A DNA stretch of 64,000 nt from Gemmatimonadaceae bacterium (GTDB taxonomy: Bacteria > Gemmatimonadota > Gemmatimonadetes > Gemmatimonadales > Gemmatimonadaceae). Location of the stretch: NCBI GenBank assembly GCA_020846935.1, contig JADLCY010000014.1:62001-126000 (forward strand), in the 5' to 3' direction. The notes beneath the pieces were generated by a model. It did not search any database, was not told where the DNA came from, and saw only the letters and a program-made list of their open reading frames with translations. Below, piece by piece: positions 1-64,000 of the stretch. How positions within the stretch are numbered: the first letter of the stretch is position 1; each line of letters begins with the position of its first letter. The position numbers and the translations under genes are program-made.

Positions 1-251
1 TTGGCGCGCGAAGCTATCCGCAGACGAAGAAGATGTACGGCACCAGTGGCAACAGTTTTGTCGCCGTCGTGCAGTTTGGCGACAGCGTGAAGGCGCGAGC
101 GGTGAGCGCAGGCGGTGAGAGTGGCGCGGTGACCTCGAAGCACTTCAACGACCAGGCGCAACGCTACGCGGACGGGGATCTGCGCGAGGTGTACTTCTAT
201 CCGTCGCAGCTCAAGGGTCACACGGAGCGGGAATACCGCCCCGGGAAGTAG
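1..251 (+). CDS. Penicillin acylase / acyl-homoserine lactone acylase family, C-terminal fragment
   Basis: The frame is open from the left edge of the window and ends at TAG 249-251, so only the last ~82 residues are present. They include YGTSGNSFVAVVQFGD, a GGESG turn, KHFNDQAQRYADGDLR and a YFYPSQL motif close to the stop. This is the pattern at the C terminus of the beta chain of N-terminal-nucleophile amidohydrolases of peptidase family S45 (penicillin amidase, PvdQ-type acylases). These are periplasmic or secreted enzymes that cut acyl-amide bonds. The catalytic Ser and the precursor cleavage site lie outside the window, so the substrate cannot be judged. The next gene begins 7 bases downstream, suggesting co-transcription. 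Confidence 0.72.
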   Translation, partial: GARSYPQTKKMYGTSGNSFVAVVQFGDSVKARAVSAGGESGAVTSKHFNDQAQRYADGDLREVYFYPSQLKGHTEREYRPGK

Positions 252-258
252 GACCGTC

Positions 259-1461
259 ATGTCGCACGACCGCGGGGACTCGACGATGAACCGGCGTAAC
301 GCCGTGGTCCGGCTGGCCGCTGGCGTACTGGCCGCGCCGGCCATCGTACGCGGTCGATACGCTGTTCCCGCGTTCGGGGGCCAGGAGTATTCGGCCCGCG
401 CGATCCGGTTGGTCCAGGAGTCGGTGGTCGTCGACCTCCTGAATCAGTTTCGCTTTGCTGATTTTGCCGAGAAGCCGCCGAAGAGCGTGCTCTGGCTTTC
501 CAGGCCGAACGCGATGGCGGCGGCTGATTGGGAGGTCTACCGCACGTCGGGATACACCGCCCTCGCCCTGGGACACTCCCCAGGCGACTACCAATCGGCG
601 ATCAGGTTTTTCGCCGACTGGAACGGGTTCCTTGCCGGCTACCCGGCCTGGTTCACGCGCATCGACGATGCGTCCGACTTTGCGCGAGCCAAACGGGAAG
701 GAAAGGTCGGCATCATGATCACCTTGCAGAACTCCGATCACTTCCGGTCGCCTGAGGACGTCGACACGTTCTTCGCGCTCGGGCAGCGGCTCTCGCAACT
801 CACCTACAACTACCAGAACCGGATCGGCAGCGGCTTTCTCGAACAGAACGACGGTGGCCTGACCGTCTTTGGCGGGGAGATCGTCCAGCGGATGAATCGG
901 GTCGGGATGGCGGTGGACGTCTCGCACTGCGCGGACCGCACGACGCTCGACACCCTCGCGGCGGCGAAGCGCCCGGTGGTGTTCTCGCACGCCAGCTGCC
1001 GCGCGCTCGTGCCGGGGCACCTGCGCTGCAAGACCGATGAGGCGATCCGCAAGATGGCGGGCACCGGTGGGGTGATGGGCATCCCGTTCCTCCGCATGAT
1101 GCTGCATGAGGCGGAGCCGGTGACCATCGAACATGCGCTCGACCACTTCGACCATGTGCGCCGCCTCGTGGGCGTCGAGCATCTCGCGGTGGGCAGCGAC
1201 ATGGACATCGTCGGGAACCCGAACCCGGTCAACGGCCCAGGGGCCGGGAACCCGGCCACGCCCAACTTTGACCGATACCGGCTCCATATCGATGCCAAGG
1301 GCGAGTGGCTGCTCAGGATCGCCGGGCTCGATCACCCTCGGCGCACACTCGACCTCACCGAGGGATTGATTCGGCGTCGGTATTCGGACGCCGAGATCAC
1401 GGGGATCCTGGGCGGCAACGCACAGCGCGTGTTGTCGACGATCTGGGCCGGCATGAGCTGA
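259..1461 (+). CDS. Exported M19 (membrane dipeptidase) family protein with altered metal ligands
   Basis: The 400-residue protein resembles the renal dipeptidase/M19 family, zinc enzymes of the amidohydrolase fold. The two histidine ligands of the second half are visible as DVSHC (about residue 223) and FSHAS (about 243), followed by an HLAVGSDMDIVG segment. The first two ligand sites of classical members look replaced: the N-terminal H-x-D reads VVDLLNQ, and the bridging Glu lies where this protein has ITLQNSDHF. A signal-like segment with a twin arginine (MNRRNAVVRLAAGVLAAPA) starts at the internal ATG at 286, which could be the true start; GTAGGA precedes the ATG at 259. The neighbour upstream is also an exported acylase, so a role in cleaving exogenous amides is plausible. 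Confidence 0.75.
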   Translation: MSHDRGDSTMNRRNAVVRLAAGVLAAPAIVRGRYAVPAFGGQEYSARAIRLVQESVVVDLLNQFRFADFAEKPPKSVLWLSRPNAMAAADWEVYRTSGYTALALGHSPGDYQSAIRFFADWNGFLAGYPAWFTRIDDASDFARAKREGKVGIMITLQNSDHFRSPEDVDTFFALGQRLSQLTYNYQNRIGSGFLEQNDGGLTVFGGEIVQRMNRVGMAVDVSHCADRTTLDTLAAAKRPVVFSHASCRALVPGHLRCKTDEAIRKMAGTGGVMGIPFLRMMLHEAEPVTIEHALDHFDHVRRLVGVEHLAVGSDMDIVGNPNPVNGPGAGNPATPNFDRYRLHIDAKGEWLLRIAGLDHPRRTLDLTEGLIRRRYSDAEITGILGGNAQRVLSTIWAGMS

Positions 1462-1611
1462 GTCGACGCGCTCGACGCGAGTCACACGCGGGTGCGAGGC
1501 CTGCACCCCGCGACCGCGGTCGGCTCCCTTCCAGGGCAGGTGGCGTCGGCCGCACGGAGCCGACCCTGCAGGGCGGGCGCCTGACGATTCAGACGGCGAC
1601 GCCGCGCAAGG

Positions 1612-3372
1612 TCAGAACAACTGGTTGTACACACGCATCGACAGCCCGCTCACCGTCTGTTTCGGGGCGTTGCCCCAGCCCGAGAGCGTCCGGCCGATGG
1701 TGAAGCTCACCTCCATCGGGGCGCGTGCGCGGCGGCGGAAGTAGTGCGCGAGGTTCGAGTAGGTGAAGGAGAGCAGCGCGCGTTGCGACGACTGCGCCGT
1801 ACCCTGCGCCAGCAGCGACAGGTCGAGCGTGCTTCCGCCCGCCGGTGTGCCCACCGACGCATAGGTATCCTCGCCCTTGCGGACAAAGTGCCAACTGCCA
1901 GTGAGTGCGAAGTGATCGGTCACCACCCACCGCGGAGAAACCTCGATGGCCAGCATGTCGCCGAGGTCGCGCTGCACGGCGATCCGGTTGCTCGCTGGCG
2001 GAAATGGCTCGTGCGCCACGCGTGGCACGCGCCGCACGATCTCGTCGGCCTGCTGCACCGTGTAGCGAGCTACCGCCGAGGCCCAGAACCGCGTCCCCAC
2101 GAGCAGATCGAGAAAGGCTCGGCCTTCGAGGTCCGTCTGCCCGTCGCCCGTGCCCACATCCGCGAACAAATCGACGGAGTCCTGCAGTGCGGTGCCGAGT
2201 CGATAGGCCCCGCCCAGCGCAAACCGAACGCGCACGCCGCCGGGCGCTCCGCGCTGTGGTGGCTGGAGGCCAAACGCATCGAACACCACGAACTTGGCGC
2301 CGAACTCGATGTCGCCGGGCCGGCTCAGCTCGACGGAGATCAGCGAGTCCGCCGCGACGCCGTAGGCAGGATCCGTGACGATGCGCTGAAAGTCCGCGTA
2401 GCCCATCGGCGCCGCGCCGGTGAGCCCGCGGGCATCGATCCACGAAGCCCCCGTCGGCGCGCCAAGGAAGCCGGCGAAGCTCGTGGAAAGGTTCCCGAGT
2501 CGCGCTTCGACCAGCTTGTGGACCGACCCGTTCTGCCAGGGTGCATAACGAGAACCCGGCTTGGTCGCCGAGACACCATAGACACCCTCGATGCCTGTGG
2601 CGGCGCTCGTGGCCGCGGCAACCAGAGCCTGTGCCCCCGCACGATCGGCATTCACTGCACTACAGGCCGGCGCGGTGTTTCCCATGCACTGCTGCAGCAG
2701 CGCCTGGAGCTGCTGTGCCGCGCTGGTCAGCTGCGTGACGACGCCCTGGTTGCGAGCCCGCGCGTTGGATCCGGCGGTTCCCGAGAGGTAGGCCGAGTTG
2801 AGGCCCACGGTCGCGTTCGTGCCGCCCGGGTTCGGATCGAGCGACACCTCCGTTCGCGTCGAGACGAATGGAATGACGACGCCGACCATCAGGCGTCGTG
2901 TGACGCCGACGTCGATGGCGAACGGCGTCGTCGCGATCGATCGGTCGAACCGGGTCGAGAGGGTCCCGAGCGTCAGGGGCAGCGCCCCGGTTCCGCCAAG
3001 GATCGAGCGCACGCCAAGGTTCACGGCGCCCAGGGCCGGCAGCTGCGCCAGACCCAGCGTATCGAGGTTGAAATCGGCAGCGAGTGATTCCACACTGCCT
3101 TTCTTCGTGCGGCCGTACCCATCGGCGTAGCGCTCGTGGCCTCGCTCCCACGTCGGGCTGAGCGAGACGCGAACCATGCCGCGTGGCAGCACGGTGGCGT
3201 CGGTCGCGGGCCCGAGCACGCGCTGAGCGAACGCTGTTCGCGTGCTCAGAAAGGCGGCGAGGAGCAAGAGCAACGCGGCGAGGCGCCGCGTGGTGATCGG
3301 GGTCGAGGGATTGGGCTGCTGTGCCTGGTGCAATGGCCTCACTTGGGCGAGTCGGGAGGGAGCGCGAAACAT
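1612..3372 (-). CDS. Putative outer-membrane protein of unknown function
   Basis: The frame opens at 3477, but I place the start at ATG 3372 because a normal signal peptide follows about 27 residues later (RRLAALLLLLAAFLSTRTAFAQ) and AGGAGGG lies upstream, though 14 bases from the ATG. The mature part (about 535 residues) has alternating hydrophobic/polar stretches, SLSPTWERGHERYADGYGR near its N terminus, and an aromatic C-terminal end with a terminal Phe (YNQLF), as expected for a beta-barrel inserted by BamA. A Gln- and Ala-rich part near residues 220-260 has TQLTSAAQQLQALLQQC, probably helical. I recognise no enzymatic motif or named family. It is divergent from the sugar-related gene at 3509 and stands alone. 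Confidence 0.6.
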   Translation of the reverse strand: MFRAPSRLAQVRPLHQAQQPNPSTPITTRRLAALLLLLAAFLSTRTAFAQRVLGPATDATVLPRGMVRVSLSPTWERGHERYADGYGRTKKGSVESLAADFNLDTLGLAQLPALGAVNLGVRSILGGTGALPLTLGTLSTRFDRSIATTPFAIDVGVTRRLMVGVVIPFVSTRTEVSLDPNPGGTNATVGLNSAYLSGTAGSNARARNQGVVTQLTSAAQQLQALLQQCMGNTAPACSAVNADRAGAQALVAAATSAATGIEGVYGVSATKPGSRYAPWQNGSVHKLVEARLGNLSTSFAGFLGAPTGASWIDARGLTGAAPMGYADFQRIVTDPAYGVAADSLISVELSRPGDIEFGAKFVVFDAFGLQPPQRGAPGGVRVRFALGGAYRLGTALQDSVDLFADVGTGDGQTDLEGRAFLDLLVGTRFWASAVARYTVQQADEIVRRVPRVAHEPFPPASNRIAVQRDLGDMLAIEVSPRWVVTDHFALTGSWHFVRKGEDTYASVGTPAGGSTLDLSLLAQGTAQSSQRALLSFTYSNLAHYFRRRARAPMEVSFTIGRTLSGWGNAPKQTVSGLSMRVYNQLF

Positions 3373-3508
3373 ACTTCCGCGTTGAACCCTCCTGTGAAAC
3401 GCGCGTTCCGGAGCCGCGCGTCTGGTCCGGGCCGCTGCATCGGTCCGGGCCGACGCTAAGTTTGTTGAGCGCCGCACGTCGCGGCGCGGTCATTCGCTCG
3501 CGCTCGCC

Positions 3509-5284
3509 TTGAATCCGATCCCCGTTCCCGGCACACCGTGGCAGATCACCGGCAATCACTGGATTGCCCTGCCGTGCATCCACCCGCTCGATGGGGCGAT
3601 TCACGCCGTCGGCGTCGTACATCGGGCGGCGCGTGCGGCCGTGGAGTTCGCCGGCGGACCGGAGTTCGCCCAGGGGGGGGAGGCGCCGCTGGCGCGGCCA
3701 TGGTTGGCGATCGATGGCGTGAAGGTCGAGTGGGACGCGCAGTCGCTGGCGTGGGAACGCGCGTTCGGCTGGCTCCCCACGTTCACGGTCACGCTGGGCA
3801 ATGTGGTCTTGCGGGCCACGATCTTCGCTCCCTATGGCCGTGATGCGGACACGGCGGGAGCTGTGTTCGCACTTTCGTTCGAGAATCGAGCGAACACCGC
3901 GGTGCGCCTTACCGTGGGACTCGACGGCACTCTCGGTCATCGGCAGTTGCGGGTTCGCGAGCCACGGCCGTTCATCGACGCGCACGCGGTGCGTCGTGGG
4001 TCCACGGAGGCGGTCGTGCTTTCGGGCGAAGCGGTTCCCGGTCTGGCGGCGCTGGCGATTGGCGCGGATGGGGCGGCGACCGTGACGACCGAGGGCCAGA
4101 CCTACGCGATCCGAAGGGAAGTGCGGCTCCCACCCAACGGCAACGCGGACGCCGCGTTCTTTCTCGCGGTCGGTCCGGAAGGAGATGGGGCCGAGGCGAC
4201 GGTCGCCGTGATGCGGCGTCGTGGTTGGCGCTACCTGCTGTCGGCGACCCGCGACGCGTTGCGCTCCCTGGAGCAGACCACCGGGAACGAAGCGCTCGAC
4301 GTGCTGATCAACCGCAACCTGCTCTTCGCCTATTTCTATGGCGTGGGTCGGGCGCTCGACGATGCGCACTTCTACCTCGTCCGGACGCGCGTGCCCTGGC
4401 ACTCGCGCGGGGTCACCGTCCGCGAGTGGGAGGCGCTCATGTGGACCCTGCCTGCGGTCCAACTCGCCGATGCGCCCCTCGCCCGCGAGCTGCTCCTGCG
4501 CGCCTGCGAGCTGCACGGCTATTCTCCGGGACAGGGCGTGCGCTACCTCGATGGCACGCTCTTCGAGCCGGGGTTCTCGCTCGAAGGCGCGTCGGCGTAC
4601 GCCATTGCCATCGAGCGCTACATTCGCGAAACCGGAGACGACCAGGTCGTTGAGGAGCCGGTCATCGCCGATACCCTCTACGGATCGTTTGAAGACGTCC
4701 GGGTGCGGCGACACGAGGAGTTCCCGCTGTTCTCAACCGAGATCTCGCCGTCGGGCAAGCCCACGCCCTTCGCGTACACCCTGCACGGGAATGCGGTGGC
4801 GGCGATGGCGCTCGATGTGTTTCGCCGCACGCTCGACGAAGAGACGGCGAAGAACGTGGATGACCCCGAAGCGGTTCGCGCCGCGTTCCTGCGCCATTTC
4901 ACACGTGAGCGCGATGGCAAGGACATCCTGATGTCGGCCGTGAACCTGACGGGCGAGGCCGTGGCCGACGACGAGCCCTCGGCCTCGGTCATCTGGCTCC
5001 CCATGTACGACGCCGCCGACCGTTCGGACTCCGCCTATCGGCGCACCGTGCGGTCCCTCGAGATCGAGCCGCGTGTGCTGGTGCAGCAACTCGCGCACCT
5101 GCTCGGCCCTGAGGCAAACGACACGATGAAGTGGCTGAGGAGAGCGCCCCTGCATGGCGGCCTCGCGGCCGAAGTCGTGGACTCGGACGGGCGTGCGCTG
5201 GAGAATGGCGGGGATGCGTCACTCGCTGGCCTGCTCGCCTATATGCTCTGGCTCGCGGTGCACGTCCTCGGCGTGCATCCGTGA
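3509..5284 (+). CDS. Large protein of possible six-hairpin glycosidase type, coupled to galK
   Basis: The 591-residue protein has no signal peptide and starts at TTG. Its N-terminal ~230 residues look like a beta-sandwich (TFTVTLGNVVLRATIFAPYG, then LSFENRANTAVRLTVGLDG). The rest looks helical, with paired patterns such as LINRNLLFAYFYGVGRALDD, LLLRACELHGYSPG and YAIAIERYIRETGDDQVVEE. That layout is typical of (alpha/alpha)6 glycoside hydrolases or phosphorylases such as GH63, GH94 or debranching-like proteins. The closing GTGA shared with the galactokinase start indicates translational coupling and supports a role in galactoside use. I cannot assign a GH family or catalytic residues; the glycosidase call is inference. 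Confidence 0.55.
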   Translation: MNPIPVPGTPWQITGNHWIALPCIHPLDGAIHAVGVVHRAARAAVEFAGGPEFAQGGEAPLARPWLAIDGVKVEWDAQSLAWERAFGWLPTFTVTLGNVVLRATIFAPYGRDADTAGAVFALSFENRANTAVRLTVGLDGTLGHRQLRVREPRPFIDAHAVRRGSTEAVVLSGEAVPGLAALAIGADGAATVTTEGQTYAIRREVRLPPNGNADAAFFLAVGPEGDGAEATVAVMRRRGWRYLLSATRDALRSLEQTTGNEALDVLINRNLLFAYFYGVGRALDDAHFYLVRTRVPWHSRGVTVREWEALMWTLPAVQLADAPLARELLLRACELHGYSPGQGVRYLDGTLFEPGFSLEGASAYAIAIERYIRETGDDQVVEEPVIADTLYGSFEDVRVRRHEEFPLFSTEISPSGKPTPFAYTLHGNAVAAMALDVFRRTLDEETAKNVDDPEAVRAAFLRHFTRERDGKDILMSAVNLTGEAVADDEPSASVIWLPMYDAADRSDSAYRRTVRSLEIEPRVLVQQLAHLLGPEANDTMKWLRRAPLHGGLAAEVVDSDGRALENGGDASLAGLLAYMLWLAVHVLGVHP

Positions 5285-6426
5285 CCGTCGAGCGGGCGGC
5301 CTCGCTGTTCTCGGCGACGTTTGGAAGGCCGCCCCGCGTTATCACGTCGGCTCCCGGTCGTGTGAACCTCATTGGCGAGCACACCGACTACTCCGGTGGC
5401 GAGGTCTTGCCGTTTGCCATCGGGTGGCGAACGTGGGTGGCCATGGCACCAGCGAACGGGGCAACATCGCGGGTCGTTTCCGCCACACAGCAGGGCACGC
5501 GGACCTTCGACATCGCATCGGCAACGCCGTCCGGAAGCTGGTGCGACTACGTCCATGGAGCGCTCAGGGAGATCGTTGCGTTGGGTGCGGACACGGGCAA
5601 CGTCGACGTCGCGGTGCTCGGCGACGTGCCGGCGGGCGCTGGCCTCTCATCATCGGCCGCGCTCGAGGTGGCGACGGCGCTGGCAGGGATCATCTGCGCG
5701 CGCGGCAGCCTGCTGGCCTCCTGGGATCACCTGGCCGCAGCCGCACATCGCGCCGAGACGGAGTTTGTCGGCGTGGCGTGTGGCCTGATGGACCAGACCG
5801 CGAGCGCCTACGCGACCGAAGGGCACGCGCTCCGGCTCTGGTGTGACAGCGGACGTCGGGAGCATGTGCCGTTCGACCGGGACGTCCTCGTGATCGACAC
5901 CTGCAAACCGAGGGACCTTCGCGACTCGGCGTTCAATGACCGCTTTGCCTCGTGCCAGCGGGCGCTGGCGGCGATCCGTCGCATGGATCCGTCGATTCAG
6001 CACCTCGCGCACGCGTCGATGGAGATGGCCGACGCCGCGGTCATGGATGCCGTCGACCGGCGTCGGGCGCGCCACGTGATCTCCGAGACCGCGCGAGTAG
6101 GCGCGATGGTCGAGGCACTCGAGTCGGGCCGCCCGTTAGGCGACCTGCTCTTCGCGTCCCACCAGTCCCTGCGCGACGACTTCGAGTGCTCGACACCGGA
6201 GCTGGATTGGGTCGTGGACCTGGCCATGTCACGTCGCGGGGTGGACGGTGCGCGACTCACCGGCGCCGGGTGGGGCGGGTGCGCCATCGTCGTGGGAACA
6301 CCCGAGGCCCTCGCCGCTCTTGTCGACGAGATCGGGCCCGCGTTCGAGACGGCCTGGGGCCGCACGCCGCGTGTATGGCTCACCCGTGCCGAAGACGGCG
6401 CAGACGTCGACTACGTGGAGACATAA
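5281..6426 (+). CDS. galK: Galactokinase
   Basis: It phosphorylates alpha-D-galactose with ATP to galactose 1-phosphate, the first step of the Leloir pathway. The 381-residue length matches E. coli GalK (382). The galactokinase signature GRVNLIGEHTDYSGG is at about residue 26, the GHMP-kinase ATP loop VPAGAGLSSSAAL at about 120, and the C-terminal GHMP motif LTGAGWGGCAIVV at about 328. The start is GTG 5281, overlapping the preceding stop as GTGA. No galT or galE is adjacent. The stop is TAA at 6424. Codon PL-G near 6136 uses TTA, within a CGTTAGGC octamer. Confidence 0.93.
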   Translation: MTVERAASLFSATFGRPPRVITSAPGRVNLIGEHTDYSGGEVLPFAIGWRTWVAMAPANGATSRVVSATQQGTRTFDIASATPSGSWCDYVHGALREIVALGADTGNVDVAVLGDVPAGAGLSSSAALEVATALAGIICARGSLLASWDHLAAAAHRAETEFVGVACGLMDQTASAYATEGHALRLWCDSGRREHVPFDRDVLVIDTCKPRDLRDSAFNDRFASCQRALAAIRRMDPSIQHLAHASMEMADAAVMDAVDRRRARHVISETARVGAMVEALESGRPLGDLLFASHQSLRDDFECSTPELDWVVDLAMSRRGVDGARLTGAGWGGCAIVVGTPEALAALVDEIGPAFETAWGRTPRVWLTRAEDGADVDYVET

Positions 6427-6546
6427 GGCAGACATCCGGGCAGCGGGCTCACGGCGAGTCGCGCTTGCAGACTTCGCGTCGGAGAGGTCAGATGAGGTGA
6501 CCACGGACCGCGCGCTGGCCTCAACCACTTTCTGCACGAGTCTCGC

Positions 6547-6552
6547 TATACT
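6547..6552 (+). promoter_or_regulatory. Probable -10 box (TATACT) ahead of tRNA-Leu
   Basis: TATACT stands out in a G+C-rich stretch 46 bases before the first base of the tRNA. No convincing -35 hexamer is visible at a 16-18 base distance (the sequence there is ACCACT), so the assignment rests on the -10 alone. Confidence 0.4.
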
Positions 6553-6598
6553 ACGCGGGTTGCAGGAACCGCACTGTCGTTGAAGCACGAGATCGCGC

Positions 6599-6681
6599 GC
6601 GAAGGTGGCGAAAAGGCAGACGCGGGGGACTTAAAATCCCCTTCCCGCAAGGGAGTGCGGGTTCGAGTCCCGCCCTTCGCA
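6599..6681 (+). tRNA. tRNA-Leu, anticodon UAA
   Basis: The cloverleaf folds by eye. Acceptor strands are GCGAAGG (6599-6605) and CCTTCGC (6674-6680) with discriminator A6681. The anticodon arm is GGGGA-CTTAAAA-TCCCC with anticodon TAA. A long class II variable arm (TTCCCGCAAGGGAGT) is typical of Leu. The T arm is GCGGG-TTCGAGT-CCCGC. The 3' CCA is not encoded (ATGG follows). It reads UUA, and UUG by wobble. TTA codons are extremely scarce in this window, see findings. Confidence 0.96.
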
Positions 6682-6832
6682 TGGCTGGTGCGGGTGGACG
6701 GGGGACGTACGGACTGGGGCGGAGCAAAGGGGGCGGAAGGAATGGTGGACACACGGTCGCCACGTGCTTCGGAATCGGCGGACCGCTTCTTTCGTGCCCC
6801 TGCCTCCGTGGACCAATCCGTCACGCGTCCCT

Positions 6833-6888
6833 CCGTCCATCCGTCTCGATCTCGCCGTCCATCCGTCCTTCGTTCATCCGTCCATTCG
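6833..6888 (+). repeat. Degenerate CCGTCCATCC repeat upstream of the lysine operon
   Basis: Three imperfect copies follow each other: CCGTCCATCCGTC at 6833, CCGTCCATCCGTCC at 6855 and CATCCGTCCATTCG at 6875. The reverse-complement style (GGTGGACGGGGGACG) appears on the other side of the same intergenic region just after the tRNA. Similar sequence recurs upstream of pyrH and proS. Confidence 0.6.
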
Positions 6889-6896
6889 TTTGCCCA

Positions 6897-7892
6897 ATGT
6901 CTGACGTCGTCGCCCTTGCTGCCGAGCTGCTTGCCATTGAATCGCCCACCGGCGGCGAAGGGAAAGCCGTCGACTTCGTCTCTCGGTGGCTCGTGGGACG
7001 TGGTTGGAACGTGACTGTACAGGAGGTGACGCCAGGGCGAGGGAACGTATGGGCCTCGCGTGCGGGGGGCGGCGTAACGCTCAGCACGCACCTGGACACC
7101 GTTCCGCCCTACGTCGCGCCGCGTCTCGTCGGCGACAAGCTGATGGGTCGTGGCGCCTGCGACGCCAAGGGGATTGCCGCGGCCATGATGTGCGCCGCCG
7201 ATGCGCTGGCGCAGCAGGGCGAGGACCGCGTGGACCTGCTGCTCGTTGTTGGCGAAGAGAAAGGGTCTGATGGCGCCCGGATGGCCAATCGCCTGCCGGC
7301 CACCAGCCGCTTCCTCGTGAACGGTGAACCGACCGAGAGCCGCCTGGCGATCGGATGCAAGGGATCCCAGCGCGTGATGTTGCGGACCCGCGGGCGGGAG
7401 GCGCACTCGGCGTATCCCCATCTCGGCGCGTCGGCCATCGAGCCCATGCTGGCGCTCCTCGCGACGCTCGGTGCGCTGGAGTGGCCGACCGACGAGCGGC
7501 TTGGCGCTACGACGGTCAACATCGGGACGATTCGTGGAGGCACGGAGGCGAACATCATCCCCGGGAGCTGCGAGTCGGAGCTGATGTTCCGGCTGGTTGG
7601 GGACGTGGAGGTCGTGCGCAAGAAGCTCGAGGCGTGGGTCGGCAAACGCGCGGAGATCGAGTATGGCTCCCACATTCCCGTGCAGTTTTTCCATGTCCTC
7701 GACGGCTTTGAGACCGCCCCTGTGGCCTACACTTCCGACATCCCGCTCCTGGGCCGCTGGGGGACTCCGCTGCTCTTTGGGCCCGGCTCCATCCACGTCG
7801 CACACACGCCGGACGAGTTTGTTTCGGTGACCGAGCTGCGCGGGGCGGTCGACACCTATCAACGCCTCGTTCGCGAGCTGCTCGCCGCATGA
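6897..7892 (+). CDS. dapE: M20 family metallo-deacylase, probable succinyl-diaminopimelate desuccinylase
   Basis: In the succinylase branch of lysine synthesis DapE removes succinate from N-succinyl-LL-diaminopimelate. Metal-binding motifs of family M20 are present: HLDTVPP (about residue 64), GRGACDAKG (about 86) and VVGEEKGSDG (about 118), followed by the dimerisation-domain pattern KGSQRVMLRTRGREAHSAYP. At 331 residues it is shorter than typical DapE (about 375) and could instead be an LysK/ArgE-like deacetylase, so the role rests on its place directly before lysC, dapB, dapA and dapD. The frame is open upstream to 6681, but homology begins at ATG 6897. No Shine-Dalgarno is visible there. 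The stop overlaps the lysC ATG. Confidence 0.7.
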   Translation: MSDVVALAAELLAIESPTGGEGKAVDFVSRWLVGRGWNVTVQEVTPGRGNVWASRAGGGVTLSTHLDTVPPYVAPRLVGDKLMGRGACDAKGIAAAMMCAADALAQQGEDRVDLLLVVGEEKGSDGARMANRLPATSRFLVNGEPTESRLAIGCKGSQRVMLRTRGREAHSAYPHLGASAIEPMLALLATLGALEWPTDERLGATTVNIGTIRGGTEANIIPGSCESELMFRLVGDVEVVRKKLEAWVGKRAEIEYGSHIPVQFFHVLDGFETAPVAYTSDIPLLGRWGTPLLFGPGSIHVAHTPDEFVSVTELRGAVDTYQRLVRELLAA

Positions 7893-9244
7893 TCGTCATC
7901 AAGTTCGGCGGCACCTCGGTCGGCGATGCGACAGCGATCGACCGGGCCGCCTCCATCGTGCGCGACCGCTTGCCGCGCCAGCCCATCGTCGTCGTTTCCG
8001 CCCTCGGTGGCGCAACCAACGCGCTCCTCGCCATCGCCGGCCAGGCGTCGGAGGGCCAGTTGATCCTGGCGATCCGGGGTGTCGAGGCCCTGCGCGAGCG
8101 ACACCTCGCTGTCGCCGCGGACCTGCTCTCCGCCGGGCCGATGCTCGACGAGGTCGAGGCGGAACTCTCGGCGTCCTTCGACGAACTCGCCCACCTCGCC
8201 GAGGCCCTGTCGACCCTCGGCCACGCCACCCCGCGGTCGCGCGACGCGATTGCGGCGATGGGAGAGATGTTGTCGTCCGTCCTGGTCGTCGCGGCGTTCA
8301 GGGAGCGCGGGATCGCCGCGGAGCACGTGGCCGCGACCGAGGTGATGATCACCAACGACCAGTTCGAGAAGGCCGAGCCCCGACCGGATCGCATTGCCGA
8401 GGCGTCTCAGCGCGTGTTCCGCTCGCTGGTCGCCCAGGGCCGCGTCCCCGTGGTGGGCGGCTACGTCGGCGCCACCGAACAGGGGATCGTGACCACGCTC
8501 GGTCGCGGCGGGTCGGATTACAGCGCGTCGCTGTTTGGTGCCGCGTTAGGCGCCGAGGCCATCGAGATCTGGACCGATGTCGATGGCATGCTGACCGCCG
8601 ACCCGCGCGTCGTGTCCGGGGCACGGCTGATCGAACGGATCCGGTTCGACGAGGCCAGCGAACTGGCGTCCTTCGGCGCCAAGGTGCTGCACCCGAACAC
8701 GATCTCGCCGGCGGTGCGGCTGGGCATCCCCGTGTGGATCTTCAATTCGCGACGGCCCGAGGGGAGCGGCACGCAGATCACGTTCGACGCGCCGCGACGA
8801 CCGGTCACCGCGCTCGCCGGCAAGAGCGGCGTCACCGTGCTCAAGGTTCGCAGCCCGCGCATGCTGCTGCAGCACGGGTTCCTGCGCATGCTGTTCGAGA
8901 TCTTCGATCGCCATCGCACGTCGGTCGACGTCGTGGCAACCTCGGAGATCTCGGTCAGCGTGACGGTCGACGATGCGACGCACCTCGATTCGCTCGTCGT
9001 CGATCTCTCGCAGCTCGGTGACATTTCCGTGGAGCGAAACCGCGGGATCGTGGCGATCGTCGGGGCTGGCCTCACCGAATCCGGGACGGCCATGTCGCAG
9101 GCACTCTCCGCGCTGGGCGCGTTGCGCATCCACATGCTTTCGCTCTCGGCCAGCGGCATCAACCTCACGATGATCATCGATGGGGATCAGGTGTCGAACG
9201 CGATGGCCAGGCTGCACGAAGCCTTCTTTCCGACGTCGCCATGA
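7889..9244 (+). CDS. lysC: Aspartate kinase
   Basis: It phosphorylates aspartate, the committed step to lysine, diaminopimelate, threonine and methionine. The 451-residue protein has the N-terminal kinase motif VIKFGGTSVGD, TTLGRGGSDYSAS, the substrate segment TDVDGMLTADPR and SELASFGAKVLHP. Two C-terminal ACT domains follow from about residue 305 (GVTVLKVRSPRML, then NRGIVAIVGAGL). The size matches monofunctional, lysine-sensitive class enzymes rather than the split alpha/beta type. No homoserine dehydrogenase domain is fused. Start ATG is within the ATGA overlap with the preceding gene, and the stop overlaps the dapB start the same way. A TTA codon within CGTTAGGC lies at 8546. Confidence 0.95.
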   Translation: MIVIKFGGTSVGDATAIDRAASIVRDRLPRQPIVVVSALGGATNALLAIAGQASEGQLILAIRGVEALRERHLAVAADLLSAGPMLDEVEAELSASFDELAHLAEALSTLGHATPRSRDAIAAMGEMLSSVLVVAAFRERGIAAEHVAATEVMITNDQFEKAEPRPDRIAEASQRVFRSLVAQGRVPVVGGYVGATEQGIVTTLGRGGSDYSASLFGAALGAEAIEIWTDVDGMLTADPRVVSGARLIERIRFDEASELASFGAKVLHPNTISPAVRLGIPVWIFNSRRPEGSGTQITFDAPRRPVTALAGKSGVTVLKVRSPRMLLQHGFLRMLFEIFDRHRTSVDVVATSEISVSVTVDDATHLDSLVVDLSQLGDISVERNRGIVAIVGAGLTESGTAMSQALSALGALRIHMLSLSASGINLTMIIDGDQVSNAMARLHEAFFPTSP

Positions 9245-9939
9245 TCCGCGTGCTTCTGATCGGCGATGGCCGAATGGGTCGGGCCATCGAGGTGCTGGCG
9301 CGCGAGCGCGGGCACACCGTCGTTGGGGTCCTGGGCGCGAGCGACAACGTCGGTGGCGCGGGCGTGGCCGCCTGGCGCGATCGGGCCGACGTGGCGATCG
9401 AGTTCACCGAACCGGGCGCCGCGGTCGCCAACGTGCGGGCCTGTGTGGCGGCGGGCCTCCCCGTCGTGTGTGGCACTACGGGCTGGGGTGCGCAGCAGGC
9501 CGCGGTGGAGGAGGCCGTGTGGGCCGCCATGGGCGCGCTGCTCGTGGCGCCGAACTTCTCCCTCGGCGTTGCGCTCATCACCGCGCTGGTCGAACAGGCC
9601 GGCTCGCTCTTCGCGCCACACCCGCAGTACGAGTGCGCACTCGTCGAGACGCACCACGCCGCCAAGAAGGACGCGCCTTCGGGGACGGCGATCGCCCTGC
9701 GGGATGCGGCGCAGCGCGCCCTTGGCCGAGAGGTCCCCACGACGAGCGTGCGCGTGGGGAGCGTGCCCGGAACGCACGCACTGCTGTTCGATGGTCCGTT
9801 CGAGCAGATTGTATTGAGCCACGAGGCGCGGGACCGACGCGTCTTTGCCGACGGTGCGCTGCGCGCCGCGGAATGGCTCGTGGGCCGACAGGGAGTGTTT
9901 TCGATGCGAGACGTATTGGGCCTGGGGCGCCGCCCATGA
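9241..9939 (+). CDS. dapB: 4-hydroxy-tetrahydrodipicolinate reductase
   Basis: It reduces the DapA product to tetrahydrodipicolinate with NAD(P)H in the cytoplasm. At 232 residues it is slightly short for the family (240-270). The nucleotide-binding start reads IGDGRMGRAIEVLA, and the catalytic signature is ETHHAAKKDAPSGTA, which carries the His and Lys used in catalysis. FSMRDVLGL closes the protein as in other DapB. It sits in an ATGA-coupled chain between lysC and dapA. Confidence 0.95.
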   Translation: MIRVLLIGDGRMGRAIEVLARERGHTVVGVLGASDNVGGAGVAAWRDRADVAIEFTEPGAAVANVRACVAAGLPVVCGTTGWGAQQAAVEEAVWAAMGALLVAPNFSLGVALITALVEQAGSLFAPHPQYECALVETHHAAKKDAPSGTAIALRDAAQRALGREVPTTSVRVGSVPGTHALLFDGPFEQIVLSHEARDRRVFADGALRAAEWLVGRQGVFSMRDVLGLGRRP

Positions 9940-10826
9940 GCGCGCGCCCACTCACCGGATGCGGGACCGCGCTCGCGACGCCATTCACGACAGATGGCGC
10001 CGTCGATGAGCCCGCGCTTCGTGCCTTCGTCGACTGGCAGGTACGCGAGGGGGTGCACTTCGTCGTGCCGTGTGGCTCGACCGGCGAAGCCGCGACGATG
10101 TCCGTGGAAGAGCACAAACGCGTCGTGGCCATCACGGTGGAGACCGTGGCGGGGCGCGTGCCGGTCGTGGCCGGCGCGGGCGCCAACGATACGGCGCGGG
10201 CCATTGCCCTGACCAAGGCGGCGCGCGACCTCGGCGCCACGCACGCGCTGCATGTCTCGCCCATGTACAACAAGCCGCCGCAGCGTGGCATCGAAGCGCA
10301 TTTCACGGCGATCGCCGCGGCGGTGGACTTTCCCATCGTGCTCTACAACGTGCCCGGGCGGACGGCGAGCAACATGGAGGCCGGCACGACCCTGCGACTC
10401 GCGCGCGTGCCCAACATCGTCGCGATCAAGGAGGCCTCCGGTAATCTCGCGCAGATCGCCGAAGTGATTCGCGAGCGGCCGGCGGGCTTCTCGGTGCTGT
10501 CGGGCGACGACTTTCTCACGCTGGCCGTGATGGCCCTGGGTGGGGACGGCATTGTCTCGGTCATCAGCAATGCAACGCCCGCGGCGATGTCGCAGCTCGC
10601 GAATGCGTGCGCGGCCGGAGACTTTGACGCTGCGCGCGCGCTGCACCGCCAGCTCACCCCCTGGATGAACGCCGCGTTCGCCGAGTCGAACCCCATTCCG
10701 CTCAAGGCGGCCCTGGCCATGCTGGGTCGGATGCAGGACGTGGTGCGGTTGCCCCTCGTTCCCCTGGCCGCCCAGCACCATGCGGTCGTACGGGAGGCCC
10801 TCGTCGCCGCCGGAGCGCTCGCCTGA
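9936..10826 (+). CDS. dapA: 4-hydroxy-tetrahydrodipicolinate synthase
   Basis: It condenses pyruvate with aspartate semialdehyde. The 296-residue TIM barrel shows VVPCGSTGEAATM (pyruvate-binding loop), VLYNVPGRT with the catalytic Tyr near residue 135, and VAIKEASGNL with the Schiff-base Lys near 162. VLSGDDFLTL follows. The frame is open further upstream inside dapB, but the ATG at 9936, sharing ATGA with the dapB stop, gives the family start (MSARPLTGCGTALATPF). The stop TGA overlaps the dapD ATG by one base. Confidence 0.95.
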   Translation: MSARPLTGCGTALATPFTTDGAVDEPALRAFVDWQVREGVHFVVPCGSTGEAATMSVEEHKRVVAITVETVAGRVPVVAGAGANDTARAIALTKAARDLGATHALHVSPMYNKPPQRGIEAHFTAIAAAVDFPIVLYNVPGRTASNMEAGTTLRLARVPNIVAIKEASGNLAQIAEVIRERPAGFSVLSGDDFLTLAVMALGGDGIVSVISNATPAAMSQLANACAAGDFDAARALHRQLTPWMNAAFAESNPIPLKAALAMLGRMQDVVRLPLVPLAAQHHAVVREALVAAGALA

Positions 10827-11680
10827 TGGGCGGCGACGCGGTCACCGCCCTCGCGGCGCAGGTTGCTGAACTCGCCGCGTACCCGCCAGGCGTGGCGCTT
10901 CCCGCGCATGCCGAAATCATCGTCGCGCAACTGCTGGACGCGCTGGAGCACGGTGAGCTCCGCTCAGCCGAACGGGATCCGGCGGGCCGTTGGCGCGCGG
11001 TCCCATGGGTGAAGCAGGGCATCCTCCTCGCGTTTCGCGTCGGGCACATCGTGCGCATGAACGACGAGGGGCTCGCGCCGTTCTTCGATAAGCACACGAT
11101 TCCGGTGCGGCGGTTCACCATCGCCGACGGCGTGCGTATCGTGCCCGGAGGCTCGTCCATTCGCACGGGCGCGTACCTGGCACCGGGCGTGGTCTGCATG
11201 CCGCCGATGTTCGTCAATGTCGGCGCGTGGGTCGGCGCCGGCACCATGATCGACTCGCACGCCCTCGTGGGCTCGTGTGCGCAGATCGGTGCGCGCGTCC
11301 ACCTGAGCGCTGCCGCGCAGATCGGAGGTGTGCTCGAGCCGATCAACGCGAGTCCGGTCGTCATCGAGGATGAAGTGATCGTGGGCGGGAACTGCGGCGT
11401 CTACGAGGGTACCGTCGTGCGGGAGCAGGCGGTGCTCGGCGCGGGCGTGGTGCTTACGCGCGGCACGCCGGTGTACGACCTCGTGAAGGAGCAGGTCTAC
11501 CGCGGGAATGCCAGCGAGCCGCTCGAGATCCCCTCGGGCGCGGTCGTCGTGCCGGGCTCGCGTGCCATCGCCGCCGGTTGGGGGGCCGCACAGGGCGTGG
11601 CGATCCAGACGCCGGTGATCGTCAAGTACCGGGACGAGAAGACCGACGTCGCCACGGCGCTCGAAAGCTGGCTGCGTTAG
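10826..11680 (+). CDS. dapD: Tetrahydrodipicolinate N-succinyltransferase
   Basis: It transfers succinyl from succinyl-CoA to tetrahydrodipicolinate, which shows that this organism uses the succinylase route and supports DapE for the first gene of the operon. The 284-residue protein has the N-terminal domain pattern WVKQGILLAFRVGHIVRM, then left-handed beta-helix hexapeptide repeats (YLAPGVVCMPPMFVNVGAWV, VIVGGNCGVYEGTVV). Start ATG overlaps the dapA stop (TGATG). The TAG stop lies inside a CGTTAGGC octamer, and aroA starts two bases later. Confidence 0.94.
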   Translation: MGGDAVTALAAQVAELAAYPPGVALPAHAEIIVAQLLDALEHGELRSAERDPAGRWRAVPWVKQGILLAFRVGHIVRMNDEGLAPFFDKHTIPVRRFTIADGVRIVPGGSSIRTGAYLAPGVVCMPPMFVNVGAWVGAGTMIDSHALVGSCAQIGARVHLSAAAQIGGVLEPINASPVVIEDEVIVGGNCGVYEGTVVREQAVLGAGVVLTRGTPVYDLVKEQVYRGNASEPLEIPSGAVVVPGSRAIAAGWGAAQGVAIQTPVIVKYRDEKTDVATALESWLR

Positions 11681-11682
11681 GC

Positions 11683-12954
11683 ATGGCCGGAATTCGCGTG
11701 GCCGGATCCCTCCGGGTCCCCGGCGACAAGTCCATCTCGCACCGCGCCCTCATCTTCGGCGCACTCGCCACCGGACCGGCGCACGTGCGTGGCCTGCTGC
11801 TCTCGGCCGACGTAAAGGCCACCGCGGCGTCGCTGCGTGCCATGGGATGGCCCATTCCTCCGCTGGCCAGAGAGATGGTCATCGTAGGCGAGGGGTGCCA
11901 CCCGCGGCGCCCGGTGGCGGAGGCCGCGCTCCCGTGCGCCAACTCGGGCACGACCGCGCGGTTGCTCTCGGGTGTGGCCGCGGCGCAGCGGCACGCCGCC
12001 GTCCTCGATGGGGACGACTCGCTGCGCGCGCGACCGATGCGGCGGGTCAGCGAGCCCCTGGAGGCCATGGGCGCGGCGTTCACCTGGCTCGCCGACCACG
12101 GTCGCGTGCCAATGCGCATTCAGGGCGGCGACCTCCGGGATCTCGCCTGGCCGATGACCGTCGCGAGCGCGCAGGTCAAGAGTGCGATCCTGCTGGCGGG
12201 TGTGTGCGCGGGAGTGCGTGTGCGCGTCGACGAGCCGATCGAGACGCGAGACCACACCGAGCGCTTTCTTCGCGCCGCCGGCGTACCGCTCGAAACCTCG
12301 GCTCACACGATTTCCCTCGCGCCCGTCGAGCGACTCGATCCCGTGAACGTCGACGTGCCCGGGGATCCCTCATCCGCCGCGTTCTTCGCGGCACTTGCGG
12401 CCGGCGCGGCGCAGGGTCACGTCGTCCTCGAACGCGTGTTGCTCAACCCGCGCCGCACCGGGTTTCTGCGCGTGCTCGAGCGCATGGGCGCGACCATCGG
12501 CATCGAGCGGGACGACGAGAGCGCCGGCGACGTGGTGGGCGACATCGCCGTTACCGCGTCGCCCCTGCGCGCGACGACGATCGGTGGCGATGAGATTCCG
12601 TCGCTGATCGACGAGATCCCGATGCTCGCCGCGCTCGCCGCGCTCGCCGATGGTGAGACCGTGATCTCGGGAGCCGAAGAGCTGCGCGTGAAGGAGAGCG
12701 ATCGCATTGCCACGACGGTTGCGAACCTCCGCGCGTGCGGTGTGGACGCCGACGAGCGACCCGACGGACTCGTGGTGCGTGGGCCGGCACGCATCCGCGA
12801 CGCGGCCATCGCCACCAGGCATGACCATCGGATTGCCATGGCGTTTGGTGTGCTCGGAGCATTGACGCAGCGCGACCTGCGGTTGGATGATCCCGCGTGT
12901 GTCGACGTCTCCTTTCCGGACTTCTGGCATGAGCTTGCCCGACTCGTCGGCTGA
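11683..12954 (+). CDS. aroA: 3-phosphoshikimate 1-carboxyvinyltransferase (EPSP synthase)
   Basis: It joins shikimate 3-phosphate and phosphoenolpyruvate in aromatic amino-acid synthesis. Conserved elements of the 423-residue protein are RVPGDKSISHRALIFG at the N terminus, ALPCANSGTTARLLSG, RPMRRVSEPLEAMGA, LRVKESDRIA and HDHRIAMAFGVLG. The Gly-rich site around residue 90 has the ordinary NSGTT form. The start is ATG 11683, two bases after the dapD stop. The 3' end overlaps cmk by 26 bases. Confidence 0.96.
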   Translation: MAGIRVAGSLRVPGDKSISHRALIFGALATGPAHVRGLLLSADVKATAASLRAMGWPIPPLAREMVIVGEGCHPRRPVAEAALPCANSGTTARLLSGVAAAQRHAAVLDGDDSLRARPMRRVSEPLEAMGAAFTWLADHGRVPMRIQGGDLRDLAWPMTVASAQVKSAILLAGVCAGVRVRVDEPIETRDHTERFLRAAGVPLETSAHTISLAPVERLDPVNVDVPGDPSSAAFFAALAAGAAQGHVVLERVLLNPRRTGFLRVLERMGATIGIERDDESAGDVVGDIAVTASPLRATTIGGDEIPSLIDEIPMLAALAALADGETVISGAEELRVKESDRIATTVANLRACGVDADERPDGLVVRGPARIRDAAIATRHDHRIAMAFGVLGALTQRDLRLDDPACVDVSFPDFWHELARLVG

Positions 12955-13657
12955 AGGCTGGCGTCGGGGCCACCTCGTCGTGGCGATCGATGGCCCGGCG
13001 GCCTCCGGCAAGTCCTCGACGGCGCAGTGGGTAGCCGGTCGACTCGGGTTTCGCCACGTGGATTCCGGTGCACTCTATCGCGCCGCCACCGCCGCGGCCC
13101 TCCGAACCGGCCTCGACTCCGCGGCGTGGTCGCCCGCGTTCGTGCTGGAGCAGGCGTCGCGGGTGACGTTGGTACCAAGCGATACGTCGTTTGCCCCCCG
13201 CATCGACGGCGAAGAGGCGGGGGAAGAGATCCGCGGTGCGGCCGTGACCGCCCGAGTGCCACTCGTCGCGCAAATGCAGGTCGTCCGTCAGTGGGTGAAT
13301 GCCCGGGTCCGCGAAGTGGCGACCCGGTTCGACGTGGTCGTCGATGGCCGCGACATGGGGACGGCCGTGTTCCCCGACGCGGAACTCAAGGTGTTTCTCG
13401 TTGCGGATCCCTGGGAACGCGCTCGGCGCCGGCTGGTGCAGCACCTGGGGCGCCGACCCACCGACGACGAGATTGCCGCCGAGACCGAGCTGCTCGTGCG
13501 CCGTGACGCGGCTGATGCCACGCAGACCGTGCAGGCGCGTGACGCGGTCCTGGTCGACACGACCGCCCTGACCCAGACCGAGCAGGTGGAGCGGATCGTG
13601 GCACTCGCGCGTGTGATCCAGCGCACACGCGCCGAAGCGGGTGAAACGCCGCACTAG
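12929..13657 (+). CDS. cmk: Cytidylate kinase
   Basis: It phosphorylates CMP and dCMP. Signatures in the 242 residues are VAIDGPAASGKSSTAQWVA (P loop), LGFRHVDSGALYRA, and VDGRDMGTAVFPDAELKVFL followed by R-x-RRR lid residues. I chose ATG 12929, inside the 3' end of aroA. It adds about 15 residues ahead of the usual N terminus, so a later GTG is possible. The aroA-cmk order is common in bacteria, often ahead of rpsA. Here a radical SAM gene and a glycosyltransferase gene lie between cmk and rpsA. Confidence 0.93.
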   Translation: MSLPDSSAEGWRRGHLVVAIDGPAASGKSSTAQWVAGRLGFRHVDSGALYRAATAAALRTGLDSAAWSPAFVLEQASRVTLVPSDTSFAPRIDGEEAGEEIRGAAVTARVPLVAQMQVVRQWVNARVREVATRFDVVVDGRDMGTAVFPDAELKVFLVADPWERARRRLVQHLGRRPTDDEIAAETELLVRRDAADATQTVQARDAVLVDTTALTQTEQVERIVALARVIQRTRAEAGETPH

Positions 13658-13840
13658 ACCTGTGGTGCGGAGCGTGGCATCGAGTCCACACCACCTCGAC
13701 ATGGACGGGCCTACATGCTTCCTTAGGCCAGCGTCCCACCGCAGTCGCGGCGGCCCTCGTGTTGCAAGGGAAAGGGGGATCGGTCGTCCTGACCCTACAC
13801 GTTCGAGCCCACCCGCCGCACACCGAAGGCCTCGCCCCGC

Positions 13841-14932
13841 ATGGATCCCAACTGGCTCCGGAAGCGACTCTACGAGAGCGTGAACTACCGGCTGCGCACC
13901 TTTGCCGGGGGCCGGTTCGCGTCGTACTGCCGCCCGCCGTCGATCATTTTTCTGCTGACCGAGCGATGCAACGCCCATTGCCTGCACTGCGACATCTGGA
14001 AGAACCGCGGCAGGGAAGACAGCCCTACACAGCAGCAGTGGGAGACGGTGCTCACCGACCTGCGCAAGTGGCTCGGCCCGGTCCAGGTGTCGTTCAGCGG
14101 GGGTGAGGCGCTGCTCAAGCCGTACACCATCGACCTCGTCAGGCACGCGCGGTCCCTTGGCCTCTACCTCGAGATTCTCACGCACGGATTCTGGACCGAC
14201 CAGGGCAAGATCGAGGAACTGGCGCGGGCCAATCCGTGGCGCGTGACACTGTCCTTTGACGGGATCGGCGAGACGCACAGCCGCATCCGCGGTCGCGAGC
14301 GGTTCTTCGAGAAGACCGCCGCGTCGATCGAGACGTTCAAACGCGTCCGCGCGGAGCAGAGCCTTGGCTATACGATCCGGCTCAAGAACGTGATCATGTC
14401 GCACAACCTGCACGACACGATCAACGTGGCGGCGTTCGCGAATCAGCCCGGTATGGAGGTGTTCTACCAGCCCATCGAGCAGAACTACAACACACCCGAA
14501 GACGAGGCCTGGTGGGAAACCAGCGAGAACTGGCCGAAGGACACCGCGAAAGTGGTCGCCAACATCCGGGAGCTGATCGCGCGCAAGCGGCAGGGCTGGA
14601 ACATCGCCAACAGTGAGGCGCAGCTGGAGGCGATGATCCCGTACTTCCAGCACCCCGAATCCATGCGGGTGGCGACCATGAGTCACAGCGCGCACGAGGT
14701 GCGCCAGACCTGTCACGCCCTGAGCACACTGCAGTTTCAGGCCAACGGAGACATCACCGTTTGCAGCGGGGCGCCGCGCGTCGGTAACATCAAGGAGCGC
14801 CCGATCCGCGAGATCTGGGAGTCGAGACCGAAGTTCTGGGAGGGAGGATGCTGCCTCGAGCGGCGACTGACAGCCGAGGAACGCGACACGGTCCTCGTGC
14901 AGCTGGCCAGCGCGACATCGGCAGCGACCTGA
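13841..14932 (+). CDS. Radical SAM protein with SPASM-like C terminus
   Basis: The 363-residue protein carries the radical SAM cluster motif CNAHCLHC (Cys43, Cys47, Cys50), the SAM-binding GGE (FSGGEALLKP), and FDGIGETHSRIRG as in other family members. The C-terminal part has further cysteines in QTCHALSTLQF, DITVCSGAPRVGNIK and GGCCLERR, with the IKERPIREIWES spacing seen in SPASM/twitch domains that hold auxiliary Fe-S clusters. Such proteins modify peptides, proteins or carbohydrates. The substrate is not evident. The downstream glycosyltransferase frame overlaps its 3' end, so they are probably made together. Confidence 0.85.
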   Translation: MDPNWLRKRLYESVNYRLRTFAGGRFASYCRPPSIIFLLTERCNAHCLHCDIWKNRGREDSPTQQQWETVLTDLRKWLGPVQVSFSGGEALLKPYTIDLVRHARSLGLYLEILTHGFWTDQGKIEELARANPWRVTLSFDGIGETHSRIRGRERFFEKTAASIETFKRVRAEQSLGYTIRLKNVIMSHNLHDTINVAAFANQPGMEVFYQPIEQNYNTPEDEAWWETSENWPKDTAKVVANIRELIARKRQGWNIANSEAQLEAMIPYFQHPESMRVATMSHSAHEVRQTCHALSTLQFQANGDITVCSGAPRVGNIKERPIREIWESRPKFWEGGCCLERRLTAEERDTVLVQLASATSAAT

Positions 14933-16137
14933 CGCGGCCGGTCTCCGCGTCGGCCGACGCGGTGGCGTCCGGGCGGACGATCGTCTCGATCTTCGGTCTC
15001 GAGCCGGTCCGCATCGGCGGGGTCGAGGCGTTTGCCCGCGAGTTCTCCGCGCAGCTCGCCGAGTGCGGGTGGCGAAGCGTGTTGTGCTTCCTCGGCGAAC
15101 CGGCTCCGCTCGTACGTGAGTATCTCGAGCTGCCGAACGTGATCGTCGAGGTGCTGCCGGCCGATCTCAAGGCGGCCACCGCCATCCCCGCCGTCTCTCG
15201 GCTCCTTGCCACGTACCGCCCCGAAGTCCTGCAGCTGCAGTTCACGCCATTTCTGAGCCCTATTCCCTGGATCGCAAAGTTGCGCGGGGTGGATCGCGTG
15301 TTCTTTGTCGATCAGGGGTCACACCCGGCGGGATGGACCGATCGCGGCACGCCATCCTGGAAGCGGTGGGCGGCGCGGATGCTCACCCTGCCCCTGAGCG
15401 CGGTCGTCAGCATCAGCGACTACAACCTTCGGGTCCTGCGCTCACGCGGGTTTCTCCCGGTGCGCAAGACGCTGCGCCTGTACAACGCGGCACAGGTCTC
15501 GCGACCGCACGATCGCGCGCTCGGGAACGCCTTCCGCAAGCGCCACGGTGTGCCGCTCGACCGCACGGTGGTCGCCCAGGTCTCGTGGATGATTCCGGAG
15601 AAGGGGATCCCCGATTTGCTCGAAGCGGCTCGCCTCGCGCTCGCCAGTGACGCCTCCCTGCATTTTCTGTTTGGCGGCGAGGGCCCCTGTCGCGCGGAAT
15701 ACGAGGCACTGGCGTCGAGCATGGGGCTGGCGGACCGCGTGACGTTCACTGGCCTGGTCCGCGACCCGTACGGCGAGGGGTTGTTTGACGCGGCCGACAT
15801 CGTCTGCCAGATGTCGCGCTGGGAGGAGGCGTTTGGGTACGTCATCGCCGAAGCCATGGCGGTGAACCGGCCGGTCATCGCCACCCGGGTCGGCGCCATT
15901 CCCGAACTCGTCATCGATGGGGAGACGGGGCACTTGGTGGATCGGGGGGACTATAAGGCGGCGGCTCGACTCATCGTGGGCCTCGCGGCGGACGAGACGC
16001 TGCGGCGGCGACTGGGACTGGCTGGTCGCAAGCGGGCCGAGCAGGAGTTCAACGTCCGAACCAACGCGGGTGAGGCCCTGCGGCTGTTCGGCATCGACGG
16101 GCGTCCCTCGCGTCCTGGGGGCGCGTTGACCGGATAA
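14848..16137 (+). CDS. Glycosyltransferase family 4 protein
   Basis: A GT-B fold transferase of 429 residues. The N-terminal acceptor domain has SIFGLEPVRIGGVEAFAREF. The C-terminal donor domain has VAQVSWMIPEKGIPDLLEAA, HFLFGGEGP and the E-x7-E motif in EEAFGYVIAEAMAVNRPVI, then GAIPELVIDGETGHLV. The ATG at 14848 has GGGAG at suitable distance but lies inside the radical SAM gene (85-base overlap), and the first ~38 residues look unstructured. GTG 14962 is the alternative and gives a typical family N terminus. Donor sugar and acceptor are unknown; cell-surface glycan synthesis is the usual role. Confidence 0.85.
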   Translation: MLPRAATDSRGTRHGPRAAGQRDIGSDLTRPVSASADAVASGRTIVSIFGLEPVRIGGVEAFAREFSAQLAECGWRSVLCFLGEPAPLVREYLELPNVIVEVLPADLKAATAIPAVSRLLATYRPEVLQLQFTPFLSPIPWIAKLRGVDRVFFVDQGSHPAGWTDRGTPSWKRWAARMLTLPLSAVVSISDYNLRVLRSRGFLPVRKTLRLYNAAQVSRPHDRALGNAFRKRHGVPLDRTVVAQVSWMIPEKGIPDLLEAARLALASDASLHFLFGGEGPCRAEYEALASSMGLADRVTFTGLVRDPYGEGLFDAADIVCQMSRWEEAFGYVIAEAMAVNRPVIATRVGAIPELVIDGETGHLVDRGDYKAAARLIVGLAADETLRRRLGLAGRKRAEQEFNVRTNAGEALRLFGIDGRPSRPGGALTG

Positions 16138-16155
16138 GTCGGCCCCGGCTATATT
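16126..16155 (+). promoter_or_regulatory. Promoter of rpsA
   Basis: TTGACC (16126-16131) and TATATT (16150-16155) are separated by 18 bases, close to the sigma-70 consensus. The -35 box overlaps the end of the glycosyltransferase gene. The start codon of rpsA lies about 100 bases downstream, leaving a leader. Confidence 0.7.
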
Positions 16156-16261
16156 TTCAGGCTCGCTTCAAGCGCCCAGTTCCCGGGGCGCCCGCAGGCA
16201 TTGCCTTCACCCTCAACCTCGCACGCGGCGAGCGCACCAACCGCGGAAGACAGGAGAACCG

Positions 16262-18049
16262 ATGACTGACGTGACTGCCGCTCCCTCTGCTGGCCTGACC
16301 GCCGCGGAGAAGCGCAAGGCCCAGATGGGCGAACTGCGCCCCCTGGCCAACCGCCGCCCCGAGCTCTACGACGAGGACGAGTATTCCTCGGCCGAGTACG
16401 ACCGCATGCTCGAGATGTACAACGGGACGCTCGCTTCGATCGACGAAGGCGAGATCGTCAAGTCCCGCGTGCTCGAAATCCGCGAGAACCTCGTCGTCCT
16501 CGACATCGGCTTCAAGTCCGAAGGCACCATTCCGCTCGAGGAGTTCAAGGACCTCCCCGACCTCAAGGTCGGTGACGAAGTCGAGGTCTTGCTGGAGCAC
16601 CTCGAGGACCAGGAAGGCTCCGTCGTCCTGTCGAAGAAGAAGGCCGATTTCATGCGCGTGTGGGAGAAGATCCGCATCGCGTACGAAACCGACCAGCCGG
16701 TCACCGGTACGCTCGTCAAGAAGATCAAGGGCGGCGTCGTGGTCGACCTCATGGGCGTCGACGCGTTCCTCCCCGGTTCGCAGATCGCGCTTCGTCGCGT
16801 CCCCAACATCGACGAACTCCTCGGCCAGAAGTACGACTTCAAGATCATCAAGCTCAACAAGCGCCGTCGGAACATCGTCGTCTCGCGCCGCGTGCTGCTC
16901 GAGGCCGAGCGCGCCGGCAAGCGCGAGAAGCTCATGAAGGAGCTGCAGAAGGACCAGGTCAGGAAGGGCGTGGTCAAGAACATCACCGACTTCGGCGCGT
17001 TCATCGACCTCGGTGGTGTCGACGGCCTGCTGCACATCACGGACATGTCCTGGGGCCGCATCCAGCACCCGACCGAGATGGTGCAGATCGGCATGGAGAT
17101 GGAGATCAAGGTCCTCGACATCGACTGGGACCGCGAGCGCATCTCGCTCGGTCTCAAGCAGCTGCAGCCTTATCCCTGGAAGGACGTCATCGAGAAGTAC
17201 CCGGTCGGCACGCGTGTCGCTGGCAAGGTCGTCTCGATCACCAACTACGGCGCGTTCATCGAGCTCGAGCCCGGCATCGAGGGCCTCGTGCACATCAGCG
17301 AGATGAGCTGGACCCGCAACGTGCGTCACCCCTCCAAGATCGTGTCGATCGGCGAGAGCATCGAGGCCGTGGTGCTCAAGGTCGACCCGAACGAGGAGAA
17401 GATCTCGCTCGGCATGAAGCAGACGGAGCAGGATCCGTGGATGGTGCTGCCGCTCAAGTACCCGGTGGGCGCGCGCCTCAACGGCAAGGTTCGCAACCTC
17501 ACGTCGTTCGGCGCCTTCGTGGAGATCGAGCCGGGCATCGATGGGCTCATTCATATCTCCGACATGAGCTGGACCAAGCGCGTGCAGCATCCGTCGGAGG
17601 TCGTGAAGAAGGGTGACGCGGTCGACGTGGTCATCCTTTCGATCGACGCGGACAACAAGCGCATCTCGCTCGGCCTCAAGCAGGCCACCGAAGATCCGTG
17701 GCTGCGCATCGGGGAGACCTATCCCGTGGGCACCGAGTTGCGCGGCAAGGTGGCCCGCCTCATGGAGAAGGGTGTGGTGGTCGACATCGGCAACGACATC
17801 GAGGGCTTCGTCCCGTTGTCGCACCTGCCTTCGGACAAGGCCATCGAGTCTCCGGCCGACCTCTGTTGGGAGGGGATGAACCTCGACCTGCGCGTGGTCG
17901 AAGTCGATCCGATTCATCGTCGCATCGTCCTCACGGTCACGGACATCCCGGCCGAGCAGCCGCCCAAGCCGGAAGGCCCCGTGAAGATCCACAGCGAAGA
18001 CGACGTGCCGGAGATCCCCGCGGATCTGCACATCCCGGACGACGAGTAG
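16262..18049 (+). CDS. rpsA: 30S ribosomal protein S1
   Basis: S1 binds mRNA leaders on the small subunit, which matters here because several genes lack a visible Shine-Dalgarno. The 595-residue protein has six S1/OB repeats; typical cores are GVVKNITDFGAFIDLGGVDG, GKVVSITNYGAFIELEPGIE and GKVRNLTSFGAFVEIEPGID, each followed by HI(S/T)(D/E)MSW. The last repeat is more divergent (GKVARLMEKGVVVDIGNDIE). The start ATG is preceded by AGGAGA. The N terminus has a ~50-residue extension before the first repeat, and the C-terminal tail is acidic. A strong hairpin follows the gene. Confidence 0.97.
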   Translation: MTDVTAAPSAGLTAAEKRKAQMGELRPLANRRPELYDEDEYSSAEYDRMLEMYNGTLASIDEGEIVKSRVLEIRENLVVLDIGFKSEGTIPLEEFKDLPDLKVGDEVEVLLEHLEDQEGSVVLSKKKADFMRVWEKIRIAYETDQPVTGTLVKKIKGGVVVDLMGVDAFLPGSQIALRRVPNIDELLGQKYDFKIIKLNKRRRNIVVSRRVLLEAERAGKREKLMKELQKDQVRKGVVKNITDFGAFIDLGGVDGLLHITDMSWGRIQHPTEMVQIGMEMEIKVLDIDWDRERISLGLKQLQPYPWKDVIEKYPVGTRVAGKVVSITNYGAFIELEPGIEGLVHISEMSWTRNVRHPSKIVSIGESIEAVVLKVDPNEEKISLGMKQTEQDPWMVLPLKYPVGARLNGKVRNLTSFGAFVEIEPGIDGLIHISDMSWTKRVQHPSEVVKKGDAVDVVILSIDADNKRISLGLKQATEDPWLRIGETYPVGTELRGKVARLMEKGVVVDIGNDIEGFVPLSHLPSDKAIESPADLCWEGMNLDLRVVEVDPIHRRIVLTVTDIPAEQPPKPEGPVKIHSEDDVPEIPADLHIPDDE

Positions 18050-18071
18050 GATTCGAACCCTCGAAAGTAGT

Positions 18072-18101
18072 GACGCCCCCGGCAGGTCTGCCGGGGGCGT
18101 C
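18072..18101 (+). terminator. Hairpin terminator after rpsA
   Basis: A perfect 13-base-pair stem (GACGCCCCCGGCA with TGCCGGGGGCGTC) closes a GGTC loop 22 bases after the rpsA stop. No T run follows, as is common in very G+C-rich genomes. It may also serve the convergent kinase gene. Confidence 0.7.
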
Positions 18102-18114
18102 GTCGCGTGAGGGC

Positions 18115-18152
18115 CTTCGTCCTCGCGTCAGGATCTTCGTCCGCGCGTCAGG
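18115..18152. repeat. Two tandem 20-base-period repeats
   Basis: CTTCGTCCTCGCGTCAGG (18115-18132) and CTTCGTCCGCGCGTCAGG (18135-18152) differ at one position. More degenerate CGTCCTTC units continue to 18180, the end of the convergent kinase gene. Confidence 0.6.
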
Positions 18153-18182
18153 GGTCTGCGTCCTTCATCCGCGTCCTTCGTC

Positions 18183-20858
18183 TCAGCCGGCCGTTGCCCC
18201 TCGGCGGCTCGACTGTACCTGCGTGGCGGCCAGTACGGCGGCAGACAGCGACGCCTCGTTGAACGGTTTCGGCAACAGCACGCAGCGTTCGGCCAGCGCG
18301 GCGTCGATCTGGCTCAACGCCTCCGGGAACCCCGACGTGATCACGACCCCGAGGCTGGGCTGCCGCGCGAGCAGGGCCGTCGCCAGTTCTGCACCGTTCA
18401 TCTGCGGCATCGTGAGGTCCGTGACGACTGCGTCGAACGGGGGCTCGGCGGCCAGCACCTGCGACAGGCCATCGGGCCCACCGGTCGCGGTGAACGTCAC
18501 GAACCCTCGAGACTCCAGCAGACGCGCGGCCACGTTCCGCACGGCCGGCTCGTCATCGACCACGAGTACGCGAAGGCTTGGCGCGCCTGTGGGCTCGGCG
18601 GCGCCCAGGGTCGGACGAATGGGTTCCAGCGCGCTCGGCGGCTGGCGAAACAACACATGGAATGTCGAGCCACGCCCGGGCGCGGAGTCTACCCACACCG
18701 CGCCGCCGTGCTGCGTGACGGCGCCGTAGACCACGGCGAGCCCCAGGCCGGTTCCCTGCGACTCGGACTTCGTCGTAAAAAAGGGCTCGAAGATTCGCGA
18801 AATGACGTGAGGCTCCATGCCGGCGCCGCTATCGGTCACGTCCATGCGCACGTAGCGTCCTGGCTCGACGTTCCTCAGGTGTGGGCTGTCGCCGCCACGC
18901 GGGACGTCGGCCTCGCGGACGGTGATCGTCAGACGTCCGCGCTCGGGCATGGCATCCCGGGCGTTGGCGCTGAGGTTTACGAGCACCTGGTCGAACTGGC
19001 TCCGCTCGAACCAGATATGCGGCGTTCCTGGTGCCACTTCGGTCACGAGGGTGATGTCCGGGCCGAGCAGCCGACGCACGAGCACCTCGCACTCGCGGAG
19101 CAGGGCGGCAGGCTCAAGGGCCTGCGCGGCGCTCGGTTGTCGGCGCGCGAACGCGAGCAGCTGCCTCGTGAGGTCCGCGGAACGGCGCGCAACGTCTTCG
19201 ATCTCGAGGAGATCCTCCCGCGATGGATGGTCGGTGGGGAGTTCGGCCGCGCCGAGCTGCGCGCAGTTCATCACCACCGTCAGCATGTTGTTGAAGTCGT
19301 GTGCAATCCCGCCGGCGAACCGGCCGAGGCTTTCGACCCGCTGCGATTGCTCGACCTCGCGCTGCAGCGCGCGCCGCGCCGTGGCGTCTCGCGTGATGAC
19401 GAGCGCGCCATCGACGGCACCGGTGTCCGAATGACTCGGCACGCACCGCACTTCGGTCCACTGGTCACGCCCTTCGATCGGTGGCGCCGCGACCTCCCGC
19501 TCGATGGCGCGGTTTCCGCTGATGCAGCTCGCAGCGAGGGCAGCGATCTCCCTGGCCATCCCGTCGTCGCCGTACACCTCGCTGATGAGGCGACCGGCGA
19601 TCGACACGCGATCGTGGTGCGTGAGGCGGAGCAGCGCGTCATTCGCGTCGGTGACGCGCAGCTGCTCGTCGACGCGCCCGACGCAGTCCCCGGAGGCGTT
19701 GGCCAGTTCGAGGTAGCTCCGCTGCTCGCGCTCGATGCGGTTGAGCGCACCTTCGAAGGCGCTCACCACGGCGGCCAACTCGCGAGTGCGCGGCCGATGC
19801 GTCAGTTCGAGCGACAGCTCGTTGCGTGTGATTCGGTCGGCCGCGTCGGCCACGACGCGGACGTCGTCGCCCAGCCAATGTGAGGAGACGAGCCACGCGA
19901 GAATGCCGCCGAGCAACGCGCACACGGCGAGGAGGGCCAACTGTCCCCGAAGTGACGCGGCCGCCGTCGCTAGCAACGGCCCGGCCGGCGCCGCAATCGT
20001 CGCGATCACCTTGGGGCCGTCCGTGGCCGGAAGCTGGCTGTACGCGCCGACGCGCAACATTCCGTCCCCACCTCGCATGAGAAACGCGCGAGACGTGGAG
20101 TCGGTGGTGCTGAAATCGGCCAGAGGGCGATCGACGGCGGAGTCCCGAACGACGCGTCGCCCGGAGTGCAGGATGATCGCGTGCCCGTCGGCCCGCACCA
20201 GACTTACGGAGAATCCGCTGTCACTCGCCAGCCGCGCGCGTCGCGCGAACCACGGCAGCGCCAGGTCGGAGGCAAGGTAGAATGTGAGACGTCCGGCGGC
20301 GTCCTTCACGGGGTGGATCACCGTCACCAGGGGCGTGGCGCCGTCGCGTGCGAGACGATAGAACCCGACGACATCACGCTGCTCGCGTGCCGCGGTCTGT
20401 ATCGAGGCTACGTGCGACACATCAGCCAGGTCCGGCGTGAACGGCGTCGTACTGCAGTCCATGCGAAGGCCGGTCGTGATGCGCGTGAGCGTGCCGAGCC
20501 GCGGATTGTCGCGCTTCACGTCGGCGAGGAGCGCGTTGCACGCGTCGGATGAGCCGGTGCTCACCACGGGCAAGCGCGCGAGCAGCGAAAGCTGCAGGCG
20601 TGTCTCCGAGAAGAGGGCGTTCTGTATGTCGACGAGCTGTCGGACGTCGCGGAGCATGCGTGCCTGACCAACGGCGACGTGCATGCGTCGCGCGTCCAGG
20701 CCGGTGTAGAGAATCGCGCCGAGAGCCGGCACCGTCGCGGCGGCCACCGCGAGGACCACGCGGGTACGGAAGGTCAGCACGATGGGGTCAGGAACCGGAT
20801 AATCATCGACGTGGAGAACGATAGCCCACGCAAGCCCCTCCGTGCAGGGCCGCTCCAC
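18183..20858 (-). CDS. Hybrid sensor histidine kinase with C-terminal receiver
   Basis: The 891-residue membrane kinase has a TM helix near residues 30-48 (VVLAVAAATVPALGAILY), a periplasmic sensor region to about 305 that looks like a Cache-type domain, and a second TM near 305-325 (LALLAVCALLGGILAWLV). A HAMP-like linker, a PAS domain (about 385-490), HisKA with phospho-His in GGIAHDFNNML (about 520), and HATPase_c (SANARDAMPE, GTGLGLAVVYG) follow. The receiver domain (about 765-880) has VVDDEP, phospho-Asp in VVTDLTMP and LLPKPF. Start is GTG 20858, eight bases after the sthA stop, so both are likely co-transcribed. The partner regulator is not nearby. Confidence 0.9.
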   Translation of the reverse strand: MERPCTEGLAWAIVLHVDDYPVPDPIVLTFRTRVVLAVAAATVPALGAILYTGLDARRMHVAVGQARMLRDVRQLVDIQNALFSETRLQLSLLARLPVVSTGSSDACNALLADVKRDNPRLGTLTRITTGLRMDCSTTPFTPDLADVSHVASIQTAAREQRDVVGFYRLARDGATPLVTVIHPVKDAAGRLTFYLASDLALPWFARRARLASDSGFSVSLVRADGHAIILHSGRRVVRDSAVDRPLADFSTTDSTSRAFLMRGGDGMLRVGAYSQLPATDGPKVIATIAAPAGPLLATAAASLRGQLALLAVCALLGGILAWLVSSHWLGDDVRVVADAADRITRNELSLELTHRPRTRELAAVVSAFEGALNRIEREQRSYLELANASGDCVGRVDEQLRVTDANDALLRLTHHDRVSIAGRLISEVYGDDGMAREIAALAASCISGNRAIEREVAAPPIEGRDQWTEVRCVPSHSDTGAVDGALVITRDATARRALQREVEQSQRVESLGRFAGGIAHDFNNMLTVVMNCAQLGAAELPTDHPSREDLLEIEDVARRSADLTRQLLAFARRQPSAAQALEPAALLRECEVLVRRLLGPDITLVTEVAPGTPHIWFERSQFDQVLVNLSANARDAMPERGRLTITVREADVPRGGDSPHLRNVEPGRYVRMDVTDSGAGMEPHVISRIFEPFFTTKSESQGTGLGLAVVYGAVTQHGGAVWVDSAPGRGSTFHVLFRQPPSALEPIRPTLGAAEPTGAPSLRVLVVDDEPAVRNVAARLLESRGFVTFTATGGPDGLSQVLAAEPPFDAVVTDLTMPQMNGAELATALLARQPSLGVVITSGFPEALSQIDAALAERCVLLPKPFNEASLSAAVLAATQVQSSRRGATAG

Positions 20859-20866
20859 TCGGCATG

Positions 20867-22255
20867 CTACAGGCGGTTGGTGCCATCTAACCCGGCGACC
20901 TTGTACGCCTCCGCCAGCGTCGGGTAGTTGAACACGGCATCACGGAAGTACTCGATGGTGCCACCCAGCGCCATCGCCGCCTGCCCGATGTGCAGCAGCT
21001 CGGTCGCGCTGTCCCCGATCGCGTGCACGCCGAGGACCCGCCGGTCCTCGCGGTGGAACAGTACCTTCAGGAGCCCCGAGTCCACGCCCATCATCTGTGC
21101 GCGAGCGAGTTCGGCGAATCGCGCCTGACCCACCTCGTAGGGGACGCGCTCCGCCGCCAGGGACTCCTCCGTCGCGCCGACCATCGAGATCTCGGGGATC
21201 GTATAGATACCGTAGGGCAGCAGGCTCGTCTCTACCGCTGATGCCGCCACGCCGAACATGTGGCTCACCGCAAGTCGACCCTGCTCCGACGATGTGGCCG
21301 CGAGCGCCGGAAAGCCGATCACGTCTCCGGCCGCGTACACGTGCGGAACCGCGGTGCGATAGCATGCGTCCACGGCGATGCGCCCGCGCGAATCGGCGGC
21401 CAGGCCGACCGCGTCCAGGGCAAGGCGATCCGCGTTCGTCTGGCGGCCGGCGCTGTACAGCAGGACATCACCCCGCACGACGCGCTGACTCGCCAATCGC
21501 GCCACGATCCGACCGCGCGCGTCGACGTCCACGCCTTCGAGCGAGTCCCCAAGTCGGAACGTGGCGTTCTGCTGGCGCATGACGTGACACAACATCTCCA
21601 CCAGCTCGCGGTCGACGAACTCGAGCAGCTGGTGCCGCGCGTCCACGATGCTGACCCGCGTGCCCGCGGCGGAGAACATCGCCGCGTACTCGAGACCGAT
21701 CACACCGCCGCCGATCACGATCATCTCACGGGGAAGTCCCGGCAGCGAGAGGATCTGATCGGAGTCGATGAACCGCTCGCCATCGAACGGGATGGCGGAG
21801 GGTCGCGCGGGGCGTGTGCCACAGGCGACCAGCACGTTCGCGGCGCGGACGCGCGAGACGGATCCGTCGGGCGCGCTCACCTCCACGCAATGCGGGCCCG
21901 CAAAAGCGCCGCGGCCGCCGAGCAGCGCGACGTTGTTTCGCTTGAGCTGCGAGCGGATCACCTCCAGCTCGCGCGCCATCACCGATTGCACGCGGAACGT
22001 GAGATCGGCAAAGGTGACCTGATCCTTGAGCGAGTAGTCGCGCCCATAGAATGCGCGCTGCCGCAGGCCGCTCAGGTAGAGGATCGCCTCGCGGAGTGTC
22101 TTGCTCGGGATGGTGCCGGTGTGCAGGCAAACGCCGCCCACCAGCTCGCGCTGGTCGACGATCGCCACCCGCTTGCCGAGTTTCGCGGCCGCAATGGCGC
22201 CACGTTGCCCGGCCGGGCCCGATCCGATGACGACGAGATCGTAGTCGGTATCCAT
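20867..22255 (-). CDS. sthA: Soluble pyridine nucleotide transhydrogenase
   Basis: It equilibrates NADPH and NAD with FAD as cofactor. The 462-residue flavoprotein disulfide-reductase fold shows [20 protein letters not shown] (FAD site), [19 protein letters not shown], in which the second redox Cys is Thr as in SthA rather than lipoamide dehydrogenase, and [18 protein letters not shown] (NAD site). [12 protein letters not shown] and the dimerisation domain [14 protein letters not shown] follow. It is transcribed ahead of the hybrid kinase. Codon 457 or so is one of the rare TTA codons outside the CGTTAGGC octamer. Confidence 0.92.
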
Positions 22256-22365
22256 CGTGCACGCTCTCCCAGTCTCTGGAGGTTCGGCAGGCCCCGACGC
22301 CGCTGAAGCCTCGCACCCGCGTCGGGGGCTCCGACGGCCCGGCTCGGCGGCTACCTTTCGCGCCC

Positions 22366-23916
22366 ATGACCATTCGCGAGAAACTCGAACTCCTCGAGAC
22401 CCGACGGGATCTCTCGGAGCAGGGCGGCGGCGCGGCGCGCATCAAGGCGCAGCACGACAAGGGCAAGCTCTCGGCGCGCGAGCGCCTCGACCTGTTGCTC
22501 GACGAAGGCAGCTTTCTCGAGACGGATCGCTTCGTGACGCACCGCTCCACCGACTTCGGCCTGGACCAGCAAAAGGTCTACGGGGACGGCGTCGTCACCG
22601 GCCACGGGCGGATCAACGGTCGCCTCGTCTATGTGTTTTCGCAGGATTTCACGGTGTTTGGCGGCTCGCTGTCCGAGGCCTTTGCCGAGAAGATCTGCAA
22701 GATCATGGACCTCGCCGTGCGCAACGGAGCGCCGGTGATCGGGCTCAACGACTCGGGCGGTGCGCGCATCCAGGAAGGCGTGGTGTCTCTCGGGGGCTAC
22801 GCGGAGATCTTTCTTCGCAACACCCTGGCCTCTGGCGTCGTCCCGCAGATCTCGGCGATCCTCGGTCCCTGTGCCGGTGGCGCAGTCTACTCACCGGCGA
22901 TCACCGACTTCGTGTACATGGTGCGCGGCACCTCATACATGTTCGTCACCGGCCCCAACGTGGTGAAGACGGTGACGCATGAGGAGGTCACCATGGAGCA
23001 ACTCGGCGGTGCGGACACGCACGCCGGCACCTCCGGGGTTGCGCACTTTGCCCACGACACGGAGTTGCAGACGCTCCAGGCGATCCGCGACCTGTTCCAG
23101 TACATCCCGCAGAACAACCTCGGCGACGCTCCGCGCGGTACCGGGCGCGATCCGCGCGATCGTCGGGATGAGGCGTTGCTCGAGGTGATCCCGGATCATC
23201 CGAACAAGCCATACGACATGCACGAGGTCATCCGTCGGGTGGTCGACGACGGCGAGTTCTACGAAGTCCACCGCGACTATGCGGCCAACATCCTCTGTGG
23301 TTTCGCGCACCTCGGCGGCCATAGTGTCGGCATCGTGGCCAACCAGCCGGCGGTGCTCGCCGGGGTCCTCGACATCAACGCATCGGTCAAGGCCGCGCGC
23401 TTTGTGCGCTTCTGCGATGCGTTCAACATCCCGCTCGTCACCTTCGAGGATGTGCCGGGGTTCCTCCCGGGCCTGGCCCAGGAGCACGGCGGCATCATTC
23501 GTCACGGGGCCAAGCTGCTCTACGCCTACTGCGAAGCGACGGTGCCCAAGCTCACGGTCATCACGCGCAAGGCCTACGGCGGTGCGTACGATGTGATGAG
23601 CTCCAAGCACATTCGCGGCGACTTCAACGTCGCGTGGCCGAGCGCCGAGATCGCGGTCATGGGACCCAAGGGCGCCGTGGAGATTCTGTTCCGCCGCGAG
23701 ATCGCCGAAGCGCCCGACCCGCAGCAGGCGATGGACGAACGCGTCGCCGAGTATACGGAGAAGTTCGCGAACCCCTACGTGGCCGCCTCGCGTGGATACC
23801 TCGACGACATCATTGACCCGCGGGATACGCGCCCGCGCCTGATCGACGCGCTCGATGCGCTGCAGGGCAAGCGGGACCGCAACCCTCCGCGAAAGCACGG
23901 GAACCTGCCGCTATGA
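22366..23916 (+). CDS. Acyl-CoA carboxylase, carboxyltransferase subunit (propionyl-CoA carboxylase beta type)
   Basis: It moves the carboxyl from carboxybiotin to an acyl-CoA, usually propionyl-CoA giving methylmalonyl-CoA. The 516-residue protein carries both crotonase-like halves. The N half has [34 protein letters not shown] and [16 protein letters not shown]. The C half has [20 protein letters not shown] and [20 protein letters not shown] with the oxyanion-hole glycines. It is single-chain, unlike AccA/AccD, and the window has a separate accD at 53.7 kb, so the two serve different pathways. No Shine-Dalgarno is evident at ATG 22366. Confidence 0.92.
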
Positions 23917-23943
23917 GGCACCGCGAGTCCCCGGAGTGGGCGC

Positions 23944-25452
23944 ATGTTTGACAAACTCCTCGTTGCCAACCGTGGCGAGATCGCGCTGCGCATCATTCGT
24001 GCGTGTCGCGAACTCGGGGTGCGCACCGTGGCGGTGTACTCCGACGCCGATGCACAGGCGCCCCACACCCGGGCGGCCGACGAAGCCGTGAACATCGGTC
24101 CGGCGGCGTCCAGCGAGAGTTATCTCAGGGGAGACCGCCTCATCGAGGCCGCGCAGCGCGTCGGGGCGCAAGCCATCCACCCCGGTTACGGCTTTCTGAG
24201 CGAGCGCGAGTGGTTCTCGCGTGCCGTGCGTGATGCGGGTCTGGTGTTCGTAGGCCCACCGCCGGAGGCGATCGCCGCCATGGGCAGCAAGACCGCAGCG
24301 CGGCAGCTCGCGATTCGCGCCGGCGTGCCCGTGGTGCCCGGCACGACCGAGAACCTGCGTGACGCCGATGAGGCCGCGGCAATCGCCACGCAGTATGGGT
24401 ACCCGGTGCTGCTCAAGGCCGCGGCAGGCGGAGGCGGGAAGGGTATGCGCGTCGTGCGCGAAGCGCAGGAGATCGCATCGGCGCTCGACGCGGCGCGTCG
24501 AGAGGCGAAGAACGCCTTTGGCGACGATGCCGTGTACGTCGAGAAGTACATCGAGGGCCCGCGGCACGTGGAGATCCAGGTCCTCGCCGACACCCACGGC
24601 ACCGTGCTCTCGCTCGGCGAGCGCGAATGCTCGGTGCAACGCCGGCACCAGAAGATGATCGAAGAGGCGCCAAGCGTTGCGGTGTCCCCCGAACTGCGGC
24701 AGCGCATGGGCGATACCGCGGTGGCCGCCGCGCGCGAAGCCGGGTACGTCAACGCCGGCACGTGCGAGTTCCTGCTCGACCGCGATGGCCAGTTCTACTT
24801 TCTGGAGATGAATACGCGCCTGCAGGTGGAGCACCCCGTGACGGAGCTGGTCACGGGGCTCGACATCGTGCAATGGCAGATACGCATCGCCGCGGGGGAG
24901 CGGCTCCCGTTCCCGGCCAACATGACACCGCGTGGCTGGGCCATCGAATGCCGCATAACGAGCGAAGATCCCGCCAACGGCTTCCTGCCGTCGACGGGAC
25001 GCATCGAGTTTCTTCAGGTGCCGTCGGGTCCGGGCGTGCGCTGGGACGGCGGGATCGAAGCCGGCAGCTCCATCGGGCTCCACTATGATCCCATGCTGGC
25101 CAAGCTCATCGTGTGGGGCGCCACGCGTGAGGACGCCGTCGCGCGCATGAAGCGCGCCTTGTCGGAGCTGACCATCGTCGGTGTCGAAACGTCGCGGGAG
25201 TTTCACTTGCGCGTGATGGAAGACGCCGAGTTCCGTCGTGGCGACATCGAGATCCAGTGGCTGGAGCGGCGACTGCCTTCGCTGGTGAATGCGCCGGCTC
25301 CGGACGCCGGCGTCCGCGTTGCGGCCATCGCCGCGGCGCTCATCGCCGATCGGGATCGCGGGCGCGCGCGCCCGGCCCCGGCGGCGAACCATCAGACGGG
25401 CTCGATGCCGGATGCCTGGAGACTCGCCGCGCGCCGCGACGGCCTGCGATAG
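23944..25452 (+). CDS. Biotin carboxylase subunit of acyl-CoA carboxylase
   Basis: It carboxylates biotin with ATP and bicarbonate. Features of the 502-residue ATP-grasp protein are FDKLLVANRGEIALRIIRA, GYGFLSEREWFSRA, KAAAGGGGKGMRVVRE (Gly-rich ATP lid), ECSVQRRHQKMIEEAPS and EMNTRLQVEHPVTELVTGLD with the catalytic Arg. The fused biotinyl domain of typical PccA (about 650 residues) is absent and is encoded separately at 26679. The last ~50 residues look disordered. It follows the carboxyltransferase by 27 bases. Confidence 0.92.
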   Translation: MFDKLLVANRGEIALRIIRACRELGVRTVAVYSDADAQAPHTRAADEAVNIGPAASSESYLRGDRLIEAAQRVGAQAIHPGYGFLSEREWFSRAVRDAGLVFVGPPPEAIAAMGSKTAARQLAIRAGVPVVPGTTENLRDADEAAAIATQYGYPVLLKAAAGGGGKGMRVVREAQEIASALDAARREAKNAFGDDAVYVEKYIEGPRHVEIQVLADTHGTVLSLGERECSVQRRHQKMIEEAPSVAVSPELRQRMGDTAVAAAREAGYVNAGTCEFLLDRDGQFYFLEMNTRLQVEHPVTELVTGLDIVQWQIRIAAGERLPFPANMTPRGWAIECRITSEDPANGFLPSTGRIEFLQVPSGPGVRWDGGIEAGSSIGLHYDPMLAKLIVWGATREDAVARMKRALSELTIVGVETSREFHLRVMEDAEFRRGDIEIQWLERRLPSLVNAPAPDAGVRVAAIAAALIADRDRGRARPAPAANHQTGSMPDAWRLAARRDGLR

Positions 25453-25455
25453 CCC

Positions 25456-26682
25456 GTGGCAGAGACGGCGATCGTGCGCATCGCGAGCATTGCGGCCGGT
25501 GGTGCCGGAGTCGGTCGCCTCGACGGCCTCGCGGTCTTTGTGCCGCGCACCGCGCCCGGGGACGAGGTGCGCGTGAGCCTGCGGCGTCGCGCGCGTCACG
25601 CTGAGGGCCGCGTGCTCGGGCTGCTCGTGCCCGGGCCGTCGCGCGTGTCACCCACGTGTCGACACTACGAGCGGGACGCCTGCGGGGGATGTCAGCTTCA
25701 GCATCTCGACTACTCCGCCCAACTCGAGGCCAAGCGGGACGTGGTGGTGCAGGCGTTCCGACGCATCGCCCGCCGCGAGGTTGGTGTGCCGGACGTCGTA
25801 CCGTCGCCGGCGCGCTGGCAATACCGCAACAAGCTGACGCTCACCTTGCGGCGCGCCTCGCACGGGTGGGTCGGTGGGCTGCGACGCTACGACGATCCGG
25901 ATGCGATCTTTGCGCTCGAGGAGTGCCCGATTACCGCGGACGGCGTGCTCGCCGCCTGGCGCGAACTCATGGCGGCGGCCGCGTGGCTCCCGGAGGCCGG
26001 CGAGTTGCGCGGCATGATTCGGCACACCGCGTCCGGTGCGGTCCTGCACCTCACGGGGGGAGTGAGCTGGCCGGGTGCGTCGGAGTTTGTGGCCAGCTGT
26101 CCGTCGTTGGAGGGGATCACATGGGCCGACGACCGCGGGGCGGCGCACGTGGTGCGCGCCGGCGGCACGATCGGCGCGGATTCGTTTGCCCAGGTCAACA
26201 TGTCATTGGCCGGCGCGTTGCATGATCACGCGGCGTCGCTGGCGCTCGCACGCGGTCCGGAGCGGCTCATCGACGCGTATGGCGGGAGCGGCGCGATCGC
26301 GCGGCGCCTTCAGGGTCCGGATCGCACGCTCGTCCTGATCGAGCTGGATGCGGCGGCAACGCGGGTGGCCCGCGCGACGCTCGGTCCTGCGTCGCGCGTG
26401 GTTACCGCCCGCGTGGAGTCGGTCCTCGCGGACGAACTCCCTGCCGATGCCGTCGTCCTCAATCCTCCGCGGGCGGGCGTCGATGTGCGCGTGTGCCACG
26501 TGCTGGAGCAGGCGGCCGCGCGGCCGGCCACGCTCGTGTACGTGAGCTGCGATCCCGCCACGCTCGCACGAGACGTCGCGCGCCTGCCTTCGTATCGCGT
26601 GGCGTCGCTCACGCTGTTCGACATGTTTCCGCAGACGGCCCACGTCGAGGTCGTGTGTGAACTGGTTCCGGAGGCGGCATGA
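25456..26682 (+). CDS. 23S rRNA (uracil-C5)-methyltransferase, RumA/RlmD family
   Basis: A class I SAM-dependent RNA methyltransferase of 408 residues. It has an N-terminal TRAM-like domain (VRIASIAAGGAGVGRLDG, PGDEVRV), an Fe-S cluster motif (Cys68, Cys76, Cys79 in TCRHYERDACGGC, fourth Cys likely in EECPIT), the SAM site LIDAYGGSGAIARRL, and the catalytic Cys in YVSCDPATLARDVARL near residue 358. Start GTG 25456. It lies between two carboxylase subunit genes and shares ATGA with the biotin carrier. Whether it is RlmD, RlmC or TrmA-like cannot be told from sequence alone. Confidence 0.87.
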   Translation: MAETAIVRIASIAAGGAGVGRLDGLAVFVPRTAPGDEVRVSLRRRARHAEGRVLGLLVPGPSRVSPTCRHYERDACGGCQLQHLDYSAQLEAKRDVVVQAFRRIARREVGVPDVVPSPARWQYRNKLTLTLRRASHGWVGGLRRYDDPDAIFALEECPITADGVLAAWRELMAAAAWLPEAGELRGMIRHTASGAVLHLTGGVSWPGASEFVASCPSLEGITWADDRGAAHVVRAGGTIGADSFAQVNMSLAGALHDHAASLALARGPERLIDAYGGSGAIARRLQGPDRTLVLIELDAAATRVARATLGPASRVVTARVESVLADELPADAVVLNPPRAGVDVRVCHVLEQAAARPATLVYVSCDPATLARDVARLPSYRVASLTLFDMFPQTAHVEVVCELVPEAA

Positions 26683-27179
26683 AGTACGTGGTGGACGTAA
26701 ACGGTACGCGAGTTGACCTCACCCTCGCCGAGGGCGGCGTAAGCGTGGGCGAGACGTTCGTGCAGGCCCACCTTATGGACGTGGAAGGCACACCAGTCCA
26801 ACTCGTGCAGCTGGCTGGCGAAGTGCATCGGGTCGTCGTACGGCGGGGCGAAGCGCGTGGCGCCTACACCCTCTGGATCGACGGCCATCGCTACCAGGTC
26901 GACGCCCTCGACGAGCGCACGCGCACCATTCGAGACCTCACAGCCGATACGACGGCCTCTGGAGGGCCGCGACCGCTCGTGGCTCCCATGCCGGGGCTCA
27001 TCGTGCGCGTGCTCGTGCAAGCGGGAGACGTCGTCACCGCGGGCCAGGCCGTCGCCGTCATGGAGGCCATGAAGATGGAGAACGAGCTGCGCTCGGCGAG
27101 CGGCGGTACCGTCAGGACGATCCTGGTCCAACCGGGGGTAGCTGTCGAGAAGGGTGCCCACCTAATAGAGTTCGCGTAG
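26679..27179 (+). CDS. Biotin carboxyl carrier protein of acyl-CoA carboxylase
   Basis: The 166-residue protein ends with a biotinyl domain: PMPGLIVRVLVQAGD, then VMEAMKMENEL with the biotinylated Lys at residue 132, and GVAVEKGAHLIEF. The N-terminal ~90 residues form a small beta domain (YVVDVNGTRVDLTL, YTLWIDGHRYQVDAL) comparable to the BT region that links carrier to carboxyltransferase in propionyl-CoA carboxylase. It completes the set with 22366 and 23944. The start ATG overlaps the methyltransferase stop. Confidence 0.9.
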   Translation: MKYVVDVNGTRVDLTLAEGGVSVGETFVQAHLMDVEGTPVQLVQLAGEVHRVVVRRGEARGAYTLWIDGHRYQVDALDERTRTIRDLTADTTASGGPRPLVAPMPGLIVRVLVQAGDVVTAGQAVAVMEAMKMENELRSASGGTVRTILVQPGVAVEKGAHLIEFA

Positions 27180-27336
27180 GTCAGGGTTCGCGCTTCACCC
27201 CCGCGCCGGACGCCTGATCCCTTTCGGTCCGCTCCCGCCGAACAGCACTCGTTCGGGCGGTGCGGGCTGCCACTGCCCCCCGGGCGGCGAACTGCCTGCC
27301 TGTGAGGGTCATCTCCCATCTCTCCAGGAGAGGCGT

Positions 27337-30300
27337 ATGCGAAGGATGTCTCGTTGGAGCAGGACGCTCCTCGGCGCGCTGGTTGGCGTCGCGGCGCTGG
27401 CGGGGAACGCCTCGGCACAAGCCGAAACCGGCACCGTGACCGGTACGATCACGGACAGCGAATCGCGGCTCCCGATGGAGGGGGCCCGAGTGGTCGTTGC
27501 AGGAACGACCCTCGAGACCCAGACCAACGGGCGCGGTGAATACCGCCTCGTGGGCGTTCGACCCGGCGTCGTGCAGATCGGGGTCATGCGCATCGGGTAC
27601 CGAGCCGGGTCCGACACCGTGCGTGTCGCCGCGAACGGCACGGCCACGTTGAACTTCTCACTGACCCGGACGGTGACGACGCTGCAGGAACTCGTCGTGA
27701 CCGGCACGGTCGGGAACCAGGAGCGACGTGCCCAGCCCGCGCAGGTGGCCTCGGTGTCCGCGACGGACATCAAGGAGACGGCCGTGGTCAACACGGTCAA
27801 CGACATGTTGCAGTCGCGCGTGCCGGGAATCGCCGTCAACACCGCGTCGGGGACGGCGGGGACCAACCGCACGATCCGCATCCGCGGCGCGTCGTCGATT
27901 TCGTTGTCCAACAACCCGATCATCTTCATCGACGGCGTGCGGTTCAACGAAGGCACGGTGAACCTGGGCCTCAACGGTCAGCTGACCGACCGCCTCAACG
28001 ACCTCAACCCGGACGACATCGAGAGCGTCGAGGTGGTGAAGGGCCCGGCAGCGGCCACGCTGTACGGCGCGGACGCATCCGCGGGCGTCATTCAGATCAT
28101 CACCAAGAAGGGCCGGGCGGGTCAGGCGTCCTTCCAGCAGACCGTGCGCGCGGAGTACGGGCGCTCCGATCTCGACTGGACCCCGCCGAGCAACTTCGGC
28201 GCATGCACGGCGGCATCGGTCGCCGCGAACAGCCCCAACCCGCTGTGCCGCGGCAAGACGGTTGGCCTCCTGGTGAGCGACAACCCGCTGACGCGTGAAG
28301 GGGGTATCCGCACCGGCTCCGACCAGCTCCTCGGCTGGACCGGCCGTGGCGGTGGCCAGAACTACGGCTACTTCCTATCGGCGAGCGCCGACCGGACCAT
28401 CGGCACGCTTCCGAGCAACGATTTCCGTCGCTACTCGTGGCGGTCGAATTTCAACTGGATCCCGAACGCCAAGGTCACGCTCGAGGCGGGCGTCAACTCG
28501 ATCTTCTCGAAGGCGGTACTCCCTGACAACGACAACAACATCTACGGCTATCTGGGCGGCGCCCTGCTGGGCTCTCCGCTCACCCGCCGAGACGACGGTG
28601 TCGCGTCGCAGGACGGCTGGTTCGGCTTCAACCGTGGCGTGGCGGCCATCGCGGCCATCCAGAACGAGCTCGATACGCGGCGCAACATCCTGAATCTGAG
28701 CGCCACGTACCTGCCAACGCCCTGGCTCAAGTCCCGCTTCACGGCGGGTGGCGATCTGCTGAACGATGAGGCCACGCGGTTCTTCCCCAAGAACACCGCT
28801 ACGAACTACTCGGGCGATCTCAACCTCGGCAACAATACACAGACCCGCATCGGCATTCAGCGCTACACGCTCGACTGGATCAACGACGCCAACCGGTCGT
28901 TCGGCAGCGAGAACCAGCTGCAGGCCACGTTGTCTGCCGGCTTCCAGGCCATTGCCACTCGCAGCGATAACATCGGTGCGGTGGGGCAGGGCTTCGTGAC
29001 GAACGCTGCGAACGTGATCACCAATGCGTCCACGACGTCCTCGTCGCAGTCCCGCACGGACGTGCGGCAGTACGGATGGCTCGGCCAGCTCGGCCTCAGC
29101 TACCGCGATCGCATCTTCCTCCAGGCCGGCGGTCGTCTCGACGACTTCTCGGCGTTTGGTCAGGCCACCGAACCCATCTTCCTGCCGAAGGTCGGGTTGT
29201 CGTGGGTGTTGTCGGAAGAAGGTTGGTTCCCGCAGTCGAGCCTGATCTCGTCGTTCAGGTTCCGTGCGGCGTACGGAACGACCGGACGCGCCCCCGGCGC
29301 CGGTGCGGCGCTCCAGACGCTGCAGGCCGCGCCGTATGCCAACCAGGTGGGATCGTCGATCACGACGGAAGCCGGCGCCGTGCCGCTCAACCCGGGCAAC
29401 ACCGATCTCAAGCCCGAACGCGGTGTGGAGTACGAAGTTGGATTCGACGCCTCGTTCCTCTCCGACCGCGCGCGTGTCGAGCTGACGTATTTCAACAAGA
29501 CCTCGCGCGACCTCATCCTGCAGCCACAGCTCCCGCCGTCGCTCGGGTTCCAGCAGAACCCGTTCAAGAACATCGGTGAGGTGCTCAACAGCGGCCTGGA
29601 AGTCGGCATCACGGCCGAGATGCTGCGCAAGCGCAACTTCCAGTGGGAGACGCGGCTCAATTTCAACACGCTGCATAACGAGCTCGTCGATCTCGGTGAA
29701 GTCGCGCCGTTCGGAACCCTTAACCGCTTCACCGAAGGGTTCCAGCTGGGCTCGTTCGTGTCCAAGCGCATCAAGAACATCAACACGACCACGAAGGTCG
29801 TGACGGTCGCCGACACGTTCGAGGTGGTCGGGAATGCGCTGCCCACGTTCGAAGCGGCGTGGAGCAACACCTTCACGCTGTTCCGGAACCTGCGGATCAG
29901 CACGCTCATCGACACCAAGCAGGACTTCTACATCTACAACCTCACGAACTACTTCCGTGAGACGCAGCTCGTCCGTTCGGACAACCGGCTCGACCCGACC
30001 AAGCTGTCGGAGCTGGAGCGGCTGCGCCGGTACGGAAACCCCACGCCGGGGCAGCCGGCCTTCGTGCAGCTCAACGGCGCCGGAACCACGGTCGACCAGG
30101 CGCGCGACGGGTTCCTGCAGCCGGGCGACTTCATCCGGTTCCGCGAGCTCGGCGCGACCTACAGCATTCCGACGCGCTACATGCCGCGGGTGCTCGGCAC
30201 CCGTGCGGCCTCGATCGGCCTCGCCATGCAGAACGTGGCCCTGTGGACCGACTACGAAGGCGCCGACCCGGAACTCGTCAGCAGTCCCACCGAGGCGTTC

Positions 30301-30375
30301 GGGGTGGGCCGAACCGATTTCCTCACGCTTCCGAACCCGAAGCGTGTGATCCTCCGCTTCAACGTCTCCTTCTAA
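27337..30375 (+). CDS. SusC/RagA-type TonB-linked outer-membrane receptor
   Basis: The 1012-residue protein has a signal peptide ending NASAQ, a carboxypeptidase-regulatory-like domain (GTVTGTITDSESRLPMEGA), the plug (VNDMLQSRVPGIAVNT, IRIRGASSISLSNNPIIFID, VVKGPAAATLYGADASAGVI) and a long 22-strand-type barrel ending in RFNVSF. In SusC/SusD transporters this barrel imports large ligands (glycans, peptides) using TonB energy, with the SusD lid on top. Start ATG 27337 has AGGAGAG seven bases upstream. The SusD gene follows after 12 bases. No hydrolase or sensor is adjacent to hint at the substrate. Confidence 0.93.
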   Translation: MRRMSRWSRTLLGALVGVAALAGNASAQAETGTVTGTITDSESRLPMEGARVVVAGTTLETQTNGRGEYRLVGVRPGVVQIGVMRIGYRAGSDTVRVAANGTATLNFSLTRTVTTLQELVVTGTVGNQERRAQPAQVASVSATDIKETAVVNTVNDMLQSRVPGIAVNTASGTAGTNRTIRIRGASSISLSNNPIIFIDGVRFNEGTVNLGLNGQLTDRLNDLNPDDIESVEVVKGPAAATLYGADASAGVIQIITKKGRAGQASFQQTVRAEYGRSDLDWTPPSNFGACTAASVAANSPNPLCRGKTVGLLVSDNPLTREGGIRTGSDQLLGWTGRGGGQNYGYFLSASADRTIGTLPSNDFRRYSWRSNFNWIPNAKVTLEAGVNSIFSKAVLPDNDNNIYGYLGGALLGSPLTRRDDGVASQDGWFGFNRGVAAIAAIQNELDTRRNILNLSATYLPTPWLKSRFTAGGDLLNDEATRFFPKNTATNYSGDLNLGNNTQTRIGIQRYTLDWINDANRSFGSENQLQATLSAGFQAIATRSDNIGAVGQGFVTNAANVITNASTTSSSQSRTDVRQYGWLGQLGLSYRDRIFLQAGGRLDDFSAFGQATEPIFLPKVGLSWVLSEEGWFPQSSLISSFRFRAAYGTTGRAPGAGAALQTLQAAPYANQVGSSITTEAGAVPLNPGNTDLKPERGVEYEVGFDASFLSDRARVELTYFNKTSRDLILQPQLPPSLGFQQNPFKNIGEVLNSGLEVGITAEMLRKRNFQWETRLNFNTLHNELVDLGEVAPFGTLNRFTEGFQLGSFVSKRIKNINTTTKVVTVADTFEVVGNALPTFEAAWSNTFTLFRNLRISTLIDTKQDFYIYNLTNYFRETQLVRSDNRLDPTKLSELERLRRYGNPTPGQPAFVQLNGAGTTVDQARDGFLQPGDFIRFRELGATYSIPTRYMPRVLGTRAASIGLAMQNVALWTDYEGADPELVSSPTEAFGVGRTDFLTLPNPKRVILRFNVSF

Positions 30376-30387
30376 CGCGAGGCCTAC

Positions 30388-31635
30388 ATGACGACAACAA
30401 CTCGCGCCTTCGGGCGCCTGCTGGGTGCCGCCGCGGTCCTTGCGAGCGTGGGCTGCACCGAGTTCCTCACCGTGGAGAATCCGAACGTCGTCGACGTGTC
30501 GGCGATCGACCCGGTCAAGGACGCCGCCACGCTCGCGCTGTCGGCGCAACAGAACTACGCCGTGGCCATGGGATGGTCGGTGATGTACTCCTCGTGGTTC
30601 AACGGCGAGAGCATCGTGGCCGAGACCTTCCCGACGCGGAACGAGTTCGGACGACGCGACACCAACGAGTCGAACGGATCGCTCTCGGGTGATGTCTGGG
30701 TGCCGATCTCCCTGGCTGCTGCCTCGGCCAAGATCGTGCTTAACCTGAACCTTCCGAACCCGACCACGAACATCAACTACGCGCGGGCCGCGACCTGGCG
30801 TGGGTATTCGTTCGTGACGATGGCGCAGGACTTCTGTAGCGGTGTCGTGGACGGCGGTCCCGAACTGACCACGGCCGCGATGCTCGACTCGGCGGTGGCC
30901 AATTTCACCAACGCCATCACCATCGGCTCCGCGAACGCCACGGCAGACGGTGTTCAGTTGGCCAACATTGCTCGCGTTGGTCGCGCTCGCGCGCACCTGC
31001 AGGCGGGACGCGGCGCTCAGGCGGCGGCCGACGCCGCGGCGGTTCCGTCCGGGTTCTCGTACTCGTTCCCCATGATCGACAACCTCGCGCAGCGCACGCG
31101 GCTCGGGAATCGGTTCTGGCAGTTCACATCCGACCGCGGCTCGATCGGGGTCTCGGAGATCTTCCGCGTACGTCCCGACAACCGCGTGCCGTACAAGACG
31201 CCCGCCGAGCACTCCCTGGCGCCGCAGGACGCCTCGACCGGCGCGTTCTTCATCCAGAACAAGTATCCCGCGTTCAACACGCCCGTGCGGGTCGCGTCCA
31301 AGCTCGAGGCGGAGTACATCGCCGCCGAAGTTGCCGGACCGGCCGCGCAGCAGACGCTGATTGCCGCACGGCGCTCGGTGGCCGGCGTTGGCCCGTACAC
31401 CGGACCGACCGACGCAGCGAGTGTGCTCAAGGAGTTCCTGTGGCAGAAGTCGCTTGACTTCTACCTCGAGGGACAGCGCCAGGGCGATTGGCGTCGCCAC
31501 CCGACGGCCATGACGGGGATTCCGGTGCCCGGGCAGGCCTACTTCAAGCCCGGTTTCCCGGCGATCGCAAGCAAGACGTGTTATCCCCTTCCGATCACGG
31601 AACGCGACAACAACCCGAACCTGAGCGGCAAGTAG
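30388..31635 (+). CDS. SusD/RagB-like outer-membrane lipoprotein
   Basis: It is the substrate-binding partner of the SusC-like receptor upstream. The 415-residue protein has a lipoprotein signal with lipobox ASVGC (Cys23) and [10 protein letters not shown] after it, typical of SusD starts. The helical repeat region includes [20 protein letters not shown] and [20 protein letters not shown] (TPR-like). The C terminus [15 protein letters not shown] matches the usual SusD ending (PIP..E...NP). At 415 residues it is shorter than most Bacteroidota SusD (about 500). Two hairpins follow the stop. Confidence 0.9.
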
Positions 31636-31645
31636 CGGCTTGGGC

Positions 31646-31679
31646 GGGAAACTTCCGGGCTCGACCCCGGAAGTTTCCC
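31646..31679 (+). terminator. Hairpin after susD
   Basis: A perfect 14-base-pair stem, GGGAAACTTCCGGG with CCCGGAAGTTTCCC, encloses a six-base loop starting 11 bases after the susD stop. No T tract follows (ACCGTC), but position and strength suit a terminator or 3' stabiliser. Confidence 0.65.
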
Positions 31680-31697
31680 ACCGTCTGGTTCCATCAA

Positions 31698-31729
31698 GCG
31701 CCGTCGGACCCCCTGGGGTCCGGCGGCGC
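31698..31729 (+). terminator. Second hairpin after susD
   Basis: GCGCCGTCGGACCCC pairs with GGGGTCCGGCGGCGC over 15 positions with a single G-U pair and a very tight loop. TTGTCG follows. Together with the hairpin at 31646 it forms a double terminator. Confidence 0.55.
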
Positions 31730-31827
31730 TTGTCGTCCAGGCCCGGGCGGGGCGTCGTGGGTACGTCCTCTGTCGCGGGAGGTGCGGGGTAAATGGCGGT
31801 GCCATCGGCATTTCGCTCACTCGTCCG

Positions 31828-31856
31828 TTGACATGTTCCCGGCGTCTACCTACGTT
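31828..31856 (+). promoter_or_regulatory. Promoter of rplM-rpsI
   Basis: TTGACA (31828-31833), a perfect -35 hexamer, and TACGTT (31851-31856) are 17 bases apart. Transcription would start about 75 bases before the rplM ATG. Confidence 0.7.
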
Positions 31857-31940
31857 GAAGGTCTGCCAAAACTGACCTCGGTCTTGTTGTCGGCTCCCGG
31901 CGCCAGACCAGAGTGTCGTGCTCGTCATTCGTTTCCGAAC

Positions 31941-32387
31941 ATGAAGACTTTCAGCGCGACCCCCGCGGACATCGAGCGCAAGTGGTTCATTGTCGATGCC
32001 GACGGGATGGTGCTTGGGCGCCTCGCGTCCGAAATCGCAAAGATTCTCCGCGGCAAGCACAAGCCGATCTACACCCCGCACATGGACACGGGTGACAACG
32101 TCATTGTCATCAATGCGTCCAAGGTCCGGGTGACGGGCAAGAAGAGCGATCAGAAGACCTACTTCTCGCACACGGGCTACATGGGTCACGAGCGCAAGAC
32201 GCCCTACGCATCGGTTGCGGCCAAGCACCCGGAGCGCGTGATCGAGAAGGCCGTGCACGGCATGCTGCCCAAGTCGGCCCTCGCCCGACAGGTGTTGCGT
32301 CTCAAGCTGCGCGTGTACGCCAATGGCGAGCACCCGCACGCCGCCCAGAAGCCAACCGTCCTGACCTTTTCCAAGCAGAGCACCTGA
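31941..32387 (+). CDS. rplM: 50S ribosomal protein L13
   Basis: The 148-residue protein matches L13 throughout: [65 protein letters not shown] and the C-terminal [16 protein letters not shown]. The frame is open far upstream, but homology and the first conserved Met place the start at 31941. No purine-rich ribosome binding site precedes it (TCATTCGTTTCCGAAC), so initiation may depend on S1. rpsI follows two bases after the stop codon. Confidence 0.97.
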
Positions 32388-32389
32388 GC

Positions 32390-32782
32390 ATGGCTGAATC
32401 GCAGATCCGCGCCGTGGGCCGCCGCAAGGAGGCTGTCTGCCGCGTTTACCTCAAGCCCGGCTCGGGCAAGTGGGACGTGAATGGTCGCACCCTGGGCGAC
32501 TACTTCCCGCGCCCGACGCTCGTCTCGGCGATTCAGCAGGCGTTCACCGCGACGGACTCGCTCGGGCGCTTCGACGTACGCGCCAAGGTCGAAGGCGGGG
32601 GACTCACCGGTCAGGCCGGGGCGCTGCGCCTCGCCGTGGCGCGGGCGCTCGTGTCCGTCGACGAAACGCACCGTCGCAAGCTGCGCGACCTCGGGCTCCT
32701 CACGCGTGACGCGCGCGCCGTGGAGCGCAAGAAGCCGGGCCGCCCGGGCGCCCGCAAGCGTTTCCAGTTCTCCAAGCGTTAG
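32390..32782 (+). CDS. rpsI: 30S ribosomal protein S9
   Basis: At 130 residues it has the standard S9 features: RAVGRRKEAVCRVYLKPGSG at the N terminus, NGRTLGDYFPR, GGGLTGQAGALRLAVARAL in the middle, and the basic C-terminal tail RKKPGRPGARKRFQFSKR that contacts P-site tRNA. It is co-transcribed with rplM, the universal bacterial arrangement. The TAG stop is part of a CGTTAGGC octamer. Confidence 0.97.
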   Translation: MAESQIRAVGRRKEAVCRVYLKPGSGKWDVNGRTLGDYFPRPTLVSAIQQAFTATDSLGRFDVRAKVEGGGLTGQAGALRLAVARALVSVDETHRRKLRDLGLLTRDARAVERKKPGRPGARKRFQFSKR

Positions 32783-32792
32783 GCTGTCGCGA

Positions 32793-32830
32793 GAGCGGAG
32801 GCGTCGGTCTCGCGCCGGCACCCTCCGCTC
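32793..32830 (+). other. Hairpin in the rpsI-rpsB spacer
   Basis: GAGCGGAGG (32793-32801) can pair with CCTCCGCTC (32822-32830) across a 20-base loop. It could be the end of the rplM-rpsI transcript or part of an rpsB leader. There is no T run. The spacer to the rpsB start (187 bases) has no gene. Confidence 0.35.
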
Positions 32831-32969
32831 CCGTCGTGTGGTTCCACGCTCGTTTCGTTCCAGGTTCGTCCGTTCTCATTCCTCACGTGTCCCGAGTCGC
32901 CTCGGGTGCCGGCTCCGCCGGTCGATGGCGACGACGACGGACACGGTGGCCCAACCCGACAGGAGTTCC

Positions 32970-33872
32970 ATGTCCGCACCGTCCCTCGAGCAGTTGCTGG
33001 AAGCCGGCGTCCACTTCGGGCACCAGACCCGTCGTTGGAACCCGAAGATGCGCCGCTTCATCTTCGCCGAGCGCAATGGCATCCACATCATCGATCTGCA
33101 GAAGACCCTCAAGCAGATCGAAGCGGCGCAGGAGTTCGTGCGCCAGACCGTCCTCCGCGGCGAGAACGTGCTCTTTGTCTGCACCAAGCGGCAGGTCTCG
33201 GCCATCGTGAAGGCCGAAGCCGATCGGTGCGGCGCCCTCCACGTCACCGAACGCTGGCTCGGCGGGCTGCTCACCAACTTCGGCACGATCAAGAAGCAGA
33301 CGCGCCGGCTCAAGGAGCTCGAGGCGGGCTCCGAGGCCGGTGGTGAGTTCGAGAACTACACCAAGAAGGAACAGCTTCTCCTTACCAGGCAGCGCGACAA
33401 GCTCCTCAAGAACCTGGCCGGCATCAAGAACATGACGCGCCTCCCGGGGCTCATGTTCGTGATCGACGCCAAGAAGGAGCGCATTGCGGTGTCTGAGGCC
33501 AACAAGCTCGGGATCCCGATCGTCGCGATCTGCGACACGAACTCGGACCCCGACCTCATCACGGTCCCGATCGCTGGGAACGACGACGCGATCCGCTCCG
33601 TCGAGCTGATCACGAAGTTCATCGGCGACGTCATCGCCGAAGCGCGCCGCGAGGCGCCGGTTCGAGCGGTCGAAGAAGAGGCGGAGGAGAGCACGTATTC
33701 GTCGGATCGTGGCCTCGAGCCTACCGGTGACGACGAGCGTCGTCGCCGTCGCCGTCCGCGGCGCCGTCGGGCCAAGCCCGAGGCCATCGCCGCGCGGCTC
33801 AAGACCCCCGGCGTCGAAGGTGCCGAAGGTGGCGATGCCGACGGCGGCGAAGCGACGCCGGAGGCCGAGTAG
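32970..33872 (+). CDS. rpsB: 30S ribosomal protein S2 with a C-terminal extension
   Basis: The first ~230 of 300 residues are ordinary S2: LEQLLEAGVHFGHQTRRWNP, FIFAERNGIHIIDLQKT, RWLGGLLTNFGTIKKQ and PGLMFVIDAKKERIAVSEAN. The remaining ~65 residues are a low-complexity tail with a block of nine or more arginines (DDERRRRRRPRRRRAK) followed by an acidic Gly/Glu/Asp end. AGGAG sits five bases before ATG 32970. Open frame further upstream is not homologous. tsf follows, as in most bacteria, with a hairpin between. Confidence 0.96.
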   Translation: MSAPSLEQLLEAGVHFGHQTRRWNPKMRRFIFAERNGIHIIDLQKTLKQIEAAQEFVRQTVLRGENVLFVCTKRQVSAIVKAEADRCGALHVTERWLGGLLTNFGTIKKQTRRLKELEAGSEAGGEFENYTKKEQLLLTRQRDKLLKNLAGIKNMTRLPGLMFVIDAKKERIAVSEANKLGIPIVAICDTNSDPDLITVPIAGNDDAIRSVELITKFIGDVIAEARREAPVRAVEEEAEESTYSSDRGLEPTGDDERRRRRRPRRRRAKPEAIAARLKTPGVEGAEGGDADGGEATPEAE

Positions 33873-33956
33873 ACGCGTTCGGGGGGTGCTGGCGGCGCCC
33901 CTGGTACTTCCGGAGAGCGACTGTGACAGGAGCTCCCGATTCACCAAGCCAATCCG

Positions 33957-33986
33957 AACGCCGCCGGCCGATTTGCCGGCGGCGTT
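33957..33986 (+). terminator. Hairpin between rpsB and tsf
   Basis: A perfect 12-base-pair stem (AACGCCGCCGGC with GCCGGCGGCGTT) with loop CGATTT, ending in a TTT. It lies 25 bases before the tsf start and probably reduces read-through or stabilises the rpsB message. Confidence 0.65.
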
Positions 33987-34011
33987 TCCACAACACGCAA
34001 GGATCCTGACG

Positions 34012-34902
34012 ATGGCGATCACCGCAAAGGACGTAGCAGACCTCCGGGCCCGCACGGGCGCTGGCATGATGGATTGCAAGAAGGCACTCGAGGAGGCCGC
34101 GGGAGATATCACCAAGGCGATCGAGATCCTTCGCATGAAGGGCATCACCAAGGCCGAGAAGCGCGCTGGGCGTTCGGCGACCGAAGGCCGCATCGTGGTC
34201 AAGCTCGCGGACCACGGGCAGACCGCCTCGATCATCGAAGTCAATTCGGAAACCGACTTCGTCGCGAGAAATGACGAGTTCGGGACGATCGCGCACGCCC
34301 TGGCCGAGCACGTCTTTGCCGACAGTGCGCTCGACTCCGCCGTCCACAACGCCGCGGAGGGCACCGTCCTTGGGCAGGCGTGGCATCAGGACCAGTCCAG
34401 GACCGTGGCCGACGTCGTGAAGGAAGCGTCCGCGAAGACCGGCGAAAACGTCGTGTTCCGCCGCTATGCGCGGTTTGCCACCGATGGCGTCATCGGGCAC
34501 TACGTGCATTTCAACGGCAAGGTCGCGGCGGTGGTCGACGTGACGGGCGCCAACAACGCCGCGGCCCGCGAGCTGGCCAAGTCCGTCGCTGAACACGTCG
34601 CCGCCGGTGTACCACGCGTGCCCTATGGCGTCACGCGCGATGACGTGCCCAAGGCGTTCGTCGAAAAGGAGCGTGAGATCTTTACGGCCCAGGCGAAGGA
34701 GTCGGGCAAGCCGGACAACATCGTTGCTCGCATGGTGGACGGACAGGTCAACAAGCTCTACGCCGAAGCGGCACTGCTCGAACAGCCCTGGGTGCGCGAT
34801 CCGAACATGTCGATCAAGCAGCTGGTGGAGCAGAAGGCCAGGGAAGGCGGTTCGCCGCTCGCCATCCGTCGCTTCGTGCGCTATCAGATGGGAGAGGAGT
34901 AG
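34012..34902 (+). CDS. tsf: Translation elongation factor Ts
   Basis: It recycles EF-Tu-GDP. The 296-residue protein shows the N-terminal UBA-like signature ITAKDVADLRARTGAGMMDC, KKALEEAAGDITKAIEILR, then TDFVARNDEF (the EF-Tu contact TDFV) and the dimerisation/core domain EHVAAGVPRVPYGVTRDDVP. Start ATG 34012 has AAGGA seven bases upstream. The frame is open upstream into rpsB but without homology. The C-terminal VRYQMGEE is normal. Confidence 0.97.
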   Translation: MAITAKDVADLRARTGAGMMDCKKALEEAAGDITKAIEILRMKGITKAEKRAGRSATEGRIVVKLADHGQTASIIEVNSETDFVARNDEFGTIAHALAEHVFADSALDSAVHNAAEGTVLGQAWHQDQSRTVADVVKEASAKTGENVVFRRYARFATDGVIGHYVHFNGKVAAVVDVTGANNAAARELAKSVAEHVAAGVPRVPYGVTRDDVPKAFVEKEREIFTAQAKESGKPDNIVARMVDGQVNKLYAEAALLEQPWVRDPNMSIKQLVEQKAREGGSPLAIRRFVRYQMGEE

Positions 34903-34905
34903 TGC

Positions 34906-34955
34906 GGATGGATGGACGGGTGGGAGGATGAACGGCGCTGACGGATGGACGGATG
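34906..34955 (+). repeat. GGATGGACGG-type repeat, left arm, after tsf
   Basis: GGATGGATGGACGGG at 34906 and ACGGATGGACGGATG at 34941 lie in direct order. Inverted relatives occur at 35101-35132 just before pyrH, so the two arms flank the 231-base spacer as a loose inverted repeat. Confidence 0.6.
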
Positions 34956-35100
34956 CCGGACGCGCGCGGATCAACGGGTGGACCCATGTCACGGTGGGAC
35001 GCGTTGATTCGTCGCGGCCTTCCGCGTCCACCTCACGAAGCCCGGGGAACATCCTTGCGCGCAGACAGTCGACCGGGTTAGGCTCGCCGAGCGACTGCCC

Positions 35101-35132
35101 ATTCATCCAACCGCCACCCGTTCACCCGTCCC
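35101..35132 (+). repeat. CCGTCC-type repeat, right arm, before pyrH
   Basis: ATTCATCC, CCACCCGTTCACCCGTCC form the pyrimidine-rich partner of the repeats at 34906-34955. It ends directly at the pyrH start codon, which has no purine-rich ribosome binding site as a result. Confidence 0.5.
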
Positions 35133-35133
35133 C

Positions 35134-35844
35134 ATGTCGCTCCCGTATCCGCGCATCCTGCTCAAACTCTCCGGTGAGGCCCTCGCCGGGGACAAGGGCT
35201 TTGGATACGATTTCGAGCGGGTCAACCAGTTTGCCGAGGAGATCAAGGCGGTCCACGAACTCGGTGTGGGGATCGGGCTGGTGATCGGCGGTGGCAACAT
35301 GGTGCGCGGCACGCAACTCGCCGCACTCGGCATGGACCGTGTGGCGGCAGACTACATGGGCATGCTTGGCACCGTGATCAACGCGCTCGCCCTGCAGGAC
35401 ACGCTCGAAAAGAAGCACCTCGACACGCGGGTCATGACGGCGATCCGCATGGAGGAACTCGCCGAGCCGTACATCCGCCGGCGCGCGCTTCGCCACTTTG
35501 AGAAAGGCCGGATCGTCGTGTTCGCCGCCGGCACCGGCAACCCGTATTTCTCCACCGATACGGCTGCGGCGCTGCGAGCGATCCAGATCAAGGCCGACGT
35601 CATCATCAAGGCCACGTCGGTGGACGGCGTCTACAGTGCAGATCCCAAGAAGAACCCCAGCGCCACGCGTTACGAGCAGATCTCCTACCGCGACGTCATG
35701 CTCGAGGAGCTCGGGGTGATGGACCAGACGGCAGTCACGCTCTGCAAGGAGAACAAGCTGCCGCTGATTGTCCTCAACATTCACGAGAAAGGCGCAGTTG
35801 CGCGCGCGGTGCGCGGCGAGCGCGTGGGAACGATCGTGCAATGA
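35134..35844 (+). CDS. pyrH: UMP kinase
   Basis: It forms UDP from UMP with ATP. It belongs to the amino-acid kinase fold and is 236 residues. The conserved parts are [68 protein letters not shown] and [17 protein letters not shown]. The start ATG 35134 fits the family but has CCGTCCCC ahead of it instead of a Shine-Dalgarno. The stop shares ATGA with frr. Confidence 0.97.
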
Positions 35845-36392
35845 GCATTGCCAACCTCCTGAAGGACGCGAAGGCCCACATGGACAAGGCCTTCGACAGC
35901 ACGAAACACGAGTTCGCGTCGATTCGGTCGGGCAAGGCCACGACCAACATGCTCGATACCGTCCGCGTCGAGATGTATGGCAGCCACATGATGCTGAACC
36001 AGGTGGCCACCGTCGCGGCCCCGGAGCCGCGACTGCTGGTGGTCACGCCCTTCGACAAGGGGCAGATCAAGGCCGTCGAAAAGGCGATCCGTGAGGCCGA
36101 TCTCGGGCTCGATCCGGCGATCCAGGGCGCGATCATCCGTGTCCCGTTGCCCTCGATGAACGAGCAGCGGCGCAAGGATCTCGCGAAGGTCATCCACAAG
36201 TTCGCCGAAGAGGGCCGCATTGCCGTGCGCCATTGGCGCACCGAGGCCCGCACTGGCTTCAAGAAGCTCGACGGCGTGTCCGAGGACGACGTGAAGCACG
36301 GAGAAAAGGAACTGCAGAAGATCCACGATGAGGCGATCGCCCGTATCGACGCCGCGATGAAGGCGAAGGAAGCCGAAATCATGGAGGTCTGA
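35841..36392 (+). CDS. frr: Ribosome recycling factor
   Basis: It splits post-termination ribosomes together with EF-G. The 183-residue length is typical. Characteristic segments are [58 protein letters not shown] and [20 protein letters not shown]. It overlaps pyrH (ATGA). Its last codons contain the GGAGG that serves the following cdsA. Confidence 0.97.
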
Positions 36393-36395
36393 CCC

Positions 36396-37253
36396 ATCGG
36401 CGAACTGGCGCGCCGAGTCGCAGTCGCGGTCGTCGGCATTCCCCTCGTCGTTGGGCTCGTCTACCTGGGCGAGCTCCCGCTGGCGCTGTTCCTGGGCGTA
36501 CTCGGCGGGCTCGGCGCGTGGGAACTCTTTCGCATGACACGCCGCCTCGGCATCGAGGCCCTCGATGTACCCGGCATTGCCGTTGCCGCCGCCGTGCCGC
36601 TCTATGCGGCTCTCGATCGGTTGTCCCTGCTCCAGAGTCCGGCTGCGATCGCTGCCGTGGTCCTGGTGGCGCTCCTCGGCGTGACGCTGGGGGCGCGCGG
36701 TGTCGAAGGGCGACCGCTCGAGACGGTTGCCGTGACGGCGTTTGGCGCGGTGTACGCCGGCGGGTTGCTCACCTTCGCCTACCTCTTGCGACACCACCGA
36801 TTCGTGACGACGCCGAGCGCTGGCATGGCGCTGGTGCTGTTCCCGGTCGTGCTGACGTGGGCGTCCGATATTGGCGCGTATTTCGTCGGACGCGCACTCG
36901 GGCGGGCGAAGCTCATGCCGTCGATCAGCCCCGGCAAGACGCGCGCGGGCGCCGTGGGTGCACTGGCGGTGACGATGGCCGCCGCGGTCGCCTACAACAC
37001 GCTGGTGTTGCGGCCCGTGGCGCAGCTCGCACTCACGCCAGCGATGGTGGTGATCTTTGGCGGTGTGGTGAGTGTGGTGGCGCAGGTCGGGGACCTGTTC
37101 GAATCGATGCTCAAGCGGCAGGCCGGCGTGAAGGACAGCTCGCACCTGCTCCCGGGTCATGGCGGCATTCTCGATCGCCTCGACTCGCTCTACTTCGTGC
37201 TGCCGATCGCGTACCTCGTCCTCAACCGGCTGCTCGTCGCCGCACCGCGATGA
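36396..37253 (+). CDS. cdsA: Phosphatidate cytidylyltransferase, apparent ATC start
   Basis: It makes CDP-diacylglycerol for phospholipids and is a polytopic inner-membrane enzyme. The signature is at the C-terminal half: SDIGAYFVGRALGRAK, PSISPGKTRAGAVGAL and LPGHGGILDRLDSLYFVLP. The first ATG in frame (36534) would remove the conserved N terminus, which is clearly encoded upstream (ELARRVAVAVVGIPLVVG, then LGAWELFRM). Between the frr stop at 36390 and 36534 no ATG, GTG or TTG exists in frame. ATC 36396 sits eight bases behind GGAGG (36383-36387), giving 285 residues, the normal CdsA size. The stop overlaps dxr. Confidence 0.88.
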   Translation: MGELARRVAVAVVGIPLVVGLVYLGELPLALFLGVLGGLGAWELFRMTRRLGIEALDVPGIAVAAAVPLYAALDRLSLLQSPAAIAAVVLVALLGVTLGARGVEGRPLETVAVTAFGAVYAGGLLTFAYLLRHHRFVTTPSAGMALVLFPVVLTWASDIGAYFVGRALGRAKLMPSISPGKTRAGAVGALAVTMAAAVAYNTLVLRPVAQLALTPAMVVIFGGVVSVVAQVGDLFESMLKRQAGVKDSSHLLPGHGGILDRLDSLYFVLPIAYLVLNRLLVAAPR

Positions 37254-38383
37254 CACCGGCTGGCGTTGCCATTCTCGGAGCCACCGGTTCGATCGGGCGG
37301 TCGGCGCTCCGGGTCCTCGAGCGCCACGCCGACCGCTTCGTGCCGCGCGCGTTGACGGCGCACTCCAATGTGGATGCACTGGCCGCGTGTGCAGGTCGGT
37401 TCAATGTTCCCTTCGTCGGCGTGGTCGATGCACCGCCGGAGACTCCCGGGCATTGGCGCCGTGGCGCCGGAGTCCTGACGGACGCCGCCGCGCTGCCAGA
37501 CGTCGACATCGTGCTCAACGCGGTCGTCGGCGCGGCCGGCCTGGATGCGACGCTTGCCGCGCTCGCGGCCGGAAAGCGTGTTGCCCTGGCAAACAAGGAA
37601 TCACTGGTGGTCGCCGGGGCGTTGGTGCTCGAGGCCGCCAGAGCGGGGAAGGGGAGCGTGGTTCCGATCGACTCCGAGCACTCCGCGATCCTGCAGTGCC
37701 TGGGCAACGCCCCGTCGACTCAGGTTCGGCGCTTGATCCTTACCGCCTCGGGCGGGCCCTTCCGGACCTGGGACGCCGAAAAGCTCCGCGCCGCGACGCT
37801 GGAGGACGCGTTGCAGCATCCCACCTGGCGCATGGGCCGCAAGATCACGGTCGACAGCGCGACCCTGGCCAACAAGGCGCTGGAAGTGATCGAGGCCCAT
37901 TTTCTCTTTGGGATTCCATACGAGGCGATCGAGGTGGTGGTGCATCCGCAGAGCATCGTGCACTCCCTGGTGGAGTTCGTGGACGGGAGCGTGGTGGCGC
38001 AGATGGGCGTTCCGTCGATGGAGCTGCCGATCCTGTATGCGCTTACGCATCCCGATCGTCTGGACGACGCCGGGGTACCACGATTCGATCCCATCGGCTC
38101 GTCGCCGCTGACGTTCGAGCCTGTGCGCCACGAGGCGTTTCCGGCGCTGCAACTCGGGATCGAAGCCGGTCGTACGGGTGGTGCCGCTCCGGCGGTGTTC
38201 AATGCAGCAAACGAGCAGGCGGTGTCCCTGGTGCTCGACGGACGGATCGCCCTGGGCGGCATTCCCGGCGCGATCGGCGCCGCGCTCGAGGCGTTAGGCG
38301 GGATGCCGGGTACCACGCGTGACCAGTTGATGGCAGCCGATGCGGCTGCCAGGAACCTCGTACGGACTCATTGCCGATGTTAG
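37250..38383 (+). CDS. dxr: 1-deoxy-D-xylulose 5-phosphate reductoisomerase
   Basis: The committed enzyme of the methylerythritol phosphate isoprenoid pathway, NADPH dependent, 377 residues. NADPH site VAILGATGSIGRSALRVLE, then LANKESLVVAGALV, PIDSEHSAILQCL with metal ligands, LTASGGPFRTW, and the flexible-loop region HPTWRMGRKITVDSATLANK with PQSIVHSLVEFVDGSV. ATG 37250 overlaps the cdsA stop. A TTA codon inside CGTTAGGC occurs at 38294. The TAG stop overlaps the rseP start region. Confidence 0.96.
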   Translation: MTPAGVAILGATGSIGRSALRVLERHADRFVPRALTAHSNVDALAACAGRFNVPFVGVVDAPPETPGHWRRGAGVLTDAAALPDVDIVLNAVVGAAGLDATLAALAAGKRVALANKESLVVAGALVLEAARAGKGSVVPIDSEHSAILQCLGNAPSTQVRRLILTASGGPFRTWDAEKLRAATLEDALQHPTWRMGRKITVDSATLANKALEVIEAHFLFGIPYEAIEVVVHPQSIVHSLVEFVDGSVVAQMGVPSMELPILYALTHPDRLDDAGVPRFDPIGSSPLTFEPVRHEAFPALQLGIEAGRTGGAAPAVFNAANEQAVSLVLDGRIALGGIPGAIGAALEALGGMPGTTRDQLMAADAAARNLVRTHCRC

Positions 38384-39561
38384 CCTGGCTCGCCCCGCTC
38401 ATCGTGTTTGGCCTCGTGGTCTTCGTCCACGAACTTGGCCACTTTCTCGCCGCGAAGCTCGTCGGCGTCTACGCTCCGGTGTTCTCGTTTGGCTGGGGCC
38501 CGCGACTCTGGGGCATCCGGCGCGGAGAGACCGACTATCGGGTGTCGTGGTTCCCGGTGGGTGGGTTCGTGGCCATGGCCACGCGTGACTCGGAGTCCGC
38601 GAGCGCCATCGAAGGGGGGACCGACGTGTCCGCCCGCGAGCCCGCCGAAGGGGTGCCGGGCCACCAACGCGGACTCAATCCCATTCCCCACGATCCGTCT
38701 GCGCTCAAGCCCTTCGGGCCGATCCCGGTCCCGCCGGAGCGGTGGGTCGAATCGAAGCCGCTCTGGGCCAAGATCTTCGTGTTGTCGGCCGGCGTGATCA
38801 TGAACGCGGTGCTCGCGCTCGTCGTGGCCGTCGGGAGCGTGTACTACTACGGCCGACCCTACCAGCCTGCCGTCGTGGACTCGGTGGTGGCTGGCCGCCC
38901 GGCCGCGGTGGCGGGTTTTGTGGCCGGGGATTCGATCGTGTCCATTGACGGCGCGGTGGTCACCCGCTGGACTGACATGGTGGATCGGATCGCCTCGTCG
39001 GCCGGTACGTCGCTCGCATTTGCCGTGGTCAGAACGAACGGTGAACGCGTCACACTGCGGGTGACTCCCGAGGTTGTGGACGAGCCCGATCCCGTCACGG
39101 GCGCGCCGACGAAGGTCGGCAAGGTCGGCATCGCGCCGCCCCAGCGTGTGCAGCGCGAATCCGTGGCACTCGGTACCGCTGTCACCGACGGTTGGACGGC
39201 AACGACCGCGATGGGCTCTGAAGTATTCAAGGTGGTGGGGGGCCTGTTCAGCGGCAGCGTGTCGGTGAAGCAGCTCGGAGGGCCGATCCGCATCGCGCAG
39301 GTGTCCTTTCAGGCCGCGAAGAGCGGCGTGGAAACGCTGCTCTATCTGCTCGCCTTCCTCAGCATCAACATCGCGGTGCTGAACCTCATCCCCTTGCCAC
39401 TGCTCGACGGCGGCCAGATCGTCCTGCGTATCGTGGAGTCGATCAAGGGCAGCGAGTTCAGCATGCGCACGCAGGAATACATCATGCGTGTAGGCGTCAT
39501 CTTTCTTCTGGTGACGTTCGTGCTCGTGATGTTCAACGACATCAAGGCGATCTTCTCATGA
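38377..39561 (+). CDS. rseP: Site-2 intramembrane zinc protease RseP
   Basis: It cuts anti-sigma factors in the inner membrane during envelope stress and trims signal peptides. In the 394 residues the zinc motif HELGH is at 18-22 within TM1, a PDZ domain spans about 165-240 (GRPAAVAGFVAGDSIVSIDG), and the second motif NLIPLPLLDGGQ lies near 340. About 65 residues around 75-125 (ESASAIEGGTDVSAREPAEG) are an unusual low-complexity insertion near the first domain. Start ATG 38377 is used with TTG 38371 as alternative. The second codon is a rare TTA. The dxr stop overlaps. Confidence 0.94.
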   Translation: MLAWLAPLIVFGLVVFVHELGHFLAAKLVGVYAPVFSFGWGPRLWGIRRGETDYRVSWFPVGGFVAMATRDSESASAIEGGTDVSAREPAEGVPGHQRGLNPIPHDPSALKPFGPIPVPPERWVESKPLWAKIFVLSAGVIMNAVLALVVAVGSVYYYGRPYQPAVVDSVVAGRPAAVAGFVAGDSIVSIDGAVVTRWTDMVDRIASSAGTSLAFAVVRTNGERVTLRVTPEVVDEPDPVTGAPTKVGKVGIAPPQRVQRESVALGTAVTDGWTATTAMGSEVFKVVGGLFSGSVSVKQLGGPIRIAQVSFQAAKSGVETLLYLLAFLSINIAVLNLIPLPLLDGGQIVLRIVESIKGSEFSMRTQEYIMRVGVIFLLVTFVLVMFNDIKAIFS

Positions 39562-39971
39562 GGGGCCTGCGCGCGGCGTGCCTCGCAAGCGCGCTCGTGG
39601 CCACCGCACCGGCGTGCCTGACGAGCGCGGCCCTGGGTGCGCAGCAGCGTATCGTGCGATTCGAGATCACCTCGGTGAGCGATACGAGCCTCACGTTCCG
39701 TACGGGCAGCGAAACCTGGGTGAAGCGCGACCTCACCGGGAGCGCGGTCGATCCGCGCCGTCGGGATCAGCTGGTCGCACGTTTCCGCGTGGTGGTGGTC
39801 GCCGATGGCCGCGCCACCGCCCTCGTCACCGGGCAGACCACCGCGGTCTCCACGGACCATGTGGCGATCCTGGAGGCGCCGCGCCGGCCGTGGTATCGCG
39901 CGACACCGTTCTGGGCGGGGTTGTTGCTCGGGGGAGCGATCGGAGGTGCGTCGGCGGTCCTCGCAAAATGA
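39558..39971 (+). CDS. Small exported protein of unknown function
   Basis: It is 137 residues. The signal peptide is LRAACLASALVATAPACLTSAALGAQ, possibly cleaved after GAQ. The middle holds short beta-strand-like segments (IVRFEITSVSDTSLTF, QLVARFRVVVVADGRATALV). A C-terminal hydrophobic helix (FWAGLLLGGAIGGASAVLA) would anchor it. The start ATG shares four bases with the rseP stop, so translation is coupled to the protease. I recognise no family. Confidence 0.65.
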   Translation: MRGLRAACLASALVATAPACLTSAALGAQQRIVRFEITSVSDTSLTFRTGSETWVKRDLTGSAVDPRRRDQLVARFRVVVVADGRATALVTGQTTAVSTDHVAILEAPRRPWYRATPFWAGLLLGGAIGGASAVLAK

Positions 39972-40131
39972 CGCGCGGGGTTGCGGCCCCAACGGTCGCA
40001 GGCCTCGGCGAGACGCACGTGCGCGTTTGGCGATCCCTATGCCGCGTTGCCGGTGCATGCCGTCGAGCCGCGCGTCGGTTGCGCCGTGATCGAGTCGAAC
40101 GGCGAGGTCGCGAGGACGGGGTCAGGCGTGC

Positions 40132-41787
40132 CTAACGGTCCGGAGTGACCTCGCACAGCAGTCGCACCCGGCGGGAGAACGGCCGCTCCGCGGAGATCTG
40201 CACCTCCTGCTGGTAGTCCTGGCAGGGCCGATCCGCCGTGATCCGCAACTCGTACAGCCCGGCGGGCAGCACGATCGCGCCCTGAAGGGGGAGCGCACCC
40301 TCGCGGCGGATGCCGCCCCCCTGGACCTGCCAGCGGGCTCCCGCTGGCAGCGGATCGTTGCCGAGCGAAACCGACAACGTGCCACACGATCGCACGTCGA
40401 GCGCGACGCGCTGCGTCGTCCCTGCCCGGAGCTGCACGGGCCGCGAGGCACTCGCGGTCTCACATCCCTCCGGCGCAGACAACAGCGCGCGCACCTGGTA
40501 TGTGCCCGCCTTGAGCGTGTCGGTCGACCACGTGCCGGTTCCCACGGGCACGCCATTCACCGTGACCTGGGCGCCTTCGGTCGCGGTGACGCTCAGCCGC
40601 GTGACCGGCCGTGTCGCGCGGGACGAGTCGGCACGCTGGAGGCCGGCGATCACGGCGTCGATGGGGTCCACCGTCGAGTCGGACCGGAGCGAGTCGGCGA
40701 GCCGTTGGTCCATCATGAACGTCCCGGCCGGCAGCAGGGGCGGCGGCTCCCCGATGGGGGCTGCCTGACCGTTGCGGCGCGCCAGGAGCGGGAGAGCGCC
40801 TGCGGCGAGGACCACGAGGCCCAGCACGACGAGCGCCACCCGCTGTGCGCCCTTTCGCCGACGCCGACGCCCTGGAATGACCGCGCGCTCGCGAATGGTC
40901 GGCGTTTCGGTGGGTGACAGGAACATCCCCGAGTTGCCTGACGCGTGCGTCAGCGCCCGCGGGTTCGCCTGGACCTCGGCCAGCTCGTCCGAGAGCTGCT
41001 CGCCGGTCGCCGGGCGGTCGTCCGGATGTTTGGCGAGACAACGAAGCAGGAGTCGCTCGAAGGCCGGGGATATGCTCGGTGCCAGCGACCGCGGGCTTGG
41101 CGGCACGTCCTCGACGTGGGCCCGCGCAATTTCATACCAGTCTTCGCCCTCAAACGGCAGTCGGCCGGTGGACGCGCGGTACATGGAAACGCCGAGCGAG
41201 TAGATGTCGGCGCGGCCATCGAGTGGCTTGGCCCGGGCCTGCTCAGGGGCGAAGTATTGCGGCGTGCCGACGACCATGTTGGTGCCGGTCTGCTGCGTGT
41301 AGCCCGACACGGCGCGCGCGATGCCGAAGTCCGCCACCACGGCATTGCCATGCACGTCGAACAGGATGTTGTCGACCTTGATATCGCGGTGGATCACGCC
41401 CTCGCGATGGGCAAACCCGAGCGCCCGGGCCACGTCCATCCCGACCTTGATGACAAACTCTTCGGCGAGGAACGGGGTCGTTTCGAGGCGGGCGGCGAGC
41501 CCGGAGGGGAGGAAATCCATGGCGAAGTACACCGCGTCGCCGTCGCGGCCGACCTCGTAGATCTTGACGATATTGGGGTGCCGGAGTCGGGCGGCGGTCG
41601 AGGCCTCGCGGCGGAATCGCTCCTCGAAGGTCGGATCCCCGGCGAACTGGGGCTTGAGCACCTTGAGCGCGACCGGGATCTCGAGCGTGGGGTCGTACCC
41701 ACGGTATACCCAGGCGAAGCCGCCAGAGCCGATCAGCTCCTCGACGCGATACTTGCCGAGGGTTTTGCCGAGGTAGCGATCTGGCAC
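40132..41787 (-). CDS. Membrane Ser/Thr protein kinase with PEGA domains
   Basis: The 551-residue protein has a Hanks-type kinase domain at about 12-270: IGSGGFAWVYRGYD (Gly loop), VALKVLKP (Lys), HREGVIHRDIKVDNILFD (catalytic Asp), VADFGIARA and GTPQYFAPEQARAKP. A basic juxtamembrane region (RRRRKGAQR) precedes a TM helix near 315-335, then two PEGA-like repeats outside the cell (VTRLSVTATEGAQVTVNGVP, and LSVSLGNDPLPAGARWQVQG) with Cys pairs. Start GTG 41787 is divergent from rpsO. The TAG stop is in a CGTTAGGC octamer on the minus strand. Confidence 0.92.
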   Translation of the reverse strand: MPDRYLGKTLGKYRVEELIGSGGFAWVYRGYDPTLEIPVALKVLKPQFAGDPTFEERFRREASTAARLRHPNIVKIYEVGRDGDAVYFAMDFLPSGLAARLETTPFLAEEFVIKVGMDVARALGFAHREGVIHRDIKVDNILFDVHGNAVVADFGIARAVSGYTQQTGTNMVVGTPQYFAPEQARAKPLDGRADIYSLGVSMYRASTGRLPFEGEDWYEIARAHVEDVPPSPRSLAPSISPAFERLLLRCLAKHPDDRPATGEQLSDELAEVQANPRALTHASGNSGMFLSPTETPTIRERAVIPGRRRRRKGAQRVALVVLGLVVLAAGALPLLARRNGQAAPIGEPPPLLPAGTFMMDQRLADSLRSDSTVDPIDAVIAGLQRADSSRATRPVTRLSVTATEGAQVTVNGVPVGTGTWSTDTLKAGTYQVRALLSAPEGCETASASRPVQLRAGTTQRVALDVRSCGTLSVSLGNDPLPAGARWQVQGGGIRREGALPLQGAIVLPAGLYELRITADRPCQDYQQEVQISAERPFSRRVRLLCEVTPDR

Positions 41788-41790
41788 GCC

Positions 41791-41819
41791 TTTACAGGTG
41801 AGATGACGACCAGTAAGTT
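41791..41819 (+). promoter_or_regulatory. Promoter of rpsO
   Basis: TTTACA (41791-41796) and TAAGTT (41814-41819) with a 17-base spacer, about 60 bases before the rpsO ATG. The -35 box is four bases from the divergent kinase start. Confidence 0.6.
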
Positions 41820-41877
41820 CTTATGCTTCCAACAGCTTAGCTAAGGATGGGCGGTGGTCGCCCGGAGAATATACACC

Positions 41878-42138
41878 ATGAGTTTTGAAAAGGCAGCGAC
41901 GATCGGGAAGTACAAGACGCACGAGACGGACACCGGTTCGGCGCGTGTACAGATCGCGGTGCTCACGGAGCGCATCAACTACCTGACCGGGCATTTCAAG
42001 ACGCACCCGAAAGATCATCACGGTCGTCGCGGTCTCCTGAAGATGGTCGGCAAGCGCCGCCGCCTGCTCGAGTACCTCAAGTCGTCCGATGTGGACGGGT
42101 ACCGTCAGGTGATCGGCGACCTTGGTCTGCGCCACTAG
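41878..42138 (+). CDS. rpsO: 30S ribosomal protein S15
   Basis: The 86-residue length is typical. Characteristic parts are [40 protein letters not shown] and [20 protein letters not shown] chose ATG 41878 (GGAGAA precedes it) over the in-frame upstream start at 41854. It stands before pnp as in most proteobacteria and relatives. Confidence 0.97.
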
Positions 42139-42158
42139 TTCCACTTCCTGAGTTCGAC

Positions 42159-42191
42159 ACGCGCGGGGGCATATCCGGCCCCGCGCGTTTT
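42159..42191 (+). terminator. Rho-independent terminator between rpsO and pnp
   Basis: ACGCGCGGGG (42159-42168) pairs with CCCCGCGCGT (42179-42188), followed by TTT to 42191. It is the clearest intrinsic terminator in the window. In E. coli the equivalent site also hosts RNase III control of pnp. Confidence 0.85.
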
Positions 42192-42259
42192 GTGTTGCAG
42201 TCCCTTCAAGTCCACTTTGCGCTCCGGCGCCCACGAACGGGCGCCGCCTGCAGCGCGCC

Positions 42260-44506
<2,247 letters not shown>

Positions 44507-44521
44507 CGCCGGGATGATCTG

Positions 44522-45787
44522 GTGCTCTCCACGGGCGACGAGACGGGACTGAGCCGCACGACCTTCGACAACGGCCTGACGGTCGTGTCGGAGTACATGC
44601 CGCACGTCCGGTCCGTCGCCCTTGGCGCGTGGGTCCGCTCCGCATCGGTGCATGAGGTCCGCGAGCAGATGGGTGTTTCGCACATGCTCGAGCACCTCGT
44701 TTTCAAGGGCTCGCGGCGACGCACCGCGCGCGAGCTCGCGCTGACCCTCGAGGCGTTGGGTGGCTCCCTCGACGCCTACACGTCACGGGAGCACACGGCC
44801 TTTCAGGCGCGGGTGCTCGACGAGCATCTCCCGCAGGCCGCCGATGTCATGGCCGACCTGATCTTCTCGCCGCTCCTGCGCGAGAGTGACCTCGAGTTGG
44901 AGCGCAAAGTCGTGCTCGAGGAGATCGCGATGGTCGAGGATGCGCCCGACGACATCGTGTTCGAGCTCCACAACGAGCTGCTGTGGGGGGGACACCCCCT
45001 GGGGTACTCGATCCTCGGCACGCGCGCGACCGTTGGTGCGATGCAGCTCGATGAGGTCCGCGCCCTGCACGAGCGCGCGTACCGTCCGGAGCAGATCGTG
45101 GTCTCGGCCGCCGGTCACGTAGAGCACGAGGCGCTCATCGACGTGCTGCAGCGCGCCGGGTGGGGCGATGTCCGCCGCGGGACGGCGGCCGCGGCTGCGC
45201 CCCGCGTCCTGACGCCGCACATCGCGGAGCGCCGCCACGTCGAGCGCGAGGCTGCGCAGAGCCACGTGGTGCTGGGCGCGCCGTCGTTCGGGTACGTCGA
45301 CCAGCGACGCTATGCGCTGACGCTACTGACATCGGTGCTTGGAGGCGGGATGAGTTCCCGCTTGTTTCAGCGAGTTCGGGAGGAACGCGGGCTCGCGTAT
45401 TCGATCTACGCGTTTCATCACCACTACTCGACGACCGGCATGCACGGCGTCTACCTCGCGACGTCCCCCGATCAGGTTTCGGAGGCGCTGGCGTCGGTGC
45501 ACGCCGAACTGGCCGATGTGGTCGCCCACGGACTTCCGGACGACGAACTGCAGATGGGGCGCTCGCAGCTGAAGGGGCAGATCACCTTGTCGCTGGAGAG
45601 TCCCGGTGCACGGTTGTATCGTGCGGCGGCGACGGAGTTGTACGGTGAACCCTTCCGGCCGCTCGATGAAGTCCTGTCGCTGGTCGACGCGATCAGCGAC
45701 GCCGACGTAGGCGGTGTGGCACGCGAGTACTTTGCGCCCGAGTCCATGACGACCCTCACGTTGGGGCCTGCAGAACCCGGCGACTGA
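44522..45787 (+). CDS. M16 family zinc protease (processing peptidase-like)
   Basis: The 421-residue protein has the inverted zinc motif HMLEH (His54, Glu57, His58) within GVSHMLEHLVFKGSRRRTA, the distal Glu in LELERKVVLEEIAMVEDAP, and the R/Y pair region SSRLFQRVREERGLAYSIYA in the second half. Single-module M16B enzymes of this size form dimers, like mitochondrial processing peptidase beta. The gene often follows pnp in bacteria, as here (15 bases). Start GTG 44522. No signal peptide, so cytoplasmic. Confidence 0.92.
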   Translation: MLSTGDETGLSRTTFDNGLTVVSEYMPHVRSVALGAWVRSASVHEVREQMGVSHMLEHLVFKGSRRRTARELALTLEALGGSLDAYTSREHTAFQARVLDEHLPQAADVMADLIFSPLLRESDLELERKVVLEEIAMVEDAPDDIVFELHNELLWGGHPLGYSILGTRATVGAMQLDEVRALHERAYRPEQIVVSAAGHVEHEALIDVLQRAGWGDVRRGTAAAAAPRVLTPHIAERRHVEREAAQSHVVLGAPSFGYVDQRRYALTLLTSVLGGGMSSRLFQRVREERGLAYSIYAFHHHYSTTGMHGVYLATSPDQVSEALASVHAELADVVAHGLPDDELQMGRSQLKGQITLSLESPGARLYRAAATELYGEPFRPLDEVLSLVDAISDADVGGVAREYFAPESMTTLTLGPAEPGD

Positions 45788-45815
45788 CCCATTCCCATTC
45801 GACCCATCGACGACC

Positions 45816-46931
45816 ATGCGCATCGGCGTACCGAAGGAAATCAAGACGAATGAAAACCGGATCGCCCTGGTGCCGGCCGGGGCCGAGGCGCTCGTGGCCG
45901 CCGGTCATCATGTCACCGTCGAGAAGGGTGGCGGTGAGGGCAGCGGCTTCAGCGACCAGGACTACCTGTCCGTGGGGGCGTCGATCGAGCCGAGCGTCGA
46001 CAAGGTCTGGGCCGACGCGGACATGATCATCAAGGTGAAGGAACCGATCGCGGTGGAGTGGCCGCGAATGAAGCGCGGCCAGGTGATCTTCACGTACTTC
46101 CATTTCGCGGCCGACGAGAAGCTGACGCGCGCACACATGGCGTCCGGGGCGACGTGCATCGCGTACGAGACGGTGGAACTGCCGCCGAGCGACCTGCCGC
46201 TGCTGATCCCGATGTCTGAAGTGGCGGGTCGCATGGCCGTGCAGGAGGGTGCCAAGTACCTCGAGAAGCTGTATGGCGGGCGTGGGGTGCTGTTGGGCGG
46301 CGTTCCGGGCGTGGCGCCGGCCAAGGTCGTGATTCTCGGTGGCGGCATCGTGGGCATCAACGCGGCGAAGATGGCGGCGGGGATGGGGGCGAAGGTCGTG
46401 ATCCTCGACATCTCGCTCGATCGCCTGCGCTACCTCTCGGACGTGATGCCGGCGAACGTGCAGCTCATCTACTCGAACCGGCACAACATCCTGGAGCAGA
46501 TCGCCACGGCGGATCTCGTGGTCGGTGGCGTGCTGATTCCGGGCGCGAAAGCGCCGCGCCTGGTCCGTCGCGAGGACCTCAAGCGGATGCAGCCCGGCTC
46601 GGTGATCGTGGACGTGGCGATCGACCAGGGCGGATGCGTGGAGACGATCAAGGCGACGACGCACGAGAATCCGACGTACGTGGTGGACGGCGTGATTCAC
46701 TATGGCGTGGCGAACATGCCGGGCGGCGTGCCGCGCACCTCGACGCTCGCGCTGACAAACGCGACGTTGCCCTACGCATTGCAGCTGGCCAACAAGGGCT
46801 GGAAGCAGGCGCTTCGCGACAGCCCGGCCCTGGTGAAGGGTCTGAACATGATCGATGGCAAGGTGACCTACCCAGGGGTTGCCGAAGCGTTCGGCCTCGA
46901 GTTCCACGAGCCGTCGCAGTTCCTCGGGTAG
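45816..46931 (+). CDS. ald: Alanine dehydrogenase
   Basis: It interconverts L-alanine and pyruvate with NAD. The 371 residues match the family: MRIGVPKEIKTNENRIALVP, KVKEPIAVEWPRMKRGQVIF, the NAD-binding segment KVVILGGGIVGINAAKMAAG and VDVAIDQGGCVETIKATTHE. The C-terminal region contains VANMPGGVPRTSTLALTNAT. The gene starts 28 bases after the M16 protease stop. No Shine-Dalgarno is obvious (CGACGACC). Confidence 0.96.
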   Translation: MRIGVPKEIKTNENRIALVPAGAEALVAAGHHVTVEKGGGEGSGFSDQDYLSVGASIEPSVDKVWADADMIIKVKEPIAVEWPRMKRGQVIFTYFHFAADEKLTRAHMASGATCIAYETVELPPSDLPLLIPMSEVAGRMAVQEGAKYLEKLYGGRGVLLGGVPGVAPAKVVILGGGIVGINAAKMAAGMGAKVVILDISLDRLRYLSDVMPANVQLIYSNRHNILEQIATADLVVGGVLIPGAKAPRLVRREDLKRMQPGSVIVDVAIDQGGCVETIKATTHENPTYVVDGVIHYGVANMPGGVPRTSTLALTNATLPYALQLANKGWKQALRDSPALVKGLNMIDGKVTYPGVAEAFGLEFHEPSQFLG

Positions 46932-47060
46932 GGAGGCGCCTGATGGGCGAACGCACCAGCTTCGCCTGCTGAGTCTCACGGAGGCGCGCATGGCCAAACG
47001 GTTGTGCGCGCCTTTGCACGCATCACGCGCGTTGTCTCACGGTTCTTCGCCCACCCGCCC

Positions 47061-47507
47061 ATGCCCGTGCACGTCCGTCGCCTTCCCCACAATCCCGACC
47101 TGCCATTGCCGGCGCGGCAGAGCGCCGACGCGGCAGGGTATGACGTGTGCTCGGCAGAGCCCGACTTCACGCTGGCGCCGCTCGAGCGGCGTGCGGTGGC
47201 CACGGGGTTCGCCTTCGCCTTGCCGCCCGGGATGGAGATGCAGGTGCGGCCACGCTCGGGGCTCGCCCTGCGGCACGGGCTGAGCGTGCCTAACGCGCCG
47301 GGGACGATCGACCCCGACTATCGCGGTGAGCTGAAGGTGATTCTCGTGAACCTTGGTGCGGATCCGGTGCTCGTTAGGCGTGGCGACCGCATTGCGCAGC
47401 TGGTCTTTGCGCGCTTCGAGGCACCCGTGCTTGGCGAGGTCGACGCGCTCGATGACACGGTGCGCGGAGGGGGTGGCTTTGGCTCCACGGGCGTGACCGG
47501 CGCGTGA
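47061..47507 (+). CDS. dut: dUTP diphosphatase
   Basis: It hydrolyses dUTP, protecting DNA from uracil. The five trimeric dUTPase motifs are visible in 148 residues: [59 protein letters not shown] and the C-terminal [10 protein letters not shown]. The homologous start is ATG 47061; the open frame from 47004 adds an unrelated 19 residues. The coding region contains two CGTTAGGC octamers in opposite orientation within 92 bases. Confidence 0.95.
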
Positions 47508-47672
47508 GCGCCGGAGGCCGGCGGCACCCCAGTCGCGCGCGGCTCGCGCGGTCGGTCAGCCTGACGGCCCCGGTTGCGAGACGCCTGGTCGCGTTGGTCG
47601 TCCTTTCACCGGTGCGCAAGCCAGCCCGACGTGAGGGGTGGGAGAGCGCCTAGGTTGTGATTTGGCAACGCC

Positions 47673-47701
47673 TTGCACCCTGTTACGTGCAGCGCTAGCT
47701 T
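47673..47701 (+). promoter_or_regulatory. Promoter of the mreB operon
   Basis: TTGCAC (47673-47678) and TAGCTT (47696-47701) are 17 bases apart in an A+T-richer pocket of the 250-base spacer after dut. Transcription would begin about 60 bases ahead of mreB. Confidence 0.6.
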
Positions 47702-47769
47702 AGAGTCGCTCCACCCCAGCAGGCTCCCAACTCACCGGCGCGGTCACGGGCGCCAAGGTGTCCTCATAC

Positions 47770-48807
47770 ATGCGTTGGCCCTTCCCCAAGGCCGGCAAGC
47801 TCTTTCCCGCGAACGCGATCGCTGTCGACCTCGGAACGGCGAACACGCTCATCTACGTGAAGGGGGAGGGTATCGTCCTCAACGAGCCCTCCGTCGTGGC
47901 GATGGACCGTGAGACCAAGAAGGTCAAGGGCGTCGGGCTCGAGGCCAAGCGCATGCTCGGCCGCACGCCCGATGGCGTCATCGCCGTCCGGCCCATGAAG
48001 GACGGCGTCATCGCCGACTTCGATGTGACCGAAAAGATGCTCCGGTACTTCCTGGAGCTCATCATCAAGAACCGGATGTTCAAGATCAAGCCGCGCGTGA
48101 TCGTCTGCGTGCCATCCGGGATCACCGAAGTCGAGAAGCGCGCCGTGCGAGACTCGGCACTCGGCGCCGGGGCGAAGGAGGTCTTCATGGTCGCCGAGCC
48201 GATGGCCGCGGCCATCGGCGTCGGCCTCCCCATCGAAACGCCGACCGGCAACATGGTGATCGACATCGGTGGCGGCACCACCGAGATCGCGGTGATCGCC
48301 CTCTCCGGCATCGTCTCCGATACCTCCATCCGCACCGCCGGCGACGAGCTGGACACCGCCATTGTCCAGTTCATGCGCAAGAACTACAACCTGCTCATCG
48401 GGGAGCCGACTGCGGAGCAGATCAAGATCCACGTCGGGTCCGCGGCGCCGCTTGGAGAGGAGCGCGAGATGGACGTCAAGGGACGCGACCTCGTGTCGGG
48501 TATCCCGAAGATCGTGCACATCCACTCCTCGGAGATCCGCGAGGCGATCCAGGAGCCGATCCAGCAGATCGTGGACGCCGTGCGCCGCGCGCTCGAGATC
48601 ACGCCGCCGGAGCTGGCCAGCGACATCGTCGATCGCGGGATCGTGATGACCGGCGGTGGCGCGCTCATTCGCGGTCTCGACGTCATCCTGCAGCACGAGA
48701 CTGGCCTGCCGATCCACGTCGACGAAGACCCGCTGACCTGCGTCGTGCGCGGCGTGGGGCGCATCCTCGACGACGAGCAGAAGTACTTCTCCGTCCTTTC
48801 GGCGTAG
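47770..48807 (+). CDS. mreB: Rod-shape-determining actin-like protein MreB
   Basis: MreB polymerises under the inner membrane and guides lateral wall synthesis. The actin-fold signatures are [20 protein letters not shown] (phosphate 1), [16 protein letters not shown] (phosphate 2) and [18 protein letters not shown] (adenosine). ATG 47770 with AAGGTG nine bases upstream gives 345 residues; GTG 47758 is the alternative and adds four residues. First gene of an mreBCD-mrdA-rodA operon. Confidence 0.97.
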
Positions 48808-48819
48808 TCGGGCACGGTG

Positions 48820-49932
48820 ATGGCGCGCGCCGCGCGGGGTGGCACACGGGTCGACGCGGCGCTGCTCGTCGTCTGCGCGCTGCTCGCCCTGCTCGCCATG
48901 GTCCTGCCTGGCTCGACCCGCGACGCCATCGCCGGAGTCATCCAGCGTACGGTTGCCGCGCCGCTCTTCGCGCTCCAGGTGCGGAGCGAGCGGGCCAGGA
49001 CGGCGCTCGCCGACCGGGAACATGTGGCCATGCAGCTCGACTCGCTGGCCCTGCGCGTGACGCAGCTGAGCCAGCTCGAGGGCGAGAACGCGCGGCTTCG
49101 CCAGCTGCTGGCCCTGGGCCGCAACCTCCGACAGGGGTTCGTTCCTGCCGAGGCGCTCCATGGCCAGGATCTCGGTGACAGCCATGCGCTCCTGCTCACC
49201 GTGGGCTCCCGCGCGGGTGTCGTGCCGCGCTCCGCCGTGGTGGCGCCGCAGGGCGTCGTGGGGCTCGTGACGTCGGTTGGTCAGACCTCGAGCCAGGCCA
49301 TCCTGTTTTCGCACCCCGACTTTCGCGTGTCGGCGATGTCGGCCGACGGCGAGACGTTCGGCATCGTCGGGCCACACCTGAGTGGCAATGACGCCGCATG
49401 CGCGGGGGCCGGCGAAGCGGCGTGTGCGGGGCCGGAGCGGCTGCTGCTCGAGCTGCGCGGCGTGGCGTTCCGCGACGTGCTCAAGCCCGGCGCCCTCGTG
49501 ACATCCTCAGGGCTCGGCGGTGTGTTTCCGCGCGGGATCCTCATCGGGACCGTGATCGGCGAACTCAGGACCACGGAGCAATGGTCGCGAACCTATCTCC
49601 TGCGTCCGTCCGTGCGGCCGCAGGACGTGTCGAATGTGATGGTGCTTTCCCCATCGCTCGTTTCGGAGAACCTCTCGGGGATATGGGACACGGTCGGCGC
49701 CGGAACGGCCGTCGTGGCGCGCGTGGTGGCGGCTGGAGACTCGCTGGCCCGACGACAGGCCGTCGACTCGATCGCCAGACAGCGCGCGGCTGACTCGGTG
49801 TCTGCGCTCGGTGCAGCGCCGGACACCGGGTTGGCGAGGCCGCTCGGTGGCGGGGTCCCGGCGCGCCGTGACTCAATGGCCGTGGCGCCGGAGCCGGCGC
49901 GGCGCGATTCCACAGCGCGGCGACGCCCATGA
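48820..49932 (+). CDS. mreC: Rod-shape-determining protein MreC
   Basis: MreC is a bitopic periplasmic scaffold of the elongasome. In the 370 residues one TM helix lies near the N terminus (DAALLVVCALLALLAMVLP), a coiled coil follows (LDSLALRVTQLSQLEGENAR), then the beta-barrel pair with TVGSRAGVVPRSAVVAPQGV and GLGGVFPRGILIGTV. The last ~75 residues form a low-complexity Ala/Arg/Asp/Ser tail (PARRDSTARRRP at the end) longer than in most MreC. GTG 48817 is an alternative start. It ends within ATGA of mreD. Confidence 0.94.
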   Translation: MARAARGGTRVDAALLVVCALLALLAMVLPGSTRDAIAGVIQRTVAAPLFALQVRSERARTALADREHVAMQLDSLALRVTQLSQLEGENARLRQLLALGRNLRQGFVPAEALHGQDLGDSHALLLTVGSRAGVVPRSAVVAPQGVVGLVTSVGQTSSQAILFSHPDFRVSAMSADGETFGIVGPHLSGNDAACAGAGEAACAGPERLLLELRGVAFRDVLKPGALVTSSGLGGVFPRGILIGTVIGELRTTEQWSRTYLLRPSVRPQDVSNVMVLSPSLVSENLSGIWDTVGAGTAVVARVVAAGDSLARRQAVDSIARQRAADSVSALGAAPDTGLARPLGGGVPARRDSMAVAPEPARRDSTARRRP

Positions 49933-50417
49933 GTCTTCAGAAAGTCGTGCGGATCGCGCTCCTGTTCGCGTTCCTGCTCGCTTTGCACTTCTCGGTTCGG
50001 CCGCTCATGCAATGGCGGGCGCAGCCGGATTTCCTCGTGGTGGCGGTCATGCTGGCTGCGGTGCGGGTGCGGCCTGGCGTTGCCGCCATACTCGGGTTCG
50101 TTACGGGACTGCTCGCCGATTCGCTGTCTCCGGGCGCCTTCGGCATCGCGGCGTTCGCGCTTTCGGTCCTTGGGTTCGCGGCATCGTGGCTCAAGGCGGT
50201 ATTCTTTTCTGACAACGTGGCCCTGCACGCCTTCTTCTTCTTCGTGGGGAAGTGGGTGTTCGATGCGTTGTTCATCGTGCTCGAGCGTCAGCGGACCCTG
50301 CTGGAGGCGGCGGCCCAGATCGCGTTGTGGTCGCCGCTCGCCGCCGCGCAGACCGCGCTGCTCGGGCTCGTGGTCCTGATGCTTTTCCGCGGGATGCTGG
50401 AGGCCAACGCGACATGA
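49929..50417 (+). CDS. mreD: Rod-shape-determining protein MreD
   Basis: A 162-residue, highly hydrophobic inner-membrane protein with about five TM segments (IALLFAFLLALHFSV, FLVVAVMLAAVRVRPG, AAILGFVTGLLADSLSPGAF, GIAAFALSVLGFAASWLKAV). Its place between mreC and mrdA and the GFVTGLLADSLSPG motif fit MreD. Both ends overlap neighbours by ATGA. Confidence 0.9.
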   Translation: MSLQKVVRIALLFAFLLALHFSVRPLMQWRAQPDFLVVAVMLAAVRVRPGVAAILGFVTGLLADSLSPGAFGIAAFALSVLGFAASWLKAVFFSDNVALHAFFFFVGKWVFDALFIVLERQRTLLEAAAQIALWSPLAAAQTALLGLVVLMLFRGMLEANAT

Positions 50418-52183
50418 GCTTCCATCCAAACGATGTGCAGCGGCGCGGACGCGTGGCCGGCGGGGTGGTGCTGGTCGCGATCGGCGTCCTCGCTGCGGCC
50501 TTCTTTCGAGCCCAGGTGCTCGATGCGGCGGGCTATCGCCTGTCGTCCGAGCGCAACCGCCTGCGGGAGGTTCCGATTCCCGCGGCGCGGGGCATCATCT
50601 ACGATCGACATGGCGAGGTCATCGCCGAGAACGTCCCGGGGTATTCGGTCTCGATCCTTGGCTCGTCCGCCGATTCGCTGCGCGCCACCCTTACGCGCCT
50701 GACGTCCATCATCGCGTTCACGCCCGAGGCGATCGAGGCGGCGGTCCGCCGGTACCGGCGCGAGCCCAATCGTCCGACCGTGGTACTCGCCGACGCCTCG
50801 TTTGACCAGGTGTCCGTGCTCGAGGAGCACCGTGGCGAGTTCCCCAGCCTGATCATCCAGTCGGCGCCCAAGCGCTATTACCCGGACGGCCCGGCCGTTG
50901 CGGCGTTCACGGGTTACACCGGGGAGATCTCGGAGAAGGAACTCACCTCCCCGCAGTACGAGGGCTACCAGAGCGGGATGGAGATCGGGAAGGGCGGGCT
51001 CGAGAAGCAGTACGAGGGGGAGTTGCGTGGCGTGGAAGGCAGCCGCTTCGTGGAGGTCGACGCGCGCGGCCGCGTGGTGCGTGACCAGTCGGATCGCCCC
51101 GACGTGCTGCCGGTGGCGGGGAAAGTGCTGCGCACGAACATCGATCTCGATCTGCAGCGGTTCGTGGCGAACTATCTCGGTGACACGCTGGTGGCGGGCG
51201 TGGTCGCCATGGATCCGGTGACCGGGGCGGTGCTCGCGCTGCACAGCGCCCCTTCGTTCGATCCCAACCGGTTCGTCGGCGGGATTCCCGCGGACTACTG
51301 GAATGCGCTGCGTGACGACCCGCGGCAGCCTCTGTACAACAAGGCAATGCAGGGGCGGTATCCGCCGGCGTCGACGTTCAAGCTGGCCACGGCCGCGATC
51401 GCGCTCGAGGAGGGCATTGCCACCTTCGACACGCACATGGAGCGCCCGTGCAACGGTGGCTATCAGTACGGCTCGCGATACTGGCGCTGCTGGGACAAGA
51501 AGGGGCACGGCAATGTGAACCTGACGCAGGCGATCGCCAAGTCGTGCGACACCTACTTCTACCAGCTCGGCCTCCGCATCACGCTGTCACGGTTGCTGGC
51601 AGGAGGCGTGTCGCTCAAGATGGGCGAGCGGTCGGGTATCGACCTGCCGAACGAACAGTCGCCGCAGTGGCCGAGCGCAGTCGAGTACTTCGATCGCATC
51701 TACGGAAAGGGCAAGTGGAGCAACGGTGAGACGCTCAACCTGTCCATCGGCCAGGGGCGCAACACACAAACCGTACTGAACATGGCGCGGTTCTACACCG
51801 CGCTGGCCACCGATGGGAGCGCCGCGCGACCGGAGGTCGTGGCCCGCTCGCCGGAGCGTGTCCCGATCATGAAGCTCACGAAGGAGCAGCTCGAAGGGCT
51901 GCGCTCGGCGATGGGCGACGTGGTGTCGGGGCGTGGCACCGCCGCCAGTGCAGCGATTCAGGGCGTGCAGCTCGCCGGCAAGACCGGCACCGCGCAGAAC
52001 GAAACGGCGCGTGATCACGCCTGGTTCGTCGGTTTTGCGCCACAGAACGACCCGAAGATCGTGGTGGCGGTGATGTTGTGGCAGGGTGAGCATGGCTATG
52101 CGGCCGCCCGCATCGCCTCGAAGGTGATCTCGCACTATCTCAAGCGTCCCGCGATCGAGCCGCTGAACGTGGAGGGCAATTGA
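50414..52183 (+). CDS. mrdA: Penicillin-binding protein 2 (peptidoglycan transpeptidase)
   Basis: A class B PBP of the elongasome, 589 residues. One N-terminal TM (GGVVLVAIGVLAAAFFRAQV), the pedestal domain starting IPAARGIIYDRHGEVIAENV, then the transpeptidase with active serine in PPASTFKLATAAIAL (about 320), SCD in AKSCDTYFYQLGLR as the SxN equivalent, and KTGTAQNE near 522. It works with RodA, encoded next. The longer frame upstream (from 50252) runs into mreD and is not homologous. Confidence 0.96.
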   Translation: MSFHPNDVQRRGRVAGGVVLVAIGVLAAAFFRAQVLDAAGYRLSSERNRLREVPIPAARGIIYDRHGEVIAENVPGYSVSILGSSADSLRATLTRLTSIIAFTPEAIEAAVRRYRREPNRPTVVLADASFDQVSVLEEHRGEFPSLIIQSAPKRYYPDGPAVAAFTGYTGEISEKELTSPQYEGYQSGMEIGKGGLEKQYEGELRGVEGSRFVEVDARGRVVRDQSDRPDVLPVAGKVLRTNIDLDLQRFVANYLGDTLVAGVVAMDPVTGAVLALHSAPSFDPNRFVGGIPADYWNALRDDPRQPLYNKAMQGRYPPASTFKLATAAIALEEGIATFDTHMERPCNGGYQYGSRYWRCWDKKGHGNVNLTQAIAKSCDTYFYQLGLRITLSRLLAGGVSLKMGERSGIDLPNEQSPQWPSAVEYFDRIYGKGKWSNGETLNLSIGQGRNTQTVLNMARFYTALATDGSAARPEVVARSPERVPIMKLTKEQLEGLRSAMGDVVSGRGTAASAAIQGVQLAGKTGTAQNETARDHAWFVGFAPQNDPKIVVAVMLWQGEHGYAAARIASKVISHYLKRPAIEPLNVEGN

Positions 52184-53442
52184 TCCGGAAGGTCGTGGCC
52201 GACTATCCGTTGGCCATCATCGCGCTGCTGCTCTCCGCGTACGGCATCGCCGTCGTCTACTCGGCGGGCCAGACCGATGCGCGCGTTGCCGCAGACCTGG
52301 TGGCCTATCAGCGCCAGCTCATGTGGTTTGGCCTGGCGGTGGCGGGAGCGTTCGTGGTGTCCCGCGCCTCCGTTCGGTTTCTCGAGTGGGCGACGGTGCC
52401 CGCGTATGCGCTCTCCGTCGTGTTGCTCACCGTGACGTGGTTGTTCCTCGGATCCGGTGCAGGCACGGCCACCGGGATGAAGGGCTGGCTCACGATCGGC
52501 GGGGTGCGCCTCGGTCAGCCAGCGGAGCTGGCAAAGGTCGCCGTGGTGCTCATGCTCGCGCGACTCCTGTCGGCCCGTCGCGACCCGCCCAAGTCGCTGG
52601 TTGAGCTGTGGAAGCCTGCGGTTGCCGTGCTGATTCCGTGGGTTCTCGTGATGGCGCAGCCCGATCTCGGGACGGGCATGGTCTTCATCGGCATCTTCTT
52701 CGCGATGCTCTTCTGGGCCGGCGTGTCATGGCCGCTCCTCCTGCTCGTCGCGAGCCCGGCGGTCTCGCTGGTCCTGGCGTTCAGCACGGGCCTGTGGGGC
52801 GCGTGGTTCCTCATCCTCATCGCGGTCGTGCTGTGGTACAAACCGTACGTGGTGGAGGGCGTGGTCCTGATCGTCGCCAACGTGGTGATGGGCGTGGCCG
52901 CACCGATTCTGTGGGAGAAGCTCAATCCCTATCAGCAACGGCGACTGCTCGTGTTCCTCGACCCGTCGCAGGATCCCAGGGCGTCGGGGTATCACGTGCT
53001 CCAGAGCCAGATCGCGATCGGCTCGGGCGGCCTCACCGGGCGCGGGTACCTTGACGGGACGCAGAAGCGCGGGGCGTTCCTGCCCGAACAAACCACGGAC
53101 TTCATCTTTGCCGTCGTCGGCGAAGAACTGGGATTCCTCGGCGTGAGCCTGGCCCTGATGTTGTTCCTGTTCCTCTTTCTGCGCGTGATCCGCGTCGCGT
53201 CGCGTGCGAATGACAGCTTCAGCTCTCTCGTCGCGTTCGGGCTGCTGGGCAGCTGGTTCGTCCACGTCATCGAGAACATCGGCATGACGCTCAACCTCAT
53301 GCCGATCACCGGCATTCCGCTGCCGTTCTTCTCCTACGGGGGCTCGGCAATGCTGGCCAGCTGGCTGGCGGTAGGCATCCTGATACGGATCTCCAGCGAA
53401 GGTCGGGGAGAAGCCGACGGGCTCCCGATCGGGATCCGATAG
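52180..53442 (+). CDS. rodA: Peptidoglycan glycosyltransferase RodA
   Basis: A SEDS-family polymerase of lateral wall peptidoglycan with about ten TM segments in 420 residues. Conserved parts are VVYSAGQTDARVA near the N terminus, KGWLTIGGVRLGQPAELAKV, MAQPDLGTGMVFIGIFFAML, SGYHVLQSQIAIGSGGLTGR, GYLDGTQKRGAFLPEQTTDF and the C-terminal PLPFFSYGGSAMLASWLAVG. The start is TTG overlapping the mrdA stop (TTGA), with GGAGGG four bases ahead. It is the last gene of the rod-shape operon. Confidence 0.95.
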   Translation: MIRKVVADYPLAIIALLLSAYGIAVVYSAGQTDARVAADLVAYQRQLMWFGLAVAGAFVVSRASVRFLEWATVPAYALSVVLLTVTWLFLGSGAGTATGMKGWLTIGGVRLGQPAELAKVAVVLMLARLLSARRDPPKSLVELWKPAVAVLIPWVLVMAQPDLGTGMVFIGIFFAMLFWAGVSWPLLLLVASPAVSLVLAFSTGLWGAWFLILIAVVLWYKPYVVEGVVLIVANVVMGVAAPILWEKLNPYQQRRLLVFLDPSQDPRASGYHVLQSQIAIGSGGLTGRGYLDGTQKRGAFLPEQTTDFIFAVVGEELGFLGVSLALMLFLFLFLRVIRVASRANDSFSSLVAFGLLGSWFVHVIENIGMTLNLMPITGIPLPFFSYGGSAMLASWLAVGILIRISSEGRGEADGLPIGIR

Positions 53443-53710
53443 GCCGACACGCACGCGCGCTTCAGGGCGAGTTACGACAGATCGCCGACGCCGATGCTCC
53501 CCGGGGCGTGGGCATCGATGGACCGCTGGAGCAGCCGACGCGCGCCGAGAGGGCAGAGGTGATTGCCTCGTGAGGCGGTACCCATCCGCGAGGCCCGGAC
53601 GTGGTCGGCGCACTCGTGATGGATCCCGGGTTTCTGCCACGCCCGTTCAGTGCCCGACGCGATCGCGTCGGCACTTCCGACGGACCCCCCGCTGCCACCA
53701 TCTTCCCGAA

Positions 53711-54574
53711 ATGGCATGGTTCCGTAAGGAGAAGAAGGCCCGCCAGCCGAGACGTGAACGCCTGGAGATACCGGCCGATGTCTGGGAGAAATGCGAGGCC
53801 TGCGGGCACACCGATATCCGGGAGAAGTTCGCCCGGAACTTCAACGTCTGCCCCAGCTGCGACTATCATCGGCGGATCCGTGCGCTCGAGTACGTCCAGA
53901 TCATCATGGACGACAACTCGTGGGAGGAGACCGACGCCGACATGCGGTCGACGGACCCGCTCGGCTTTCCGGACTATTCCACGCGGCTCAAGAAGGCGCG
54001 GACGAACGCCGGCGAGATGGACGCCATCCTGACCGTGGCGGGGAAGCTCGGCGACATGCCGGTGAACCTTGGCGTGATGGACTTTGCGTTCATGGGTGGT
54101 TCCATGGGATCGGTCGTCGGCGAGAAGATCGCGCGGCTGGCGCAGCGTTCACTGGAGCGCAAACATCCGCTCATCGTGGTCTCGTCGTCAGGCGGCGCCC
54201 GAATGCAGGAAGGCGTGCTCTCGCTCATGCAGATGGGCAAAGTCTCCGCCGTGCTTTCCCAGCTGGCCGACCGCCGCATACCGTATGTGTCCGTACTCAC
54301 CAACCCCACGACGGGTGGCGTGAGCGCGAGTTACGCGATGCTCGGCGACGCGATCATCGCCGAGCCAGGGGCGGTAATCGGCTTTGCCGGTCCGCGCGTC
54401 ATCAAGCAGACGCTGGGCCAGGACCTGCCCGAGGGGTTCCAGACCGCGGAGTTCCTCCTTGACCACGGGATGCTCGACCTCGTGGCGCACCGCAAGGAGC
54501 TGAAGCCAACGTTAGGCAGGCTGTTGCGACACATGAGCGGCAAGCCGGCCGCGGCGGGATGGGCGACGAGCTGA
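53711..54574 (+). CDS. accD: Acetyl-CoA carboxylase carboxyltransferase subunit beta
   Basis: It makes malonyl-CoA for fatty acid synthesis together with AccA. The N-terminal zinc finger is present (Cys28, Cys31, Cys47, Cys50), followed by NLGVMDFAFMGGSMGSVVGE, SSSGGARMQEGVLSLMQM, TNPTTGGVSASYAMLGD and GFAGPRVIKQTLGQDLPEGF. 287 residues. The frame is open for 140 bases upstream but without homology. A TTA codon in CGTTAGGC occurs at 54512. accA is not in the window. The 268-base spacer upstream holds no gene I can support. Confidence 0.96.
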   Translation: MAWFRKEKKARQPRRERLEIPADVWEKCEACGHTDIREKFARNFNVCPSCDYHRRIRALEYVQIIMDDNSWEETDADMRSTDPLGFPDYSTRLKKARTNAGEMDAILTVAGKLGDMPVNLGVMDFAFMGGSMGSVVGEKIARLAQRSLERKHPLIVVSSSGGARMQEGVLSLMQMGKVSAVLSQLADRRIPYVSVLTNPTTGGVSASYAMLGDAIIAEPGAVIGFAGPRVIKQTLGQDLPEGFQTAEFLLDHGMLDLVAHRKELKPTLGRLLRHMSGKPAAAGWATS

Positions 54575-55848
54575 CGGGGTACCGGCGCGCCCTCGACGCG
54601 CTCTTCGCACGAACGACCGGCGTCAGCAAGTTCGGGCTCGAACGCACCGAGGCCTTCCTCCGGATCCTGGGGAACCCCCACCTCATGCTGCGCGTCATCC
54701 ACGTCGCCGGCACGAACGGGAAGGGCAGCGTCTGCGCGACCCTGGATGCGATGCTGCGCGCCCAGGGCCTCAAGGTCGGCCGCTACACCTCGCCGCACCT
54801 TGTGGATTTCCGCGAGCGGTTCCTCGTGAACGGTGCGCCGATCGACGCCGACTATGTCATGCGTTTCCTCGAACGATGGACGCCAACGGTCGAGGAACTC
54901 GGCGTGACGTTCTTCGAGGCCACGACGGCGATGGCCTTTGCCTGGTTCGCCCGTCGTGACGTGGACATCGCCATCGTGGAGACAGGGCTCGGCGGCCGCC
55001 TCGACGCCACAAATGTCGTGCGTCCGCTCGTGTCGACGGTCACCGGGATCGGCTTCGATCACGTGGAGATCCTCGGGCGCACGCGTGAGGCGATCGCCGG
55101 CGAGAAGGCGGGGATCTTCAAGGCGCGCTCGGCGGCGGTGATTGGCGAGAGTGATGCGGCGATCGCGTCCGTCCTCGCCGGGCACGCGCGCGCCCGTGGG
55201 GCCACGCCGATCGTGGACGCGTGGCGCGCCATGCCGCCGCATGATGTGGTGCCGAGTGCTCGCGGTACCACGTTTCGGTTGGCGACGGAGACTGGCAAGC
55301 GCCAGGTCCACACTCCGCTCGCTGGTGCGCACCAGGCGTCGAACACGACCGTCGCGCTGCTGACGCTGCGCGAGGCCGGTGCCGCCTACTGGCCGGGATG
55401 GGATGCCGCGATCCGCTCGCTGGAAGCGGTGAGGCTTCCCGGTCGCTTTCACCAGGTGGGACGATGGATCTTTGACGTCGCGCACAATCCCGACGGTGCG
55501 CGGGTGCTGGTGCGCACGCTGCGTGAGGTGGCGCCGCCATCACCGATCACGGCCGTGGTGTGCGTGCTGGCCGACAAGGACTGGCGCGGCGTGCTCGAGG
55601 CCCTGGCCGAACACGTCTCTCACCTGGTGTTGACCAACGCTCCAACCGCGCCGAGCAGTCGAGCGTGGAATCTCGATGACGTGGCGACGTTCGCCGGGAC
55701 CCTGGGGGTGCAGGTGACGAGGGCGCCCGAGTTTGAGGAGGCGCTAGCGATCGGGGAGCGGAGTGGCGGGACCGCTCTGGTGACCGGGTCATTCCATACG
55801 GTCGGCGATGCCATGGCTCGCTTGCACGTAAGTCCTCTTGCCGACTAG
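54559..55848 (+). CDS. folC: Folylpolyglutamate synthase / dihydrofolate synthase
   Basis: A Mur-ligase-like ATPase adding glutamate to folates. The 429 residues show HVAGTNGKGSVCATLDAMLR (P loop), GRYTSPHLVDFRERFLVNG, VETGLGGRLDATNVV, TGIGFDHVEILGRT with GEKAGIFK, and in the C domain RWIFDVAHNPDGARVLV. It overlaps accD by 16 bases, the same accD-folC order found in many bacteria. Confidence 0.94.
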   Translation: MGDELTGYRRALDALFARTTGVSKFGLERTEAFLRILGNPHLMLRVIHVAGTNGKGSVCATLDAMLRAQGLKVGRYTSPHLVDFRERFLVNGAPIDADYVMRFLERWTPTVEELGVTFFEATTAMAFAWFARRDVDIAIVETGLGGRLDATNVVRPLVSTVTGIGFDHVEILGRTREAIAGEKAGIFKARSAAVIGESDAAIASVLAGHARARGATPIVDAWRAMPPHDVVPSARGTTFRLATETGKRQVHTPLAGAHQASNTTVALLTLREAGAAYWPGWDAAIRSLEAVRLPGRFHQVGRWIFDVAHNPDGARVLVRTLREVAPPSPITAVVCVLADKDWRGVLEALAEHVSHLVLTNAPTAPSSRAWNLDDVATFAGTLGVQVTRAPEFEEALAIGERSGGTALVTGSFHTVGDAMARLHVSPLAD

Positions 55849-55857
55849 GTTTAGCGA

Positions 55858-57180
55858 ATGTCAGCTGGGGCCTTGCCCGGATTCAGAGACTTCTATCCCG
55901 AGAGCTTTGCCCAGCGGTCGTGGCTCTTCGACCGCTGGCGCGACGTGGCTCGGCAGTTCGGGTACGTGGAGTACGACGGTCCGCCGCTCGAGCCGCTGGA
56001 TCTGTACACGAAGAAGAGCGGCGACGAGATCGTCGGCCAGCTGTACAACTTCGTGGACAAGGGCGATCGCGCGGTCGCCCTTCGGCCTGAAATGACGCCG
56101 ACCGTTGCGCGAATGGTCGCGGCCCGGGCCAACGCACTCCGCAAGCCGGTTCGCTGGTTTTCGGTCCCTCAGCTGTTCCGCTACGAGCGGCAGCAGAAGG
56201 GGCGCTTGCGCGAACACTTCCAGTTGAACGTCGACATCTTTGGCGAGAGTGATGTCGCGGCTGATGCGGAGTTGCTCGCGGTGGCCTGCACCATCATGAG
56301 AGCCTGCGGTCTCGGCCCTCGGGACGTGCGGGCCCGCATCTCCGACCGCCGCCTGCTGACGGCCATGCTGTCGGCGATCGGCGTGAGTGGGTCGCAGATG
56401 CCGACCGTCTTCGCCGCGGTCGACAAGGTCGAGCGTGATCCGTTTGACGTGCTGGTCGGGCGCATGACCGAGGCGGGCGTCGCGAAGGACGCCGCCGAAG
56501 AGGTTCTGGCGCTGGTACAGGGAACACGAGGGGTGACGGACATCGCGTTCAGCGAACGGTTTGCGCGCACGGACGAAGGCACGCGGATCATCGGCGATCT
56601 GCAACGTTACTTCGACCTGCTCGAAGCCCACGGTGTGCGGGATTACGTTGAGCTGGACCTGACGATCGTCAGGGGGCTGGCCTACTACACGGGCATCGTG
56701 TTCGAGCTGTTCGACGCGCGCGGTGACTTCCGCGCGATCTGCGGCGGCGGGCGCTACGACAACCTCCTGCAGGCGCTGGGCGGTGCGCCGATGCCCGCCC
56801 TCGGGTTTGGCATGGGCGATGTGGTGCTCACCGAACTGCTGAGGGCGCGTGAGAAGCTGCCGAGCGGCACGCCGTCGTTGGACTTCTGGGTCGCGCCGCT
56901 CGACGCTGCGCATCGGCTCTCCGCGGTTCGCGTGGCCACGCAGCTGCGCGCGGTCGGGGCACGCGTGGAATCGCCGCTCCGTGAGCAGGCTCTGGGAAAG
57001 CAGCTCAAGGCCGCGCACGCCGCCGGCGCGCGCGAGGTGGTGATGGTGGGGCAGGGCTACGGCGACAGCGGCGAGGTGGAGCTCAAGTCCTTTGGCGATG
57101 GCACCCAGCACGTGATCCACGTGGAGCAGCTGCTGGCCCGCATCAAGGGCCGAATGGGTGGCGCGACCGATCGACCGTGA
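55858..57180 (+). CDS. hisS: Histidyl-tRNA synthetase
   Basis: A class II synthetase of 440 residues. Motif 2 region LRPEMTPTVARMV and WFSVPQLFRYERQQKGRLRE, then the His-specific motifs LDLTIVRGLAYYTGIVFELF and AICGGGRYDNLLQALGG (motif 3 area), and a C-terminal anticodon domain (LDFWVAPLDAAHRLSAVRVA). It resembles the histidyl class rather than the HisZ regulatory subunit, because the C-terminal domain is present. No Shine-Dalgarno is visible before ATG 55858. Confidence 0.93.
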   Translation: MSAGALPGFRDFYPESFAQRSWLFDRWRDVARQFGYVEYDGPPLEPLDLYTKKSGDEIVGQLYNFVDKGDRAVALRPEMTPTVARMVAARANALRKPVRWFSVPQLFRYERQQKGRLREHFQLNVDIFGESDVAADAELLAVACTIMRACGLGPRDVRARISDRRLLTAMLSAIGVSGSQMPTVFAAVDKVERDPFDVLVGRMTEAGVAKDAAEEVLALVQGTRGVTDIAFSERFARTDEGTRIIGDLQRYFDLLEAHGVRDYVELDLTIVRGLAYYTGIVFELFDARGDFRAICGGGRYDNLLQALGGAPMPALGFGMGDVVLTELLRAREKLPSGTPSLDFWVAPLDAAHRLSAVRVATQLRAVGARVESPLREQALGKQLKAAHAAGAREVVMVGQGYGDSGEVELKSFGDGTQHVIHVEQLLARIKGRMGGATDRP

Positions 57181-57226
57181 TGCTGTACGGCATGCGGGTC
57201 GATCCCGCGCCCCGTGACTCCGCCGC

Positions 57227-57275
57227 TCCGTCCACGCGCCTCTGGCGCCCGTCCATCAGTCCATCCGCCGTCCCG
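57227..57275 (+). repeat. CCGTCC-type repeat upstream of proS
   Basis: CCGTCCACGCGCC, CCCGTCCATCAGTCCATCC and CCGTCCCG follow each other up to the proS start region and resemble the right arms near 6833 and 35101. A direct repeat GATGTCC-GATGTCC then covers 57275-57288. Confidence 0.5.
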
Positions 57276-57282
57276 ATGTCCG

Positions 57283-58800
57283 ATGTCCGATGACAAGAAG
57301 CTGACCACTCGCGCCGAGGACTTCAGCGCGTGGTACAACGAAGTCGTGTTGCGCGCGCAGCTGGCGGACTACTCGCCCGTGCGTGGGTGCATGGTGATCC
57401 GTCCCGATGGCTACGGTATCTGGGAGCGCATGCAGCGTGCGCTGGACGACGCCTTCAAGGCCACGGGACACCGCAACGCCTACTTCCCGCTTTTCATCCC
57501 CGAAAGCTTCCTGCACAAGGAGGCTGAACATGTCGAGGGTTTTGCGCCGGAGGCCGCGGTCGTCACGCATGGCGGCGGCAAGAAGCTCGAGGAGCCGCTC
57601 GTCGTGCGGCCCACGTCGGAGACGATCATCTATTCGATGTTCGCCAAGTGGGTGCAGAGCTATCGCGACCTGCCCATCCTGATCAATCAGTGGGCGAACG
57701 TGGTCCGCTGGGAGATGCGGACACGCCTGTTCCTGCGCACGCTGGAGTTTCTCTGGCAGGAAGGCCACACAGCGCACGCCACGCACGATGAAGCGGAGAC
57801 CGAAGCGCGCCTGATCCTCGGCGTCTACCGCAAGTTCATGGAGGAGCACATGGCGATGCCGGTGCTCACCGGTCTCAAGACGCCGAGCGAGAAGTTCGCC
57901 GGCGCCCTGCGGACGTATTCGTGCGAGGCCATGATGCAGGACAACAAAGCCTTGCAGGCGGGGACGTCGCACAACCTCGGGCAGAACTTCGCGAAGGCCT
58001 TCGAGCTGCAGTACCAGTCGGAGTCGGGTGGGATGGAGTTTGCATGGAACACGAGCTGGGGGGTCTCGACGCGCATGATTGGCGGGCTCGTGATGACGCA
58101 TGGCGACGACAACGGGCTGCGCATTCCTCCCCGGCTCGCGCCCACCGAAGTCGTGATCGTGCCGATCTGGAAGTCGGAGGAGGAGCGCGCGCAGTTGCTC
58201 GAGGCCGCCAGCCGGGTGAAGCAGGATCTTCAGACGTGGTCCGGCCGCGGGGACGACCGCATGCGCGTGCACGTGGACGCGCGCGAGGGCATCAAGCCCG
58301 GCGCCAAGTACTATGAGTGGGAACTGCGCGGCGTGCCGCTTCGGCTCGAACTCGGCCCGCGCGACCTGCAGGCGAATGCGTGCATGGCCGCGCGCCGGGA
58401 CAGCAACTTCATCGGCGCAGCGCCGGCCGAAGCGCCAGGAGGAAAGCCCGCGAGCCGCAAGGCGACGCTTTCGCTCGACGGTCTGCCAGCCACGATTCAC
58501 GGGGTGCTGGGGAGCATTCAGTCCGACATGCTCGCGGCCGCGAGAGCGCGGCGCGAGGCCAACAGCATCCGCGAGCCGGTGACGTACGATCGCTTCCGGG
58601 AAATCATGGAAGGGGACGGCGCGTTCGTGTATGCGGGTTGGAACGGCGATCCGGCTGTGGAAGCCCGGGTGAAGGAGGAGACCAAAGCAACGATCCGCTG
58701 CATCCCCGACGCCGAGTTCCGTTCGCCGACGGCTCCGTCACGCTGCATGGTGACCGGCGAACCGGCGATGCACGAGGTCGTGTGGGCGAAAGCGTACTGA
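57283..58800 (+). CDS. proS: Prolyl-tRNA synthetase, archaeal/eukaryal type
   Basis: The 505-residue protein lacks the large editing insertion of E. coli-type ProRS. It has the short form with an extra C-terminal domain: GCMVIRPDGYGIWERMQRAL, RNAYFPLFIPESFLHKEAEH, LVVRPTSETIIYSMFAKWVQ, FLWQEGHTAHATHDEAETEA and a C-terminal zinc-like/terminal-Tyr end (HEVVWAKAY). I selected ATG 57283 (SDDKKLTTRAEDFSAWYNEV). An out-of-frame ATG seven bases earlier opens a five-codon frame ending in TGA across the start. Confidence 0.95.
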   Translation: MSDDKKLTTRAEDFSAWYNEVVLRAQLADYSPVRGCMVIRPDGYGIWERMQRALDDAFKATGHRNAYFPLFIPESFLHKEAEHVEGFAPEAAVVTHGGGKKLEEPLVVRPTSETIIYSMFAKWVQSYRDLPILINQWANVVRWEMRTRLFLRTLEFLWQEGHTAHATHDEAETEARLILGVYRKFMEEHMAMPVLTGLKTPSEKFAGALRTYSCEAMMQDNKALQAGTSHNLGQNFAKAFELQYQSESGGMEFAWNTSWGVSTRMIGGLVMTHGDDNGLRIPPRLAPTEVVIVPIWKSEEERAQLLEAASRVKQDLQTWSGRGDDRMRVHVDAREGIKPGAKYYEWELRGVPLRLELGPRDLQANACMAARRDSNFIGAAPAEAPGGKPASRKATLSLDGLPATIHGVLGSIQSDMLAAARARREANSIREPVTYDRFREIMEGDGAFVYAGWNGDPAVEARVKEETKATIRCIPDAEFRSPTAPSRCMVTGEPAMHEVVWAKAY

Positions 58801-60071
58801 CATCCAGCCCGGCGTTTGGCCGGGTCGACGGGACGTTGCACGGCGAGCGCGTGGCGCTGGACGCGCTCGCGGCCGCCGTGGGCACCCCCGTCTACGCCTA
58901 CAGCTCGGCAACGATCGCGGCGCGATTCGCGCGACTCGACGCGGTCCTCGCGCCGATTCCGCATCGCATTCACTACGCCTGCAAGGCCAACGGGAACCTC
59001 GCCATCCTCTCGCTCCTGCGTTCCCTCGGCGCCCGCGTGGACGTCGTGTCTGGCGGAGAGCTGTTCCGCGCTCGCCGCGCCGGCTTTGCCGGCCGCGACA
59101 TCATTTTTGGCGGCGTCGGCAAGTCGGAGGCGGAACTCGGCGAGGCCCTCGATGCGGGCGTGCACCTCGTCTCCGTGGAATCGGCGACCGAGCTGCGCAT
59201 GCTCGATGCCATCGCCCGTGAGCGTGGCGTGGTCGCACGCGTGGGCCTGCGCGTGAACCCGGAGGTCGCCGTCGAGAGTTTTCACGACTACATCAAGACC
59301 GGGCAGAAGGGAAACAAGTTCGGCGTGCCGTATGACCAGGCCGACGCCGTCGCGCGCCTGGCGATGACGCTGCCAAACGTCGCGCTTGTCGCCATTGGCA
59401 TGCATATCGGGTCGCAGCTCTCGCAGCTGCAGCCCTATGGCGACGGTATCGAGCGACTGGAGCAGCTCATCACCTCGGTGCGCGCGGCCGGGGTCGACAC
59501 GCTGGAGCACGTGGACATTGGTGGCGGGATCTTTGTACCCTACGACGACGAACCGCCTGCCGACCTCGATGCCTACGCGTCGCTGGTGGTTCCGGCGATC
59601 CGGCGCATCGGCCTCGAACTCATCGTCGAGCCCGGGCGATTCCTGGTCGCGGAGTCCGGCGTGCTGCTCACGCGCGTCCTCTACCGAAAGCGCAGCGGCG
59701 GACGCGAGCTGCTCATCACCGACGCGGGCATGACGGACCTGTTGCGTCCCTCGCACTACGACGCGTATCACCGGATCAGCGCCGTGCACCACACGACAGC
59801 CCGCGCGACCTTCGACGTGGTGGGCCCCATTTGCGAGAGTGGCGACTTCCTCGCCATCGATCGCGAGATGGACGACGTGGACGCGGGTGCGCTCCTGTGC
59901 GTCTGGACGGCGGGCGCGTACGGCTCCAGCATGTCGTCGAACTACAATGCACGGCCGCGGGCCGCCGAGGTGCTGCTGGATGGCGATCGGTGGGCCATCG
60001 TGACCGCGCGCGAACGGTACGAGGACCTGGTGCGACGAGAGACGACCACGCCGCAGTGGAGGACGACCTGA
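58782..60071 (+). CDS. lysA: Diaminopimelate decarboxylase
   Basis: It converts meso-diaminopimelate to lysine with pyridoxal phosphate. The 429-residue protein (GTG 58782, overlapping proS by 19 bases) carries HYACKANGN with the PLP Lys68, GMHIGSQLSQLQPY, EHVDIGGGIFVPYDD, LIVEPGRFLVAESG and GPICESGDFLAIDREM with the active Cys. It is separated by 47 kb from the dap operon. The precise start is uncertain because the N terminus lies inside proS. Confidence 0.94.
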   Translation: MGESVLTSSPAFGRVDGTLHGERVALDALAAAVGTPVYAYSSATIAARFARLDAVLAPIPHRIHYACKANGNLAILSLLRSLGARVDVVSGGELFRARRAGFAGRDIIFGGVGKSEAELGEALDAGVHLVSVESATELRMLDAIARERGVVARVGLRVNPEVAVESFHDYIKTGQKGNKFGVPYDQADAVARLAMTLPNVALVAIGMHIGSQLSQLQPYGDGIERLEQLITSVRAAGVDTLEHVDIGGGIFVPYDDEPPADLDAYASLVVPAIRRIGLELIVEPGRFLVAESGVLLTRVLYRKRSGGRELLITDAGMTDLLRPSHYDAYHRISAVHHTTARATFDVVGPICESGDFLAIDREMDDVDAGALLCVWTAGAYGSSMSSNYNARPRAAEVLLDGDRWAIVTARERYEDLVRRETTTPQWRTT

Positions 60072-60595
60072 TGAAGGTGGGACTGCTGTCCGACACGCAC
60101 GACCGCCTCCCGGCCATCGAGGCGTTGTTGCGCTACATGCAGGAGCATGGCGTGAACCTGGTGCTGCATGCGGGGGACTTCTGCGCGCCGTTTTCCCTCA
60201 AGCCATTCGTGGATGCCAACATGCCCGTGATCGGCGTCTTTGGCCGCAACGACGGTGACCGCGAGGGGTTGCGCGCGTTCGCCCAGCGGGGCGTCGGGAT
60301 CGAACTGTTCGAGGGACCGCACTCCATGGAACTCGGCGGGCAGCGGATCCTCATGGTCCACGACCTCAGCGATGCCAACCCGCGATCGCTGGAGAGTCAC
60401 CAGGTGGTGCTTCATGGATTCACGCACCGCGAGGAGATGAAGTCGCGCGCCGAGACGCTGATCGTGAATCCGGGCGAAGGCTGCGGCTGGCTGCACGGCG
60501 AGCCGAGTGGCGCGATCCTGGACCTGCAGACCCGCGACGTGCAGTTCTTCAAGCTCAAGGACGTCCACACCTTCAAGCCAGCCGATACCGCGTGA
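60071..60595 (+). CDS. Metallophosphoesterase, YfcE/MJ0936 type
   Basis: The 174-residue calcineurin-like phosphodiesterase has the dimetal signature: [11 protein letters not shown] (Asp8, His10), [22 protein letters not shown] and HDLSDANP, then [14 protein letters not shown] with the final His and VNPGEGCGW. Members cleave phosphodiester model substrates and have unclear cellular roles. It is coupled to lysA (TGATG) and guaA (GTGA). Confidence 0.9.
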
Positions 60596-62175
60596 GCGCT
60601 GACGCCACCGCCCGACCCACCGGCCGCGATGCGGCTGGCGACCGTATCCTCATTCTCGACTGCGGGTCGCAGTTCACGCAGCTCATCGCGCGGCGCGTGC
60701 GAGAGGCGCGGGTGTATTCGGAGATCCACCCACCGCGCTCACTCGAGTGGGTGAAGGCGTTCAAGCCGACCGGCATCATCCTTTCCGGCGGACCCTCGTC
60801 CGTCACGGATGAGGGCGCGCCGACGTTTGATCCCGGCATTCTCGACGTCGCGCCGGTACTGGGCGTGTGTTATGGCATGCAGTGGATCGCGCAGCACGCC
60901 GGCGGGGAGGTGAAGGGGGGTGGTCGCCGTGAGTACGGCCGTGCCGAAGTGACCGTGGGCGAGGCACGAGGCGTCTTCAGTGGCTTTGCGCCCGGTGAGC
61001 GCACGCAGGTCTGGATGAGCCACGGCGATCATATCGAGTCGGTGCCGCCGGGCTACGTCGTGACGGCGTCGAGCGCGGACAATCCGGTGGTCGCGATGCG
61101 CCACGCATCCAGGCCGATCCACGCCATCCAGTTTCACGCCGAGGTGTCCCACACGACGCGGGGCGCCGACATGATCAGCAACTTCCTGTTTGAGGTCTGC
61201 CGCTGCACCCCCGGGTGGACGCCGGGGCACTTCATCGAGGATGAGGTCGCGCGCATCCGCCATCTGGTGGGCGAGCAGCACGTGATCTGCGGCTTGTCCG
61301 GTGGCGTCGACTCGTCGGTGGCCGCCGCCCTGGTGCACCGCGCCATCGGAGACCAGCTCACGTGCATCTTCGTGGACACGGGGCTGTTGCGGCTGCACGA
61401 GCGTGAGCAGGTCGAGCGCACGTTCAGGGCGCACCTGGGGATCCGGTTGGTCACGGTGCGGGCCGAGGCGCGCTTTCTCGACGCGCTGGCCGGCGTGGAC
61501 GATCCGGAGCGGAAGCGACGCATCATCGGGCACACGTTCATCGACGTGTTCGAGGACGCCGCGGCCGAGGCAGGGAAGGACGCTGCATTTCTCGTTCAGG
61601 GCACGCTCTATCCCGACGTCATCGAGTCGGTGTCGGCCAAGGGCGGTCCTTCGGCGACCATCAAGACGCACCACAATGTCGGTGGCCTCAAACCGGGGAT
61701 GACGTTCCGACTCATCGAGCCTTTGCGCGAACTCTTCAAGGATGAGGTGCGAAACGTTGGCCGCGAACTTGGGCTTCCCGAGGAGATGGTCGGCCGGCAT
61801 CCGTTCCCGGGGCCGGGCCTGGCGATTCGCGTCCTGGGTGACGTGACCGAGGCGCGGCTCGAGGTCCTGCGCCAGGCCGACGCCATCTACCTCGAGGAGA
61901 TCCGGAGCGCCGGGCTGTACGATGACATCTGGCAGGCATTCGCCGTGTTGTTGCCGGTGCGCTCGGTGGGCGTGATGGGTGACTATCGCACGTACGAAAA
62001 CGTGCTGGCGCTGCGCGCGGTCACGAGTACCGATGGCATGACCGCCGACTGGTACCCGTACCCGCCCGAGGTCCTTTCGCGCATGTCGAGTCGGATCATC
62101 AACGAAGTGAAGGGGGTGAACCGGGTGGTGTACGACGTGAGTTCCAAGCCACCGGCCACGATCGAGTGGGAGTAG
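60592..62175 (+). CDS. guaA: GMP synthase (glutamine-hydrolysing)
   Basis: It converts XMP to GMP. The 527 residues contain an N-terminal glutaminase with GVCYGMQW (Cys93) and [12 protein letters not shown] carrying the catalytic His (the usual Pro after His is Ala), a PP-ATPase loop [15 protein letters not shown] near 237, and the dimerisation domain [20 protein letters not shown]. The C-terminal [14 protein letters not shown] is the standard ending. Start GTG 60592 overlaps the phosphoesterase stop. Confidence 0.97.
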
Positions 62176-63542
62176 GCGCCACGCCGGGGGCGCTGCGATG
62201 GCCGACCCATCGCGAGCTCATCGACGTGGCGCGACTCGCGGCACCGATCGTTGCCGTGCAGGTCGGGCTGATGACGATGGGCGCCGTCGACGCGGCAATG
62301 CTCGGGCGGGTGTCCCCGGCGGCCATGGCGGGTGGTGCGCTCGGCAACCTGTACTGGATGCTGGCCACGATGGTCGGTCAGGGCGCGGTGCATGCGCTCG
62401 ACCCCATCGTTTCCCAGGCCCTGGGTGCCGGCGACGCGGCCGCCGCGGGACGCGGCGTGAAGCGAGGCCTCGTGTTGGGTGCACTCCTGTCCCTGCCCGC
62501 CGCGTTGGTCCTCGTACCGGCCGAGCCGGTGTTGCGGTGGCTCGGGCAGCCGGAGGACGTGGCCGCCCTTGCCGGTGACTACACGCTGGCCTGCGTACCG
62601 GGTACCATCGCGTACTACTGGTTCTTTGCCCTGCGCCAGAGCCTGCAAGCCATGCGCCGCGTCTGGCCTCTGATCCTTACGGTCGTTGGGGCCAACCTGC
62701 TCAACGTCTTCCTGGATTGGGTGCTCATCTTCGGGCGTCTGGGCGCGCCAGCGCTCGGGACCACGGGCGCCGCCATCGCCACGTCGATCGGACGCTGGGC
62801 CATGGTGCTGATCCTCGGCGGCATCGGCTGGCGATACCTGCGGCCGCATCTTCGCGGGTCCTGGCGGTCGGCGCTCCGGTGGACGGCGCTCACGCCGATG
62901 CTGCGCATCGGCCTGCCCATCGGTGTGCACCAGTGGCTCGAGATGGCGGCATTCGGCGGCGCGCTGCTGCTCGTTGGGCGCTTTGGCACGGTGCCCCTTG
63001 CCGCGCACAACCTGACGATCCAGATCGTCGCGCTCACCTACATGGTGCCGTTAGGCACCGCGAGCGCGGCTGCCGTCCTGGTGGGGCACGCCGTGGGGCG
63101 CGGCGATGCCGATGGCGCACGCCGGGAGGCCAGTGCCGCGCTGGTGTGCGGTGTGGGCTTCATGGCGATCGCCGCGCTGGTGATCGTCGCCGTGCCGGAG
63201 ACTCTGGCGAGGGCCTTCTCGATCGAGCCGGCCGTTGTTGCACTCGGAGCCAGGTTCCTCCCGATCGCGGCCGCGTTCCAGGTGTTCGACGGGATACAGG
63301 GCGTGTCGAGCGGCATCCTTCGCGGTCTTGGCGATACGCGGATCCCAATGCTGCTCAATCTCGTTGGGTTCGTGCTGATCGGGATCCCGGTGGCCGCCAT
63401 CCTCGCATTCCCGCTCGGGATCGGGCCCGAGGGCGTGTGGTGGGGCCTGGTGGTGTGCCTCGCCGTGGTCGCTGCCCTGTTGGCTGCCCGCGTGCGCACT
63501 CGGCTCAGCGGCGCTCTCGTGCGCGTGGAGTCAGCGCACTAG
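62166..63542 (+). CDS. MATE family multidrug/cation antiporter
   Basis: A 458-residue membrane protein with twelve hydrophobic segments arranged as two homologous halves, for example [20 protein letters not shown] and [20 protein letters not shown] in the first, and [20 protein letters not shown] and [20 protein letters not shown] in the second. [20 protein letters not shown] is the typical MATE turn before the last helices. It would export toxic cations or drugs using H+ or Na+. Start GTG 62166 overlaps guaA by 10 bases. A TTA codon in CGTTAGGC lies at 63051. Confidence 0.93.
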
Positions 63543-63635
63543 CTCGGGGTAGGCCGACCAATCTGAACTCACTTTACCACACATCAGCACCATGCGCGGG
63601 CCGCGCGGGGGCCTGACCCTGGGGGACGTCCCGAA

Positions 63636-64000
63636 CTACACACCCTTCTCTTCGAGGAGCGCCATGAACTCCGCGGGCGACTGGATCCCCAGCAGGCGAT
63701 CGGGTACGTCAGGCTCCTTGGAGAACTGGGCGATCTTGCCGAGCACGGGCAGGTACTGATTTGAGACTTCCAGCGGCGGCGCGACGATCAGGAAGAAAAA
63801 GCGCACCGGCTTCTCATCGATCGCCTTGAAGTCCAGGCCCTCCACCCGTCGCCCGAACGCCACCCGCAGCTTGTTCACGACGAGCGAGCGGCAGTGCGGG
63901 ATCGCGATGTTGCGGCCAATACCAGTGGACCCGAGGTTCTCCCGACGCTTCAGCATCTTGAAGAGCATGCTCTCGGACTTCTCGTCGAGCTTGAGGAGCC
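63636..64000 (-). CDS. PTS EIIA domain protein, PtsN-like, 5' end beyond the window
   Basis: The visible ~121 residues are the C-terminal part of a fructose/mannitol-class EIIA domain: the phosphorylatable His is in GIGRNIAIPHCRSLVVNKLR, followed by GLDFKAIDEKPVRFFFLIVA and KIAQFSKEPDVPDRLLGIQS. This matches nitrogen-PTS EIIA (PtsN), a regulatory rather than transport protein. The frame continues past 64000 through LLKLDEKSESMLFKMLKRRE, so the start is missing. It is convergent with the MATE gene, with a 93-base spacer lacking obvious structure. Confidence 0.85.
   Translation of the reverse strand, partial: LLKLDEKSESMLFKMLKRRENLGSTGIGRNIAIPHCRSLVVNKLRVAFGRRVEGLDFKAIDEKPVRFFFLIVAPPLEVSNQYLPVLGKIAQFSKEPDVPDRLLGIQSPAEFMALLEEKGV

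Follow-up and report, generated by a model that had tools for sequence, protein, structure and literature searches.

A radical SAM enzyme and a GT4 glycosyltransferase inherited together in Gemmatimonadota and Acidobacteriota: a candidate module for tailoring surface polysaccharides

Two genes between cmk and rpsA

In a Gemmatimonadaceae bacterium, genes for a radical SAM enzyme (rSAM) and a GT4 glycosyltransferase (GT) lie between two housekeeping genes, cmk and rpsA, which raises the question of whether the two enzymes form a functional unit and what they act on. The locus was studied in a stretch of 64,000 nucleotides (the window; contig JADLCY010000014.1, positions 62,001 to 126,000). A previous interpretation, made from the letters of this stretch without database searches (the sequence-only reading), had described a radical SAM-SPASM gene next to a GT4 gene, and indeed both open reading frames are real and their domains were confirmed by Pfam. 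The rSAM gene (13841..14932, plus strand, 363 aa) encodes a Radical_SAM domain (E 3.8e-18) and a short twitch-like C-terminal domain, matched by the SPASM model at E 4.8e-5 and, with 24 bits, just above the cut-off of 21.5. The GT gene (14962..16137, plus strand, from the likelier GTG start as judged from start positions across relatives) encodes a GT4-type Glycos_transf_1 domain (E 6.7e-31), with both GT-B halves matched.

The left border of the pair is formed by cmk (12932..13657, plus strand; this inner frame served as query, the longest ORF starting at 12887) and the right border by rpsA (16262..18049, plus strand). In 26 of the 30 cmk loci fetched, cmk was followed by rpsA after a gap of 126-499 bp and the pair was found in none of these, among them an empty site of 236 bp in G029, a member of the same genus (L024). 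Both genes followed cmk in three loci (L022, L023, L030), all from genus members, and the remaining locus (L043) showed cmk without rpsA in view. Thus, the proposed insertion between two usually adjacent genes was borne out, and the pair was present in 3/5 genus genomes searched. A single tRNA was detected in the window, a tRNA-Leu (taa) at 6599-6681, and it does not adjoin the insertion.

From an alternative ATG start, the GT frame would span 14848-16137 (plus strand, 429 aa) and share 85 bases (14848..14932, plus strand) with rSAM, an overlap that the earlier interpretation had highlighted together with GGGAG before the internal start. This part did not hold up. The ATG at 14848 and the preceding GGGAGG are an out-of-frame reading of the conserved rSAM codons Glu-Gly-Gly-Cys-Cys, and this ATG is present in the closest relative (L008) and missing in the third genus copy (L006). 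In a comparison of the window with L008, the overlap was better kept in the rSAM frame (25/27 residues) than in the GT frame (18/27), with 7, 3 and 1 substitutions at rSAM codon positions 3, 1 and 2, respectively. A possible GT start was located -31 to +83 nt from the rSAM stop in 19/19 directly linked pairs, in the window GTG 14962. Because the ATG is not conserved and every one of the 19 linked pairs has a start near the rSAM stop, the long overlap is probably unused as a gene arrangement and probably a by-product of the rSAM protein sequence. Close translational coupling of both genes is likely in many linked pairs, and use of both GT starts in the window is conceivable.

Linkage and inheritance of the pair

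Both proteins were searched for in Gemmatimonadota and Acidobacteriota, and rSAM additionally in short-pattern, plasmid and viral scans. The rSAM query matched in 4/148 genomes of the family, 3/395 of the phylum, 3/347 of an Acidobacteriota sample centred on the L007 genome, 2/8 in the order of G675, 24/200 in the order of G705 (Acidobacteriota) and 5/162 in the class of G148, these genome sets overlapping each other. The total amounted to 35 loci in 34 genomes of the two phyla, G799 having two. The plasmid scan yielded only 22-40% identical matches, mostly PqqE/NirJ-like, and no plasmid copy of rSAM; a single relative, 23% identical, was found on viral contigs. In one locus (L102 620-1694 on the rSAM strand, G926) rSAM is split over two frames, either because the copy is broken or through a sequencing error.

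When the window GT was used as query, a family GT immediately followed rSAM in the same orientation in 19/35 rSAM loci (window, L006, L008, L052, L053, L081, L083, L084, L086-L091, L096-L100) and lay nearby in four more, namely 2.5-2.7 kb downstream (L085, L101), divergently oriented (L095) or at ~7 kb on the other strand (L080). The contig ended inside rSAM in two loci (L082, L104), and the other ten had no GT within the stretch seen, which comprised at least 4.2 kb downstream in seven of them (L054, L056, L092, L093, L127-L129) and less than 4.2 kb in three (L094, L102, L103). With the GT adjacent or nearby in 23/35 loci, and with co-occurrence at the genome level, conserved pairing as tested by gene neighbourhoods is upheld, and the two genes are not rarely adjacent in relatives. 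At first the pairing looked specific to the genus, given the solo rSAMs of L005 and L007, but this view was given up when the pair turned up in Acidobacteriota. The rSAM-adjoining GT of L083 (10089-11246, G940) carries an in-frame stop codon.

Among the 200 genomes of the order of G705, 24 contained rSAM, 20 the GT and 19 both (Fisher p 4.6e-21, a value that is too small because the genomes are related and not independent). A GT without rSAM was present in G809, and rSAM with no family GT found in G073, G775, G962 and G919. Counted by genome, a family GT was detected in 24/31 rSAM genomes tested, a set drawn without G1048, G1056 and G1075, and in addition as contig-end fragments in two (G926, G936). 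Complete copies matched at E <=2.5e-138, as compared with 6e-51 for the best unrelated GT4 in 12 genomes. The rSAM gene was not linked to a GT in G148, G1048, G1056 and G1075; co-occurrence was nevertheless kept with the genes apart in G882, G903, G948 and G148. The GT resided on a contig separate from that of rSAM in G148, G871 and G948, but in G871 rSAM is truncated by the contig end, so that linkage is not readable there.

Distance matrices of rSAM and GT were correlated (r 0.72, a value reached by 0/2000 permutations). In the tree of rSAM proteins, the three sequences from the genus grouped with those of Acidobacteriota (L053, L080, L081, L084, L087, L090) at support 99/95, whereas L054, from the same family as the genus, branched elsewhere. 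Since the genus rSAMs nest among Acidobacteriota and L054 branches apart from them, horizontal acquisition of the pair by the genus is likely from this tree, and the direction would be from an Acidobacteriota-like source into the site between cmk and rpsA. In the GT tree, calculated without one long row (bg_L120_2577), the family GTs, linked and unlinked, were set apart by a branch whose support of 94/53 is not strong; BshA-like genes fell outside this group.

Enzyme classes and the C-terminal cysteine site

The rSAM protein carries CX3CX2C (C43/C47/C50), GGE at 87-89 and a Radical_SAM match above the cut-off, which places it in the radical SAM superfamily. Its auxiliary site reads C291-X11-G303-X4-C308, followed by C337-C338. 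These extra C-terminal cysteines, already pointed out in the sequence-only reading, and the three of the SAM cluster were invariant in 27/27 rSAMs aligned (the partial proteins of L082 and L101-L104 left aside and L095 rSAM cut at 4600); beyond these seven, only C30 was widely conserved (24/27). According to the relevant part of PMC6231123, the SPASM/twitch motif starts with CX9-15GX4C, followed by a gap and CX2C, these being the first four of seven cysteines. The CX11GX4C of rSAM fits this start. The second pair, however, is CC and not CX2C in 27/27, in a region where the SPASM match is marginal and the structural model of low confidence. Only four C-terminal cysteines are conserved, and not the seven of the full SPASM class with its two auxiliary clusters. 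We infer a twitch-like site that would bind a single iron-sulphur cluster, with the adjacent cysteines as putative ligands in a variant of the known motif. In six rSAMs that belong to one clade (L053, L080, L081, L084, L087, L090) the tail after CC shows an APSLTAAxSW-like pattern.

Membership of rSAM in a characterised family, which would have spoken against the sequence-only reading, was not found, as no NCBIfam model came near its cut-off. The window protein (P0001) reached at best 71.8 bits against the PqqE cut-off of 381 and stayed below the curated cut-offs of the named radical SAM families (PqqE, NirJ, AhbC/D, SkfB and others); the best E value over all 27 members was 1.1e-22, the cut-offs being compared for the first member. 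A structure predicted with six sequences (pLDDT 67.7, pTM 0.69) was assigned by Foldseek to SPASM/twitch-type radical SAM enzymes and no finer. The prediction was mediocre and gives no basis for judging the C-terminal cluster site, whose modelling had been suggested, as pLDDT was <50 for residues 277-294 and 335-363, and likewise for 1-32. The nearest solved relatives by sequence and fold include the peptide-modifying SkfB, PqqE, CteB, SuiB and EpeE as well as sugar enzymes, and for this reason the fold leaves the substrate undecided. The second-best sequence match among solved chains was BlsE, a sugar-acting cytosylglucuronate decarboxylase (E 5.8e-14), but it covers the core only (profile 26-196 of 356) and does not suggest a shared reaction.

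The EX7E motif marks retaining GT4 enzymes. In the GT it comprises E327 and E335 (429-aa numbering) and, together with K252, was present in 20/20 relatives, in an alignment that omits the GTs of L083, with its internal stop, and of L006 and L101, which are truncated at a contig end; the Glycos_transf_1 domain and this motif assign the GT to the retaining GT4 class. The protein (P0002) remained below the NCBIfam cut-offs for BshA (89.1 vs 273.7 bits), TIGR03088 (92 vs 409), EpsE (88.1 vs 400) and the rSAM-associated GT family TIGR04157 (42.1 vs 400). The nearest solved relatives of the GT profile were BshA and a phosphatidylinositol-mannoside mannosyltransferase, and 17/20 members matched BshA at E <= 1e-25.

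Genomic context and possible function

Across the 31 clustered rSAM loci, recurrent neighbours were a UDP-glucose/GDP-mannose dehydrogenase (6 loci), heparinase II/III (5), GT2 (4), an asparagine synthase-like protein (3) and galT, UDP-GlcNAc 2-epimerase and a Wzx-like flippase (2 each); one member each of the dehydrogenase, heparinase, galT and epimerase was checked by Pfam and the others were named by eye. In G148 rSAM stands alone (L056), and the GT is part of a cluster, on a different contig, that looks like one for exopolysaccharide synthesis, with WecB, a DegT-type aminotransferase, RmlB, RmlD, Wzc, Wzx, a polysaccharide deacetylase and GTs (named by eye). The window pair and those of L084, L087 and L090 are located among housekeeping genes and not in polysaccharide clusters, with apparent ilvH, ilvC and citramalate synthase genes next to rSAM in the latter three; the module therefore needs no local polysaccharide cluster. 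Likely, this context narrows the target to polysaccharide and argues against peptide. Additionally, a family of ~380 aa without Pfam match recurs beside rSAM (L085 9979-11118, L094, L101, L103), and a gene reading as BshA, a glycosyltransferase that serves to make bacillithiol, lies just upstream of rSAM in L053 and L082. More distant radical SAM proteins with a SPASM-like end are encoded between GT4 and exosortase-like genes in two bacterial groups (L009, L010 7992-8978). These proteins of exosortase-type polysaccharide clusters share the domain order of rSAM, but with ~23-27% identity, another C-terminal cysteine spacing and a separate deep clade (100/99).

Altogether, we consider rSAM and GT to be a co-inherited module that tailors surface or exopolysaccharide, at a probability of roughly 0.58, with a sugar as the presumed substrate of rSAM. 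The conjecture that two enzymes act in one pathway, altering a sugar, lipid or peptide and glycosylating it, is retained in as far as the pairing is conserved and its context is that of polysaccharide; the peptide is disfavoured. A peptide would be the substrate if rSAM crosslinked or epimerised a precursor that the GT then glycosylates, in a RiPP system like those of Bacteroidales, where regions encoding radical SAM enzymes and glycosyltransferases are described (PMC10352776, in the part consulted). Such a system would suit the peptide enzymes among the nearest solved structures, and precursors can be encoded away from the locus. Yet it appears quite unlikely here: in line with the initial remark that no precursor gene is visible beside the pair, none of 889 small ORFs was conserved across divergent loci, and the clusters that did emerge were GT antisense or out-of-frame reads common to three near-identical loci. 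The recognition domain of SkfB occupies residues 12-105 (PMC6231123, relevant part). The stretch of rSAM before its first SAM-cluster cysteine is, at 42 residues, too short for a fused domain of the SkfB type, and Pfam detected no recognition domain in the protein, free-standing PqqD-like genes being outside this search. SkfB and PqqE rank with the closest neighbours of the core in sequence and fold, but rSAM differs from them by the missing recognition domain and precursor, by its low PqqE score and by CC in place of their auxiliary-site CXC pair (PMC6231123, same part). The GT also falls far under the TIGR04157 cut-off.

A product smaller than a polymer, such as a thiol glycoside, glycolipid or aminocyclitol made by a small-metabolite or lipid head-group pathway, would accord with the BshA and mannosyltransferase relatedness of the GT and with the BshA-like genes just before rSAM in two loci. 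We regard it as unlikely, however, given the GT score far below the BshA cut-off, the polysaccharide genes among the recurrent neighbours and the position of the BshA-like genes outside the family GT group. That the two genes are functionally unlinked cargo, which travelled jointly and landed beside cmk, seems very unlikely; some genomes have one of the two genes only and four rSAMs are unlinked, but co-occurrence was kept where the genes are apart and linkage recurs in different neighbourhoods.

For the polysaccharide module, the following course is conceivable. The GT, retaining as judged from EX7E, would extend a growing glycan, probably lipid-linked, by a sugar, and rSAM would generate a 5'-deoxyadenosyl radical that abstracts hydrogen from a sugar C-H; the sugar could be part of the nucleotide sugar, of the lipid-linked glycan or of the chain. 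The single auxiliary cluster might then accept an electron, resulting in oxidation as in BtrN, or a cysteine might give hydrogen back, resulting in epimerisation as in NeoN or HygY. Because four cysteines occupy one auxiliary site and the context is glycan-related, sugar oxidation or epimerisation is the most plausible chemistry, and since no invariant extra cysteine is evident as hydrogen donor, the conservation pattern tilts slightly to oxidation. In the parts of the sources concerned, BtrN is a twitch enzyme of two-electron cyclitol oxidation with the cluster as likely electron acceptor and MoaA is redox neutral (PMC9012708), NeoN epimerises a sugar, with hydrogen donated by Cys249, and a reference title calls HygY a twitch epimerase (PMC10991966). 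Like rSAM, BtrN has a radical SAM core; its C-terminal domain binds a single cluster by four cysteines (PMC6231123, PMC9012708, as excerpted), as that of rSAM may do. Unlike rSAM with its GT4 and polysaccharide genes, BtrN, HygY and NeoN serve antibiotic biosynthesis; compared by description, the last two cysteines are adjacent in rSAM and not CX2C, and none of the three was among the listed sequence or structure matches of rSAM. The fullest version is put forward tentatively: a dedicated rSAM family would, with its own GT4, act on C-H bonds in a sugar of surface polysaccharide, either lipid-linked or bound in the polymer, and would hold its auxiliary cluster partly on adjacent cysteines, so that radical chemistry provides stereochemical or redox editing of an assembled bacterial polysaccharide. 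Among the open-licence papers listed by literature searches, preprints aside, no description of the rSAM/GT pair was found.

If the proposed module is real, bacterial surface glycans would also be shaped by radical chemistry, so far familiar mostly from antibiotics, cofactors and peptides, with sugars beyond the reach of ordinary nucleotide-sugar enzymes as the outcome. The pair represents a compact, testable system, and its adjacent-cysteine motif a new case for the question of what auxiliary clusters do.
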